42,680 nucleotides of DNA, taken from a virus. Shown here one piece after another: positions 1 through 42,680 of the stretch. Both the position numbers and the translations under genes were made by a program. Numbering within the stretch: position 1 is the stretch's first letter; the number at the start of each line of letters is the position of its first letter. The stretch is taken from positions 1-42,680 of IMG/VR virus record IMGVR_UViG_3300005340_000021; one strand, 5' to 3'. The notes under the pieces were generated by a model that made no database searches, had not been told where the DNA came from, and saw nothing but the letters and a program-made list of their open reading frames with translations.

Positions 1-100
1 GCATCCTTGCCCCACTGGTCAAGTTGCTCGACGAGCTTGCCGCGCTGGGCTTGGCTCTCCAGTTGGAAGGAAGTGGTCTGCGTCTCGCGCCTGCGGAGGT
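1..100. repeat. Left copy of 100-bp terminal direct repeat
   Basis: Bases 1-100 are identical to bases 42581-42680. The repeat lies inside the coding sequence of the large internal virion protein, and joining the two copies restores one uninterrupted frame. This is what a circular or circularly permuted genome looks like when an assembler leaves an overlap at the ends. A true short terminal repeat of the packaged DNA is possible but less likely, because it would cut a virion gene. Confidence 0.95.
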
Positions 101-476
101 CGCGTTCCGCCGTGAACCTTGTGGACACTGCGGCGCGCACCAGCGGATTGCCGCCCGCGTTCTCGTAGTCCTGATAGATCTTGGCCGTGGCCTCGTCGTA
201 GTGCGCCGTCGCCTTCAGCCGGTCGGGAATCTTGGAGGCCCGATCCTGCACCTCCGACAACTGGCGGGACAGCATGGAGGTCTGGTCGGCGGCGTCGACC
301 TGCAGCTTGGCCTGGACGTACTTCTCGGTGAAGGCATTGGCCGCGTCCGCCAGCCGATCGCCCTGCTGGATCGTCTCGTAGCCGATGGCCGCCACGCCCT
401 GATCGCTGACGCGCGGCGCGGGTCCGCTCTGGGGGAGCGCGCTGGGGGCGGTGACGAAGGTGGGGATGTTGGGCAT
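1..476 (-). CDS. Internal virion protein with M15 peptidase domain, N-terminal part (rest at 40105-42680)
   Basis: This is the first part (about 158 codons) of a 983-residue protein that continues at the other end of the window. The ATG at 476 shares its A with the TGA of the upstream gp14-like gene (TGATG). The N-terminal part is alanine- and glutamine-rich and looks helical, with a run of Asp/Gln/Arg-rich segments. Joining position 1 to 42580 gives the reading ...Gln-Trp-Gly-Lys-Asp-Ala-Ala-Asp-Ser..., with no stop. Its place between a gp14-like protein and two more large internal proteins matches the gp14-gp15-gp16 block of T7-like phages, whose products are ejected into the cell envelope. 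The peptidase motifs are in the other part. Confidence 0.85.
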   Translation of the reverse strand, partial: MPNIPTFVTAPSALPQSGPAPRVSDQGVAAIGYETIQQGDRLADAANAFTEKYVQAKLQVDAADQTSMLSRQLSEVQDRASKIPDRLKATAHYDEATAKIYQDYENAGGNPLVRAAVSTRFTAERDLRRRETQTTSFQLESQAQRGKLVEQLDQWGKD

Positions 477-1033
477 CAGTACCGCACCGTGCCGGGGGAG
501 GTGTTCATCGTGGCGGGGCTGCTCCCGGCGTAGGGGTCGGGCATCTTCGGATTGCCGAAGGCGTTATAAGCCTGCTGGCCGATGCGGCTGGCGCCGGTGA
601 GGAAGGTGGACATGGCCCCCGTCTTTGCCGCCGCCTCGGCATAGGAGCCCATCAGCAGGTCGATGTTGCCCTGCACGCGCGCATTGTAGGCGCCGACCTT
701 GCCGCCGTAGAGGATCATCTGCTTCTGCAATTCCAGTTCGGCCGCGGCATCGCTCATCACCTCGAGCGGCGTGCCCTGGTTCACGTCCATGCCCGATGCG
801 CCGTAGGCACCCCGGATCTGGCCCAGCCCACGCTCGTTGGCCCGGCCCTGGATGGCGGCGCGGGCCTCGGCCTCCTGATCGATCTGCTCGGCGCGCTGTT
901 CCTGTACGCCCGAATTGTACTTCGCGATCTGCATGCGCGCCGCGCCCTGGTCGAGCTGGGCCTGCGCGCTGGTGTAGGTGCCGAGCGCCTGAAGGCCCAT
1001 GCCTGCCAGGGTGAACCATCCGGTGGTATCCAT
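476..1033 (-). CDS. Internal virion protein, T7 gp14-like
   Basis: The 185-residue protein starts with a short hydrophobic stretch (residues 5-20, Trp-Phe-Thr-Leu-Ala-Gly-Met-Gly), followed by a long Ala/Gln/Glu-rich helical region (about 22-145). This is the usual build of the small inner-core or ejection proteins of podoviruses. The motif Gly-Ala-Tyr-Gly-Ala-Ser-Gly-Met near residues 75-82 is common in this family. The ATG at 1033 shares a base with the TAA of the preceding gene, and the stop overlaps the start of the next internal virion gene, so the cluster is translationally coupled. It probably forms part of the trans-envelope channel during DNA ejection. Family assignment rests on position and composition. 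Confidence 0.75.
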   Translation of the reverse strand: MDTTGWFTLAGMGLQALGTYTSAQAQLDQGAARMQIAKYNSGVQEQRAEQIDQEAEARAAIQGRANERGLGQIRGAYGASGMDVNQGTPLEVMSDAAAELELQKQMILYGGKVGAYNARVQGNIDLLMGSYAEAAAKTGAMSTFLTGASRIGQQAYNAFGNPKMPDPYAGSSPATMNTSPGTVRY

Positions 1034-1428
1034 TACTGGTTACTCCCAGCGGGCGGCAGGCGCAGGAGGCCCTTCGGCTCGACTGTCTTGAAGTACTCCT
1101 CCAGTTGCTTGGGTCCCATGAAGATCATGTTGGCGGGACCAGCATCGAACACGTCGCGGCCGTTCTCGGTCGACCACTTGCCGCCATAGTAGCCGTCCTT
1201 CCCGTGATAGATGCTTTCATCGGAAAAGGTCGGGTGGTTCGGCTTCTTGTAGGTGTCGGGGAAATGCCCGTTGCCTTCAGCCGTGGCGCCAGCTTTGTAG
1301 GCTCCACGCATGTCATAGTCGTAGAGGTCGCCCTTGACGTTGCGCTGCTGGTTCTTTGCCCAGTCAAGGAACTCCATCTCCTCCAGAGGCGAGAGGACCG
1401 TGTTGTATTTGTTGGTGAAGTCGGCCAT
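1033..1428 (-). CDS. Conserved phage protein between tail tubular B and internal virion genes
   Basis: The protein has 131 residues and no signal peptide or membrane segment. The middle carries a distinctive stretch, Tyr-Asp-Tyr-Asp-Met-Arg-Gly-Ala-Tyr (about residues 37-45), then His-Phe-Pro-Asp-Thr-Tyr-Lys-Lys-Pro-Asn-His-Pro-Thr-Phe-Ser. I recognise this pattern from conserved proteins of unknown function encoded in many podovirus tail regions. The ATG at 1428 overlaps the stop of tail tubular protein B (TGATG), and its own stop overlaps the next start. It may be a minor virion or tail-assembly protein; that is inferred from position only. Confidence 0.7.
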   Translation of the reverse strand: MADFTNKYNTVLSPLEEMEFLDWAKNQQRNVKGDLYDYDMRGAYKAGATAEGNGHFPDTYKKPNHPTFSDESIYHGKDGYYGGKWSTENGRDVFDAGPANMIFMGPKQLEEYFKTVEPKGLLRLPPAGSNQ

Positions 1429-4004
1429 CAGCGCCCCGGCATCTCGCCGACGTCGCCCGTCGCCACGAGGGCGAGGACCGTCAGCGGGTAGGGGCCGGAG
1501 CCGTTCACCTCGATCTGGCCTTCCATGTCATGGCCGCCCGGCAGGGGCAGGCGGTAGAGGCCGGTGAACAGGGGCGGGGGCTGGCCCACCATGTCGCCTG
1601 CCGATCGGGTTTCCAGCGCTTCCACCTTATGCTCAATCGCCTGCGTCATCGGGTCGGTGATCTTGCGCCCGATATTACACCCAAGGCTCTCCAACATCCT
1701 AAGCCACAGGGTGGCGATGGTCTTGGTCTTGCCCTGCGTGGTGGCCGCTGCAGCACGAATGGGCTCGAAGGGCATGGTGATCAGCGTGTATTCCATCGGC
1801 AGGCCAATGGTCGCAAACGATGCCTTGCCCACAGGCAGCGTGGCGGTTCCCGCGATCACCTCCACCGTGCCGAAGTCGGCGCCGTCGCCCAGCACATGGA
1901 CCGTCTCGCCTTCCAGATGATCCAGCCCCGAGAAGCTGGTGTGCTGGGGCGTCATGCTCCAGGCATTGGCGAGCGCAGGGGCAAGGTTGGTCGCGGGATA
2001 GAACCATGTTCCCACGACATGCGTGGTATCGGTGAAGGCCGTGACGATGGCCACGCCGTCGTTCAGGCGAATGATGCTGCCCACGTCGCCCGAGACGAAG
2101 GGCGTTCCTGCCGAGGCGGTGAAGACGGTGCCCGCTCCCGTCATGGCCGAAGCGGTGAGGGTAGCGGCCGGATGCACCACGTCGGAGGAAAGCGCCGCAT
2201 CCATGAACACGGCCTGCTCCTGGATCTGGGCGTCAAAATACTTCTCCATCACCTCGATGTAGCGTGTCACCGAGCCGTCGATGGTGCGCTTCACGATCAT
2301 CCAAAGCTCATCGAACGTGCCGCCGGTGCCCGGCATGCAGGCGATGGCTTCCACAACGGGAGGACCCTCGTAATAGTCGCCGCCCAACTGGTGGCGATGC
2401 CATGCCAGCACCTCCTGCTCCGGCAGGTAGGTCATGCCGACCAGCGAGCCGTCGCCCAGCACGCACCAGACCACCCCGTAGGGATTCTTCTGGTAGACCA
2501 TATCGACGATGCCCTCGGCGGTGATGTGTTCGGAGTTCACCGTCTTGTCCGTGCCCTGGTAGCCGTTGACCTGCCAGTTGAACTGCCACTCGATCACCTT
2601 GCGGGCCGAGAAGTTGGCGAACAGGACCGCCTTGCCGATGCGGAGCGCGTTGGAATAGGCAACCGAGCCCAGCGTCGTCTCGCGGTACGCCTGTACCGAG
2701 GTGGGCGTGAGCGCCTGCGCGGTGGTGGCGGCCTGCAAAATATGCTCGCTGCCGTCCGTGCCGATGCCGAGCTGCATGGCCTGCGCCGAGCCCGCGGCAC
2801 TCACCCAGCGGGCGGCATTGACCTGATCGTCGGACATGACCCATGACAGCGCGCTGGTATCGACCACGCTGGAGTCCGCCTTGGTGGGCGCGAAGTTGGT
2901 GAAGTCGCCGGTCTGGCTCCCCTCGATCGCATTGGGCTGGTTGTTGGTGCCGACGAAGAACAGGCGCTGCTGCCAGAAGGTGGTGAGCCACGGCCAGCCC
3001 GTCGTGTCGCTCCACTTGCCCAGGCGCCAGACCGTCGAAGCAGCGGCCGACGAGCAGGTGCCTGAGGCGCCATTGTTCACCGCGGCCTGAAGGCTCACCG
3101 TGACCTGCGTGGTCGAGGTGAAGGCGGTGATCAGCCACCACGTCCATTCAGTGCCGCTGGAGAAGCGCACGATGCGGCCGACGTCGGTGGAGAGGAAGCC
3201 CCTCCCGGTATTGGTGGCGGTGGCGTTGATGCCCACGATGGAGGACGCCGTGAGCGAAGTGCTGCCCGAGGTGGCGCCCAGCGTCAGCGTCGTGCTGGTG
3301 GTGTTGATTGGGAGATAGGGACCATCCTTGATGGCAAGGGTGGTGAGCGTCCAGTTGGTATTGCTCGACCGGCCGAGCGTCGCGGGTGCATGCAGGGGAT
3401 GGCAGATGTAGAGCGTGTCGGCCGACTGGGTGAACTCCAGTTGCTGCAGTTCGGCCTCGGTGTAGGTGGTCGGGATCTCCACGATCACCGAGGCGGTGCC
3501 GCCCGCAGTATAGGCTCCGGCAAAGGTCGAGCCCAAGAGGTCGAAGGTGGTGGCGCTGATCACGTCGATCAGCCACGTCCCGGTGGCGTTGGGGACACCC
3601 CCCACGCTTGCCACGGTCGCGGTGTTGTTGTCGTAGAGCCCGGCAGTAGACGCCACGGTGAGCCTGATCAGGCCGCCGCCATTGTCGGCCGCACCCGTGA
3701 TCACCAGCTCGTTCGTCACCTGCCCGCGGTCGCGGTAGACCCGGATATAGAGGTTGCCGAACTCCAGCATGTAGGACTGCGTGACCGAGAACTGGAAGGG
3801 CACGAGGTGCGCCCGCTTGCTCTGGTCCTTCACCCCGTTGGCGTAGATGGTGCCCGGCCTGCGCGTGGCGCCGCCCTGGGGCAGGATCACCATGTTCAAG
3901 AGCGTATCGCAGCCCTGGAAGTAGCCCTTGAAGTCGATCCGGCCCTTCAGCCTGGGCGACAGTTCCCCCTTGCTGAAGTCGGTAAGCTCGATGTCCTGCC
4001 TCAA
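1428..4004 (-). CDS. Tail tubular protein B (T7 gp12-like tail nozzle)
   Basis: The protein has about 858 residues and forms the tail nozzle below the gatekeeper in T7-like virions. Near the N-terminus it has the family pattern Phe-Ser-Lys-Gly-Glu-Leu-Ser-Pro-Arg-Leu-Lys-Gly-Arg-Ile-Asp, followed by Gln-Gly-Gly-Ala-Thr-Arg-Arg-Pro-Gly-Thr. The middle and C-terminal parts are beta-rich with many Thr/Ser/Gly. I chose the TTG at 4004, which overlaps the TGA of tail tubular A (TTGA) and has GGAG six bases upstream. A GTG at 4037 in the same frame would add 11 residues but has no ribosome binding site. Length and position directly after tail tubular A fit the family. Confidence 0.9.
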   Translation of the reverse strand: MRQDIELTDFSKGELSPRLKGRIDFKGYFQGCDTLLNMVILPQGGATRRPGTIYANGVKDQSKRAHLVPFQFSVTQSYMLEFGNLYIRVYRDRGQVTNELVITGAADNGGGLIRLTVASTAGLYDNNTATVASVGGVPNATGTWLIDVISATTFDLLGSTFAGAYTAGGTASVIVEIPTTYTEAELQQLEFTQSADTLYICHPLHAPATLGRSSNTNWTLTTLAIKDGPYLPINTTSTTLTLGATSGSTSLTASSIVGINATATNTGRGFLSTDVGRIVRFSSGTEWTWWLITAFTSTTQVTVSLQAAVNNGASGTCSSAAASTVWRLGKWSDTTGWPWLTTFWQQRLFFVGTNNQPNAIEGSQTGDFTNFAPTKADSSVVDTSALSWVMSDDQVNAARWVSAAGSAQAMQLGIGTDGSEHILQAATTAQALTPTSVQAYRETTLGSVAYSNALRIGKAVLFANFSARKVIEWQFNWQVNGYQGTDKTVNSEHITAEGIVDMVYQKNPYGVVWCVLGDGSLVGMTYLPEQEVLAWHRHQLGGDYYEGPPVVEAIACMPGTGGTFDELWMIVKRTIDGSVTRYIEVMEKYFDAQIQEQAVFMDAALSSDVVHPAATLTASAMTGAGTVFTASAGTPFVSGDVGSIIRLNDGVAIVTAFTDTTHVVGTWFYPATNLAPALANAWSMTPQHTSFSGLDHLEGETVHVLGDGADFGTVEVIAGTATLPVGKASFATIGLPMEYTLITMPFEPIRAAAATTQGKTKTIATLWLRMLESLGCNIGRKITDPMTQAIEHKVEALETRSAGDMVGQPPPLFTGLYRLPLPGGHDMEGQIEVNGSGPYPLTVLALVATGDVGEMPGR

Positions 4005-4576
4005 CGTCGGCTCCGCAGCAGGACGTCGACGTCCCACTCGCGCGGCGCGTTCTCCTGTGCCCCAGCCATGCGGGCGCTTGACAGTTTACCGGAGAGTTTA
4101 GCGATGGCGCCCTCGACGCGGGTGCTGTTCTGGGTGAGCGGCAGGCCAAGCTCGACGGCGATGTCGAAGGCGATGCTGTCGACCAGCAGCGGGTCCATCT
4201 TGGTCGCGTCCTGCAGGTCGTAGACGTACAGGCAATTCAGCGAGCCGGTGGTGTTGGTGTAGATGTAGCCGTCCATCACGTCCCAGATGTCGAGGTCCTG
4301 TTCGTTCGACTCGCGGTAGAAGCGGATGAAGTCGGCAGGCAATGGATAGCGGCTCTGCCAGTCGAACAGCGGTCCCACGGTGGCGGCGGCAATCTGGGCC
4401 TGCTTCTTGGCGCAGTTCCACGAATGGGCGCGCAAGGTCGATCGCCTGATCTGGTCGTAGCGCGCGTTGCACAGGATGGCGCGCTTGGTGTTGTCGGCAA
4501 GGCTCGTGATCGGGTCCTCGCCCAACGCGATCAGCGCGATGTTGCAGATCGAGGTTGGACTGTCGCCCGCGGCCAT
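4001..4576 (-). CDS. Tail tubular protein A (T7 gp11-like adaptor)
   Basis: The 191-residue protein matches the adaptor/gatekeeper family that joins the portal to the tail nozzle. Typical features are the N-terminal Cys-Asn-Ile-Ala-Leu-Ile-Ala-Leu-Gly-Glu, then Arg-Tyr-Asp-Gln-Ile-Arg-Arg and His-Ser-Trp-Asn-Cys-Ala-Lys (about residues 37-57), and Pro-Leu-Pro-Ala-Asp-Phe-Ile-Arg near 78. The length is close to T7 gp11 (about 196). It starts just after a hairpin terminator, with CGGAG six bases before the ATG, so it may be read from a promoter or by readthrough past that hairpin. Confidence 0.9.
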   Translation of the reverse strand: MAAGDSPTSICNIALIALGEDPITSLADNTKRAILCNARYDQIRRSTLRAHSWNCAKKQAQIAAATVGPLFDWQSRYPLPADFIRFYRESNEQDLDIWDVMDGYIYTNTTGSLNCLYVYDLQDATKMDPLLVDSIAFDIAVELGLPLTQNSTRVEGAIAKLSGKLSSARMAGAQENAPREWDVDVLLRSRR

Positions 4577-4585
4577 GTCGTTCTC

Positions 4586-4620
4586 CGAAAAGTGGCCGCC
4601 CCGGTGGGTCCGAGGCGGCC
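4586..4620 (-). terminator. Hairpin terminator downstream of the capsid gene pair
   Basis: On the minus strand GGCCGCCTCGG, a 5-base loop and CCGGGGCGGCC form an 11-bp GC-rich stem (4594-4620) with one T-G pair. It is followed by ACTTTTC. The T-run is short, so termination is probably partial. It sits between the capsid/decoration genes and the tail tubular genes, the same place as the T7 late terminator after gene 10. Confidence 0.7.
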
Positions 4621-4641
4621 TAGGTCCCCTCTAACGCAAAG

Positions 4642-5112
4642 CTACGCGCCGTAGTCGATGTACTTCGTCACGAACACCAGCGTGCCCGAGGAGGGCAGGT
4701 CCGACACCGCCACGGTGACGAGAACGTCCTCGTAATTGGTGTTGCTGACGCCCAGGTAGTCGTAGCAGGTCGTGAGGTTCACGCCCTTGGTCGCCACGTT
4801 GATCAGGTTGGTGCTGGCGTTGGTCCCGGTCAGCGTCCCGGCCGCGGCGAAGCGGCTGGCGTTGATCAGGTCGCCGACAGCGATGGTCGATGCCGAGAGC
4901 GACGTATCCGTGGAGACGTCGAAACTGAGCGGCACCGCGCCGTAGGGGAGACGGGCGATCATGATCTGATCGTCCACGGCCTGACTGGCGAGCGTGATGC
5001 GCTCCGTCCAGGTCCGTTCCTTGCCGCCGACCACCATGGTCGGAAGCGACTGCACATTGCCACCCGTGTTGTTCACGAGGAGGCTGCAGTTGGGAGCGAA
5101 AGTCGTTGCCAT
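4642..5112 (-). CDS. Probable head decoration or minor capsid protein
   Basis: The 156-residue protein directly follows the major capsid gene (6-bp gap) and ends just before the terminator. It is Thr/Ser/Val-rich with predicted beta structure, few charged residues, and no membrane segment or signal peptide. Small beta proteins in this position are often capsid decoration or cement proteins, made in amounts similar to the capsid protein. GGAG lies about nine bases before the ATG. No specific family motif is visible, so the function is inferred from position and composition. Confidence 0.65.
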   Translation of the reverse strand: MATTFAPNCSLLVNNTGGNVQSLPTMVVGGKERTWTERITLASQAVDDQIMIARLPYGAVPLSFDVSTDTSLSASTIAVGDLINASRFAAAGTLTGTNASTNLINVATKGVNLTTCYDYLGVSNTNYEDVLVTVAVSDLPSSGTLVFVTKYIDYGA

Positions 5113-5118
5113 GTTCAG

Positions 5119-6051
5119 TTACTCCGAGCAGGGGATTTCGACGAGCTTGGACTCCTCCAGCCGGGAGGCGCCGATGCTCATGTCGGTGTAGACGTACATG
5201 GAGAACCGCTTGTCGGGGCGTTCCGCCATCCGTCCGCTGATGTCCTTGGCGACACCGAGGCCCATCGCCGACTTGCGCCACGCCGGGACCCGGCGATAGC
5301 TGGACGAGTTGGTCAGCAGGCGCTCGGAGTGGATCACCTCGAAGCCCACGATCATGGCCACCTTGCCGTCGCGCAGCGGTGCAAGGTCGTCCTTGGCGAT
5401 GCCGTATTCCTTCAGCGTCGCTTCGGTCGTGGCCAGCAGGTTGCCCTTCTGCTTGGCGGCGATCGCGAGGTAGCGTTCCTCGTTCTCGTCGCCTTCCGCG
5501 GCATCCAGCGCCACCATGGCCTCGATCAGCTTCGAGATGGTGAGGCCAGCCGTGCCCGAGCCGTTGCCGTAGGCCCACGATGACACCGAGATCTGGGTGC
5601 CCGCGGGGGCGGTAGGCGTGGACTCGGCGTTGCCGTTGGGCCACGTCACGGAGGTCGAGCCGGAGTGCCCGGTGTAGGCCACCGACCACATCGCCTGGAT
5701 GATCTCGTCGTCCTGCGCGCGGGTCATCGCCATGGCGGCGTTGCGTGCATAGGTGGACGCGGGGTCGATCAGCAGGCGCACCTTGTCGAGGTTGTCGACC
5801 AGATCGCCCCAGCCGTAGTCGTACGGCGCGATGCGGCGACGCAGGTGCTGGGTGTTCATGATCGGCGAGTCGGAGTGACGTGCCGTGATCTTCTGGGCCG
5901 CCGTGGGTGCCACCTGCTCGAGGTAGGCGCTCTCGCCGGTGATCGAGTCCTCGATGGTCCGGCCGCGGAAGCGGCTGACCATCTGCTGTGCAAGGAACGC
6001 CACGTTGCCAGTGAACTGCTGGACAAAGGCGTCCGTTACCTGAAACGACAT
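5119..6051 (-). CDS. Major capsid protein
   Basis: The 310-residue protein forms the icosahedral shell. It begins Met-Ser-Phe-Gln-Val-Thr-Asp-Ala-Phe-Val-Gln-Gln-Phe, followed by Arg-Phe-Arg-Gly-Arg and Gly-Glu-Ser-Ala-Tyr-Leu. It also has the His-Ser-Asp-Ser-Pro and Arg-Arg-Arg-Ile-Ala-Pro-Tyr-Asp-Tyr-Gly-Trp pattern of podovirus capsid proteins (about residues 58-80). The C-terminal Lys-Arg-Phe-Ser-Met-Tyr-Val-Tyr and Gly-Ala-Ser-Arg-Leu-Glu segments are also typical. It lies directly after the scaffold gene, with GGGAG seven bases before the ATG, and downstream of a long leader hairpin. Confidence 0.92.
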   Translation of the reverse strand: MSFQVTDAFVQQFTGNVAFLAQQMVSRFRGRTIEDSITGESAYLEQVAPTAAQKITARHSDSPIMNTQHLRRRIAPYDYGWGDLVDNLDKVRLLIDPASTYARNAAMAMTRAQDDEIIQAMWSVAYTGHSGSTSVTWPNGNAESTPTAPAGTQISVSSWAYGNGSGTAGLTISKLIEAMVALDAAEGDENEERYLAIAAKQKGNLLATTEATLKEYGIAKDDLAPLRDGKVAMIVGFEVIHSERLLTNSSSYRRVPAWRKSAMGLGVAKDISGRMAERPDKRFSMYVYTDMSIGASRLEESKLVEIPCSE

Positions 6052-6189
6052 AGGGAAACTCCCGTCAGGTTGAAGAAACCGAAACGGCTGAGTTCCCCAG
6101 TAGGACTGGACCCGTGCCTCGCGCTTTACGTCCGCTCGACGATGCCTTTGAGACGGACCCCGGTGGAGCTACCCGTCTCGCCGGAAATT
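6052..6189 (-). other. Leader of the capsid gene with a stable hairpin (6150-6179)
   Basis: This 138-bp gap between scaffold and capsid holds no gene. On the minus strand GAGACGG (6179-6173) pairs with CCGTCTC (6156-6150), and the inner CTCC can pair with GGGG around a 3-base loop. No T-run follows, so it is unlikely to terminate. It may be an mRNA processing or stabilising site that raises capsid expression, or the region may hold a promoter I cannot recognise. Confidence 0.5.
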
Positions 6190-7134
6190 CTAGGCGGCCT
6201 GCTGCCCCGGTTCGGGGTAGGCCTGCGCGTGCAGGGCGGCCATCTTGGCCACCGCCGCGGCGTGGCCTGCATCGCGCTTGTCCATGTACTGCTTCATGAA
6301 GGCCTTGTCAGCCCGCAGAGCATTGATGTTCTGTTTGGCCTCGGTCGGAGACGCAAGCTGGTCTTCGCCTTTGGCCTTGCCGGTGAGCTTGCCGTCCTCG
6401 CGCAACTGGCTGCCGAGGTGGTCGAGCAGCTTGGCCAGCGCCGGGTTGTTGCCCAGCCGCGTGGCGTCCAGCTCCTTCAGGAGCCCGTCGCCCAGATTGA
6501 GCGCCTTGGCAAAATGCTCCAGCGCCGCCGTGCCGTTGGCCACCTTCTGGTCGAAGGCCTGCCCCCATTCGGTCTTGAGCGTGGCAACCGCGGCTGCCAT
6601 CTCGCCATCGGACTTGGCCTTGGCGGCGGCCTCGTTCTTGGTGGCCGTCTCGCGGAGCGCGCCATAGAGGCCGTCCAACTGCTTCTGGCTGATGCCCAGT
6701 TCGTGGGCCTTCTCGAAGATCGGCTTGGACGCCTCGGCGTTCAGCGTCATACCCTCGGGGAGCGTGAGCTTGTAGGATTCGGGCTTGTCGGGACGGCCGA
6801 GCCGGTCGTAGATCGGCGCCATCTCCTTGGGATCATCGGGGTTGGCAGGCAGGCGTAGAAGCTGGTCCTTGGGGACACCGATCAGCTTCTGGGCGCCATG
6901 GAAACCGCGGGCAAGGCCTTCGACGTCCTTGATGTCCTTGAACATCGCCTCGGACGCGATGTCCTTGGGCAGCATCTCGGCGAAGGGCTTGGGCGTGATG
7001 GCGCTGACGTAGCGCGTGCCGAGGTCGGCAACGTCCTTCACGTCCTTCAGGCCCTCGTGCGCGCGGATGCCCTCCGGCAGCGAGGCCAGGAAAGTGTTTT
7101 CAGTCCCGGTTCCTTGGTCGCCAGTCCCAGACAT
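6190..7134 (-). CDS. Capsid scaffolding protein
   Basis: The 314-residue acidic, helical protein guides procapsid assembly and is not expected in mature virions. Its hallmark is Tyr-Asp-Arg-Leu-Gly-Arg-Pro-Asp-Lys-Pro-Glu-Ser-Tyr-Lys-Leu (about residues 108-122), found in scaffold proteins of many podoviruses. This is followed by helical repeats and a Lys/Arg/Ala-rich end that probably binds the capsid protein. A perfect AGGAGG lies four bases before the ATG, fitting high expression. It is placed between the Bbp19-like gene and the capsid gene. Confidence 0.88.
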   Translation of the reverse strand: MSGTGDQGTGTENTFLASLPEGIRAHEGLKDVKDVADLGTRYVSAITPKPFAEMLPKDIASEAMFKDIKDVEGLARGFHGAQKLIGVPKDQLLRLPANPDDPKEMAPIYDRLGRPDKPESYKLTLPEGMTLNAEASKPIFEKAHELGISQKQLDGLYGALRETATKNEAAAKAKSDGEMAAAVATLKTEWGQAFDQKVANGTAALEHFAKALNLGDGLLKELDATRLGNNPALAKLLDHLGSQLREDGKLTGKAKGEDQLASPTEAKQNINALRADKAFMKQYMDKRDAGHAAAVAKMAALHAQAYPEPGQQAA

Positions 7135-7157
7135 GAAGCCTCCTGTTGGTAGGGATA

Positions 7158-7418
7158 TTACTCGTCAGCACCATTTTCGGCAACTCGCTCCTCGGCAAGC
7201 TCGAGCAGCTTGGCGTAGTCGTAGCGCACGGTGGCCATGATCTCGGTGACGATGGAGCGGCGGCCGTTCTCGAAGGGGCTATCCTCCGGCCCGACCTCCA
7301 GCAGCTTGGCCTTCTTCATCAGGTCGACCAGCACCAGCCTGCCGTCCCCCTGTCCAAAGACGTTCTGGTAGGCCTTCCCGATGGCCACTTGCCGCTTCAC
7401 GACCTTGGGCACGCTCAC
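7158..7418 (-). CDS. Bbp19-like phage protein
   Basis: The 86-residue protein matches the small Bbp19-type phage family: Ala-Tyr-Gln-Asn-Val-Phe-Gly near residue 16, Gly-Arg-Leu-Val-Leu-Val-Asp-Leu-Met after it, and Asn-Gly-Arg-Arg-Ser-Ile-Val near residue 51. The family is found between portal and scaffold genes in podoviruses; its role in head assembly is not known. Translation starts at a GTG (7418) that overlaps the stop of the upstream gene (GTGA), so it is translationally coupled. Confidence 0.75.
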   Translation of the reverse strand: MSVPKVVKRQVAIGKAYQNVFGQGDGRLVLVDLMKKAKLLEVGPEDSPFENGRRSIVTEIMATVRYDYAKLLELAEERVAENGADE

Positions 7419-7804
7419 GCCGCCAGCCCCCGCTTCATGCGGTGGTGGAACGAGTAGCCCAGCCCGTCGATGCTAAGGCCGATGCGCTCCATGTAGGCCC
7501 CGTACTCGGCCGAGTAGAGGCTGACCGGCTCGATCAGGGCGGCATCGAAGTCGGGCAACCCATCCTGTGGCCAGACCTTGCGGGCCAGCGCCTCGAAGCG
7601 GGCCTTGGTCCTGTCGTCGAGCAGGAGCGACAGCCGCATCTGGGCATCCCAGTGGGTCTGGCAATAGTGCAGGTGCGGGAACGAGAGGGTGAGCGCCTTG
7701 TAGTGCTGGCCGTGCTTGCTCGGCACATAGATGCGCGGCGCGAGGACCGGGACTTCCAGGCACCCCGCCGCCTCGCACTTGAAGGTGACGTCGGGCGCCC
7801 TCAT
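7415..7804 (-). CDS. Protein of unknown function between portal and Bbp19-like gene
   Basis: The protein has 129 residues. It has two cysteines in Lys-Cys-Glu-Ala-Ala-Gly-Cys (residues 9-15) and a Leu-His-Tyr-Cys-Gln-Thr-His-Trp motif (45-52), so a Cys2-His/Cys metal site is possible. The rest is helical with no membrane segment. The start ATG overlaps the portal stop (ATGA) and the stop overlaps the GTG of the Bbp19-like gene. It may help head assembly, but only its position suggests this. Confidence 0.7.
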   Translation of the reverse strand: MRAPDVTFKCEAAGCLEVPVLAPRIYVPSKHGQHYKALTLSFPHLHYCQTHWDAQMRLSLLLDDRTKARFEALARKVWPQDGLPDFDAALIEPVSLYSAEYGAYMERIGLSIDGLGYSFHHRMKRGLAA

Positions 7805-9462
7805 GCGGCGTCCTTCAGGGTGGCGATGGCCTGCGCGCCATCCTTGGCCGCTCCGGCGCCGTCCTTGGCGACCTGTGCGGCGTTCAACTGCTGCTGGGCC
7901 TCGGCCTGCTGCTGGGCTTCCTGCGCCATCCGCTCGGCGGACTTCAGCGCCACGGCAGGGGCGTTCAGGTCGCGGCCCGTGATCCGCATGATCGACTCGC
8001 TGTCGATCACCATGGGCGAGGCCGGGTCCATCTGCTTCAGTTGCGCCTGGGTCATCATCAGGCGACCCACGCTGTCGAGCTGGCTGGAGCGCTGGGCCAC
8101 CGCAATCGGCGACAGGTACTCGACGTGCCATTTTTGGCCCGACAGCACCTCCGGCGGGGGCGGGAAGGGCGATCCGGGGCCGAACTTCATCCGCAGCGAG
8201 CGCTTCCACAGGATGTTGAAGGTGCGCTCGATCAGCGGCCCCAAAAACTCGCTCTGCAGGCGGGCCAGCATCGGCGACAGCAGGCGCATCTTCTCGTCGC
8301 GCTGCTGCAGGACGTAGGTGGCCGTGATCCCCTTGCCCGCCGCGGCCGGGTCTGTGGGATCGGACGGCATCATCATCCATTCGACGTAGAAGCCGCGCAT
8401 GATGGCGGACTGCAGCGCCGACAGCATGTTCTCGCCGATGTCGATGCGGCCTCGCGTCTCGATCGGCGTGATCCGCGCGGTCTGCGGGCTGTTTGCCCGG
8501 TAGAAGTTCTGCGAACCGGGGACCGTCTTGATCGGCAGCAGGTATCCGTCGTCGGGGATCTGCAGCGGCGGGTCAACCACCTTCTGGGCTGCCTTCACCA
8601 CCATCTTCATCAGTTCGTTCAGCATCTTCATGTCGGGCAGCATGGTCATGCCGGGGCCGCGACCGTAGATCTCGCCCGTGGTCTTGGAAAAGCGGCTCGT
8701 CAGGTAGGGGAAGTCGTCGAAACCGCTCTCGGCGATGATGTGGCCGTCCTCCTCCGAGACGTAGATGCTCTCGAAGGGCTTGTGCATGGCGTCGGTGCGG
8801 TCGGGATTGCGCTCCTTGCGCGGGCAGACGCGGTGCAGGAAGTGGAATTGCTTGTCGGAGCCGTCGTTATAGGCCTTGTTCACCTTATCGCCCGCGTTGG
8901 CACCCCATGCCTCCACGGCCTGCTTGGCGGTGTACTTCCAGCGCCGGATCAGGCCGTCCACGCGGTCCTCCTCGTTCTCGATCAGCACGCATTCCTTCAG
9001 ATGCCGGGTCGAGAACAGGATGCCGTTGCGGTCGCTCTCCAGTTCCGCCATGACGGCGGTGCCGATGGAGCCAAGGTCGAGGTAATACTCGTGGGACTGG
9101 CTGGCGAAGTTGTGCCTGGGGCCGTTGAAGATGGAATACATCTCCATGGAAACCTTATCGAGCCAGACGCGGACGTCGTACATCTGGTCGATGCGGTCCT
9201 CGTCGCAATGCAGCATGAACCACTGCAGCGTGGGCGACGTGAGGAGGCTGTGCAGGCCGTTGGCGAACTGCTGCAGGGCGAAGATCGGCGTCGAATCGTA
9301 AACCGCCTGATTGCGCTTCATGCCCGGCGAGCGCTGGACGGTGTAGTCGTTGCGCTCCGGCAGGCAAAGCTCGGTGATCTGCTGCCAGTGGTTTTTCCAC
9401 GTCCCGCGATCCGCGTCCTGACGGTTCCACTGGTCGATCACGCTGCGGGCACGCTCATCCAT
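7801..9462 (-). CDS. Portal protein (T7 gp8-like head-tail connector)
   Basis: The 553-residue portal forms the dodecameric channel through which DNA enters and leaves. Family features are the N-terminal Arg-Gly-Thr-Trp-Lys-Asn-His-Trp-Gln-Gln-Ile, then Leu-Pro-Glu-Arg near residue 35, Asp-Ser-Thr-Pro near 56, and Ala-Asn-Gly-Leu-His-Ser-Leu-Leu-Thr-Ser-Pro near 67-77. Later segments include Gly-Arg-Gly-Pro-Gly and Ala-Thr-Tyr-Val-Leu-Gln-Gln-Arg-Asp-Glu-Lys. The Ala/Gln-rich C-terminus (from about 520) is the usual helical barrel or crown. Length agrees with T7 gp8 (536). GGGAG sits five bases before the ATG. Confidence 0.93.
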   Translation of the reverse strand: MDERARSVIDQWNRQDADRGTWKNHWQQITELCLPERNDYTVQRSPGMKRNQAVYDSTPIFALQQFANGLHSLLTSPTLQWFMLHCDEDRIDQMYDVRVWLDKVSMEMYSIFNGPRHNFASQSHEYYLDLGSIGTAVMAELESDRNGILFSTRHLKECVLIENEEDRVDGLIRRWKYTAKQAVEAWGANAGDKVNKAYNDGSDKQFHFLHRVCPRKERNPDRTDAMHKPFESIYVSEEDGHIIAESGFDDFPYLTSRFSKTTGEIYGRGPGMTMLPDMKMLNELMKMVVKAAQKVVDPPLQIPDDGYLLPIKTVPGSQNFYRANSPQTARITPIETRGRIDIGENMLSALQSAIMRGFYVEWMMMPSDPTDPAAAGKGITATYVLQQRDEKMRLLSPMLARLQSEFLGPLIERTFNILWKRSLRMKFGPGSPFPPPPEVLSGQKWHVEYLSPIAVAQRSSQLDSVGRLMMTQAQLKQMDPASPMVIDSESIMRITGRDLNAPAVALKSAERMAQEAQQQAEAQQQLNAAQVAKDGAGAAKDGAQAIATLKDAA

Positions 9463-9463
9463 A

Positions 9464-9763
9464 TCAGCTCCCCAGCAACAGCTTCTTGTTGGTCGTCACC
9501 GCGCTCTCGTCCCCCATGCCCGAGGTGAGGATGGTGGAGGCGCGGCCCCTCGCATTGGCGGCGGCCGACTGCTGGGCAAGGGCTGCGGCAGCCACGGACG
9601 GGTCCTCGAGCTTGGGCGGTGCAGGAGGTGCCGACACCTGAGGCGTCGTGACCTGCCCACCTCCGCCTCCACCCCTGGATTGCGTCATCGTGTAGATGGT
9701 GCCCGCGGCGGTCGCGGCGAGCGTGGCGCCTGCAATGATGGTGGCCGTGCTTACGCCAGACAT
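9464..9763 (-). CDS. Small virion or assembly protein upstream of portal
   Basis: The 99-residue protein has a hydrophobic N-terminal stretch (about 6-24), then Gly6 and a Pro-rich linker. Its C-terminal end has Arg-Gly-Arg-Ala-Ser-Thr-Ile-Leu-Thr-Ser and Leu-Leu-Leu-Gly-Ser. The same end pattern is common in small proteins encoded next to portal genes in podoviruses, and the position corresponds to T7 gp7.3, a tail assembly protein. The ATG shares its A with the TAA of the cupin gene. Equivalence to gp7.3 is inferred from gene order. Confidence 0.65.
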   Translation of the reverse strand: MSGVSTATIIAGATLAATAAGTIYTMTQSRGGGGGGQVTTPQVSAPPAPPKLEDPSVAAAALAQQSAAANARGRASTILTSGMGDESAVTTNKKLLLGS

Positions 9764-10164
9764 TACGACCTCCGTGTTTGCAGCAGGTGGGGCTCGTCGG
9801 TGAACTCGGCCTCGGCTTCCTCGACCGTCCCCGCCTTTGTAGCAAAGAACATGGTGAGGTGCGCGCCAGTGGGGGAGAAGAAGGCCTGCTTGCGGCCGGG
9901 CGCAGCGGACAGGACGTGATAGCCGTGCAAGGCCACCGAGTTGGGATAGACGATCACGGTGCCGGAGACGATCACGACGGTCGGGATCTTGATCTCGACG
10001 CCGGTGATCAGCCCCTCGGCCGGGATCTCCACGGTGCGGACGTAGACCCCGGCATGGATGAAATGCTCCACCGGCAGCTTGACCTGCGGCATCTCGGCGA
10101 TGGATGCGGCTTCCAGGCGCCGAACCTGCGCCACGCCTTCCCTGGTCATGGCAAGGTCACGCAT
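9763..10164 (-). CDS. Cupin-like small protein
   Basis: The 133-residue protein has a beta-rich core: His-Phe-Ile-His-Ala-Gly-Val-Tyr (near 35-42), Ile-Pro-Ala-Glu-Gly-Leu, Val-Val-Ile-Val-Ser-Gly-Thr-Val, then His-Gly-Tyr-His and a Gly-Arg-Lys-Gln-Ala segment. This matches the small cupin-like proteins encoded beside acetyltransferase and portal genes in many podoviruses. Histidines 35 and 38 could bind metal, but no enzyme activity can be assigned. The start at 10164 overlaps the stop of the GNAT gene by eight bases, and the two are probably coupled. Confidence 0.65.
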   Translation of the reverse strand: MRDLAMTREGVAQVRRLEAASIAEMPQVKLPVEHFIHAGVYVRTVEIPAEGLITGVEIKIPTVVIVSGTVIVYPNSVALHGYHVLSAAPGRKQAFFSPTGAHLTMFFATKAGTVEEAEAEFTDEPHLLQTRRS

Positions 10165-10612
10165 CGGCCAGCCTCTTGAAGAAGACCACGTTGGTCTGAG
10201 TATAGCCCAGCAGCGGCAGAAGCTCGGCAAGGTGGCTGCCCACCGGGGCGCTCACGCCTAGGCCGGGCGAGCCCAGCGTCCGGGCCTTGGCCTCGGCATC
10301 CCGCAGCAGCCGGAGCCCGGCCCCGCTGGCGCGCTTGGCCTTGGCCACGAAGAAGCTCTCGGTCGCCGCCAGCACGCTGCCATAGTGGGGCAGTTCGGTG
10401 GTGACGATGGTGATGAAGCCGATCAGGCCGTCCTTGTCGATCGCCTCCAGGGTATGGAGGTGCCCCACGCCTTCCAGCCTGCGATAAAGCTCCATGTTGG
10501 GCGTCGGCCGGGGCAGGAAGGCATTGGCCGCCTCGTCGGCGTATTCCTCGATCAGGGCGAGGAAGTTGGGCGAGGCTTCGAGGGCCGGGATGGTGCTGGG
10601 CTGGACGATCAT
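10157..10612 (-). CDS. GNAT-family acetyltransferase-like protein
   Basis: The 151-residue protein fits the GNAT fold. Strands near residues 50-68 (Gly-Leu-Ile-Gly-Phe-Ile-Thr-Ile-Val) precede an acetyl-CoA loop-like helix (Gly-Ala-Gly-Leu-Arg-Leu-Leu-Arg-Asp-Ala-Glu). A C-terminal Leu-Gly-Tyr-Thr-Gln-Thr-Asn-Val-Val-Phe-Phe-Lys is typical of GNAT ends. The canonical Arg-x-x-Gly-x-Gly/Ala loop is not well conserved. Phages often carry such genes next to cupin and portal genes; the substrate is unknown. The ATG at 10612 overlaps the stop of the upstream gene (ATGA). Confidence 0.65.
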   Translation of the reverse strand: MIVQPSTIPALEASPNFLALIEEYADEAANAFLPRPTPNMELYRRLEGVGHLHTLEAIDKDGLIGFITIVTTELPHYGSVLAATESFFVAKAKRASGAGLRLLRDAEAKARTLGSPGLGVSAPVGSHLAELLPLLGYTQTNVVFFKRLADA

Positions 10613-11040
10613 ATGTTCACGACCTTTCCATCGGTCGTGATGCACCAGCCGTCAGGGCTCTGCATGCCGCCGTCCGTATCCGGGAAGCGCGGCAGGCCCG
10701 TGGGATAGGGTGGCAGGCTGGTCGGATAGTCGGGCTGGGTCGAAGGGACATAGCCCGCCAGTTCCTGCTCGGCGTTCAGTTCGTTGGCGAGCGCGAGGAT
10801 GGCAGGCACGTCCTCGGGCACCAGTGGGCGGCCGACGAGGATGTAGTATTGCTCGGCGGCGTCTCGCAGTGAGCGCTGGATCACGAGGCCGGGGAACAGG
10901 ATGTCGACCGCGCCCTGCACGTCATAGTCGGGAGAGGGGTCAGGAGCGGACACGACGAAATCTACGTCCCGGCTGCCGTTGTTCTGGAACTGGAGTATGC
11001 CATTGGAGTTGTTCCGCCAAATCAGGGGGGCTGTCGTCAT
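10609..11040 (-). CDS. Unknown protein downstream of tailspike, possible tail accessory
   Basis: The 143-residue protein begins with a beta-like segment (Ile-Leu-Gln-Phe-Gln-Asn-Asn-Gly), has a helical middle, and ends in a Pro/Tyr-rich stretch (about residues 100-125) that is probably unfolded. The start is uncertain: a GTG at 11043 sits next to the ATG at 11040, and AGGA lies four bases before the ATG. It follows the tailspike by 15 bp and may be a chaperone or small tail component; nothing specific is recognised. Confidence 0.6.
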   Translation of the reverse strand: MTTAPLIWRNNSNGILQFQNNGSRDVDFVVSAPDPSPDYDVQGAVDILFPGLVIQRSLRDAAEQYYILVGRPLVPEDVPAILALANELNAEQELAGYVPSTQPDYPTSLPPYPTGLPRFPDTDGGMQSPDGWCITTDGKVVNI

Positions 11041-11055
11041 CACTTCCTCATGGCG

Positions 11056-14000
11056 CTAGGCCACACGGTACGAACCTTCTGCAGAGATGACCGTCGCCTG
11101 CCCGGTCGCAACGCTGGTGGTTGTAAAGAGCGACGCCGCCAGGGCCGACCGCAGTCCAGCGAGCCGGAGGTAGGTCTGCCCGCCGACCGTCCGCGCCACG
11201 ACGTCGACAGTGCTGCCGGGGAAGGTAAGTTTGTTGTTGTTTTCCATCAACTGGCCGCCATCGTTTGAATCGAGCGCGGCATAGGGCAGCCCGGTGATGC
11301 GGACGCTGCCGCTCGATGTCGAGAACGTCGGGGTGAATGACAGGTCGAACTTGAACCAGACGACGTTGCCCACGCGCTGATATGCGCCCGTCTGCACGGT
11401 GTAGACGACAGAGAGATCGCCCACCGTGTCGAACTCGAACACAGGCGTCCATGTATCCTCAAGCAGATCAGGCGCCCAGCCGGTATTGCCCGTGCCGGTC
11501 GCTTTGGTCCATTTGCCGCCTGTCGCAGAATCGACATAGGACGAACCGGGCGAAGCTGTGACGACAGCCTCGGGCGATCCAGACCCAAACAGACTCATCA
11601 AGGAGTTGATGCCGTCATCGAAGCGCGAAACCACCGAGGCACCAAAGTCCTCGTAAGTGTAGTTGTTCCTGAACTGATTGCGCGTGCCGGGGTGGAAATT
11701 CAGAATTTCCCCGATCCGCGTGCCGCCAGTGTAGTTGTCATGCACGTCGAACATGCCCTCGCACTTGTTGATGATCGCGTAGTCTTGCGGGTCGATGTTA
11801 TCCTCTACCCAGTCGCCGCACTCGTTGCTGCCGATGTTGGCGGCGTTCGCGCCCTCGCAAAGCTCGACCGAAGCGCCGACGCGCAGGATGAAAACGGGGT
11901 CGGTGTCACTGATCGCATCGTAGGGTCCATCGTAGACAGAATCAGCCAGATCGAACACGGTGGAGCTTATCCTGACTGTCTCGAACCGCGTGTCGCGCAG
12001 CACGGGGACCGTCACCCCGGCCTTGGTCACATGGGTTAGACGCGTCACCTCAAGGTTCCTGATCCTGCTTTCGTACTTGGTCGTCACGCGAATGAGGCCG
12101 GTGCCATTGTCGGTCAGGCTAATGACGCTATCTGCCCAGTAGTCCTTGTTCTTGCTGTTGGCGGGGGTGAGTTGTGTGTTCGTGATCATAACGCCCGGCA
12201 TGTCGATGCGGGCCGCCGATAAGCCGTTGGCGCGCATGATGCTGTTGGCGACGCGCACGTTGCCTGTGCCCGGAGTCCGGTTATTCCACGTCCCTGTGCC
12301 CGGCGTGTAAACAGGATCGGGGTCGCTCTCGAATTGCTTCCAGATGGAGGGCGCTCCCTGTACGGGCGGCTGGCCGTGGAAGAGGTAGAGCGCCCGGAAC
12401 GAAAGATCGAACTCGGTGTCGCTGACCACGGTAACGAACCATCGTCCGTTGACCCGGTAGATCTCCGGGGAAGACAACACGCTGCCGACAAACACGGTCG
12501 GCAGGATGGGATCTTCATCTGGAACAATGATCGGATACGGCAATCCGTGCGGCGCGGTCGTCGTGATGCGAACCGTGCCGTTGAAGTCCGTCGCAGGCGT
12601 CTGGGTTGCGTCGGAGATGTTCTGGCCAAGCTGGGCATCGGCCACGACATTGAGGCCACACCCCCCGCCCGCCATGTAGCAGTTTGCGAAGCGATAGTCG
12701 CTGCCCGACTCGATCCGCACGGAGTCGCCGGAGCAATTCTCCAGGCCCCAGTTGACGAACATATAGCCGCCGTTATTGGAACCGGGATCGTCGGAACGAA
12801 TGACGAAACCGTCGCCACCAAACCCACCAGACGACTGAGTGAACTTGTTGCTGGCCGTGCGCCCCTCGAACAGGGCGATGATCGGCTGGAGGCTGCCATC
12901 GGTCTGGTACTGCGGCTGCAACCGCTCGAAGTTGAGGTACTGGTCTGTCGGCGGAACCGCTGCGAAGTGGAAGATCATTCCTTCTTTGGAAGCGCCGGGA
13001 TCAAACTCCATCCAGTAATCGTAAACGACCAATTCACCCGGCACCGATGCCGTTGTGGGTGAAGGCTCCAGCACCAGCTCGCCCGGCACCGACATCGCCC
13101 CAGGATTGACGGCAACGTGGTACTTGATGGCGGTGCTGATCGTGCCTTCAAGCGCCTCGGCGTCGGTCACGTCGTAGCCCGAGGGCGTGAAGCCGGTGAG
13201 GCTGAAAGTTCCGCCCGCAAACAGGGTCGTCTTCGCAGGTACATGATTCTGCACGGTCACGGTGGCGACGCCGGTCACTCCGGGCACCTGCGGATCGCTC
13301 GACGCCCATGTGACGGTGACAGCCGCCGTGTTCTCGATGGCAAAGTCGAGCGTCGTCCCGGTGCTGGTGTCCAGCGCCACCCAGCGCCCATTGAACGCAT
13401 CAGGGGTAGCTCCCCGGATGGTGAACGAATAGCCCACCGGGATGCCATGCGCGCCAGCAAAGGTCGCTGTTGCAACGCCTGCGGTCCACGTCAGGGAAAC
13501 GATCGGCGTCTGGCCGTTGTCGACCTGATCTTCCGTGCCCGCCACGAGCCACGAGTTGGCCGAGTTGAAGCGGCGCTTGAAGTAGACCAGCACCTGTTCG
13601 AGCGTGGCGACGTACAGCGCGACGGAGTAGTCGTCCTTGTGCCCGTCTGGAATGACGCGGATTTCAATATCCGCGGCGCCGAACGACACTTCATTGGCAT
13701 ACAGGCCCGCCGGATAACCGGGCTCGCCGATGTCAAGGCCGCGCCCGTCAACGTGCCATGCACAATCGCCACCAGCCGCACGGCTGCGGATGTTCTGCGT
13801 GTAGAGGCCCAGTCCCGACGTGAAGCCGATCAGGCGATAGCCCCTCTGGATGAACATGCCGCGCATGGCGCAGAAGGAGCTGCTATTCATGAACTTGATG
13901 AGGTAGCCACCGAGCGAACGATAGGCTCCGGCCGGGCCGCAGATCTCGAAATTACGCAACTCGGAATGATCGAAGCGCGTGCAGACGACGGCATCCATGC

Positions 14001-14778
14001 CGCAGAGGTATCGGGTCGGCGACGGGACTTCCTGCGATGCGTTCAGCGTGTAGGTGCCCGTACCGCCTGTTCCCGTTCCCAGTGCCGTGATCGTCTTGGT
14101 CGGCGTGTCGATGTCGTAGAAGGACATGCCGACTTCCAGCGCGCCGCTCTCGATGGAGGTCACGGTCAGTTCGTCGCCGGTGATGGTGCCGGTGAAGATG
14201 CAGTTGGGTGTCGTGGCGACAATGCGCGTGCCGCGATCGCTGCGTCCCTGCGAACTGAAGCCTTCGACGATGTAGGGGCCGAAGCCGCCGTCAAGCAGCC
14301 ATGTGCTGGTGATGTTGTAATCCCGGCGACCGAGCTGGATGGTGCCGCCGCGGCTGACGGCGCCTGTGCTGGTCTTCAGGAAGTCGACCGCGCCCTGGAT
14401 GGTGGCAAGATCGTCGCCGACGACGGTGAACCAGTCGGCATAGATGCGCCTCGGCACCGCAAGCTGGCGCGCCCATACGCCGAGATTGCCGTTTGGCGCG
14501 CTGTCCGGGGCGGCATAGAGGCCCTGCAAAGGATCGTCATTCACCGCGTCGGTCTGATTGCCGCTCAGGAAGACCCAGACGCCGCCGCCGCCATCGTTCA
14601 GTTCCCACCGGCCTCCCGTGACGACCAGACCGCTGGGGTCCTCTATGGCCGTGAGGTCGGCCAGAAGGTCTTTTACAACAGGGGCAGAAGCGGCAAGGGC
14701 CGCGAAGTTGGCGTCGAGCTGTTCGGCCGGAATGTCGCCCGGCGCATGGTCGGCGAAGGTGTACGGAACGAGGCCCAT
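11056..14778 (-). CDS. Tailspike, predicted beta-helix (pectate-lyase-like)
   Basis: The 1240-residue protein is the largest single-segment gene. The first 30 residues (Gly-Leu-Val-Pro-Tyr-Thr-Phe with Ala-Glu-Gln-Leu-Asp-Ala-Asn-Phe) resemble virion-attachment ends of phage fibres. Around 150-210 the pattern Asp-Asp-Leu-Ala-Thr-Ile-Gln-Gly-Ala and Gly-Gly-Thr-Ile-Gln-Leu-Gly marks the start of a right-handed beta-helix of the pectate lyase superfamily. The bulk is Thr/Val/Gly-rich with regular short strands, and a lectin-like end (after about 1130) is possible. It probably binds and may cut a capsule or O-polysaccharide. Catalytic residues cannot be told by eye. Confidence 0.82.
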   Translation of the reverse strand: MGLVPYTFADHAPGDIPAEQLDANFAALAASAPVVKDLLADLTAIEDPSGLVVTGGRWELNDGGGGVWVFLSGNQTDAVNDDPLQGLYAAPDSAPNGNLGVWARQLAVPRRIYADWFTVVGDDLATIQGAVDFLKTSTGAVSRGGTIQLGRRDYNITSTWLLDGGFGPYIVEGFSSQGRSDRGTRIVATTPNCIFTGTITGDELTVTSIESGALEVGMSFYDIDTPTKTITALGTGTGGTGTYTLNASQEVPSPTRYLCGMDAVVCTRFDHSELRNFEICGPAGAYRSLGGYLIKFMNSSSFCAMRGMFIQRGYRLIGFTSGLGLYTQNIRSRAAGGDCAWHVDGRGLDIGEPGYPAGLYANEVSFGAADIEIRVIPDGHKDDYSVALYVATLEQVLVYFKRRFNSANSWLVAGTEDQVDNGQTPIVSLTWTAGVATATFAGAHGIPVGYSFTIRGATPDAFNGRWVALDTSTGTTLDFAIENTAAVTVTWASSDPQVPGVTGVATVTVQNHVPAKTTLFAGGTFSLTGFTPSGYDVTDAEALEGTISTAIKYHVAVNPGAMSVPGELVLEPSPTTASVPGELVVYDYWMEFDPGASKEGMIFHFAAVPPTDQYLNFERLQPQYQTDGSLQPIIALFEGRTASNKFTQSSGGFGGDGFVIRSDDPGSNNGGYMFVNWGLENCSGDSVRIESGSDYRFANCYMAGGGCGLNVVADAQLGQNISDATQTPATDFNGTVRITTTAPHGLPYPIIVPDEDPILPTVFVGSVLSSPEIYRVNGRWFVTVVSDTEFDLSFRALYLFHGQPPVQGAPSIWKQFESDPDPVYTPGTGTWNNRTPGTGNVRVANSIMRANGLSAARIDMPGVMITNTQLTPANSKNKDYWADSVISLTDNGTGLIRVTTKYESRIRNLEVTRLTHVTKAGVTVPVLRDTRFETVRISSTVFDLADSVYDGPYDAISDTDPVFILRVGASVELCEGANAANIGSNECGDWVEDNIDPQDYAIINKCEGMFDVHDNYTGGTRIGEILNFHPGTRNQFRNNYTYEDFGASVVSRFDDGINSLMSLFGSGSPEAVVTASPGSSYVDSATGGKWTKATGTGNTGWAPDLLEDTWTPVFEFDTVGDLSVVYTVQTGAYQRVGNVVWFKFDLSFTPTFSTSSGSVRITGLPYAALDSNDGGQLMENNNKLTFPGSTVDVVARTVGGQTYLRLAGLRSALAASLFTTTSVATGQATVISAEGSYRVA

Positions 14779-14784
14779 ACAGGC

Positions 14785-15678
14785 CTACCGGAAGTAGGCG
14801 ACGATATAGGCCATGCCGTCGCCGCCATCACCTCCCGCGCCAGAATCGTGGGTGTCGCGTGCAGCACCGCCGCCACCGCCGCCTGACCCGCGGGCTCCGG
14901 CACCGCCGGGGCCGCCGTCCGCCGTCGTGCTGGCACCGCCACCGCCGCCGCCATAACCGGCAATGCCAGCCATGGTGGAATTGGCGCCGGGGGCACCTGC
15001 CGCACCCGCAGCAGCAGGGCCGGGAGGAACGGCAAGAGCCGGGTCCATCCAGCCTGCCCATTCGGACTGGAGGCCCAGCAGGGCAGAGTTGCCCGTCGTG
15101 ATGCCGCCACCGCTGCCTCCGGCTGCACCACCGCGCTGGAAGTTGGAGTTTCCGAGGCCGGTAAAGGCCAGATTGGTGGTAACGGAGGTGGCGCTAGGGA
15201 ATATCATTCCGCCCGTCTGAACGCCCGTCCCGCCCATCGACGTGCCATTGATCGCCGCCGTTCCGCCGCCTACCCCGCCTATGCCGCCGAACGCTGTCAG
15301 GTAGACGGTCGCCGGAGCCTTACCGAAGGTAGTTGCACCACCAGCCGTGCCGTTATTGCCGTTGGTCGAGTCCGTCGTCTGGGCCGTACCGCCCGTTCCC
15401 TTGGCGCCAATGACCACGGTGACGGTGGAGGTCGAGATTGCCGAGCGGGCGAAGGTATAGGTGACAGGGACCGACCCAACGCCCCCAACCCCACCAGACG
15501 CCGCGACGCCGGTATTGGAGACGCGGCCGGAACCGCCGCCGCCGCCTGCACCCCATAGCGTGACTTCGATGCGGGTCGCGCCTGCGGGGATCGTATAGAC
15601 GGTATCGCCTGCCGTGGTGATGGAGACGGCAGTGCCCGCGGCAGCCGCCGCGGTGATGGCGCCCGTGCCCCGCAGCAT
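14785..15678 (-). CDS. Glycine-rich tail fibre protein
   Basis: The 297-residue protein starts with a beta segment (Tyr-Thr-Ile-Pro-Ala-Gly-Ala-Thr-Arg-Ile-Glu-Val-Thr-Leu-Trp-Gly-Ala), followed by several runs of five to seven glycines separated by short beta stretches. It ends Gly-Met-Ala-Tyr-Ile-Val-Ala-Tyr-Phe-Arg. This layout is that of the glycine-rich fibre tip found in many phages, which may pack as polyglycine-II helices as in T4-type gp38 adhesins. The C-terminus of the fibre at 34920-36275 has the same build. It lies seven bases before the tailspike, so both probably form one receptor-binding module. Confidence 0.78.
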   Translation of the reverse strand: MLRGTGAITAAAAAGTAVSITTAGDTVYTIPAGATRIEVTLWGAGGGGGSGRVSNTGVAASGGVGGVGSVPVTYTFARSAISTSTVTVVIGAKGTGGTAQTTDSTNGNNGTAGGATTFGKAPATVYLTAFGGIGGVGGGTAAINGTSMGGTGVQTGGMIFPSATSVTTNLAFTGLGNSNFQRGGAAGGSGGGITTGNSALLGLQSEWAGWMDPALAVPPGPAAAGAAGAPGANSTMAGIAGYGGGGGGASTTADGGPGGAGARGSGGGGGGAARDTHDSGAGGDGGDGMAYIVAYFR

Positions 15679-16017
15679 CTAGGCCCCCTGTCCGGGGGTG
15701 ATGTAGGCCGTGGCGGTGCCCGAGGTGCAGATGTAGCCGATGAAGGCGGTGGTCTGTGCCATCTCGAAGATCTCGGTATTTCCTGCCGGGACCGGGATCG
15801 AGGGGCTGCCGGTAATGGCGGCAGCGGCCGCGGCCGCGCTGATGCCCTGGTTGATCCAGATGGTGTCGGAGCCCAGGTTCACTACGCGCATGGTGCCCGG
15901 AATGTTGGGATTGGTGGCGCGCGGCGCGGTGATGGCGATGGTCTGGGGCGAGGCGGTGCCCGACAGGGTGAGCGTGTTGCCCGTCGCGATGAACGGGCGG
16001 ACGTCGGTGTGCTGCAT
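15679..16017 (-). CDS. Small beta-rich virion-type protein
   Basis: The 112-residue protein is Thr/Ala/Gly/Ile-rich with regular beta-like segments (for example Thr-Leu-Thr-Leu-Ser-Gly-Thr-Ala) and the motif Leu-Gly-Ser-Asp-Thr-Ile-Trp-Ile-Asn-Gln-Gly. It resembles small structural proteins that accompany tail fibre genes. The ATG shares a base with the stop of the upstream gene, and its TAG abuts the ATG of the glycine-rich fibre. It is probably a fibre-attachment or head-fibre protein; this is inferred from neighbours. Confidence 0.6.
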   Translation of the reverse strand: MQHTDVRPFIATGNTLTLSGTASPQTIAITAPRATNPNIPGTMRVVNLGSDTIWINQGISAAAAAAAITGSPSIPVPAGNTEIFEMAQTTAFIGYICTSGTATAYITPGQGA

Positions 16018-16343
16018 CAGGTCATCCTCACTTCGACGCCTGCGGTGGGACCTTCGGTCTGGAAGGGCCAATCGCAGGTGAGCGCCGTGGTGGCGACCGC
16101 GAGGATGGTGCGGACGCCGTTGTTGAGCGCCGAGTTCCAGATGATGATCTGGTCGTTGACGGCAAAGCCCGCGGCCACGAAGTCGGAGGCGGCGTCGGTG
16201 ATCGTGGTGCTGGAGAAGGTGGCCGAGACGATCAGGCGCTTGTTGAGGCCGACGTCGCGGGTGTACTTGTTGTTGGGGAGCCGGGTTTCTGGGCGGTTCT
16301 TGTAGAAGCCCTGCCGCTGGCGGGTGCCGTTTTCTTCCATCAT
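16017..16343 (-). CDS. Small virion-type protein upstream of fibre genes
   Basis: The 108-residue protein has a basic, polar N-terminus (Gln-Gly-Phe-Tyr-Lys-Asn-Arg-Pro) and then beta-rich Thr/Ser/Ala segments with Asp-Trp-Pro-Phe-Gln near residue 92. Two ATGs (16343 and 16340) are possible starts; the first overlaps the stop of the zinc-ribbon gene. The composition fits a small virion component of the receptor-binding block. No family is recognised. Confidence 0.6.
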   Translation of the reverse strand: MMEENGTRQRQGFYKNRPETRLPNNKYTRDVGLNKRLIVSATFSSTTITDAASDFVAAGFAVNDQIIIWNSALNNGVRTILAVATTALTCDWPFQTEGPTAGVEVRMT

Positions 16344-16513
16344 GGCCTCGCTTGGAACTCGCCGCACCAGTCGGTCGAGTCCTTGGGGACGGTATCTGGA
16401 TACCTCCGGCACTGGCCGGACCTCGTGATGCCGCCCGGCAGAGGCACGGCGTCCTTGTAGAACCTGCAGCGGGCGCAGGCGTCCAGAAGGGCGGGGGGCT
16501 TCTTGCGCGGCAC
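16340..16513 (-). CDS. Short four-cysteine zinc-ribbon-like protein
   Basis: This 57-residue protein starts at GTG (16513), with AGGA eight bases upstream. It has Cys-Ala-Arg-Cys at 13-16, Gly-Gln-Cys-Arg-Arg near 33-37 and Asp-Trp-Cys-Gly-Glu-Phe near 48-53, a four-cysteine arrangement likely to hold one zinc. I know this Cys-x2-Cys...Cys...Trp-Cys-Gly-Glu pattern from small phage and prophage proteins of unknown role. The stop overlaps the next start. It is the first gene of the leftward receptor-binding block and is divergent from hldD. Confidence 0.65.
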   Translation of the reverse strand: MPRKKPPALLDACARCRFYKDAVPLPGGITRSGQCRRYPDTVPKDSTDWCGEFQARP

Positions 16514-16642
16514 GGAACAATCCTACCCCACGCGCTAAGTTCTCGCAATCCAAGGCGGTTGGGCGTAGGATGGCAGGCGGCCGGAGCGGCGATTGCCTCG
16601 CCTACCCCGGCCTATCACAGCGCACCACAGGAGCAACGCGCC

Positions 16643-16687
16643 ATGACTGACAGCCAGCATACACCCTCCCTCGGGAGGCATCCATGA
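16643..16687 (+). CDS. 14-residue leader ORF overlapping the hldD start
   Basis: The ORF encodes Met-Thr-Asp-Ser-Gln-His-Thr-Pro-Ser-Leu-Gly-Arg-His-Pro and stops at TGA 16685-16687, which overlaps the hldD ATG (ATGA). AGGAG lies about eight bases before its own ATG. It may be a coupling leader for hldD. It could also be chance, since hldD has its own GGGAGG. Confidence 0.4.
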   Translation: MTDSQHTPSLGRHP

Positions 16688-17538
16688 TCCTTGTTACGGG
16701 ACACAACGGTTTCATCGGGAGCCACCTGTGGCGGGCGCTGGAGTATCAGCACGTCGACATTGAGGTGATCGGCATGGACCCGCGCGGGATGGGCTTCAAG
16801 CCCGACGAGGTGCCCGACATCATACGGCTGTACGGCAATGATCTGGAAGCGGTGTTCCACCTCGGCGCGATCAGCGATACGACGTGCGATGATGAAGACG
16901 CGCTGTTCAACACGAACAACTACCTGCCGATGCAGTTAGCGCAGTTCTGCAATATGCGGAATATCCCGCTTATCTACGCCAGCAGCGCCAGCGTGTATGG
17001 CAATGGTCAAGGCCCGCTCAATGCCTACGCCAGATCGAAGGCGACGTTCGATGCATGGCGCGAGAATGTGAGGCTGCCGAACGCAGCACCTTGGTACGGC
17101 CTCCGCTTCTTCAACGTCTACGGTCCCGGCGAGGCGCACAAGGGGAAGCAGGCGTCGATGGTGCATCAGTTGATCGAGCAGGCGCGTGACACTGGCTGGT
17201 GCAATATCTTCGAAGGCGACGCCTTCGATAAATTCCTTGCTCGCGATTTCGTCCATGTCGACGACGTGGTGAGCGTCATGCTGTGGTTGTGGAAGAATCG
17301 GCCAGCAAGCGGCATCTACGACGTGGGCACTGGCGTTTCCCGGTCCTTCGAAAGCATTCACATTGCCCTGTGCGAGCAGGGCAAAAAGCACCTTGGCCTG
17401 CGCTATATCCCCTTCCCCGACTCCCTCAATGGCAAGTACCAGTTCCGCACGCAGGCGGACCTGTCGAAGCTCAGGGCGGCGGGGTACGACAAGCCGTTCC
17501 TGTCGCTCGAGGAAGGAATTGAAAGGATGCTCAAATGA
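16684..17538 (+). CDS. hldD: ADP-L-glycero-D-manno-heptose 6-epimerase-like protein
   Basis: The 284-residue cytoplasmic enzyme belongs to the extended short-chain dehydrogenase family. It has the NAD(P)-binding Gly-His-Asn-Gly-Phe-Ile-Gly (6-12), Ser-Ser-Ala-Ser-Val-Tyr-Gly (100-106) and the catalytic Tyr115-x-x-x-Lys119. The C-terminal half follows bacterial HldD closely: Phe-Asn-Val-Tyr-Gly-Pro, His-Lys-Gly (152-154), Phe-Glu-Gly, Arg-Asp-Phe-Val-His-Val, Gly-Thr-Gly, and Leu-Arg-Ala-Ala-Gly-Tyr-Asp-Lys-Pro. HldD inverts C6 of ADP-D,D-heptose to give the L,D form used in the LPS inner core. The protein is slightly short (E. coli about 310) and lacks part of the region after residue 38. It lies on the plus strand inside a minus-strand late region, as a moron-type gene. 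GGGAGG precedes the ATG. Confidence 0.85.
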   Translation: MILVTGHNGFIGSHLWRALEYQHVDIEVIGMDPRGMGFKPDEVPDIIRLYGNDLEAVFHLGAISDTTCDDEDALFNTNNYLPMQLAQFCNMRNIPLIYASSASVYGNGQGPLNAYARSKATFDAWRENVRLPNAAPWYGLRFFNVYGPGEAHKGKQASMVHQLIEQARDTGWCNIFEGDAFDKFLARDFVHVDDVVSVMLWLWKNRPASGIYDVGTGVSRSFESIHIALCEQGKKHLGLRYIPFPDSLNGKYQFRTQADLSKLRAAGYDKPFLSLEEGIERMLK

Positions 17539-17810
17539 TCGACACTTGCGGCGGCGTTTATATAGCCTGGGGTCTTACCGCGGGCTTCTTTCTGGTTTCC
17601 CTTTCTCTGGCGCTATACGCCCATTTCAGAAGCAGGCGTTTCCTGCGGAGCGTGCTTTCTGTCGGCATGCGCGGCGCTGATGGCGCTCCGGGGCGCGATG
17701 GAGGCGGGGGCGGCGGCGGCGGGGGTTACGGAGGCCGAGGGGGCGATGGCGGGTCCGTCGTCTGCAAGGCTCCAGTCGTCACCTATGGAGCGGGTCGGCG
17801 TCCCAGCTAG
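17535..17810 (+). CDS. Membrane protein with glycine-rich, collagen-like tail
   Basis: The 91-residue protein has one membrane segment (about 8-30), a basic stretch (His-Phe-Arg-Ser-Arg-Arg) just after it, then Gly-Ala-Asp-Gly-Ala-Pro-Gly-Arg-Asp-Gly and nine consecutive glycines, ending in more Gly repeats. The ATG overlaps the hldD stop (ATGA), with AGGA upstream, so the two are coupled. Its 3' end overlaps the 3' end of terL by 32 bases on the other strand. It may act at the host inner membrane, for example with LPS synthesis or as an exclusion protein. The function is unknown. Confidence 0.6.
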   Translation: MIDTCGGVYIAWGLTAGFFLVSLSLALYAHFRSRRFLRSVLSVGMRGADGAPGRDGGGGGGGGGYGGRGGDGGSVVCKAPVVTYGAGRRPS

Positions 17811-19302
17811 AACGATCCTCGCCCATGCGGCGGGCGGCGAGCAGGGACTGGCTGGTGTAGCCCTTGCGCTCCATGATTTCGACGTCGGCGCCATCGGTGA
17901 GGCAGGCGTATTCCAGGGCCTCGCAGATGTCGGCATAGTTGTTCTTCTCGACGTCCTCGGCGAACCTGTCCGCGCCGCCCACGTTCAGCTTCTTGAAACG
18001 GAAGCCGGAGTTGAGGCCGGTGATGATGAGCTTGCAATGTGGGCTGACGATGAGGGCGGGGTCGCCGTCGATCAGGGTGGTCAGCGGCTTCTTGAGCGCC
18101 TCGCGGCGGACGTCGATCGAGTTGGTGGGGGCGGCTTCGACCTTGAGGCCGGTGCGGTTGGAGAAGATTTCCAGCCACGACTTCGACTCGTCGTCCTGCA
18201 TGTCCTTGCCGTACTGGGCCGAGGGGTCGACGACGCATTTGATCGAGTCGGGTTTCACGAACGGATAGCGATCGTGCAGCATCTGGGCCACGAGATCGCC
18301 GAAGCGGCGGGGTCCCATGTTCTGGTCGCCCTGCAGTTCGTCGACGACGCGGCGCTGGCCGCCGGGGTTGCGTTGCAGGAAGGCGGCCGAGGGGAAGGTC
18401 CGGGGATCGACGCCGATGACGAGGGGCAGGCCATGGATGGGCAGCATGTCTGCCTTGGCGACATGGATGTGGTTCTTGAACTCGGGCACCACGGGCTTTC
18501 CGGCACGGGAGTAGCCCGGCCTGTTCTTGATCATGCGCTCGACGTAGAACTCGGGCTGTCCCTTGGACTGGGCCTCGTAATAATCCGGCGGGAGGTTGAC
18601 CGTGTTCTCGGCGCCGGGCTCGAGGCCGCCCGGCTGGATGAACAGTTCGGTGTCCTCCATCTTCAGTTCGGCCGCGGACTTGGTGAAAATGTCGCGGTAG
18701 AGCCAGCTTTCCAGTTCGGGTGCGTTGCAGTCGGCCAGGATACCGAACCACGAGGGGCCGCCTTCGGACATATCGGGGAAGCGCCCCCAGCGGCCCTTGG
18801 CGTAGGTGAAGACGTCGCGGCTCAAGAGATCCAGCTCGTTCAGGTACCATGCGGTGGGCTCGAAGCCGCGCATGAAGTCTTCCACGGAATTGTCGCCGAT
18901 CGCTGCGAACTCGGCGGTGAAGTCGACGACGGAGCCGTCCGCGATCAGGAAGTGGAGGCGGTGGCGGCAGGGGGCATCCATGGCGCCGGTCCATTCTCCG
19001 GCGTTGGGCGGGAAGCGCTTGTGCCACGAGGGGATGGTGGTCTTATGCAACTGTCTGTAGGTGTCGCGCACGATGGCGAGCTTGAACTTGCGGACGGGGC
19101 GCTCGCCGTCACCGATATTGATCGTGCGTCCCTTGGAAATGCGCTGGGCACAGGCGAGGCGGACGGCTTTTATGAAGGCGGTGGTGGTCTTTCCCCCGCC
19201 CACGGGTCCGTTGATGATCTGGACCTTGGCCATGGACCGCATGAAGGCTTCGCTGACCGGGCCGGGTGGCGCCCAGTTGATGTCCATGCGGGCTTCGCTC
19301 AT
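17779..19302 (-). CDS. Terminase large subunit
   Basis: The 507-residue motor protein packages DNA into the procapsid. It has a Walker A loop Gly-Pro-Val-Gly-Gly-Gly-Lys-Thr-Thr (32-40), a Walker B-like Tyr-Leu-Asn-Glu-Leu-Asp (153-158, with Glu156 as the likely catalytic residue) and a coupling-like Ala-Asp-Cys-Asn region near 190-193. It also has the RNase H-like nuclease motifs Val-Ile-Gly-Val-Asp (Asp299) and Cys-Val-Val-Asp (Asp359), and a C-terminal Asn-Tyr-Ala-Asp-Ile-Cys-Glu-Ala-Leu-Glu-Tyr typical of the last nuclease motif. The ATG overlaps the stop of the 52-residue gene upstream. The 3' end runs into a convergent plus-strand gene. Confidence 0.93.
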   Translation of the reverse strand: MSEARMDINWAPPGPVSEAFMRSMAKVQIINGPVGGGKTTTAFIKAVRLACAQRISKGRTINIGDGERPVRKFKLAIVRDTYRQLHKTTIPSWHKRFPPNAGEWTGAMDAPCRHRLHFLIADGSVVDFTAEFAAIGDNSVEDFMRGFEPTAWYLNELDLLSRDVFTYAKGRWGRFPDMSEGGPSWFGILADCNAPELESWLYRDIFTKSAAELKMEDTELFIQPGGLEPGAENTVNLPPDYYEAQSKGQPEFYVERMIKNRPGYSRAGKPVVPEFKNHIHVAKADMLPIHGLPLVIGVDPRTFPSAAFLQRNPGGQRRVVDELQGDQNMGPRRFGDLVAQMLHDRYPFVKPDSIKCVVDPSAQYGKDMQDDESKSWLEIFSNRTGLKVEAAPTNSIDVRREALKKPLTTLIDGDPALIVSPHCKLIITGLNSGFRFKKLNVGGADRFAEDVEKNNYADICEALEYACLTDGADVEIMERKGYTSQSLLAARRMGEDRSSWDADPLHR

Positions 19303-19457
19303 TTGGCCGGGACCGCCTTCACGAGGGGCTGGGCGAGCTTTTCCTGAACTTCGACCAGGGTGGTGGAGGCTCGGGCGATGGCCTCGAGGTGGGGCTGCAT
19401 GTTCTCGATCGCCTTGGCGAGGCGGGTCAGCGCGTCGATGTCACGATCCGAGAGCAT
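19299..19457 (-). CDS. Short helical protein upstream of terL
   Basis: The 52-residue protein is all-helical (Asp-Ile-Asp-Ala-Leu-Thr-Arg-Leu-Ala-Lys-Ala-Ile-Glu and later heptad-like Leu/Val) and ends in a basic tail. It overlaps the end of the GT9 gene by 17 bases and its stop overlaps the terL ATG. Small terminase genes are often found here, but at 52 residues with no DNA-binding domain it can at most be a cofactor. The protein at 22311-22805 is a better small-terminase candidate. Confidence 0.55.
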   Translation of the reverse strand: MLSDRDIDALTRLAKAIENMQPHLEAIARASTTLVEVQEKLAQPLVKAVPAK

Positions 19458-20646
19458 TCTCCACCTCCGCAACGATGTCGTCGACGGGCCAGATGCCCGG
19501 TTCCTTCTGGCGCACGATCCTTGCCTCCTCATACCACACCGAGCGGTCGGAGGTGCCCCATTGCCACGAGCCTGCATGATGGCAGACCACGACCACCGGT
19601 TTCCCCATGGCGCCCGCGAGATGGGCGGGGGCGGTGTCGACGCTGACCAGCACGTCCATCTGGTCGATGAAGGAGGCCAAGTCGGCGAAGTCGAAGATGC
19701 GGGGGCCGAGGTCGGTCACGAGATGCTGGGCGCCGATGTCGGCGATGTCGGTGACACCGGGCTGGAGGCCGAAGAGGGCGACGCCGGGCAGGCGGGTCAG
19801 CTCGAGGAGCTTCTCCAGCGGGATCGACTTCTGCGCCCCGTGCAGGCGTTCGTCCACCGTCATGTGTTCGGCCTGGGTCTTGGCCTTCCACACGAGGCCC
19901 ACCTTGGCCTTCGCCCCCGGAGGGCTTGGCAGGGTGAGCTTGTGGGTGGGCACGATATAGGGCGCCGCGGCGACGTCGGTGAGGCCAAGGCGGTGGGGGA
20001 TGGACATGATGGGGAGGCGGTAGTCGGCGGGCCAGTCTTCCCCCATCTGCTCGCAGCCCATGAGGCGGACGAGGGGCGGCTGGACGGCGATGCGGGCCTC
20101 GCGGAAATGGCGCAGGAAGCGGGCGAACATGATGGTGTCGCCGAGGCCCTGCTCGCCATGGATGAGGAGGGTCTTGTCCGTCAGATCCTCGCCTTTCCAG
20201 AGCGGGATGCTCATGCGATAATCCTTGCGGTCTAGGCGGACCTCGTACTCGAAGAAGGCTTCTGGCCAGCGGCCAAGCTGGAGAAGGCAGGCGGCCTTGG
20301 CAAAGCGCCAGTCTACATTGGTGGGGTCGGTTTCGAGGGCGATGCGAATCCACTCCAGCGCGCCTTCGGGACCGAGGCTGTCCATCCACCAGCAGCCGAT
20401 ATTGAAGATCGCGGGGGCGTGGCGGTGATCCAGCGACAGGGCGATCTCAAGCTCCTGCCGAGCCTCTTTCATCCTCCCATCCCGACGCAGCATATTGCCG
20501 TAGTTGCTCCGCAGGTCCGCCCGGTCAGGCGCCATATCCACCGCGCGGCGGCAGGCAGCAACAGCCGAGGCGGTATAGCCCCGCCTAGCAAGGTCGACCG
20601 CTATATCGTTCCACATACCTGCGGGATCGAAGGCGGGGGCGTTCAT
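19441..20646 (-). CDS. TPR protein with glycosyltransferase family 9 domain
   Basis: The 401-residue protein has tetratricopeptide repeats in about residues 12-140 and a GT9 (heptosyltransferase-type) domain after it. GT9-type marks are Gly-Glu-Gln-Gly-Leu-Gly-Asp-Thr-Ile-Met-Phe (164-174), Val-Gly-Leu-Val-Trp (249-253), and Ser-Val-Asp-Thr-Ala-Pro-Ala-His-Leu-Ala-Gly-Ala-Met-Gly-Lys-Pro-Val (335-351), in which Asp337 and His342 belong to the sugar-nucleotide site. Such TPR-GT9 proteins transfer sugars in bacterial cell-surface or protein glycosylation. With hldD close by, an LPS-modifying role is a reasonable guess. The ATG follows the upstream TAG with no gap. GT9 proteins are unusual in phages. 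Confidence 0.82.
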   Translation of the reverse strand: MNAPAFDPAGMWNDIAVDLARRGYTASAVAACRRAVDMAPDRADLRSNYGNMLRRDGRMKEARQELEIALSLDHRHAPAIFNIGCWWMDSLGPEGALEWIRIALETDPTNVDWRFAKAACLLQLGRWPEAFFEYEVRLDRKDYRMSIPLWKGEDLTDKTLLIHGEQGLGDTIMFARFLRHFREARIAVQPPLVRLMGCEQMGEDWPADYRLPIMSIPHRLGLTDVAAAPYIVPTHKLTLPSPPGAKAKVGLVWKAKTQAEHMTVDERLHGAQKSIPLEKLLELTRLPGVALFGLQPGVTDIADIGAQHLVTDLGPRIFDFADLASFIDQMDVLVSVDTAPAHLAGAMGKPVVVVCHHAGSWQWGTSDRSVWYEEARIVRQKEPGIWPVDDIVAEVENALGS

Positions 20647-20922
20647 CTAACCCTTCCTGCTTGCGTCTAGGTCCACCGGCACTATCTCAACGACATCGCC
20701 ATTAGGCAGCACCCTGAAGGACCGGCCCTCCGTGAGCGGGATGACGGGGCCTCCTGCGTCCTCGCCAGCGTCGAGATTCAAGACTGCTTTGTATGTCCCA
20801 CGGCTCGTGTGAACCATGGCGCCGGGGATAAAGGGGACGGCGTTGAGTTCAGCCTTGAACCGCCGCGTCTCCCATCCCTTCAGCGCCGCAGCACGCCGTC
20901 TCTCCACTAATTCATCTGTCAT
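20647..20922 (-). CDS. Small protein of unknown function
   Basis: The 91-residue protein has a basic helical N-terminus (Arg-Arg-Arg-Ala-Ala-Ala-Leu-Lys-Gly-Trp-Glu-Thr-Arg-Arg, about 9-22) and then a beta-rich part (Val-Pro-Phe-Ile-Pro-Gly-Ala-Met-Val and Ser-Phe-Arg-Val-Leu-Pro-Asn-Gly-Asp-Val). The N-terminus may bind nucleic acid. The start at 20922 overlaps the end of the 40-residue gene by 11 bases and the stop abuts the GT9 start. No family is recognised. Confidence 0.6.
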   Translation of the reverse strand: MTDELVERRRAAALKGWETRRFKAELNAVPFIPGAMVHTSRGTYKAVLNLDAGEDAGGPVIPLTEGRSFRVLPNGDVVEIVPVDLDASRKG

Positions 20923-21034
20923 GGGGCGGGTCCTTCCGGGTCCACGATCCGTCGTACGCCCACGAGCAAAGGATGGCTCCGGCAAGGCAACCCTGAAAGA
21001 ACCAGAACACCAGATCAATCCAAGTGAGGGTCAT
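20912..21034 (-). CDS. Small single-span membrane protein
   Basis: The protein has 40 residues, with one hydrophobic segment at about 5-25 (Trp-Ile-Asp-Leu-Val-Phe-Trp-Phe-Phe ... Ala-Gly-Ala-Ile-Leu) and a charged C-terminus. AAAGGAG lies upstream of the ATG at 21034. A longer in-frame start at 21094 lacks such a site. Its function is unknown. Confidence 0.55.
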   Translation of the reverse strand: MTLTWIDLVFWFFQGCLAGAILCSWAYDGSWTRKDPPHDR

Positions 21035-21068
21035 GCGCGGCTCCTTTGTGGCGTTCGTCAGATGGCCG

Positions 21069-21497
21069 TTACGCGCCACTAAAACCACGCCCATTGATGT
21101 ACCAGTCTAGGGGAAAAGGCTTGTCGTGCCTGGACGGCAACACCCTAAGGGACACATCCGTTGGCCCGAAAGGCCGCGCTTGTGAGAAGTCGAAAAGACA
21201 CGAAACCAGATCGATGCAAACCTTCGCGTCCTCCATAGCGTCCCGGTCCCAGACGAGGCCGCGTCTGGGATAGAAGTCGCGCCTAGACAGGACCGCTTTG
21301 CCGAACTCGTTGAAGACCGGGGACCCATCCGGCCACACCACGTTCCGATCTCCCCTGAAGATGGCCAGCAGGGCGTCGGTCGGATCACCCTCCGGCGAGC
21401 CGTGATGCAATACAAACGGTGGGGTGAGTGCGACCAGTGCAGGCAGTATCACCGCGCTGGCGGTCCCGATGATGAAGCTGCGGCGTGATAGGTTCAT
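21069..21497 (-). CDS. Exported protein with twin-arginine (Tat) signal
   Basis: The 142-residue protein begins Met-Asn-Leu-Ser-Arg-Arg-Ser-Phe-Ile-Ile-Gly, a twin-arginine motif, followed by a hydrophobic stretch to about residue 27. It should therefore be exported folded through the host Tat system. The mature part is Asp/Arg-rich with several Trp and Pro and is of unknown function. AAAGGA lies about nine bases before the ATG; a TTG at 21506 is too close to that site. It sits directly downstream of the repeat element at 21505-21561. A Tat substrate in a phage is uncommon. Confidence 0.65.
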   Translation of the reverse strand: MNLSRRSFIIGTASAVILPALVALTPPFVLHHGSPEGDPTDALLAIFRGDRNVVWPDGSPVFNEFGKAVLSRRDFYPRRGLVWDRDAMEDAKVCIDLVSCLFDFSQARPFGPTDVSLRVLPSRHDKPFPLDWYINGRGFSGA

Positions 21498-21504
21498 GTG
21501 CGGC

Positions 21505-21561
21505 AATCCTTTCAGAACTTGAGTTGGCTTAGGTACGCGACCCGATAGGCACTTCTAATCC
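21505..21561 (-). repeat. Copy B of a ~50-bp repeated leader element
   Basis: On the minus strand it reads GGATTAG..GTGCCTATCGGGTCGCG, then GCCAACTCAAGT, CTG and AAAGGA, just before the Tat-protein start. Copy A at 28511-28567 has the same order and nearly the same bases before another gene, and copy C at 26160-26184 has the first 25 bases in the opposite orientation. It could be a promoter, a protein-binding site or an RNA leader. Confidence 0.75.
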
Positions 21562-21586
21562 TCCTTTGGGGGAGCGGGGAGGAACC

Positions 21587-21832
21587 TCACTTCAAAGCCT
21601 CCCCCAAAAGGACACGGATCGTCTCAGACCGGCTCTTCAGCTTCCGACGGTGCCACTCCTCGTCAATCCGCGGCAGCAAGTCCTTGAGATGGATCAGCAC
21701 ATTCCCCGCGTGAGCCTCACGCGCAATAACCGCGTCTCGGTGCGTGCGCGCAAATACCGGCTGCGGGACCTTCGGCGCCGGTGGTTTCTCGGAGGGCCGC
21801 AGAGGGTCCTCGCCGGGGGGGAGTTTGATCAT
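21587..21832 (-). CDS. Ribbon-helix-helix regulator
   Basis: The 81-residue protein has a Pro-rich N-terminal part and a C-terminal ribbon-helix-helix region. The hallmark is Leu-Leu-Pro-Arg-Ile-Asp-Glu-Glu-Trp followed by Ser-Arg-Ser-Glu-Thr-Ile-Arg-Val-Leu-Leu (about 68-77), as in Arc/CopG-type DNA-binding proteins. There is no ribosome binding site before the ATG. A TTGACC/CATACT promoter places the expected transcript start on the ATG itself, so a leaderless message is likely. Three palindromes spaced 18 bp overlap this promoter, so autorepression is likely. It may be an early-gene or lysis/maintenance switch. Confidence 0.75.
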   Translation of the reverse strand: MIKLPPGEDPLRPSEKPPAPKVPQPVFARTHRDAVIAREAHAGNVLIHLKDLLPRIDEEWHRRKLKSRSETIRVLLGEALK

Positions 21833-21880
21833 ACGGGGAGTATGGGGGATACGCGCTGTATGGTCAATACGGGCGATATA
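21830..21880 (-). promoter_or_regulatory. Promoter with three phased palindromic operators
   Basis: The minus strand has -35 TTGACC (21867-21862), 17 bp, and -10 CATACT (21844-21839), with the ATG A seven bases further on. Overlaying it are CATAC-GGGGA-GTATG (21830-21844), ATAC-GCGCT-GTAT (21849-21861) and ATAC-GGGCG-ATAT (21867-21879), all with 5-base centres and exactly 18 bp apart. RHH proteins such as Arc and Omega bind tandem sites of this kind. Confidence 0.75.
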
Positions 21881-22186
21881 AGAAGTCCGGGGATTTGAGA
21901 ATTACACGGACCAAGTGGCAGAGAGGGCGCGCGTCGCCGCAAAACCGGGGTACCCCCTCGCGATCCGTCGGCCTATTAGGCATTTGTCATAATGGCTATT
22001 ATGCGCGGCAGAGCGATTACGTGTGCGTTATCAATGGCTTATGGTTATTGCACTCTGTAACAATCGCTCTATCTGCTCCTGGCTACCACGTATGGTGTGG
22101 GTGTGCGTGCGCTGCTATCACAGCATCGTGTGGTGAGTGGGCGCTCACTCGGGGGACAGGCTGTGCCACCGCGAGCAGAACACCCT
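21881..22186. other. Non-coding region with AT-rich palindromes
   Basis: No convincing gene lies here. There is a GGGGTACCCC palindrome near 21944-21953 and a perfect inverted repeat CATAAT-GGCT-ATTATG at 21988-22003. A comparatively AT-rich stretch (21979-22080) includes GTTATCAATGG and TTATTGCACTCTGTAACAAT. It may hold operators, a replication origin or promoters; none is proved by the sequence. Confidence 0.5.
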
Positions 22187-22372
22187 TCATGCGCTCCCAG
22201 TTCCCTTGATTGGCTTGTCATGTATGGGTGCTGGTTTGCCTGTCATCCTGGCCCAGTGACAGTTGTGGCAATGGCATGTGGTCCATATGGACTGTGGCTG
22301 CGCGCGTTGCTCAAGGCGTCTCAGCGCTTCCAGTTCCTGCAGCATCGGCTCGAGGTTGGCCATCTGCGTCAT
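22187..22372 (-). CDS. Possible small Cys/His-rich protein
   Basis: The 61-residue ORF has a helical N-terminus and Cys-His-Cys-His-Asn-Cys-His (about 33-39), which could bind zinc. It overlaps the end of the upstream 164-residue gene by 62 bases in another frame, and AGGAG is almost adjacent to the ATG. Codon use cannot settle whether it is expressed. It could be a real overlapping gene or chance. Confidence 0.4.
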   Translation of the reverse strand: MTQMANLEPMLQELEALRRLEQRAQPQSIWTTCHCHNCHWARMTGKPAPIHDKPIKGTGSA

Positions 22373-22805
22373 GCTCCTGTGCGATATGGTCGATGACCTG
22401 GGCTTCTATGGCTTGTTCTGCTGTGTTGCTGATGTCGACGAGTTCCTTGTATTGGCGCTCGTCTACGATGTTGAGGTGTATTGCGCGGGTATGGCGCATG
22501 TCCACCTGGACGGGGAGCTTTTGGGCGACGTAGGGCAATACTGTCTGTGCTGCCAGGCGCCTTTCTCCTAGGGCCTCTGTGAGTGTGCAGCCTAGTTGCT
22601 CGGCAAGGGCTTGTGTCTCTGTGCTGGCGATCTCGAGCAATACTGCGCGCGGGTCGCGGAATGTCTGGAGGAGCTGGCTTACCGTGTAGATCTGGAACTT
22701 TGATGGCTGGCCCTGGCTTGCCTTTACGATGGTTGCGGGCACGCGGTCGATGGCTCGCTTCATCGCTCGATCGGGCCGCAGCTTGTGGGTCTGAGGGGGC
22801 AACAC
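22311..22805 (-). CDS. Candidate small terminase subunit
   Basis: The 164-residue protein starts at GTG 22805 (an alternative ATG lies at 22763). The central pattern Phe-Arg-Asp-Pro-Arg-Ala-Val-Leu-Leu-Glu-Ile-Ala-Ser, then Glu-Ala-Leu-Gly-Glu-Arg-Arg-Leu-Ala-Ala-Gln-Thr-Val-Leu-Pro-Tyr-Val-Ala-Gln-Lys-Leu, resembles phage small terminase proteins, in which an Ala-Ala...Pro-Tyr-x-x-x-Lys-Leu motif ends the helical core. The C-terminus is acidic and Ala/Gly-rich. It is 3 kb from terL in the same direction. I infer TerS; a DNA-binding regulator is the other option. A TTGCCG/TACAAT promoter lies upstream. Confidence 0.5.
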   Translation of the reverse strand: MLPPQTHKLRPDRAMKRAIDRVPATIVKASQGQPSKFQIYTVSQLLQTFRDPRAVLLEIASTETQALAEQLGCTLTEALGERRLAAQTVLPYVAQKLPVQVDMRHTRAIHLNIVDERQYKELVDISNTAEQAIEAQVIDHIAQEHDADGQPRADAAGTGSAETP

Positions 22806-22829
22806 CTAACCTATTGGTTTAGCGTCGAT

Positions 22830-22859
22830 ATTGTAGCCTGCGACCTGTTGGTGCGGCAA
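22830..22859 (-). promoter_or_regulatory. Leftward promoter of the candidate terS gene
   Basis: The minus strand has TTGCCG (22859-22854), an 18-bp spacer and TACAAT (22835-22830), about 25 bases before the GTG at 22805. This is one arm of a divergent control region. Confidence 0.5.
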
Positions 22860-22877
22860 GTGTGCGCCATCAATCCA

Positions 22878-22883
22878 TATAAT
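22878..22883 (+). promoter_or_regulatory. Rightward -10 box (TATAAT)
   Basis: A perfect TATAAT lies 95 bases before the first rightward gene of the 22978-24558 group. The -35 region at the right distance (GGCAAG) is poor, so an activator or a non-canonical promoter is possible. Confidence 0.4.
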
Positions 22884-22977
22884 GCAAGCCCGCGTGCGTT
22901 TTAGGTGCGACATCCTGCCACATTCCGCTTTCTATCTCTCTCCCCTACCTTATGGGCGTCAACACAGGAGGAAGATC

Positions 22978-23127
22978 ATGGAACAGCTTTTTAAGGCCAT
23001 CTGGCTCGAATACCTCTTTCTGACCGACATGGTGGGAGAGGATATGCGGCGCGTCATGAGCCGGTCAGTCCGCGCACGATGGGTCCGCGACTGTAAGCGG
23101 AGCGGCTATCTGCATCCAAGCGTCTGA
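22978..23127 (+). CDS. Small protein, first gene of the rightward cluster
   Basis: The 49-residue protein is helical, with an aromatic N-terminus (Leu-Phe-Lys-Ala-Ile-Trp-Leu-Glu-Tyr-Leu-Phe) and a basic C-terminal half (Arg-Arg-Val-Met-Ser-Arg-Ser-Val-Arg-Ala-Arg-Trp). AGGAGGAAG lies before the ATG, inside the phrase AACACAGGAG that recurs before other genes here. The function is unknown; such early proteins often target host enzymes. Confidence 0.6.
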   Translation: MEQLFKAIWLEYLFLTDMVGEDMRRVMSRSVRARWVRDCKRSGYLHPSV

Positions 23128-23135
23128 CTCTCTGA

Positions 23136-23229
23136 GAAGGGGTGCGCTGCGTCCCTTCGATTGAGTGCCAGGAATAGCGCAACCGGCAGCGCTTTATGAG
23201 CCGGACCAATCACAAACAGGAGTCGAGCA
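23136..23229 (+). promoter_or_regulatory. Intergenic hairpin plus TGAGTGCCAG leader (first copy)
   Basis: GAAGGG (23136-23141) and CCCTTC (23153-23158) can form a stem. ATTGAGTGCCAG follows, then a second stem CCGGC...GCCGG and an ACAAACAGGAG ribosome site. The next intergenic region (23463-23529) has the same order of parts. No T-run follows the stems, so these are more likely RNA leaders or processing sites than terminators. Confidence 0.5.
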
Positions 23230-23454
23230 ATGCAGATCAGATTTAACCGCGATTACATTTGGCGCCCCGAAGGGGATAGCAGCCATGCCGACAAGATGGG
23301 CGCCAAGGTGCGGCCGGTGCGCCGCCTCACGGTGAAGAAAACCCCGGACGGGCCGGGCGAAACTGACGCAGAAGTCGGCCCCATGTTTGAAATCGTGGTG
23401 TACGCCACCGGAAAGCGCTTCCACGCATTTGCCGACGAACTCCACCCCGCCTGA
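23230..23454 (+). CDS. Small protein of unknown function
   Basis: The 74-residue basic protein looks beta-rich (Val-Arg-Pro-Val-Arg-Arg-Leu-Thr-Val-Lys-Lys and Met-Phe-Glu-Ile-Val-Val-Tyr-Ala). CAGGAG lies nine bases before the ATG. It stands alone between two structured leaders, so each gene of this group may be regulated separately. No family is recognised. Confidence 0.6.
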   Translation: MQIRFNRDYIWRPEGDSSHADKMGAKVRPVRRLTVKKTPDGPGETDAEVGPMFEIVVYATGKRFHAFADELHPA

Positions 23455-23462
23455 CATTCTCC

Positions 23463-23529
23463 GAGCGTCGGCCACGGTCGACGCTCTAATGAGTGCCAGC
23501 GTTCAAGCGTACTAACACAGGAGAGAGAG
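23463..23529 (+). promoter_or_regulatory. Intergenic hairpin plus TGAGTGCCAG leader (second copy)
   Basis: GAGCGTCG (23463-23470) pairs perfectly with CGACGCTC (23479-23486) around an 8-base loop. TAATGAGTGCCAGCG and AACACAGGAGAG follow before the next ATG. The shared ATTGAGTGCCAG/AATGAGTGCCAG and ACACAGGAG parts make it a second copy of the unit at 23136-23229. Confidence 0.55.
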
Positions 23530-24024
23530 ATGAAGAAGCAGACAATCCAATGCATTCAAAGGCTTACGGCTCTAGGCGTATCCAATGACGATGCCTGGGC
23601 CTTGCGTCGCATCTCGATGACGCTGCACCGCTGGCATGAGCTGGAGTGTGGCGACTCCAACGATTACGCCTCATGGTGTATCGTGCGCGGCCACAAGCCG
23701 AAACGCGAGTTTTACCGCGATCCCGAGTCGCAGGCCCCCATGTGGCGCGACGTTGGCGAGTTCGTCCATGACGACAACGGCAAGCCCTACCTCGAGCGCC
23801 ACATCCACACCGAAAACAAGCCGCGATATGAGCCTCTCGCCGATCGCGAGACGGGCGCCCTGAAGCGGCTCAATCGCATCATGGCCAAGTATCCTGCACT
23901 CGGCTCCTACGTGCAAGGCGATCCGCGCGGCGCATCGGTCTATGTCGTCGACTATGCGACCGTCCCGCAATTCAACCATAGCCCTGATACATGCTACTCG
24001 CAGGGCGTGGCGGTGCACTCATGA
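23530..24024 (+). CDS. Conserved phage/plasmid protein of unknown function
   Basis: The 164-residue protein starts with a helical, charged part and ends in a motif I recognise from phage and plasmid proteins: Tyr-Val-Gln-Gly-Asp-Pro-Arg-Gly-Ala-Ser-Val-Tyr (about 127-138) and Asp-Thr-Cys-Tyr-Ser-Gln-Gly-Val-Ala-Val. The family has no known function. GGAGAGAGAG precedes the ATG. The stop overlaps the next start (ATGA). Confidence 0.7.
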   Translation: MKKQTIQCIQRLTALGVSNDDAWALRRISMTLHRWHELECGDSNDYASWCIVRGHKPKREFYRDPESQAPMWRDVGEFVHDDNGKPYLERHIHTENKPRYEPLADRETGALKRLNRIMAKYPALGSYVQGDPRGASVYVVDYATVPQFNHSPDTCYSQGVAVHS

Positions 24025-24245
24025 TCGTCCACAAGGCCACCGGATGGCTACCGGATGGAAGGCGGGTCACGGCAGAGGATTGGCCCAGTGCCGAGATTGC
24101 CAGCACCGCGCTAGGCATCACAAAGGCCTACGCACCGCTCATGCCACACTGCATGAGCTTTGATGAACTGGCGGACGAGATAGGGCGACGCCTCAAAATC
24201 GACCTCACCCGCCCCTATGGCTGTTCGATCATTGTGGAAGACTGA
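24021..24245 (+). CDS. Small protein of unknown function
   Basis: The 74-residue protein has the sequence Trp-Leu-Pro-Asp-Gly-Arg-Arg-Val near residues 9-16 and a helical C-terminal half (Phe-Asp-Glu-Leu-Ala-Asp-Glu-Ile-Gly-Arg-Arg-Leu-Lys). It is coupled to the preceding gene by an ATGA overlap and ends one base before the next ATG. No family is recognised. Confidence 0.6.
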   Translation: MIVHKATGWLPDGRRVTAEDWPSAEIASTALGITKAYAPLMPHCMSFDELADEIGRRLKIDLTRPYGCSIIVED

Positions 24246-24246
24246 C

Positions 24247-24558
24247 ATGCGACCTACCATCCTCGCCGCTGCCTTGCTCCTGGCAGCGGCCCCCGCCCAA
24301 GCCGATACCGTCAAGGCCCGATACCTCTCCGGCAATGGCGACTGCCAGTCCTTCGGCGCCGAGATCACCACCGGTGCCTGGACTTTCGATGCCCACAAGG
24401 TCGGCCATTCGGGCATGTCCTGGCCCCTCATCAATGGCGCCGCCGACGTCCGCATGACCCACCAGGGCTATGGCGTGGCCATCGTGGCCACCGTCACCGG
24501 CAATATCCTTACCCTCGAGGCCCCCCGGTGGGGCTGTAAATGGGCCGCTGAACGCTAG
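24247..24558 (+). CDS. Secreted protein with Sec signal peptide
   Basis: The 103-residue protein has a clear signal peptide: a short basic end, a Leu/Ala-rich core (Leu-Ala-Ala-Ala-Leu-Leu-Leu-Ala) and an Ala-Gln-Ala cleavage site at about residues 17-19. The mature part is small and beta-rich with two cysteines (in Gly-Asp-Cys-Gln and Trp-Gly-Cys-Lys) that could form a disulphide in the periplasm. It is the last gene before a strong terminator. A role in superinfection exclusion or host envelope change is possible but not shown. Confidence 0.65.
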   Translation: MRPTILAAALLLAAAPAQADTVKARYLSGNGDCQSFGAEITTGAWTFDAHKVGHSGMSWPLINGAADVRMTHQGYGVAIVATVTGNILTLEAPRWGCKWAAER

Positions 24559-24567
24559 CCCGCACAA

Positions 24568-24613
24568 GAGGCCAGGAAACCCCGTCAGGAATGGCGGGGT
24601 TTTTTGTGGCCTC
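24568..24613 (+). terminator. Strong intrinsic terminator of the rightward cluster
   Basis: AACCCCG (24578-24584) and CGGGGTT (24595-24601) form a stem followed by TTTTT. An outer GAGGCCA/TGGCCTC pair (24568-24574 with 24607-24613) encloses it. It ends the plus-strand group and may also stop leftward transcripts, though the T-run on that side is only three bases. Confidence 0.88.
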
Positions 24614-24666
24614 CGGGACCGGCTAAGGCAGGATTCGCTTCCAGACCCCCTAAAATCCCCGGCAAT

Positions 24667-24690
24667 CGCCATGCTATTCCCGACATGGCG
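24667..24690 (-). terminator. Hairpin after the leftward glycosyltransferase gene
   Basis: CGCCATG and CATGGCG form a perfect 7-bp stem with a 10-base loop, one base after the stop of the minus-strand gene. No T-run follows on the minus strand, so it may act as an mRNA 3' end or a weak terminator. Confidence 0.45.
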
Positions 24691-24691
24691 T

Positions 24692-25384
24692 TTACAATTG
24701 GGAAACCAGATCGCCGTGACCGTTCAGCTCGAGGAAGGCGGCGAAAGTCTCGGGCTGGACATGGGTGATGAAGTCGCAGCCCGTCTTGCCGTACTTCCTC
24801 ATGAATACCTCGGGCGTCAGCGTCCACTCGCCACGCTCGCCAAGTGTCGGCAATACCTCGATATTGTTGCCCAGCAGGCGCGGGATTCGGGTTTCCATGA
24901 AGGGATGGACCGGACCCTGCCAATTATACTTCGCCACGAAGTCGAAGTCCCTGGCAAAGTGAAGATCCAGCCACCAGACCTGGAAGTCGTGGAAGCCAAA
25001 GGGCGTCATCGGCTGCATCGCCGATGGCTTGGTCATCTGGTCAAAACCCCAGGACACCGGCCTCGAGAACAGCGCATCGCTCTCATGGTAGACAAGGCGG
25101 TCGTAGCCCCACTCGATCGCCAGCTCGATCCCCTTGCAGAGCGCCCGGCCGGGACCATCGGCACGGACAGGATCATCCAGGGCAGGGTGGCCGATCGCGT
25201 CGGTAAAGCGGTGCAGGTACTCGGGAGGGTCGACAAAGCCCAGCGGTTCCTCGGGGCTCGCATTGTCCACAAGCAGCAGGTCCATGCCGGGGTTGAGACG
25301 TCGCAGCAGGGCCTGGGACACAGCCATCAGCCGCCCCTGCTCGGGCCGCACGAGGTGGCACTGCTGGAACAAAAGCGTTCTCAT
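24692..25384 (-). CDS. Putative GT-A-fold glycosyltransferase
   Basis: The 230-residue protein looks like a small GT-A enzyme. The first strand (Met-Arg-Thr-Leu-Leu-Phe-Gln-Gln) leads to Leu-Leu-Leu-Val-Asp-Asn-Ala-Ser (36-43), a nucleotide-binding strand. Further on, Tyr-Asp-Arg-Leu-Val-Tyr-His-Glu-Ser-Asp-Ala-Leu-Phe (94-106) contains an Asp-x-Asp-like metal site. The rest is Trp/Phe-rich. It probably moves a sugar to LPS, protein or DNA; the acceptor is unknown. The ATG at 25384 overlaps the stop of an 11-codon ORF. A longer in-frame start at 25522 would lie inside the upstream gene and adds a Pro-rich tail that does not fit. Confidence 0.6.
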   Translation of the reverse strand: MRTLLFQQCHLVRPEQGRLMAVSQALLRRLNPGMDLLLVDNASPEEPLGFVDPPEYLHRFTDAIGHPALDDPVRADGPGRALCKGIELAIEWGYDRLVYHESDALFSRPVSWGFDQMTKPSAMQPMTPFGFHDFQVWWLDLHFARDFDFVAKYNWQGPVHPFMETRIPRLLGNNIEVLPTLGERGEWTLTPEVFMRKYGKTGCDFITHVQPETFAAFLELNGHGDLVSQL

Positions 25385-25416
25385 GCTACGAGCGCGAGGA
25401 TGAGGAAGCGGGTCAT
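25381..25416 (-). CDS. 11-residue hydrophobic coupling ORF
   Basis: The ORF encodes Met-Thr-Arg-Phe-Leu-Ile-Leu-Ala-Leu-Val-Ala. Its ATG overlaps the TGA of the Lar-like gene and its own TGA overlaps the glycosyltransferase ATG, giving two ATGA overlaps in 36 bases. It is probably a translational link, because the glycosyltransferase has no ribosome binding site of its own. It could also be chance. Confidence 0.4.
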   Translation of the reverse strand: MTRFLILALVA

Positions 25417-26141
25417 CGGGTGGGCTCTGGGGACTTGAGGGCGCGGCGGGCGTGGCGCTGAAGGTAAAAATAGGCGCTGTGCCAGTTTCCGTTTGCGAGC
25501 ACTGTGGAATCCAAACCCTCAATGTTCAATCCGCCCGCGATTTCCCGCAGGGCTTCTTCCAGCGCCTTGTTCCGCGCATCAGGGCTCGCGTCTTTGGCGT
25601 CCGCGTTGGGGAGATTTGATCTGCCTTCGGGTCGCTCGTTAGAGGCCGACGAATTTCTGCTGTCAGCGCCTTCTGCTTTGGATATCCGCCGAGGCTCGAC
25701 GCGGCGATACATCGTGACGGCCTCAACCTTAAGATCATTGCGCACTGCATGGATGAGCTTCCCCTTGTCGTTGGGATCGCGGCCGCGGCCTTCGAAGGCG
25801 TCGCGAATCGCCTTGGCGACCGCCGGATTGCCGCCACGCGAAGCAACGTAGGCGTCCATTTCGTCCATGAGTTCAGCGCCAGTCAGAAGCGCGCCCACCT
25901 CCGCTACTGCGGGCGAACTACCATTCTCGACCACCTCGCCACGGACAGAGCGGCGGTTCCAAAGCAGGGTGGCTTCTTCGGGCGTGCGTGCGTTCGGGCC
26001 TTCAGCGCCGCATTTGCATTGCATCCACCATGTGTCGGCGGGGCCGCATCCGTCGCGTCCGTTGTCGCGGACCCTCGCGCCGTGCAGCCGACTTCCATCG
26101 TCGAACGGACACGGCTCCAGCACAGGTGTTGGGTCGGTCAT
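25413..26141 (-). CDS. Lar-like (restriction alleviation) zinc-ribbon protein
   Basis: The 242-residue protein has an N-terminal segment of the Lar type: Leu-Glu-Pro-Cys-Pro-Phe (8-13), then Trp-Trp-Met-Gln-Cys-Lys-Cys-Gly-Ala-Glu-Gly-Pro (38-49) and Glu-Glu-Ala-Thr-Leu-Leu-Trp-Asn-Arg-Arg (55-64). Lar family proteins lower host type I restriction. Here the usual Cys-Pro-Phe-Cys-Gly reads Cys-Pro-Phe-Asp-Asp, so one zinc ligand is missing. The remaining 170 residues (charged helices, a Ser/Asn-rich linker near 160-185 and an Ala/Arg end) are unknown. An inverted copy of the repeat element lies just upstream. Confidence 0.65.
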   Translation of the reverse strand: MTDPTPVLEPCPFDDGSRLHGARVRDNGRDGCGPADTWWMQCKCGAEGPNARTPEEATLLWNRRSVRGEVVENGSSPAVAEVGALLTGAELMDEMDAYVASRGGNPAVAKAIRDAFEGRGRDPNDKGKLIHAVRNDLKVEAVTMYRRVEPRRISKAEGADSRNSSASNERPEGRSNLPNADAKDASPDARNKALEEALREIAGGLNIEGLDSTVLANGNWHSAYFYLQRHARRALKSPEPTR

Positions 26142-26159
26142 TGCTGGTCCTCTGGGGTT

Positions 26160-26184
26160 GGATTAGGGGTGCCTTCGGGTCGCG
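26160..26184 (+). repeat. Copy C, core of the repeated leader element, inverted
   Basis: The plus strand reads GGATTAGGGGTGCCTTCGGG then TCGCG, matching the first 25 bases of copies A and B, but in the opposite orientation relative to the next gene. This favours a protein-binding site over a strand-specific RNA leader for the core. Confidence 0.65.
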
Positions 26185-26207
26185 TTTAGGAGGTGGGGGT
26201 GGCTGCC

Positions 26208-26471
26208 TTACTTCGCGGGCTTCTTGAGGTAGGTCGCTTCGAGAGAGTCGATGCCGTCAAGAACGGCGCGAACCTCCTTCTGGCTGACCGGCTTGTAGCC
26301 GCGCGGGCCGACGCCCGGTGCCGCATGAGCAATCAGCATGCAGAGCGCCTTGTCGTTCAGGCGCCCGGCGCGCAGCTTGCGGACCCCTTGGGATATCGCA
26401 ACGATGGCGTCCGCCAGAATCTCGGTCGGCACCTCGTTCTCGGGTATCTGCTTGATGGCTATCTTTTTCAT
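26208..26471 (-). CDS. Small conserved phage protein of unknown function
   Basis: The 87-residue helical protein contains Glu-Ile-Leu-Ala-Asp-Ala-Ile-Val-Ala-Ile-Ser and Leu-Asn-Asp-Lys-Ala-Leu. The C-terminus is a single long helix (Val-Arg-Ala-Val-Leu-Asp-Gly-Ile-Asp-Ser-Leu-Glu). The start overlaps the HNH stop (ATGA). It is part of the leftward DNA-metabolism operon, so it may bind DNA or a partner enzyme; I do not recognise it firmly. Confidence 0.6.
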   Translation of the reverse strand: MKKIAIKQIPENEVPTEILADAIVAISQGVRKLRAGRLNDKALCMLIAHAAPGVGPRGYKPVSQKEVRAVLDGIDSLEATYLKKPAK

Positions 26472-26809
26472 GTTGCCGTCCTCAAAACAGTAGTGCCGTT
26501 GACCTTGCGTTTGAACTTCGACTGCCATGCCGAGGGCTTCTTCGCTCCAAGATGCTTGGCACGGATGCGCTTGACCTTGGCGATGGCTGGAACGTCGACC
26601 TTGTCTTTCGCCCGGCGGCAGGTTTCGTGAGCGGGGCCGCAGTTGCCGTCGTTGTCCGCGCCACCCAAGCCCAAGGCGATGACATGCTCGATGATCCATT
26701 TCTCGCGAACGCCGTCGATCTTGATCTCGCACAGCACACAGACGCCTTTGTGCCGCTCCCATATCTGGAGCCGGCGCGTGGTCGACATGGGCCTGCGAAT
26801 GACGTTCAC
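26468..26809 (-). CDS. HNH endonuclease
   Basis: The 113-residue protein has Cys24-x2-Cys27, Glu41-His42, Asn56 and His61-x2-Cys64, which form the zinc-stabilised HNH fold. The C-terminus is Lys-rich and may bind DNA. It starts at GTG 26809, overlapping the upstream stop (GTGA). Phage HNH enzymes cut DNA during recombination, packaging or homing. It lies in the exonuclease operon and not beside terL. Confidence 0.8.
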   Translation of the reverse strand: MNVIRRPMSTTRRLQIWERHKGVCVLCEIKIDGVREKWIIEHVIALGLGGADNDGNCGPAHETCRRAKDKVDVPAIAKVKRIRAKHLGAKKPSAWQSKFKRKVNGTTVLRTAT

Positions 26810-27129
26810 AGCCGCACGCTCCGTCGGGTAGCCTCAGCTGTGCGCCATGCCTCGATCTTGGCCGAATGGGCGTCCCTGAGGGCGCGGTGCTGCTCGTCCT
26901 CGAATATCGCCTGCTGGAGGCCATCCAGGGCCGTCTTGTAGTCGGCGCTGGCGTAGGCTTCCCGCTCCTGGGCGCTGATCGGCAGGCCGTTGTGCTTCAT
27001 CATGCCGATGGCCTTCACGCGCTTGAGGCCGTGTTCCAGCACCACCCGGTTTGCGCGAGCCTGAGCTGCGGCCCCGGCCGTCTGCATGAGGTAGTCGACC
27101 GATCGCTGAACCTCCGCCTCGTCGATCAC
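26806..27129 (-). CDS. Conserved helical phage protein
   Basis: The 107-residue protein is helical throughout, with Glu-Arg-Glu-Ala-Tyr and Glu-Ala-Trp-Arg-Thr-Ala near the end. I know similar small helical proteins beside exonuclease or SSB-type genes in alphaproteobacterial phages, with no known function. It starts at GTG 27129 and overlaps both neighbours. It may form a complex with the protein at 27126-27566. Confidence 0.6.
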   Translation of the reverse strand: MIDEAEVQRSVDYLMQTAGAAAQARANRVVLEHGLKRVKAIGMMKHNGLPISAQEREAYASADYKTALDGLQQAIFEDEQHRALRDAHSAKIEAWRTAEATRRSVRL

Positions 27130-27566
27130 GAAACCGCCCTCGCCAGATTGTTCCGGTAGGCCTCAATCGCGGCTTTGGTGAGCAGGTCGATATCGGACAC
27201 GTCGTACTTGCCCGACCCCATGGCGCGGCCGACAACGCCGGTCACGAAGATGAAAACGTCCTTCGGATCGACATTGCTCATGCGGGCGCTGTTGTGTCCG
27301 GCGGGCGGCGCGCTGGCGGCTGGCGCGGGAGGTGGCGGCGTGGCGGGGGCCGTCGAGCCTGCCGAGCCCGGCCGTCCCTCGATCACGGTCACAACGTCCT
27401 GTCCCCAATTCTTGCGGGACGTGGGCACGTCGTAGGTCTGTCCAGCCTGAAAGGCATCCTGCATGCCCACCGGCAGCATGAACTTCGCCCCGTTGGGATC
27501 GACGATGCTGCCGAACTTCTTGTCCGGCTTGGCGGGGTTGACATACTTGGCAACGATGATGGTCAT
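27126..27566 (-). CDS. Possible ssDNA-binding or recombination partner protein
   Basis: The 146-residue protein has a beta-rich N-terminal domain (Phe-Gly-Ser-Ile-Val-Asp-Pro-Asn-Gly and Asp-Val-Val-Thr-Val-Ile), a Pro/Ala linker (about 66-90) and a C-terminal helical domain (Asp-Pro-Lys-Asp-Val-Phe-Ile-Phe-Val-Thr-Gly). It follows the exonuclease with an ATGA overlap. Small beta proteins after phage exonucleases are often SSBs or annealing proteins. The link is inferred; no OB-fold signature is certain. Confidence 0.5.
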   Translation of the reverse strand: MTIIVAKYVNPAKPDKKFGSIVDPNGAKFMLPVGMQDAFQAGQTYDVPTSRKNWGQDVVTVIEGRPGSAGSTAPATPPPPAPAASAPPAGHNSARMSNVDPKDVFIFVTGVVGRAMGSGKYDVSDIDLLTKAAIEAYRNNLARAVS

Positions 27567-28315
27567 GCTTGCGCTCCTTCGTAGAACTTGTTTGCCGCCA
27601 GGATCATCTCGGGCGACCACTGGTAGCTGGTCATGTCGGGCGAGAAGATCGACAGGGCGTCATGCGAGTCGCTGCACCGCTCCAGCAGGGCGCGGACGGC
27701 ATGGGCACCGCGGCGAACGCGGACCATCGCGTCCTTCGCTTCCTGCGGCGTGACCGGATAGAGCGCCCACTTTTTCGGCGTGACGTAGAGCAGAGAGAAG
27801 GGCTTGCCCGTCGCTTCCATGTAGCAGGCGACCTGCTCGACGTGCGCGGGCTGGGCGACGGACGGCATGCGCTGAGTGGTTTTCAGATCCACGCCGAAGT
27901 CGGTCCACGTCCAGTCGGCAAAGCCGATTAGTGGGACCTCGACGCCGGGGACCTCGATGCTGATCTTGGTCTGCCGCGTCATCGGCACCGGCCATGCCTT
28001 CTCCCTGAAGGCCAGCATGCACTGGCAGAGGTATTGGATCAGGTCGGCGCGTTCCTTCACCGCCTTGTCGTCGGCGACGCCCATCGCGGCCTTCTCGAAC
28101 TCGTCGTGCATCGCGTCGTGCGCGGGGCCTTCGCCTTCCTGAAACAGCAGGCGGTCGCAGCCAGCTTCGACGGCGCGGCCACGCCATGCGGCCGGTCCCA
28201 TCTCGTCCTTCACGCCCATAAGGTAGCGCACTACCCAGGCGGCGGGCTCTTCGCGGTAGAGCCTGAGGCTGGACGGGGAAAGGTGCTTGATGCCGTGGCG
28301 TTCAAAGGCGTTCAT
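27563..28315 (-). CDS. PD-(D/E)XK exonuclease (Cas4/RecB-like)
   Basis: The 250-residue nuclease starts with Leu-Ser-Pro-Ser-Ser-Leu-Arg-Leu-Tyr (12-20), the usual first helix of RecB-like nucleases. The core is Gly-Phe-Ala-Asp134-Trp, Val-Asp143-Leu-Lys145-Thr-Thr and Gln161-Val-Ala-Cys-Tyr165, which provide metal-binding Asp/Asp and catalytic Lys. Such enzymes digest DNA ends for recombination or host DNA turnover. The gene sits between a 63-residue helical gene and the possible SSB, all with overlaps. Confidence 0.82.
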   Translation of the reverse strand: MNAFERHGIKHLSPSSLRLYREEPAAWVVRYLMGVKDEMGPAAWRGRAVEAGCDRLLFQEGEGPAHDAMHDEFEKAAMGVADDKAVKERADLIQYLCQCMLAFREKAWPVPMTRQTKISIEVPGVEVPLIGFADWTWTDFGVDLKTTQRMPSVAQPAHVEQVACYMEATGKPFSLLYVTPKKWALYPVTPQEAKDAMVRVRRGAHAVRALLERCSDSHDALSIFSPDMTSYQWSPEMILAANKFYEGAQA

Positions 28316-28503
28316 TCTGCGGCCTGCATGTGAAGGTTGACGGGACGATCCTTGCTTTCGAGCATGTCGTGGTGAGCATCTTCATCGGCGTGTTCCGACT
28401 CGGCGGCTGCGATGACGCGCTCCAAGGCCATCGCCGCCATCTCGGGGCGGTCGAGAATTGCGTTCGCAATGTCGCGAAGGCTTTGCAGTTCGTGGCGGGT
28501 CAT
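28312..28503 (-). CDS. Small acidic helical protein
   Basis: The 63-residue protein has Leu-Gln-Ser-Leu-Arg-Asp-Ile-Ala-Asn-Ala-Ile-Leu-Asp and a His/Asp/Glu-rich C-terminus (Glu-Ser-Glu-His-Ala-Asp-Glu-Asp). AAAGGA lies ten bases before the ATG at 28503. Longer reading up to 28620 would run through the repeat element. The stop overlaps the exonuclease start. Confidence 0.55.
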   Translation of the reverse strand: MTRHELQSLRDIANAILDRPEMAAMALERVIAAAESEHADEDAHHDMLESKDRPVNLHMQAAE

Positions 28504-28510
28504 TGCAGTC

Positions 28511-28567
28511 GGTTCCTTTCTCAGGACTTGAGTTGGCGTGGAAAGCGCGACCCGAAGGCACAAATCC
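28511..28567 (-). repeat. Copy A of the ~50-bp repeated leader element
   Basis: The minus strand has GGATTTGTGCCTTCGGG then TCGCG, a short variable stretch, GCCAACTCAAGT, CTGAG and AAAGGA just before the ATG at 28503. Copy B (21505-21561) matches in order and spacing. Here the repeat overlaps the 3' end of the small gene at 28521-28643. Confidence 0.75.
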
Positions 28568-28643
28568 AAATTAACCACCTCCCTATCCAGCTTCTGCGGC
28601 GTGGCGGGGGCATGTTCCAAAGAGTGGTGCCGCCGGTGTTCAT
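28521..28643 (-). CDS. Possible 40-residue protein
   Basis: The ORF overlaps the preceding stop (ATGA) and encodes a basic peptide with a Trp/Ile-rich stretch (Trp-Ile-Gly-Arg-Trp-Leu-Ile-Trp-Ile-Cys). Its last third is encoded by repeat copy A, which is non-coding in copy B, so the end of the protein may not be under selection. It may be a gene remnant. Confidence 0.35.
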   Translation of the reverse strand: MNTGGTTLWNMPPPRRRSWIGRWLIWICAFGSRFPRQLKS

Positions 28644-29041
28644 GACCACGGCTCCTCGTATTCGCCGGTGAGTTCGACGAGGCAGTAGGTGCCGCCGTTC
28701 ACTTCCTTCGACTCTCGGACATCTTGCTCGGCAAAATGTTTGTGGAAGTGCATCTTGTTGATTGTGTCGCCCAGAACGGACGCCCATGCCGTCACCTTCA
28801 CCTTGCGCGGCGGGGGAGGGAGGAGGAACGGACTGTCAGGGAAGTAGCCCCAGCCCGTATCCGCGAGGGTCTGGTCTTCACGATTGCCTGTGCTGTCCAC
28901 ACGGAAGCCGAGGATTGGGCAACGTCCCGGCATATCGGTCGCACAGACAACGACGGTTCCGCCGTCTTTATACGGCACCAACGCACGGCCTTTGCTATCC
29001 TTCGGATAGTGCCCAGCCTCGATGTGTTCCTTGATGTTCAT
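28640..29041 (-). CDS. Unknown protein in the leftward accessory operon
   Basis: The 133-residue protein is beta-rich, with Gly-Gly-Thr-Val-Val-Val-Cys-Ala-Thr-Asp (near 33-42), Thr-Gly-Trp-Gly-Tyr-Phe, a Pro-rich turn and His-Phe-His-Lys-His-Phe near 106-111. There is no signal peptide. The start overlaps the preceding stop (ATGA). No family is recognised. Confidence 0.6.
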   Translation of the reverse strand: MNIKEHIEAGHYPKDSKGRALVPYKDGGTVVVCATDMPGRCPILGFRVDSTGNREDQTLADTGWGYFPDSPFLLPPPPRKVKVTAWASVLGDTINKMHFHKHFAEQDVRESKEVNGGTYCLVELTGEYEEPWS

Positions 29042-29331
29042 GACGAGGCCCTCAACTGCCCAATCTCGACCGCCGAGAGCTTGCAAAAAGGAACGCCGCC
29101 GATGCATGCGCTGATCGCAACAGCCTGATACCCTCTTGGAGGCTCCTTGTAGGTATCGAGGGCGTGACACCATTCGTCGCTGTAGGCGTGCTGGAAATAT
29201 CCGCCGCCGCAGGTCAGCGTAACCAGCCAGCCATCTGCAAGAGATACCGTCACGGAGGGCGCGGGCTTCGTGTCGTAGATCGGCATGTCGCGGCCCGCAC
29301 TATCGCTCGGCCAGTGGCGTGTGGTGGGCAT
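29038..29331 (-). CDS. Small protein of unknown function
   Basis: The 97-residue protein contains Thr-Leu-Thr-Cys-Gly-Gly-Gly-Tyr and Trp-Cys-His-Ala-Leu-Asp. Three more cysteines or histidines are present, so a metal site is possible but not clear. It begins four bases after the upstream stop and ends in an ATGA overlap with the next gene. No family is recognised. Confidence 0.55.
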   Translation of the reverse strand: MPTTRHWPSDSAGRDMPIYDTKPAPSVTVSLADGWLVTLTCGGGYFQHAYSDEWCHALDTYKEPPRGYQAVAISACIGGVPFCKLSAVEIGQLRASS

Positions 29332-29334
29332 GGT

Positions 29335-29727
29335 CTAGGCCTCCTGCTCGGCAAGGTAAGAGCGGATGTTGTTGGCGACTTGGCGGCCGGTGATATCGCG
29401 GGGGTTGTGCGGAGTCGTTCCGAAGAACGTCAGGACCTGTCTGTTGGAGATGCCAAAAAACGTGGCGGCATCTTCGAAGGCCTTGTTGCCGTTGCTATTC
29501 AGCCCTGGAACGTCGTCTGCATCCAAGCGATAGCCAGCCGCCGCAAATGCAGGGATCTTGGTCGCCCACCCAAGAGCGCAGGCGCTGCTCCTGCACCAGT
29601 AGAGGCCGATATCAAACTTGTGCGGCGGCACCGTATCGAGGAAGTCCGCCAGCACACGAAGACGCTCGCGTCCGGTCATCGGCACTACTACGGGGGTCGG
29701 GGTGTAGGTTTTTCCGTCGAACGGCAT
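29335..29727 (-). CDS. Conserved phage protein (Cys-Ala-Leu-Gly-Trp-Ala type)
   Basis: The 130-residue protein has Leu-Ala-Asp-Phe-Leu-Asp-Thr-Val-Pro (26-34), Phe-Asp-Ile-Gly-Leu-Tyr-Trp-Cys (38-45), Cys-Ala-Leu-Gly-Trp-Ala-Thr-Lys-Ile-Pro (50-59) and Phe-Phe-Gly-Ile-Ser (89-93). This set is known from a widespread family of phage and bacterial proteins without a known function. It is the first gene of the leftward operon; GGGAG lies seven bases before the ATG. Confidence 0.68.
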   Translation of the reverse strand: MPFDGKTYTPTPVVVPMTGRERLRVLADFLDTVPPHKFDIGLYWCRSSACALGWATKIPAFAAAGYRLDADDVPGLNSNGNKAFEDAATFFGISNRQVLTFFGTTPHNPRDITGRQVANNIRSYLAEQEA

Positions 29728-29809
29728 TTGCGGGCTCCCTGTGTTGGCAAGTGAATACTACGCCGACTATGTTCTTGACGTAAAGAAAAATCTTTGCCAA
29801 TGTCGAAAA
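29728..29809. promoter_or_regulatory. Divergent promoter region
   Basis: For the leftward operon, TTTACG (29784-29779), 18 bp and TAGTAT (29760-29755) lie about 30 bases before the ATG at 29727. For the rightward operon, TTGGCA (29744-29749), 18 bp and TATGTT (29768-29773) are plausible. A second -35-like TTGACG (29775-29780) would need a weak -10 (CAATGT) and would give a leaderless message. An AAAGA/TCTTT inverted repeat is at 29782-29795. Confidence 0.45.
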
Positions 29810-29995
29810 ATGCAGAACACGAAGCCCCGCAGGGGCCGCCCCCGCGAATGTATGTCCAAGAAGCCGCGCGGCCGTAAGGTTGCCGCCCTGCGGAAGAAGG
29901 GCCTGAGTTTCAGCCAGATCGGCGCCGCCCTCGGCATCCACAAGCAGCACGCCCACCAGATCCACAAACGCATACTGCAGGAGCAGGCGACATGA
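29810..29995 (+). CDS. Small helix-turn-helix DNA-binding protein
   Basis: The 61-residue protein has an Arg/Lys/Pro-rich arm and then a helix-turn-helix: Leu-Arg-Lys-Lys-Gly-Leu-Ser-Phe-Ser-Gln-Ile-Gly-Ala-Ala-Leu-Gly-Ile-His-Lys (28-46). This looks like region-4 or MarR-type recognition. It is the first rightward gene next to a divergent promoter, so it probably regulates it. No ribosome binding site is seen before 29810 or before the ATG at 29852, so the start is uncertain. The stop overlaps the next start (ATGA). Confidence 0.6.
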   Translation: MQNTKPRRGRPRECMSKKPRGRKVAALRKKGLSFSQIGAALGIHKQHAHQIHKRILQEQAT

Positions 29996-30519
29996 CCACG
30001 ATGGATACGAACTATCGCCTCGGCATCGTCGATGAGCTTCAGGAACGACGCCATCGCCTCGCCTCCATCCGTCCCCGGCCCTCCCCCCGCTTCCTGCCCA
30101 CCCCGCGTCCGGCGCCCCAAAAGCCGGAGCCAAAGGCGGACCCCACCCCCCTCAATTCCTCAACTATATTGCGATATGTGGCCGATAACTTCGACGTAAC
30201 TGTGGACAATCTTCTGGAAGCCGGAAGATTAAAGCGCGTCTCGCGCGCCCGGTTCGCCGCCTATTGGCTGGTCCGCCAGCTCCTGGGCTACTCGTTTCCC
30301 GACACCGCCTACTGCCTCGGCAAGAAGGATCACACCTCGTCGATTCATGGCGTGGCGCGGGCCATTCACCTCCACCTGACGGACGACCGCTGGCGCCAGC
30401 AGTACGAGCGCGCCAAGCGGGCCTGTCTTGCCCACCAATCCGGTTCGCATCCTCCCCTGGGTGAACCGGACGCCGCCGGGGAGCCTTGCCCCAAACACGC
30501 CCCCGGCGGCACCCCATGA
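29992..30519 (+). CDS. DnaA domain-IV protein (replication initiator-like)
   Basis: The 175-residue protein has a Pro-rich N-terminus and a DnaA DNA-binding domain (about 57-145). It shows Val-Ser-Arg-Ala-Arg-Phe-Ala-Ala-Tyr-Trp-Leu-Val-Arg (83-95) and the DnaA signature Leu-Gly-Lys-Lys-Asp-His-Thr-Ser-Ser-Ile-His (109-119). The AAA+ ATPase (domain III) and domain I of bacterial DnaA are absent. It probably binds DnaA boxes in the phage or host DNA to recruit or block host replication. A TTGTCCACA-type box is at 30201-30209 (minus orientation) inside its gene. Confidence 0.82.
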   Translation: MTTMDTNYRLGIVDELQERRHRLASIRPRPSPRFLPTPRPAPQKPEPKADPTPLNSSTILRYVADNFDVTVDNLLEAGRLKRVSRARFAAYWLVRQLLGYSFPDTAYCLGKKDHTSSIHGVARAIHLHLTDDRWRQQYERAKRACLAHQSGSHPPLGEPDAAGEPCPKHAPGGTP

Positions 30520-30719
30520 CGCCCATGCAGAAGGTCCTTCTCCGGAACGCAGAGCGCGCCGCCAGCCCGCCGTTCATCATCCCCGCTGGGCCGGACTACG
30601 GCCGCAACGCGGTGTTGATCAAGGCCGGGACAATTAACGTCCTGTTCTTTCCCCGGTGGCCGGAAGTCGATGATCTGGTGGGGCTTGAACTTGAACTGCC
30701 CCCGGAGGCACGAACATGA
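30516..30719 (+). CDS. Small protein of unknown function
   Basis: The 67-residue protein has Phe-Ile-Ile-Pro-Ala-Gly-Pro-Asp-Tyr-Gly and Ile-Asn-Val-Leu-Phe-Phe-Pro-Arg-Trp, which look beta-rich. The ATG overlaps the DnaA-like stop (ATGA). No family is recognised. Confidence 0.55.
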   Translation: MTPMQKVLLRNAERAASPPFIIPAGPDYGRNAVLIKAGTINVLFFPRWPEVDDLVGLELELPPEART

Positions 30720-30922
30720 GTGACCAAGCGATGAAGGAATACATCCGCGAGCTGGATGCCCGCGTCGTGGCCAAGGGTGGCTGGTCGATCTTCGATCTGA
30801 AGTTGCCCAGCAGTTTCGTGCCCGCGACGTCCCGCTTCCCCGGTCGGCCCGGTCCCTACCCGGCCTTCTCGAAGCTGCCCGTCGCCGATGCGCGTTTTAA
30901 TGGGCAGCGGAGGCCGAAATGA
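30716..30922 (+). CDS. Small protein of unknown function
   Basis: The 68-residue protein has a helical N-terminal half (Met-Lys-Glu-Tyr-Ile-Arg-Glu-Leu-Asp) and a Pro/Arg-rich end. It overlaps the neighbours with ATGA junctions, so the whole operon is coupled. No family is recognised. Confidence 0.55.
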   Translation: MSDQAMKEYIRELDARVVAKGGWSIFDLKLPSSFVPATSRFPGRPGPYPAFSKLPVADARFNGQRRPK

Positions 30923-31116
30923 AGGGAAAGCGTCGCAAACGGACTGAGGCCGAAAAGAAGCATATGTCCGAAGCCGCGCGGAAAGCGTGGGAGGATCCTG
31001 CAATTCGCCAGAAGAGACTGGCCGGTATGAGAAAGAGCGGGAGGGGGTACCTTATCCCCAGAAGCGCGCTTCTCCCGTCAGGCATTTACGAAGATTTTGA
31101 TGAGATGGACCAGTGA
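30919..31116 (+). CDS. Small basic protein with NUMOD3-like motif
   Basis: The 65-residue protein is very basic (Met-Lys-Gly-Lys-Arg-Arg-Lys-Arg) and contains Met-Ser-Glu-Ala-Ala-Arg-Lys-Ala-Trp-Glu-Asp-Pro (16-27), similar to NUMOD3 DNA-binding repeats that accompany homing endonucleases. It may bind DNA. The start overlaps the previous stop. Confidence 0.55.
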   Translation: MKGKRRKRTEAEKKHMSEAARKAWEDPAIRQKRLAGMRKSGRGYLIPRSALLPSGIYEDFDEMDQ

Positions 31117-31123
31117 GGCCAAA

Positions 31124-31276
31124 ATGATGACGAAGCGGATGATTGCGGCGCGCGCCCACGATGCCGAACACAAGCGCCTCATGCTGGCCTATCGCAATGC
31201 ACGGGGTGGGGAGAAACTGAAAGCGCTCGGCAGGCTCAATGCCTATGTGACGGGCAGACTGGCGAACGGGAAGTGA
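31124..31276 (+). CDS. Small basic helical protein
   Basis: The 50-residue protein (Met-Met-Thr-Lys-Arg-Met) is mostly one helix with Arg/Lys/His. Two ATGs are adjacent at 31124 and 31127. The stop overlaps the GTG of the VRR-NUC gene (GTGA). No family is recognised. Confidence 0.5.
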   Translation: MMTKRMIAARAHDAEHKRLMLAYRNARGGEKLKALGRLNAYVTGRLANGK

Positions 31277-31647
31277 AGCGCGCCAGTCCCGAGGCCCGAC
31301 TCCACCGCGCGGTAGCTGCGTTCCTGTCCGTCGCCATCAAGCCGCCCACCATGTGGACCACTATTGGACATGGCGGCGGCGGCCGAGTTCGTGGCGCACA
31401 GTTGAAGGCGATGGGCGTTCAGCCGGGGTGGCCCGATATTATCGTCCTCCACCCCAACAACATTCTATCATGCATCGTTGCTGGCATCGAGTTGAAAGCC
31501 GCCAAAGGCGCTCAGTCAAAGTCACAGAAGATCCTTGCCCATTCGTTCAATATGACCGGGGCGAACTACTCGGTATGTCGGACGCTGGAGCAAGTCGAAC
31601 GTGCGTTAATGGACTGCAACATTCCCCTACACGCGAGGACAGCATGA
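31273..31647 (+). CDS. VRR-NUC domain nuclease
   Basis: The 124-residue protein is a single VRR-NUC domain, a PD-(D/E)XK nuclease type related to Holliday junction resolvases. Key residues are Gly-Val-Gln-Pro-Gly-Trp-Pro-Asp55, Glu73-Leu-Lys75 and Gln/Ser around 84-85. It starts at GTG, coupled to the upstream gene. Stand-alone phage VRR-NUC enzymes may resolve branched DNA before packaging. Confidence 0.8.
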   Translation: MKRASPEARLHRAVAAFLSVAIKPPTMWTTIGHGGGGRVRGAQLKAMGVQPGWPDIIVLHPNNILSCIVAGIELKAAKGAQSKSQKILAHSFNMTGANYSVCRTLEQVERALMDCNIPLHARTA

Positions 31648-31880
31648 CCAATGAATTGCTAGGCCCCTACTGGAAGGAACAGGTGATGATGGTGCCCTCG
31701 AGCGCACGTCCGCCCGACTGGTCCGGCGCGGCATGGGATGCCTGGATGCGTTCTGCCATCGCCTCGGGGGCCATCACGCCGCCGATCGGGGAGCGCGAGC
31801 GGGTCAGGGTCTGGCCGTGGGTGCTGGTCGGTATCGTCTGTATCGCCGGTGCCTTTGCGTATGGGGCGATGACGCGCTGA
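31644..31880 (+). CDS. Membrane-anchored small protein
   Basis: The 78-residue protein has a soluble N-terminus with several Trp (Trp-Asp-Ala-Trp-Met-Arg) and one C-terminal membrane span (Val-Trp-Pro-Trp-Val-Leu-Val-Gly-Ile-Val..., about 56-76). It is tail-anchored and coupled to the VRR-NUC gene. The function is unknown. Confidence 0.6.
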   Translation: MTNELLGPYWKEQVMMVPSSARPPDWSGAAWDAWMRSAIASGAITPPIGERERVRVWPWVLVGIVCIAGAFAYGAMTR

Positions 31881-32073
31881 TTTCGTCCCGACGTCGGCCC
31901 CTCGCCGGGGCGGCTCCGAGCTTGAGATTAATAAATGCTTGGCAGGGCATGAGCTTGAGGACATGATACTCGGGTGCGGACAACAGGTAGCTCCTGTCTC
32001 CGTCGTCTGTCGCATGGTCCCTAACCCATTCGACGGGCGGATTACGCACCCCACTTTTTGTTAGGGAGTTTCC
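31881..32073 (+). other. Intergenic region before the replisome-organiser-like gene
   Basis: This 193-bp gap has a GCCCC-TCGCC-GGGGC hairpin (31897-31911) with no T-run, an AT-richer patch (GATTAATAAATGC) and a possible TTGGCA...GATACT pair with a poor spacing of 20. It may hold a secondary promoter. I see no gene. Confidence 0.4.
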
Positions 32074-32562
32074 ATGAGACTGGCAGTCAAAGGCTGGACC
32101 CAATTCCAGCACTACAAGCACCGCAAGCCCCCCTGGATTCGGCTTCATCGAAAACTGATTGACGACATCGACTGGCACGATCTACCCGTTGCCAGCAGGG
32201 CGCTAGCGCCAATGCTCTGGCTGCTGGCAAGCGAGACGATGAACGGTGTAATCGACGGTGATAGCAAGTCGATAGCATTCCGCTTGCGTGTTGCTAGCGC
32301 CGAGTTTGAGGAAGCATTAAAACCTTTAATCACAGGAGGTTGGTTCCTAATAATCGAGCCAGAAATCGGGATGCTAGCACCACGCTTGCAAGATGCTCCC
32401 TCAGAGTCAGAGTTCAGAGTACAGAGTACTGTAACTTCTAATCATACTGACCCCGCGCGAGGCTCTGCGCTGAACGGGGGCTCCGCGCCTCGCGCGATCA
32501 TTCGCCCCATGAAAGATGTCCTCGCTGAGTTAGCCGACAAGCACCGGAGCAAACAGATATGA
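32074..32562 (+). CDS. Replisome-organiser-like protein
   Basis: The 162-residue protein has the N-terminal pattern Phe-Gln-His-Tyr-Lys-x-Arg-Lys-Pro-Pro-Trp-Ile-Arg-Leu-His-Arg (11-26), then Leu-Pro-Val-Ala-Ser-Arg-Ala-Leu-Ala-Pro-Met-Leu-Trp-Leu-Leu-Ala (37-52). I recognise this as a winged-helix domain of phage replisome-organiser and DnaT-like proteins. The C-terminus is short and basic. In such phages this protein brings host helicase to the origin, which fits the absence of a phage polymerase. TTAGGGAG precedes the ATG. Confidence 0.68.
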   Translation: MRLAVKGWTQFQHYKHRKPPWIRLHRKLIDDIDWHDLPVASRALAPMLWLLASETMNGVIDGDSKSIAFRLRVASAEFEEALKPLITGGWFLIIEPEIGMLAPRLQDAPSESEFRVQSTVTSNHTDPARGSALNGGSAPRAIIRPMKDVLAELADKHRSKQI

Positions 32563-32954
32563 CCGCGGAAAGTAGACTTATCCAAAGAATGTCCACCCTC
32601 ACCGCGACGGGCAACCGTGTGCCTGATGCACTTCGCATCCAACTGGCGACTTTGATTACGAGGCGCACCAAAGAGCCTACCAAGAAAAAGACGAAGCGTG
32701 GCGGCAAGCGGCGTTTCTATAAAACGCGGGAGTGGCGCGAGTTCCGCTATCAGATCCTGACGCAACTGGGCGCGAAATGTATGTGCTGCGGCGTCACCCC
32801 CGCCGATGGGGCGGTTATGAACGTCGACCACATCGTACCGATCAGCAAAGCATGGGAGCGACGTCTGGACCCCACCAACATGCAGGTGCTGTGCGCTCGC
32901 TGCAATGAGGGGAAGGGCGGCCACGACCAAACCGATTGGAGGCCGCCAGCATGA
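32559..32954 (+). CDS. HNH endonuclease (second)
   Basis: The 131-residue protein has a Lys/Arg-rich N-terminus (40-52) and the HNH core: Arg-Phe-Tyr-Lys-Thr-Arg-Glu-Trp-Arg (52-60), Cys74-x2-Cys77, Val-Asp90-His91-Ile-Val-Pro, Asn107 and Cys112-x2-Cys115-Asn116. It is coupled to the preceding gene (ATGA). It may nick or cut DNA during replication or packaging, or be a homing enzyme. Confidence 0.85.
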   Translation: MTAESRLIQRMSTLTATGNRVPDALRIQLATLITRRTKEPTKKKTKRGGKRRFYKTREWREFRYQILTQLGAKCMCCGVTPADGAVMNVDHIVPISKAWERRLDPTNMQVLCARCNEGKGGHDQTDWRPPA

Positions 32955-33058
32955 CCCGCCTTCTGGCCCTCGCCCTGATAGCCTTCACCCTCTCATCCTG
33001 CGGGATGGTGGCGATGACCTGCCTGCTGGACCCAGGACCCGTCTGCCGGAGCTTCTAG
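32951..33058 (+). CDS. Small lipoprotein
   Basis: The 35-residue peptide has a short signal (Met-Thr-Arg-Leu-Leu-Ala-Leu-Ala-Leu-Ile-Ala-Phe-Thr-Leu-Ser-Ser-Cys) with a lipobox Leu-Ser-Ser-Cys17. The mature lipopeptide has about 19 residues with two more cysteines. The start overlaps the HNH stop. The TAG overlaps the stop of the convergent minus-strand gene in one CTAG. It could be an outer-membrane exclusion lipopeptide or a lysis helper. Confidence 0.6.
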   Translation: MTRLLALALIAFTLSSCGMVAMTCLLDPGPVCRSF

Positions 33059-33264
33059 GCGTCCTTGCTGATGTCGTTGATCCGGTCCTCGAGTTCGGTG
33101 GCCCGGTCGTCCAGATCGTTCCAGTCGTCTTTCCCTGGCCCCGTGTTCTCGTCGATCACGGCCTTGGTATGGACGTACAGGTCATAGACCTTCATGCCGG
33201 AGTCGATCCAGCCCGGCAAATTGCTGATCACAAAGGATGCGAGCGTGAAGGCGGCGCCCATCAT
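33055..33264 (-). CDS. Last gene of the lysis cassette, small membrane-associated protein
   Basis: The 69-residue protein has a hydrophobic N-terminus (Ala-Ala-Phe-Thr-Leu-Ala-Ser-Phe-Val-Ile, 4-13) and an acidic coil end. The start overlaps the lipoprotein stop. A spanin or holin partner role is possible from position only. Confidence 0.55.
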   Translation of the reverse strand: MMGAAFTLASFVISNLPGWIDSGMKVYDLYVHTKAVIDENTGPGKDDWNDLDDRATELEDRINDISKDA

Positions 33265-33644
33265 TTCCTCCCCTCGTTGGATTCGACCGTAGACTTGAAC
33301 ACCGTCACCGCTCGCGTGGCGGCATCGACCGACACCGACAGCACCGTGGGGCTCGTCCCCGGATTGCGCGCCAGTTCGTCGGCCTGCTTGGTGGCGTCGC
33401 CCGCGGTCTTCTGGACCGAGCGGATCTTGTTCACCGTCGCCTGATAGACGCAGGGAGCCGGTGCCCGCTCGCAGCGCGGCATGTCGGTCACGTTGACCGC
33501 CACCTCGAGTAGACCCACGTAGGTCGCCCGCGCGGCAAATGCGGCCTTCTGGAGCGAAACCGTGTCGACCGGGGTGGTGGCCACCTGAACGGCGGAACAG
33601 GCCCCTACGAGGAGAAAAAGGGCCGTAGCGATGATCTTCTTCAT
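33261..33644 (-). CDS. Lipoprotein, possible outer-membrane spanin
   Basis: The 127-residue protein has a lipoprotein signal with Leu-Val-Gly-Ala-Cys16 (12-16). The mature part is helical, Thr/Ala-rich, with two cysteines (Arg-Cys-Glu-Arg and Pro-Cys-Val-Tyr). It follows the endolysin with an ATGA overlap, the usual place of o-spanins. No inner-membrane spanin with a matching long coil is clear, so the role is inferred. Confidence 0.6.
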   Translation of the reverse strand: MKKIIATALFLLVGACSAVQVATTPVDTVSLQKAAFAARATYVGLLEVAVNVTDMPRCERAPAPCVYQATVNKIRSVQKTAGDATKQADELARNPGTSPTVLSVSVDAATRAVTVFKSTVESNEGRK

Positions 33645-34168
33645 GGGGTTCCCTTCAGGGCCTTCTGGGCCGTCTCGTAGTTGGCAGGCCATGCGTCAGG
33701 ATGGGGCGCGCCCGGCCGCCAGTTGCGCTGGTAGTAAGCCCACCCCGCGTCCTTGTCGCCTACAGCGGGCAGCGCCGCCGGGTCCTGCCACAGCAGCAGC
33801 CGGGCGCAGGCGCAAGCGAGCGTGTCGTTCCACGCAATCGCCTCGTACAGCGTAAGCTCGTCGCCGGGGATTTCGAGGAATTGACACATCGCGGTGAGTT
33901 GGCGGGATGTCTTCTGCATCACGTCGTTGAGCGCCACAGGACCGCCCCAGGTGCTTTCAAACTGCCAGTATCCGCGAGCGCCGACCGTCTGCGGGTGATA
34001 CTGGCCAATGCCGATCTGCCGCCGATTCGCCCACGCGCTTTCCTGCCCGGCAATCGCCATCACCAGCACCGCCGCCTTGTCGGATGCGGGGATGTTGACC
34101 TCGGGCATGGCCGCCATCAGGGCCAGCGTGGGCTTCACGATGCTCTGATAGAACAGGTCGGGCTTCAC
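33641..34168 (-). CDS. Endolysin, SLT-like lysozyme
   Basis: The 175-residue protein has a lysozyme-like core: Ala-Ile-Ala-Gly-Gln-Glu43-Ser-Ala-Trp (39-46) with Glu43 as likely catalytic acid, Gly-Ile-Gly-Gln-Tyr and Ala-Arg-Gly-Tyr-Trp-Gln-Phe-Glu (64-71). This is the pattern of lytic transglycosylase-type endolysins. No signal peptide is present, so a holin is needed. It starts at GTG 34168, overlapping the upstream TGA. The C-terminal part (Tyr-Tyr-Gln-Arg-Asn-Trp) is also seen in related lysins. Confidence 0.78.
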   Translation of the reverse strand: MKPDLFYQSIVKPTLALMAAMPEVNIPASDKAAVLVMAIAGQESAWANRRQIGIGQYHPQTVGARGYWQFESTWGGPVALNDVMQKTSRQLTAMCQFLEIPGDELTLYEAIAWNDTLACACARLLLWQDPAALPAVGDKDAGWAYYQRNWRPGAPHPDAWPANYETAQKALKGTP

Positions 34169-34284
34169 TCACGCCTCCATGTCTTGATCCACGCCTCGAG
34201 CTTGGCCCAGAGCGGGCCACCGTAGAACACGGCAGCACCACCCACCGCGGCCCCGATGAAGAAGCCGGTCAGGAAGCTAGCCAT
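34165..34284 (-). CDS. 39-residue single-span membrane protein
   Basis: The peptide has one membrane span (Phe-Leu-Thr-Gly-Phe-Phe-Ile-Gly-Ala-Ala, 4-20) and a Trp/Lys/Arg-rich C-terminal helix. It overlaps the holin-like gene (8 bases) and the endolysin start (GTGA). It may be a pinholin or a holin regulator. Confidence 0.6.
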   Translation of the reverse strand: MASFLTGFFIGAAVGGAAVFYGGPLWAKLEAWIKTWRRE

Positions 34285-34438
34285 GGATGGGTGGCCCGAA
34301 GGCATGCCAGCCGAGCAGGCCGATCAGGACGAACAGCAGCAGGTTGCCGCCCATCAGGATGTGGTTGGGCCATGTGTTCCAGACGCCGAACACCAGCCAG
34401 ACGAGCATCAAAATCCAGAACGCTAGGCCTAGGGACAT
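34277..34438 (-). CDS. Holin-like two-span membrane protein
   Basis: The 53-residue protein has two membrane spans (about 5-21 and 30-45) and ends Gly-Trp-His-Ala-Phe-Gly-Pro-Pro-Ile. I recognise this short two-helix type with the Phe-Gly-Pro-Pro end from lysis regions of other phages. AGGAG lies about five bases before the ATG. Its place just ahead of the endolysin supports a holin role. Confidence 0.65.
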   Translation of the reverse strand: MSLGLAFWILMLVWLVFGVWNTWPNHILMGGNLLLFVLIGLLGWHAFGPPIHG

Positions 34439-34446
34439 GGTGGCTC

Positions 34447-34668
34447 CTACGGTTGGAAGCGATCAGGCGGGGGCAAGAGGAGGATAGGGGCGCCCTCGAC
34501 CCCGCCGTCAATTCCAAGGGCGGACTTGGCGACGTTCGAAAGGAGGCGATTATAGCGCAGTTTCACCTTGAGGTCCCTCACCACCACGCCGGTCTGGGCC
34601 TTCTCGCCTTCCAGCGCCTCGGTCAGCCGCTCGATCTCACGATCCTTGGCTTCGCTCTGCATGTTCAT
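34447..34668 (-). CDS. Small coiled-coil protein in lysis cassette
   Basis: The 73-residue protein begins with charged heptads (Lys-Asp-Arg-Glu-Ile-Glu-Arg-Leu-Thr-Glu-Ala-Leu) and ends in a Pro-rich tail. No membrane span is present. The ATG overlaps the preceding stop. It may pair with the coiled coil of the protein upstream. Confidence 0.55.
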   Translation of the reverse strand: MNMQSEAKDREIERLTEALEGEKAQTGVVVRDLKVKLRYNRLLSNVAKSALGIDGGVEGAPILLLPPPDRFQP

Positions 34669-34916
34669 GTGAGCTTCCCTTTCAACATGGCGCTCTGATC
34701 CTCGATTAAACGCTTGAGGGCGTCCAAGGTGTCCCGGCGCTTCGGTTCGCTGTCGATCTGTGCCTGAAGCATGCCAACTATCTGGGTCTGGAGTTGATCT
34801 ATTTTAGCCTTCAGGGCCGTGATTTCGGAGGCCCTCTCCCGGTAGAAATAGAACAGCGTTGCTGCAATAAGACCGCCCGGCCCAGCGGCGAGGAACGCTT
34901 TTGCCAGCTCGTCCAT
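34665..34916 (-). CDS. Membrane protein with coiled coil, first lysis gene
   Basis: The 83-residue protein has an N-terminal span (about 8-24, Ala-Gly-Pro-Gly-Gly-Leu-Ile-Ala-Ala-Thr-Leu-Phe-Tyr-Phe) followed by a long coiled coil (Ile-Thr-Ala-Leu-Lys-Ala-Lys-Ile-Asp-Gln-Leu). This is the build of a holin or an inner-membrane spanin. It begins four bases after the fibre stop. Confidence 0.65.
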   Translation of the reverse strand: MDELAKAFLAAGPGGLIAATLFYFYRERASEITALKAKIDQLQTQIVGMLQAQIDSEPKRRDTLDALKRLIEDQSAMLKGKLT

Positions 34917-34919
34917 GGC

Positions 34920-36275
34920 TTACCTGTCGCAGAACTCGATGATGTAGACATAGCCCGCCGTCCCTGCCCCGCCTGCCGCCGTGGTGCCACCGCCCGCCGC
35001 ATTGTTGGCGGCACCGCTGCCGCCAGACCCCCGACCCGTCCCAGCATTGCCAGCCCCAGCCGTATTGCCCGTGTTCTGGACCGGGCTGATGCCGCCCGAG
35101 CCGAACATGCTGCTCCCCCCCTTGCCGCCGCTGGTGATGGTGGCGGCCGAGCCCGACTCACCAATGCCGCTAAACCCGGCCTCGCCGGTGCAGGTAATGG
35201 TCCCCGTGCCCGCCACGCCACCCGCACCACCCAGGCCCGAGAAGGTAGCCGTGCCGCCCCCAGAACCGCCCTTGCCGATGCAGATGGTGCCGACCGAGGT
35301 GTCGCCGCCCGCGCCTCCCGCATTGGCACCGGTGGCCCCGGCAGCCCCGGCAGCACCGATCGTCACCGCCTTGCTCACCCCGATGGTCGCAGCCGTGGCC
35401 AGCAGGATCGACAGGCTGCCCGCGCCCCCGCCACCGCCCGCCAGTCCGCTCGCCGCCGAGACACCGACACCCGCCCCACCGCCGCCACCGCCCACCGCAT
35501 AGATCAGGCAGTTCACCATCCCGGCATGGGGCGTGTAGGTGCCCGTCACGCTGAAGGTCTGGACGTAGACCTTGGCCGTCGCCGCCGCCACGAAGGCGGT
35601 CGTGGCCGCCAGGGTGGTGCTGTCCCCCGAGGCCTGCGTCACGAAGGCATTGGAGTTGATGGCGAGCGCCGTCCGCGACAGGGCCGCATTGGCGAGCTGC
35701 ACCGTGGTCGCCCAGAAGGCCGAGATGGGGCCGCCCGTCGAAGAGGGGCCGGGGCTCGCGATCGGGTTGCCCGAGGCATCGAAGGCCAGATACATGCTGG
35801 CGCGGGTAGCTGCATCAGGCAGGGTGCTGGTGACGGTGGTGGGATCGGACGAGGGGAAGGTGAGCGCCTGTCCCACCAACTGCATGGCCCGCTGCACCAG
35901 CACCGTGAGGCGATCGAGCGCACCGTTCACCGTGTTGGCGGGGAACTTGGAATTGTCGATCAGCGTGACCGCCTGCGTCTGCGGCACCACCCGCTCGATG
36001 GTGACGCGGTAGCCGGTGATCGGGGCGGTGTTGAAGGTGACGGTTCCGCCGGCCGTGTACTCGCCCCTGTCGGCGTCGAAGGTGCCTGCAAAGGTGTAAT
36101 CGTAGGTGTCCGACCCGTTCAGCACAGGCGCCGGAGAAACGTCGGCCATTGCCGCGGTGTCGTAGAGCGTCACCAGCAGGTCGGATGCGGCGAACATCAC
36201 ATAGGGGAAGCCGAAGTCTACGGTGGTGCCGTCACCGTTGTACTGGATGCGATTGGTGGTGGTGCTGACTGTCAT
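34920..36275 (-). CDS. Tail fibre, T7 gp17-like N-terminus with glycine-rich tip
   Basis: The 451-residue protein starts like T7 gp17: Asn-Arg-Ile-Gln-Tyr-Asn-Gly-Asp-Gly-Thr-Thr-Val-Asp-Phe (8-21), a Tyr-Thr-Ala-Gly-Gly-Thr-Val-Thr-Phe segment, Gly-Tyr-Arg-Val-Thr-Ile-Glu-Arg and Asn-Gly-Ala-Leu-Asp-Arg-Leu. This part joins the fibre to the tail nozzle. From about residue 265 it changes to glycine runs with short strands, ending Ala-Gly-Tyr-Val-Tyr-Ile-Ile-Glu-Phe, the same plan as the protein at 14785-15678. AGGAG lies seven bases before the ATG. Confidence 0.88.
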   Translation of the reverse strand: MTVSTTTNRIQYNGDGTTVDFGFPYVMFAASDLLVTLYDTAAMADVSPAPVLNGSDTYDYTFAGTFDADRGEYTAGGTVTFNTAPITGYRVTIERVVPQTQAVTLIDNSKFPANTVNGALDRLTVLVQRAMQLVGQALTFPSSDPTTVTSTLPDAATRASMYLAFDASGNPIASPGPSSTGGPISAFWATTVQLANAALSRTALAINSNAFVTQASGDSTTLAATTAFVAAATAKVYVQTFSVTGTYTPHAGMVNCLIYAVGGGGGGAGVGVSAASGLAGGGGGAGSLSILLATAATIGVSKAVTIGAAGAAGATGANAGGAGGDTSVGTICIGKGGSGGGTATFSGLGGAGGVAGTGTITCTGEAGFSGIGESGSAATITSGGKGGSSMFGSGGISPVQNTGNTAGAGNAGTGRGSGGSGAANNAAGGGTTAAGGAGTAGYVYIIEFCDR

Positions 36276-36284
36276 GGCCTACTC

Positions 36285-38807
36285 CTACCTGCTGGCTTTC
36301 GGCGGTGCGTGGCCAGCCATCTCGGGCATACGGATTTCACTCAAGGGGGCGCCCGGTTGGGCAAAATAATGCTGCCCGGTTTGCTCATAGAGCTTCTGGT
36401 TGAGCCGGTGAAATGCCCGCGAGGCGTCGGGATCCAAGGCACGCTGCAGGGTGTCCCAGCCCAGTCGGTCGACGGCCACGTTGGTCTGCCAGAGCCGGGG
36501 GAACAGGTACTTCTTGCCGAACCGGGTGGCCTCCCGGCCGAGGTTCGTCTTGTCGCCCTCCCACCATTGCGCGGCATTGCCGGTGGTGAGGGTGAGCAGG
36601 TCCACCCCGAGCCCCGCCGTAGGGGAAAGCATCCGGGCGGCATCGTCCATCGTCCTCGTGTTGACCATGGTTTTCACATAGTCCCCGAGCAGGCCCCCGG
36701 CCCCGCCCTGTGCCGCCGCCTTCCCCCAGAAGCCAACCGTGTCCATAGCCTCCAAATCCTTGCCTGTGGCGAGGTTCTTCAACTGGTAGGAGAAAGCCCC
36801 CAGAACCGTCGCCTCTATCGCCAGCGAGGCAATATACCGGCCGCGCGGGGTCGTTCCCGAGGCATCGAACATGGCGTCCACCATGCGCCAGCCCGACTTC
36901 AGCATGGCAGAGGTGGCAAAGCCCTTGTACTGGACCGAGCGCAGGGCCTCGCCCGACCATGTTCCGGCCTTGGTGGTGCCGAGCCACATAGCCCGCGTGG
37001 CTACCGATGCCTCGTTGATGGCAATGCCGCTCTCCGCATCCACCGCCCCCAGCAGCTTCATGGCCGCCGTCCGGGGAGCGCCCGGCATCTGGGCCATCAG
37101 GAGGGGGTTCATAAACAGCCGCTCGCCCTCCATTCCATGGGTCCGCAGCAGGTCCCAGTCCCCTGCGTTGATGCCGTAGCGCTCGAGGAAGCGGCGGTTC
37201 AGGACGGGGAGGTCCGTCCACGAATGTTCCGCGATGTCGGCCATGGTGGCCAGGAACTCGCGCCCCGCCATGGTCCTGATCCGCTGGGTGTGGCTGTCGA
37301 GGCCGGTGCCCTTCATCACGAACTCGGCGGCATGGCCCGCGATCCTGGCCGGTCCCGTCAGGGTGAACTGCTCCCCGGCATGGTCGTGGAGGTAGCCCCG
37401 GTCGGCCTGGATGATGAGCCCCTGCTGACGTGCCTTCCGCACAGACACCTCGGAGCGATTGAAGTAGTCGGCCATCATGCGGGTGGTATCGAGGCCGTTG
37501 AAGGTGGCCATCGACTTCACGAAGGCGAAGTCCGGGGCCGACCCCAGCATGGCATTGGGGAGCTGCACCGCGGTCAGCCACAGGCGCGTCGTCTTGGCTG
37601 CATTGGCGAGCGTCACGTTGGCGGGCGCATTGGCCTCGCCCGATGCGTGGAACCATGTTTTTTCCAGCGCGTGCAATTGCCCCTCGGACAGGTTGCCCTC
37701 GCGCTTGGCCCATTGCATGACGGTATCCACCGTGCGTTGCGCGTCGTTGCCGAAGGTGCGCGCCGTGCCGATGTCGTTGGCGAGGTTGTTGATCTCGCGG
37801 ATCAGGAGTTCGCCAAGGTTCTCGCTGCCGTGGCCATACTTGTCGAGGAAGTGGAAGTAGGAGTCGGCATTGGCCCACTCGATCACGCGCCGCTTGTTGT
37901 AGCGATCGCTCATCGTCTCGCCCTTGCGGACCCCGACCTGTATCGAGGCATCTCCGTTGGTCGTGATGTTCTTGAACATGCCGGGCTTCTTGTCCGTGCC
38001 ACCCAGCATCTCGGCCACCCGCGCATCGTCCTTGCCGGGCTGGAAGTAGACCACCTTGTCCTCGACGCTCCAGTCCCGCAGCTTGTAGGTGCCTGCCTTC
38101 CAGTCGGCCATCATGGAGGACACGAAGTTGTCCTGCCCCATGTCGATGACCTTGCCCGCGTTGAAGTCCTGCGGCGCGTGCTTCTCCAGCCGGTTCACCT
38201 TGACGCCCTGTTCCTCCAGCATGTCGAGCGCGAGGTTCTTCAACTGCCCATAGGCCCCGGCGTGTTCCATCGCACCGGGGGCGGTCGTCTCCTCGCCGAA
38301 GTGGGCCTTCATCATCTCCTTGGGAGCCACCCGGTCCCGTGTCAGGCCGAGGTTCTTGGTCCGCAACTTCTCCAGCAGATCGGAGGCCACGGAGTAGAGC
38401 ATCCCACGCGCCGCCTCGCGCTCACGGGTGATGGAGAGATAGGCCCCCTCGCCCCGCAGGCGCTCGCCGAACAGCGTTTCGAGGCCGCGATAGATGGGGT
38501 TGGTATCGCCCACCACCTTGGCGATCCACGCGGGCAGCTTCACCGTCTTGTGGGACAGCACGCTCTCGATGATGCCATCGGTTTTCATAATCGAGCGGGC
38601 GACATCGACCTTGGATTTGCCGACTTCCGCCATCATCCGCTTGATCGCCTCGCCCGCGAACACAGTGTCATCTCCCACCGGCAGGCCTTTGGCCTCGGCC
38701 TCCTTCTTCGCCTTCTCGAAAGCCTTGGCGAACTTGTCGCGGTGCTTCTCGTCGATCACGCCCTCGACGATGGCTTCGTTCAGGCAGTCGTCATACGGCG
38801 TGGGCAT
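36285..38807 (-). CDS. Large internal virion protein (gp16-like position)
   Basis: The 840-residue protein is mostly helical and lies last of the internal virion genes, as T7 gp16 does. The ATG at 38807 shares its A with the upstream stop; an in-frame start at 38831 is less likely. Near the C-terminus, Trp-Trp-Glu-Gly-Asp-Lys-Thr-Asn-Leu-Gly-Arg and Phe-Pro-Arg-Leu-Trp-Gln-Thr-Asn-Val-Ala-Val-Asp-Arg-Leu are typical of such ejection proteins. No peptidoglycan-cutting domain is seen; that job seems moved to the 983-residue protein. Expected to leave the virion with the DNA. Confidence 0.8.
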   Translation of the reverse strand: MPTPYDDCLNEAIVEGVIDEKHRDKFAKAFEKAKKEAEAKGLPVGDDTVFAGEAIKRMMAEVGKSKVDVARSIMKTDGIIESVLSHKTVKLPAWIAKVVGDTNPIYRGLETLFGERLRGEGAYLSITREREAARGMLYSVASDLLEKLRTKNLGLTRDRVAPKEMMKAHFGEETTAPGAMEHAGAYGQLKNLALDMLEEQGVKVNRLEKHAPQDFNAGKVIDMGQDNFVSSMMADWKAGTYKLRDWSVEDKVVYFQPGKDDARVAEMLGGTDKKPGMFKNITTNGDASIQVGVRKGETMSDRYNKRRVIEWANADSYFHFLDKYGHGSENLGELLIREINNLANDIGTARTFGNDAQRTVDTVMQWAKREGNLSEGQLHALEKTWFHASGEANAPANVTLANAAKTTRLWLTAVQLPNAMLGSAPDFAFVKSMATFNGLDTTRMMADYFNRSEVSVRKARQQGLIIQADRGYLHDHAGEQFTLTGPARIAGHAAEFVMKGTGLDSHTQRIRTMAGREFLATMADIAEHSWTDLPVLNRRFLERYGINAGDWDLLRTHGMEGERLFMNPLLMAQMPGAPRTAAMKLLGAVDAESGIAINEASVATRAMWLGTTKAGTWSGEALRSVQYKGFATSAMLKSGWRMVDAMFDASGTTPRGRYIASLAIEATVLGAFSYQLKNLATGKDLEAMDTVGFWGKAAAQGGAGGLLGDYVKTMVNTRTMDDAARMLSPTAGLGVDLLTLTTGNAAQWWEGDKTNLGREATRFGKKYLFPRLWQTNVAVDRLGWDTLQRALDPDASRAFHRLNQKLYEQTGQHYFAQPGAPLSEIRMPEMAGHAPPKASR

Positions 38808-40108
38808 CAGCCTGCTCCCGGTATGCCGCACCGCTTGGCGATGGCGGCGAGCTTGCGCTCATCAGAACTCAGTTCCTTCATGCGCTCCACGTCGGCGGTG
38901 TGTTCGGGGATCGCCTTGGCCTCGGCAAGCGCCGTCGCGTCCTGCACGAGTTTGGTTTCCTCCGGGGTGGGCCCGATCGTTTCCTCGCCGGGGCGGCCCC
39001 GCGTCTCGATTTCCACAGGCGGCGTCGTCGGAGGCATCTCGTCCGCCATCTTGGCGACTTGCTGGGCCTCGGCCTTCAGTTCCGGGTTGTCGATCACGCT
39101 CTCGGGATTGAGGCGGTTCTCCGGGTCGAGGTGGATGTTCGGCTCCGCAGCAGGATCGCCGCGCAGGACATTGGCCACGTCCTGGTCGACCGCCTTCTCG
39201 AACTCGTGCGCGGGCATCTGCAGCGCGTTCTTGTTGGCATAGAGCGCGTCACCTTCGACGGCGATGGCGGCATCCTTCACGTCGGGCGGTAGCTCGACAC
39301 CCCTCGCCTGTAGCTTGGAGAGGATGCCCTGCATGGTCCGCACGCCAGAGCCCAGCACGAAGCCGCCCGCAGCCGCCAACGCAAGGTCCTGGATCATCTC
39401 GTGGACGGTGGGCTCCGTGCCAATCTCGGAGCGCGAGCGGTACTCGATAGCCATGCCGGGGACAGAAGCCGCCGTGTTGACCGCCGCCTGATAGGCGCCC
39501 TCCTTCAGGATGTTGCCCGTCCACTCGGCAATCGTGGCAGCAGCGGCACGACGGGGAAGGTCGGTCGCCCCCAGGAACACCATCGCGGCGGCCTGATCCG
39601 GCCGGGTCGCAGCACCCACCATGCCCGCACCGAAGGCTGCCAGCCCGTGGCCTGTGCCTTCAAGGTTGCCTGCGCGTTCGCGGGCCGCGTTGCCCGCCGC
39701 CGCCACCGTCTGGTTGATGCTGTCGTAGTTCAGGTAGTCGGCAGGGATGCCCTGCGCGTCGTCGCCGATCATGCCGCGGGCGGCAGACATCTTCTCGCGC
39801 GCCAGCTTCTCGCGCTCGGCCAGATAGAACTCGATGGGCTTGTTCGGATTCTTCCTCTGCTCCGAGAGCGGGACCGAGACATCGAACGGGGACGCCAGCT
39901 TCTCGCCCGTCAATTCCTCGTACTCGGCCGCCCGCTGCTGGAACACCGCCGCCTTGCTCTCGCGGGAGATGTCGTAGCGGTCGGGGGCGACGGCCGCGTT
40001 CCATGCCGCGCCGATGCGCTCGAACGAAGTCGAGGGCAGCAATTGCGGCGGCGGTGTTACCGGCCGCTCGGGCTGGTCAAGCTGGAGCTGTCCGAGGCCC
40101 GCGCTCAT
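38807..40108 (-). CDS. Internal virion protein, middle gene of the core block
   Basis: The 433-residue protein starts at ATG 40108, overlapping the stop of the 983-residue protein (ATGA). A hydrophobic region near residues 160-290 (Ala-Ala-Met-Val-Phe-Leu-Gly and Leu-Ala-Leu-Ala-Ala-Ala-Gly-Gly-Phe-Val-Leu) and a charged, Pro/Glu-rich C-terminal third suggest a membrane-active ejection protein. Position supports an internal core role. No family motif is clear. Confidence 0.7.
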   Translation of the reverse strand: MSAGLGQLQLDQPERPVTPPPQLLPSTSFERIGAAWNAAVAPDRYDISRESKAAVFQQRAAEYEELTGEKLASPFDVSVPLSEQRKNPNKPIEFYLAEREKLAREKMSAARGMIGDDAQGIPADYLNYDSINQTVAAAGNAARERAGNLEGTGHGLAAFGAGMVGAATRPDQAAAMVFLGATDLPRRAAAATIAEWTGNILKEGAYQAAVNTAASVPGMAIEYRSRSEIGTEPTVHEMIQDLALAAAGGFVLGSGVRTMQGILSKLQARGVELPPDVKDAAIAVEGDALYANKNALQMPAHEFEKAVDQDVANVLRGDPAAEPNIHLDPENRLNPESVIDNPELKAEAQQVAKMADEMPPTTPPVEIETRGRPGEETIGPTPEETKLVQDATALAEAKAIPEHTADVERMKELSSDERKLAAIAKRCGIPGAG

Positions 40109-42680
40109 GGCTCGTTCCCGATCACGCGCAGCGGGGCCTGCCGGACATTGATGCCGGGGGAATTGCCGCGCGCATTGAGTTGGCGGATGTCGATGATCCA
40201 CGGCATCCCGTTGGGGCCGGGGATGTCGAACATCGCACCCTTGTTGTCGCCGGGAATCTGGACCTTGTAGAGCCCGTCGCCCACCGTGATCAGGCGGCTC
40301 TCGGTCTTGACCATATCCGCCGTCAGTTGGCGGCCGAGGCGGTCCTTGAACGCTGGCACGTCGGCGTCGGTGATGTTGGCGATGCCGTTGCGGAAGCCGC
40401 GCTCGTTGATCCCGGTGGGCAGCAGCACGTCGCCACGCGCACCATTGAGCCGCTGTCCGTAGACCGCCGTGATCGCCTTCTTCATCGTGGCGTCATCGTA
40501 GACCGACATGTCTCCCTTGCCGAACTTCATGGAGACGTAGAGCGAGACGGCGGCGTCATCCATCATGGCGAGGGTCTGCGGGTCCTGATTGAAGCCGCGC
40601 CTGCTGTCCCCCAGCGCATTGTCGAACGTGGCGCGCACGTCGGTCGCACTCGGGGACACCATGTTCTTCGCTTCCGGCCCGGCCGCCTTCCGCATGTTGG
40701 CTCCCTCCAGAATCTTGTCGCCGAGGGCAAAGACGGAGGGGTCCTTGCTCCGGTAATTCCACGCCGCCACGCCCAGCGAGTTGCCGTACATATCGCCCGC
40801 AACCTGCCGGGCAAAGGGACCGATCATGTTTTCGGGCAGCGCCGTGGCGATCTGCGCCATTGTTCCCTGCTGCTGCTGGAGCTTGGCGGCCTCAAGCCCC
40901 TTCTTGATTATCTCCGGCTCGTGACCCGACAGGGGGCCGAACTTCTGGATGGTCGGCTGCAGCATCGCGCCGGAGTAGAACTTCTCCTGCGCCGCCACCG
41001 CCAACTGACCACGATTGGCGAGGGCCGCCTGGAGAAGCGCGGGGTTGGCCAGCACCTTCTCGTTGAGAGGGGCCATCTGGCCGCCGCTGGTATGGACGAA
41101 CCATGCAAGCGGGTCGGACTTGGCGAGCGCCTGATTGGCCTCCGACATCTGGGCAAAGTATTTCTGGAGCGATAGCGCCCGCCTGCCCTGCTCGCCACCG
41201 TCGTTGGTGGCGGTGTCGATGGCGCGCTTGATCTCGTCCATCGCGGTTGGCGACTGCTTGGCATAATCGTGCGCCTCGCCATAGGCAGCAAAATCCTCCT
41301 CCAGCCGCTTGGCCCGCTCCGGCCGGTTGGCCACGTTGAACTGACGGATGGCGTCCTGATAGGTCTTGGCCACGGCGCGAGGGTCGTCTTTCTGGGCCAT
41401 CGCTGCGCGGGCGATCTTCTCGGCTTCCTCGCCTGCGCGAAGGGCCTCGGCCCTCGCCTTCGTAAGCTCGACGAGATTGGCGCGCATGAAGGTGCCTGCC
41501 TCGCCCGGCATCTTGCGTGCCCACTCGATCTGCTGTGCAGGCGAGAGGGACCAAAAGTTCTTGATCTCCTCCTCGTGATTGGCGAAGTCGCGATAGATGG
41601 CGGCCTTGGACCTGTCGCCCGTCGCCTCCATCCTGTCGGCAAGCCCGGTGAAGGTGCCGGGCACATACGCGCCCTGCTTGCTGGAGATGTTGTTGATGTT
41701 GGTGGCGAACTCGTCCTCGATCACCTTGCGTTCGGCCGTCACGGTGGCGGTCTGGGTGGAGAGGATAGCCGACGCCTTCTGCGCCTGGGCCAAGCGGACA
41801 TCGAGGCTACCCGGCCCGTTCGTCACATGGTCCGCAATCCTGGCAAGCGCCCTCGCCTGATATTGGGCATAGCCATCCCCCGTGGCCGGGCTGCCCTGCC
41901 ACGCCTTGACCTGATCCGTCATCCACGAGGGCCAGTTTTGGCCGACGCTGCCTGACTTCTGATCGCCGCCCCATGCGGTGCGACCGGCGTGGGCGGTGTC
42001 GATATGGATGCTGTCCGTCTGTGGGTAGTAGCCGAAGCCCTTGATGTTCGGGTTGGCCAGCGCCGCGGCGATGATCTGCTGCTTCTGGGCATCGGGCATG
42101 CCCGCCAGCGAGATGTCCATGGCCTTGTCGCTATGGAGGTGGGCCGAGTCCTTGGCCCCTCCTGCCGCAGCGTTCTGCTGCGGCGTCCGGTCGGTCGAGG
42201 TGATGCGGCCCTTCAGGTCGGGGAACTGAGCAAGCAGGGGGGCAACCACACCGGAGATGGAGCCGGGGCCATCTCCTATCAGGACGGCCGCGCCGTTGTT
42301 GATTTCGATGCCCTTCTCGGCCGAGGCCACGGCGGTCTTCAGGTGCGCCTCGTCGCTTGCCGACAGGTGCTTGGAATAGGCCTTGTAGGCAGCAACGCCC
42401 GCGGCAGGGTCGCTTGCCATGGCGGCCTTGATGATGCCGCTGTAGACGCTGGACTGGAACTCGATCTTGGCCTTGGCTCCTACCTCCGGGTTCATCCAGC
42501 CGCCAGCAATGCGCCCGTCGATGGCGTCCATGCCGTTCTGGATCAGGAGGTCGCGCCTGCGTGGGTCGCTGGAGTCGGCGGCATCCTTGCCCCACTGGTC
42601 AAGTTGCTCGACGAGCTTGCCGCGCTGGGCTTGGCTCTCCAGTTGGAAGGAAGTGGTCTGCGTCTCGCGCCTGCGGAGGT
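40105..42680 (-). CDS. Internal virion protein with M15 peptidase domain, main part (start at 476 across the join)
   Basis: This segment holds residues about 126-983 of the protein that starts at 476. An M15-type (VanY/DD-carboxypeptidase-like) domain lies at about 265-365. It shows Thr-Asp-Arg-Thr-Pro-Gln-Gln-Asn (288-295), Gly-Gly-Ala, Ser-Ala-His306-Leu-His-Ser-Asp-Lys-Ala-Met-Asp314 and His351-Ile-Asp, with a Trp soon after. His306 (or His308), Asp314 and His351 are the likely zinc ligands; there is one extra residue between the first His and Asp compared with usual M15. The rest is long helices. It probably cuts peptidoglycan cross-links during DNA entry, taking the place of the lysozyme domain of T7 gp16. 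Confidence 0.85.
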   Translation of the reverse strand, partial: LRRRETQTTSFQLESQAQRGKLVEQLDQWGKDAADSSDPRRRDLLIQNGMDAIDGRIAGGWMNPEVGAKAKIEFQSSVYSGIIKAAMASDPAAGVAAYKAYSKHLSASDEAHLKTAVASAEKGIEINNGAAVLIGDGPGSISGVVAPLLAQFPDLKGRITSTDRTPQQNAAAGGAKDSAHLHSDKAMDISLAGMPDAQKQQIIAAALANPNIKGFGYYPQTDSIHIDTAHAGRTAWGGDQKSGSVGQNWPSWMTDQVKAWQGSPATGDGYAQYQARALARIADHVTNGPGSLDVRLAQAQKASAILSTQTATVTAERKVIEDEFATNINNISSKQGAYVPGTFTGLADRMEATGDRSKAAIYRDFANHEEEIKNFWSLSPAQQIEWARKMPGEAGTFMRANLVELTKARAEALRAGEEAEKIARAAMAQKDDPRAVAKTYQDAIRQFNVANRPERAKRLEEDFAAYGEAHDYAKQSPTAMDEIKRAIDTATNDGGEQGRRALSLQKYFAQMSEANQALAKSDPLAWFVHTSGGQMAPLNEKVLANPALLQAALANRGQLAVAAQEKFYSGAMLQPTIQKFGPLSGHEPEIIKKGLEAAKLQQQQGTMAQIATALPENMIGPFARQVAGDMYGNSLGVAAWNYRSKDPSVFALGDKILEGANMRKAAGPEAKNMVSPSATDVRATFDNALGDSRRGFNQDPQTLAMMDDAAVSLYVSMKFGKGDMSVYDDATMKKAITAVYGQRLNGARGDVLLPTGINERGFRNGIANITDADVPAFKDRLGRQLTADMVKTESRLITVGDGLYKVQIPGDNKGAMFDIPGPNGMPWIIDIRQLNARGNSPGINVRQAPLRVIGNEP
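42581..42680. repeat. Right copy of the 100-bp terminal direct repeat
   Basis: It is identical to bases 1-100. Removing one copy gives a circle of 42,580 bp and an intact 983-codon gene. Confidence 0.95.

Follow-up and report, generated by a model that had tools for sequence, protein, structure and literature searches.

A 9-bp half-site array over the predicted leaderless promoter of a phage RHH gene and its probable role in autorepression

Six short half-sites on an exact 9-bp grid cover the predicted leaderless promoter of a small RHH gene in a phage genome. With a probability of about 72%, we regard this array as the operator serving the neighbouring RHH gene, whose product as dimers would coat the promoter and repress their own synthesis. 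The best reading of the gene is that of an accessory autorepressor heading a run of genes that leads into the terminase large subunit gene (terL). The analysis covered a whole IMG/VR virus record of 42,680 bases, hereafter the window, and the features discussed are collected in Table 1.

Table 1. Coordinates of features around the RHH gene (window numbering)
Feature	Position	Strand	Basis or remark
RHH protein (P0001), 81 aa	21587..21832	-	sequence searches and alignment
164-aa gene, upstream of the RHH gene, same strand, conserved	22311..22805	-	terS-like, inferred from position and length
TPR/glycosyltransferase-9 gene, downstream of the RHH gene	19441..20646	-	family match; conserved in L088
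Terminase large subunit, downstream of the RHH gene, codirectional	17779..19302	-	sequence match
Operator-like array, six RTAY half-sites	21831..21879	.	5-bp spacers; 9-bp grid
Palindrome ATACGGGGAGTAT	21831-21843		reported register
Palindrome ATACGCGCTGTAT	21849-21861		reported register
Palindrome ATACGGGCGATAT	21867-21879		one mismatch; reported register
-35-like hexamer TTGACC	21862..21867	-	consensus scan; same hexamer in L088
-10-like hexamer CATACT, 17 bp past -35	21839..21844	-	consensus scan; CATATT in L088, spacing same
ATG start codon	21830..21832	-	about 6-7 bases past -10, at expected transcription start

The genome is probably closed (circularly assembled) at ~42.6 kb, because its first and last 100 bases (1-100 and 42581-42680) are identical terminal repeats. 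Its TerL shares 31% identity with that of Burkholderia phage BcepC6B, and both its portal and its major head protein have matches among phage families. Structural genes run leftward from 22.8 kb via the ends to 34.9 kb and early-type genes occupy about 22.9-34.7 kb, reading rightward, a layout derived partly from open reading frames. The RHH gene occupies a variable slot, with the terS-like gene on one side and terL on the other. In a relative, contig L088 (the same contig as L005), gene order is the same and the terS-like gene is 54% identical.

A preliminary description of this DNA had reported three ATAC-N5-GTAT palindromes, centred at 21837, 21855 and 21873 with an 18-bp step, and all three were recovered. 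They form part of a denser arrangement. Half-sites start at 21831, 21840, 21849, 21858, 21867 and 21876 and read ATAC, GTAT, ATAC, GTAT, ATAC and ATAT on the plus strand, so that equally good GTAT-N5-ATAC palindromes, absent from that description, are centred at 21846 and 21864. As every gap is 5 bp and orientation alternates throughout, the array runs unbroken at a 9-bp period (minus strand, ATAT-CGCCC-GTAT-TGACC-ATAC-AGCGC-GTAT-CCCCC-ATAC-TCCCC-GTAT-G, the final G completing the ATG). All six steps of the grid carry RTAY, compared with at most three in 60 Markov shuffles of the window, and a second statistic, the six-site array score, was 23/24 compared with ≤17 in shuffles. Furthermore, the whole window contains four perfect half-site pairs, all within the array, where 0.16 would be expected; one-mismatch pairs elsewhere occur at chance level, and a half-site pair and grid scan of the window revealed no second copy of the operator. 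The reported weakening of sites with distance from the gene is visible in the original register (five-base arms, four-base arms, one mismatch), but it is slight. An RNA element at this position is disfavoured by folding, which gave weak hairpins in the window (z -2.1) and nothing notable in L088 (z -0.5), and an Rfam search returned nothing above threshold and one chance match below it.

The proposed TTGACC-17-CATACT promoter was recovered on the minus strand (21867-21839) by an independent consensus scan of positions 21000-23300. Its score of 9/12 is that of a moderate promoter, and about one such match is expected by chance in the region; we rate it above chance because it is conserved in L088 as TTGACC-17-CATATT-6-ATG, found by the same scan. 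The A and T of the ATG are the final two bases of the first GTAT half-site. Between the upstream stop codon and this ATG the window holds no alternative in-frame ATG, GTG or TTG, and conservation between the window and L088 proteins begins at the annotated start, with MIKLPxGEDP. The start lacks a Shine-Dalgarno sequence: its anti-SD duplex value of +1.7 kcal/mol is the weakest pairing among 17 genes tested, the 16 others in the window ranging from -5.0 to -9.6. The L088 start has a value of -3.1, about the random mean, and TerL there is likewise without a clear Shine-Dalgarno sequence. A leaderless RHH message, with the start codon at the predicted transcription start in two phages, is thus well supported at the sequence level. 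The earlier proposal of a leaderless promoter with overlapping operators is well supported, with promoter geometry retained in a relative whose RHH protein is 53% identical and no Shine-Dalgarno sequence at the start.

Assignment of the protein as a probable RHH regulator is supported by a match to PHROG 4738, a transcriptional repressor family (E 6e-5); matches to Pfam RHH_1 are sub-threshold (14.2 bits for the window protein against a cut-off of 20.5; two relatives, at 17.3 and 18.6 bits, also fall below it). The protein comprises the conserved N-terminal MIKLPxGEDP, a variable linker and a short, putative C-terminal RHH domain (approximately residues 43-81), the C-terminal half of which is unusually conserved, with EWHRRKLKSRSETIRVLLGEALK identical in the window and L088. 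The sequence NVLIHL..LLPRIDEEWHRRKLKSRSETIRVLLGEAL fits the strand-helix-loop-helix pattern with a helix start rich in S/T. AlphaFold, run on the monomer with four sequences, returned two helices and no strand at low confidence (pLDDT 66; about 78-85 in the C-terminal part), a result that says nothing about an obligate dimer. In AmrZ, the strand residues contacting bases are K18, V20 and R22 (PMC3325190); by inspection, their counterparts are N44, L46 and H48 in the window protein and G, L and Q in L088. Homologues of the RHH protein were not found in cultured phages, the PDB or GTDB genomes, nor homologues of TerL in GTDB genomes. BcepC6B gp01, annotated as a transcriptional repressor, does not resemble the RHH protein on inspection; other phage records gave no match to it. 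In L088 the linker of the RHH gene (4423-4752; L005 2995-3324) is longer and of low complexity, and another frame of it could encode a plausible 56-residue helical protein (MNKDIMFEKDEWQ...), so that an overlapping gene or an insertion is possible there.

Comparison with related phages yielded one independent relative with both the gene and the array. L088 is syntenic with the window (53% identity for the RHH protein and 74% for TerL), and its RTAY words are spaced by 9, 18 and 9 bp on a 9-bp grid that ends at the ATG. It carries four RTAY words, whereas 200 shuffles of the locus put at most three on any six-step grid; its sites are weaker (RTAY at 4/5 positions) and alternate in the opposite phase to the window. 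A MAFFT alignment shifted the promoters against each other by one 9-bp step, and we adopted the register anchored on the ATG because it retains both hexamers and both spacings. Four further relatives (L092, L100, L102 and L103) have a terS-like gene with 56-73% identity across its matched portions and terL-like sequence downstream, with HNH-endonuclease-like or other small genes in the slot and no RHH gene; the array is absent from all four, with at most two RTAY words on any 9-bp grid. In this small set, the array and the RHH gene therefore come and go together (two phages with both, four with neither). A scan of 2.9 million viral contigs for the combined promoter and grid pattern returned the L088 contig only. 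The more distant L086 and L087 carry two other RHH genes between the terS-like gene and terL but no such array; the slot thus seems to favour RHH genes, though not the window-type operator. A scan of viral contigs for ATAC-N5-GTAT-N5-ATAC-N5-GTAT alone returned 78 stretches that do not represent the same system, so the pattern by itself is not diagnostic: many are repeats in coding sequence, a recurring set comes mostly from 17-24-kb records with a GC of about 0.55-0.6, in which no RHH gene was noticed close by, and a few resemble promoter sites of unrelated high-GC phages.

The array lies between the terS-like and terL genes, a frequent location of packaging sites, and a conserved noncoding element (GTACCCCGG...) lies ~65 bp upstream of it. 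Both could indicate that another protein, a host regulator or the terS-like protein acting at a cos/pac array, binds here and that the RHH gene is a mere neighbour. We consider this unlikely: the array is missing from relatives in which the RHH gene is absent while the terS-like gene and GTACCCCGG are present, and the position of the array is fixed relative to the promoter and the ATG. The GTACCCCGG element itself (window 21945-21953, minus strand; L088 4310, L092 1947, L100 1750, L102 2650, L103 4564) lies downstream of the terS-like gene, ahead of GC-rich sequence and CCGTGT, in six phages, with or without the RHH gene, and is a candidate cos or pac site. Another motif, ATCAATGGCTTA / TAAGCCATTGAT (window 22030-22041), occurs in one orientation in the same gap of the window, L088 and L100, and in the opposite orientation, as exact or near matches, in L102, L103 and L092.

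Operation by the RHH protein at its own promoter would proceed as follows. RHH dimers would insert their beta-ribbons at RTAY half-sites every 9 bp, and adjoining dimers would touch and so coat ~50 bp. The coat would occlude the leaderless promoter at its -35, -10 and start site, and with polymerase excluded the protein would hold down its own production and, probably, the output of the codirectional genes behind it. Binding by the RHH protein, cooperativity, repression and the downstream effect are steps that we infer. Short half-sites at regular intervals across the promoter of the gene itself, the arrangement looked for in an RHH autorepressor, are present in the window and conserved in L088. 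A leaderless message and local autorepression are supported by the conserved layout in L088, the co-occurrence of array and gene, and the weak Shine-Dalgarno pairing; the product is probably a repressor that limits itself and is translated from a leaderless message, and its cooperative autorepression is plausible on these sequence features. The effect may extend downstream, since the genes are codirectional as far as terL, the scan of 21000-23300 detected no terminator-like site on the minus strand just downstream of the RHH gene, and the next gene of L088 overlaps the stop codon of its RHH gene.

The protein might instead act as an activator or as an antitoxin with an unrecognised partner, given that antitoxins are common among RHH proteins and that AmrZ activates as well as represses (PMC3325190). 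That is quite unlikely in our view. Sites over the -35, -10 and start should block polymerase, the RHH gene has different neighbours in the window and in L088, and no toxin family was matched by those in the window. A toxin-antitoxin pairing was dropped, no neighbour being recognised as toxin-like.

The preliminary description had further suggested that this could be the main switch of the phage, a suggestion that the analysis does not support. The idea of a phage-wide lysis/lysogeny switch acting at the array has some appeal, as the RHH promoter points at terL and the late genes and leaderless messages are known for phage repressors. Lambda cI from PRM is such a message lying under its own operators, as proposed here; unlike the window protein, however, cI is an HTH protein whose operators also serve a divergent promoter and recur elsewhere, in a true lysogeny switch. 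We judge a switch of this kind very unlikely for the window. The operator is single-copy, searches of the probably closed 42.6-kb genome for tyrosine and serine integrases came up empty, the RHH gene is replaced by other genes in the four close relatives, and the terS-like gene is preceded by another promoter-like site. A temperate-phage immunity switch would be expected to come with an integrase or another lysogeny gene and with several operator-bearing promoters, a profile that the single operator and the lack of a tyrosine or serine integrase do not match. On these grounds, and because the gene is absent from relatives, an accessory local autorepressor is preferred.

The kind of regulation proposed is already known, and none of a new kind is revealed; what is unusual is how evenly the array is spaced and that it overlaps a leaderless start. 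RHH dimers bind cooperatively along short-period repeats at the met boxes of MetJ and the heptads of plasmid omega, which resemble the window array in this respect but have periods of 8 bp and 7 bp and different half-sites. Pseudomonas aeruginosa AmrZ at amrZ1 is likewise a small autorepressing RHH protein, binding two half-sites with a 5-bp linker as a dimer of dimers (PMC3325190, which also quotes linkers for Arc and CopG). Unlike the window, it has GGC half-sites, an A-rich linker, separate amrZ1 and amrZ2 sites and no continuous six-site grid. Escherichia coli RelB at relO is also an RHH autorepressor, with four short subsites in the promoter whose spacing is essential for cooperativity (PMC2812701); in contrast to the window, these are 6-bp subsites in two abutting 12-bp half-sites, of other sequence and spacing, and RelB uses the toxin RelE as co-repressor. 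The operator of the RHH antitoxin MazE6 sits on the -10 TATACT (PMC9477884). A broader proposal is that podoviruses have a small, so far undescribed RHH family whose continuous, alternating 9-bp half-site array serves as a protein-coated operator, stops at the AUG of a leaderless message and so sets the dose of the regulator together with that of the late gene run at its terL end; this is tentative, and we lean against it. If the operator assignment is true, polymerase, ribosome start and repressor would share one 50 bp, and the locus would offer a clean, readily tested RHH operator with many evenly spaced half-sites, whose regular grid would suit measuring the cooperativity of RHH dimers against site number.

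Two further observations concern the neighbourhood. The gene after the RHH gene (window 21069-21497, minus strand) encodes an N-terminal Tat-like signal (NLSRRSFIIGTASAVILPA), and the terS-terL slot of L086 likewise holds a gene with a similar signal. Sugar-related genes lie near terL in the window (16684-17538 and 19441-20646) and in L088 (2-1239 and 5029-6264); both phages encode a GT9-type glycosyltransferase with TPRs and epimerase-like proteins, and L088 a nucleotidyltransferase-like protein, which perhaps serve surface-sugar modification.
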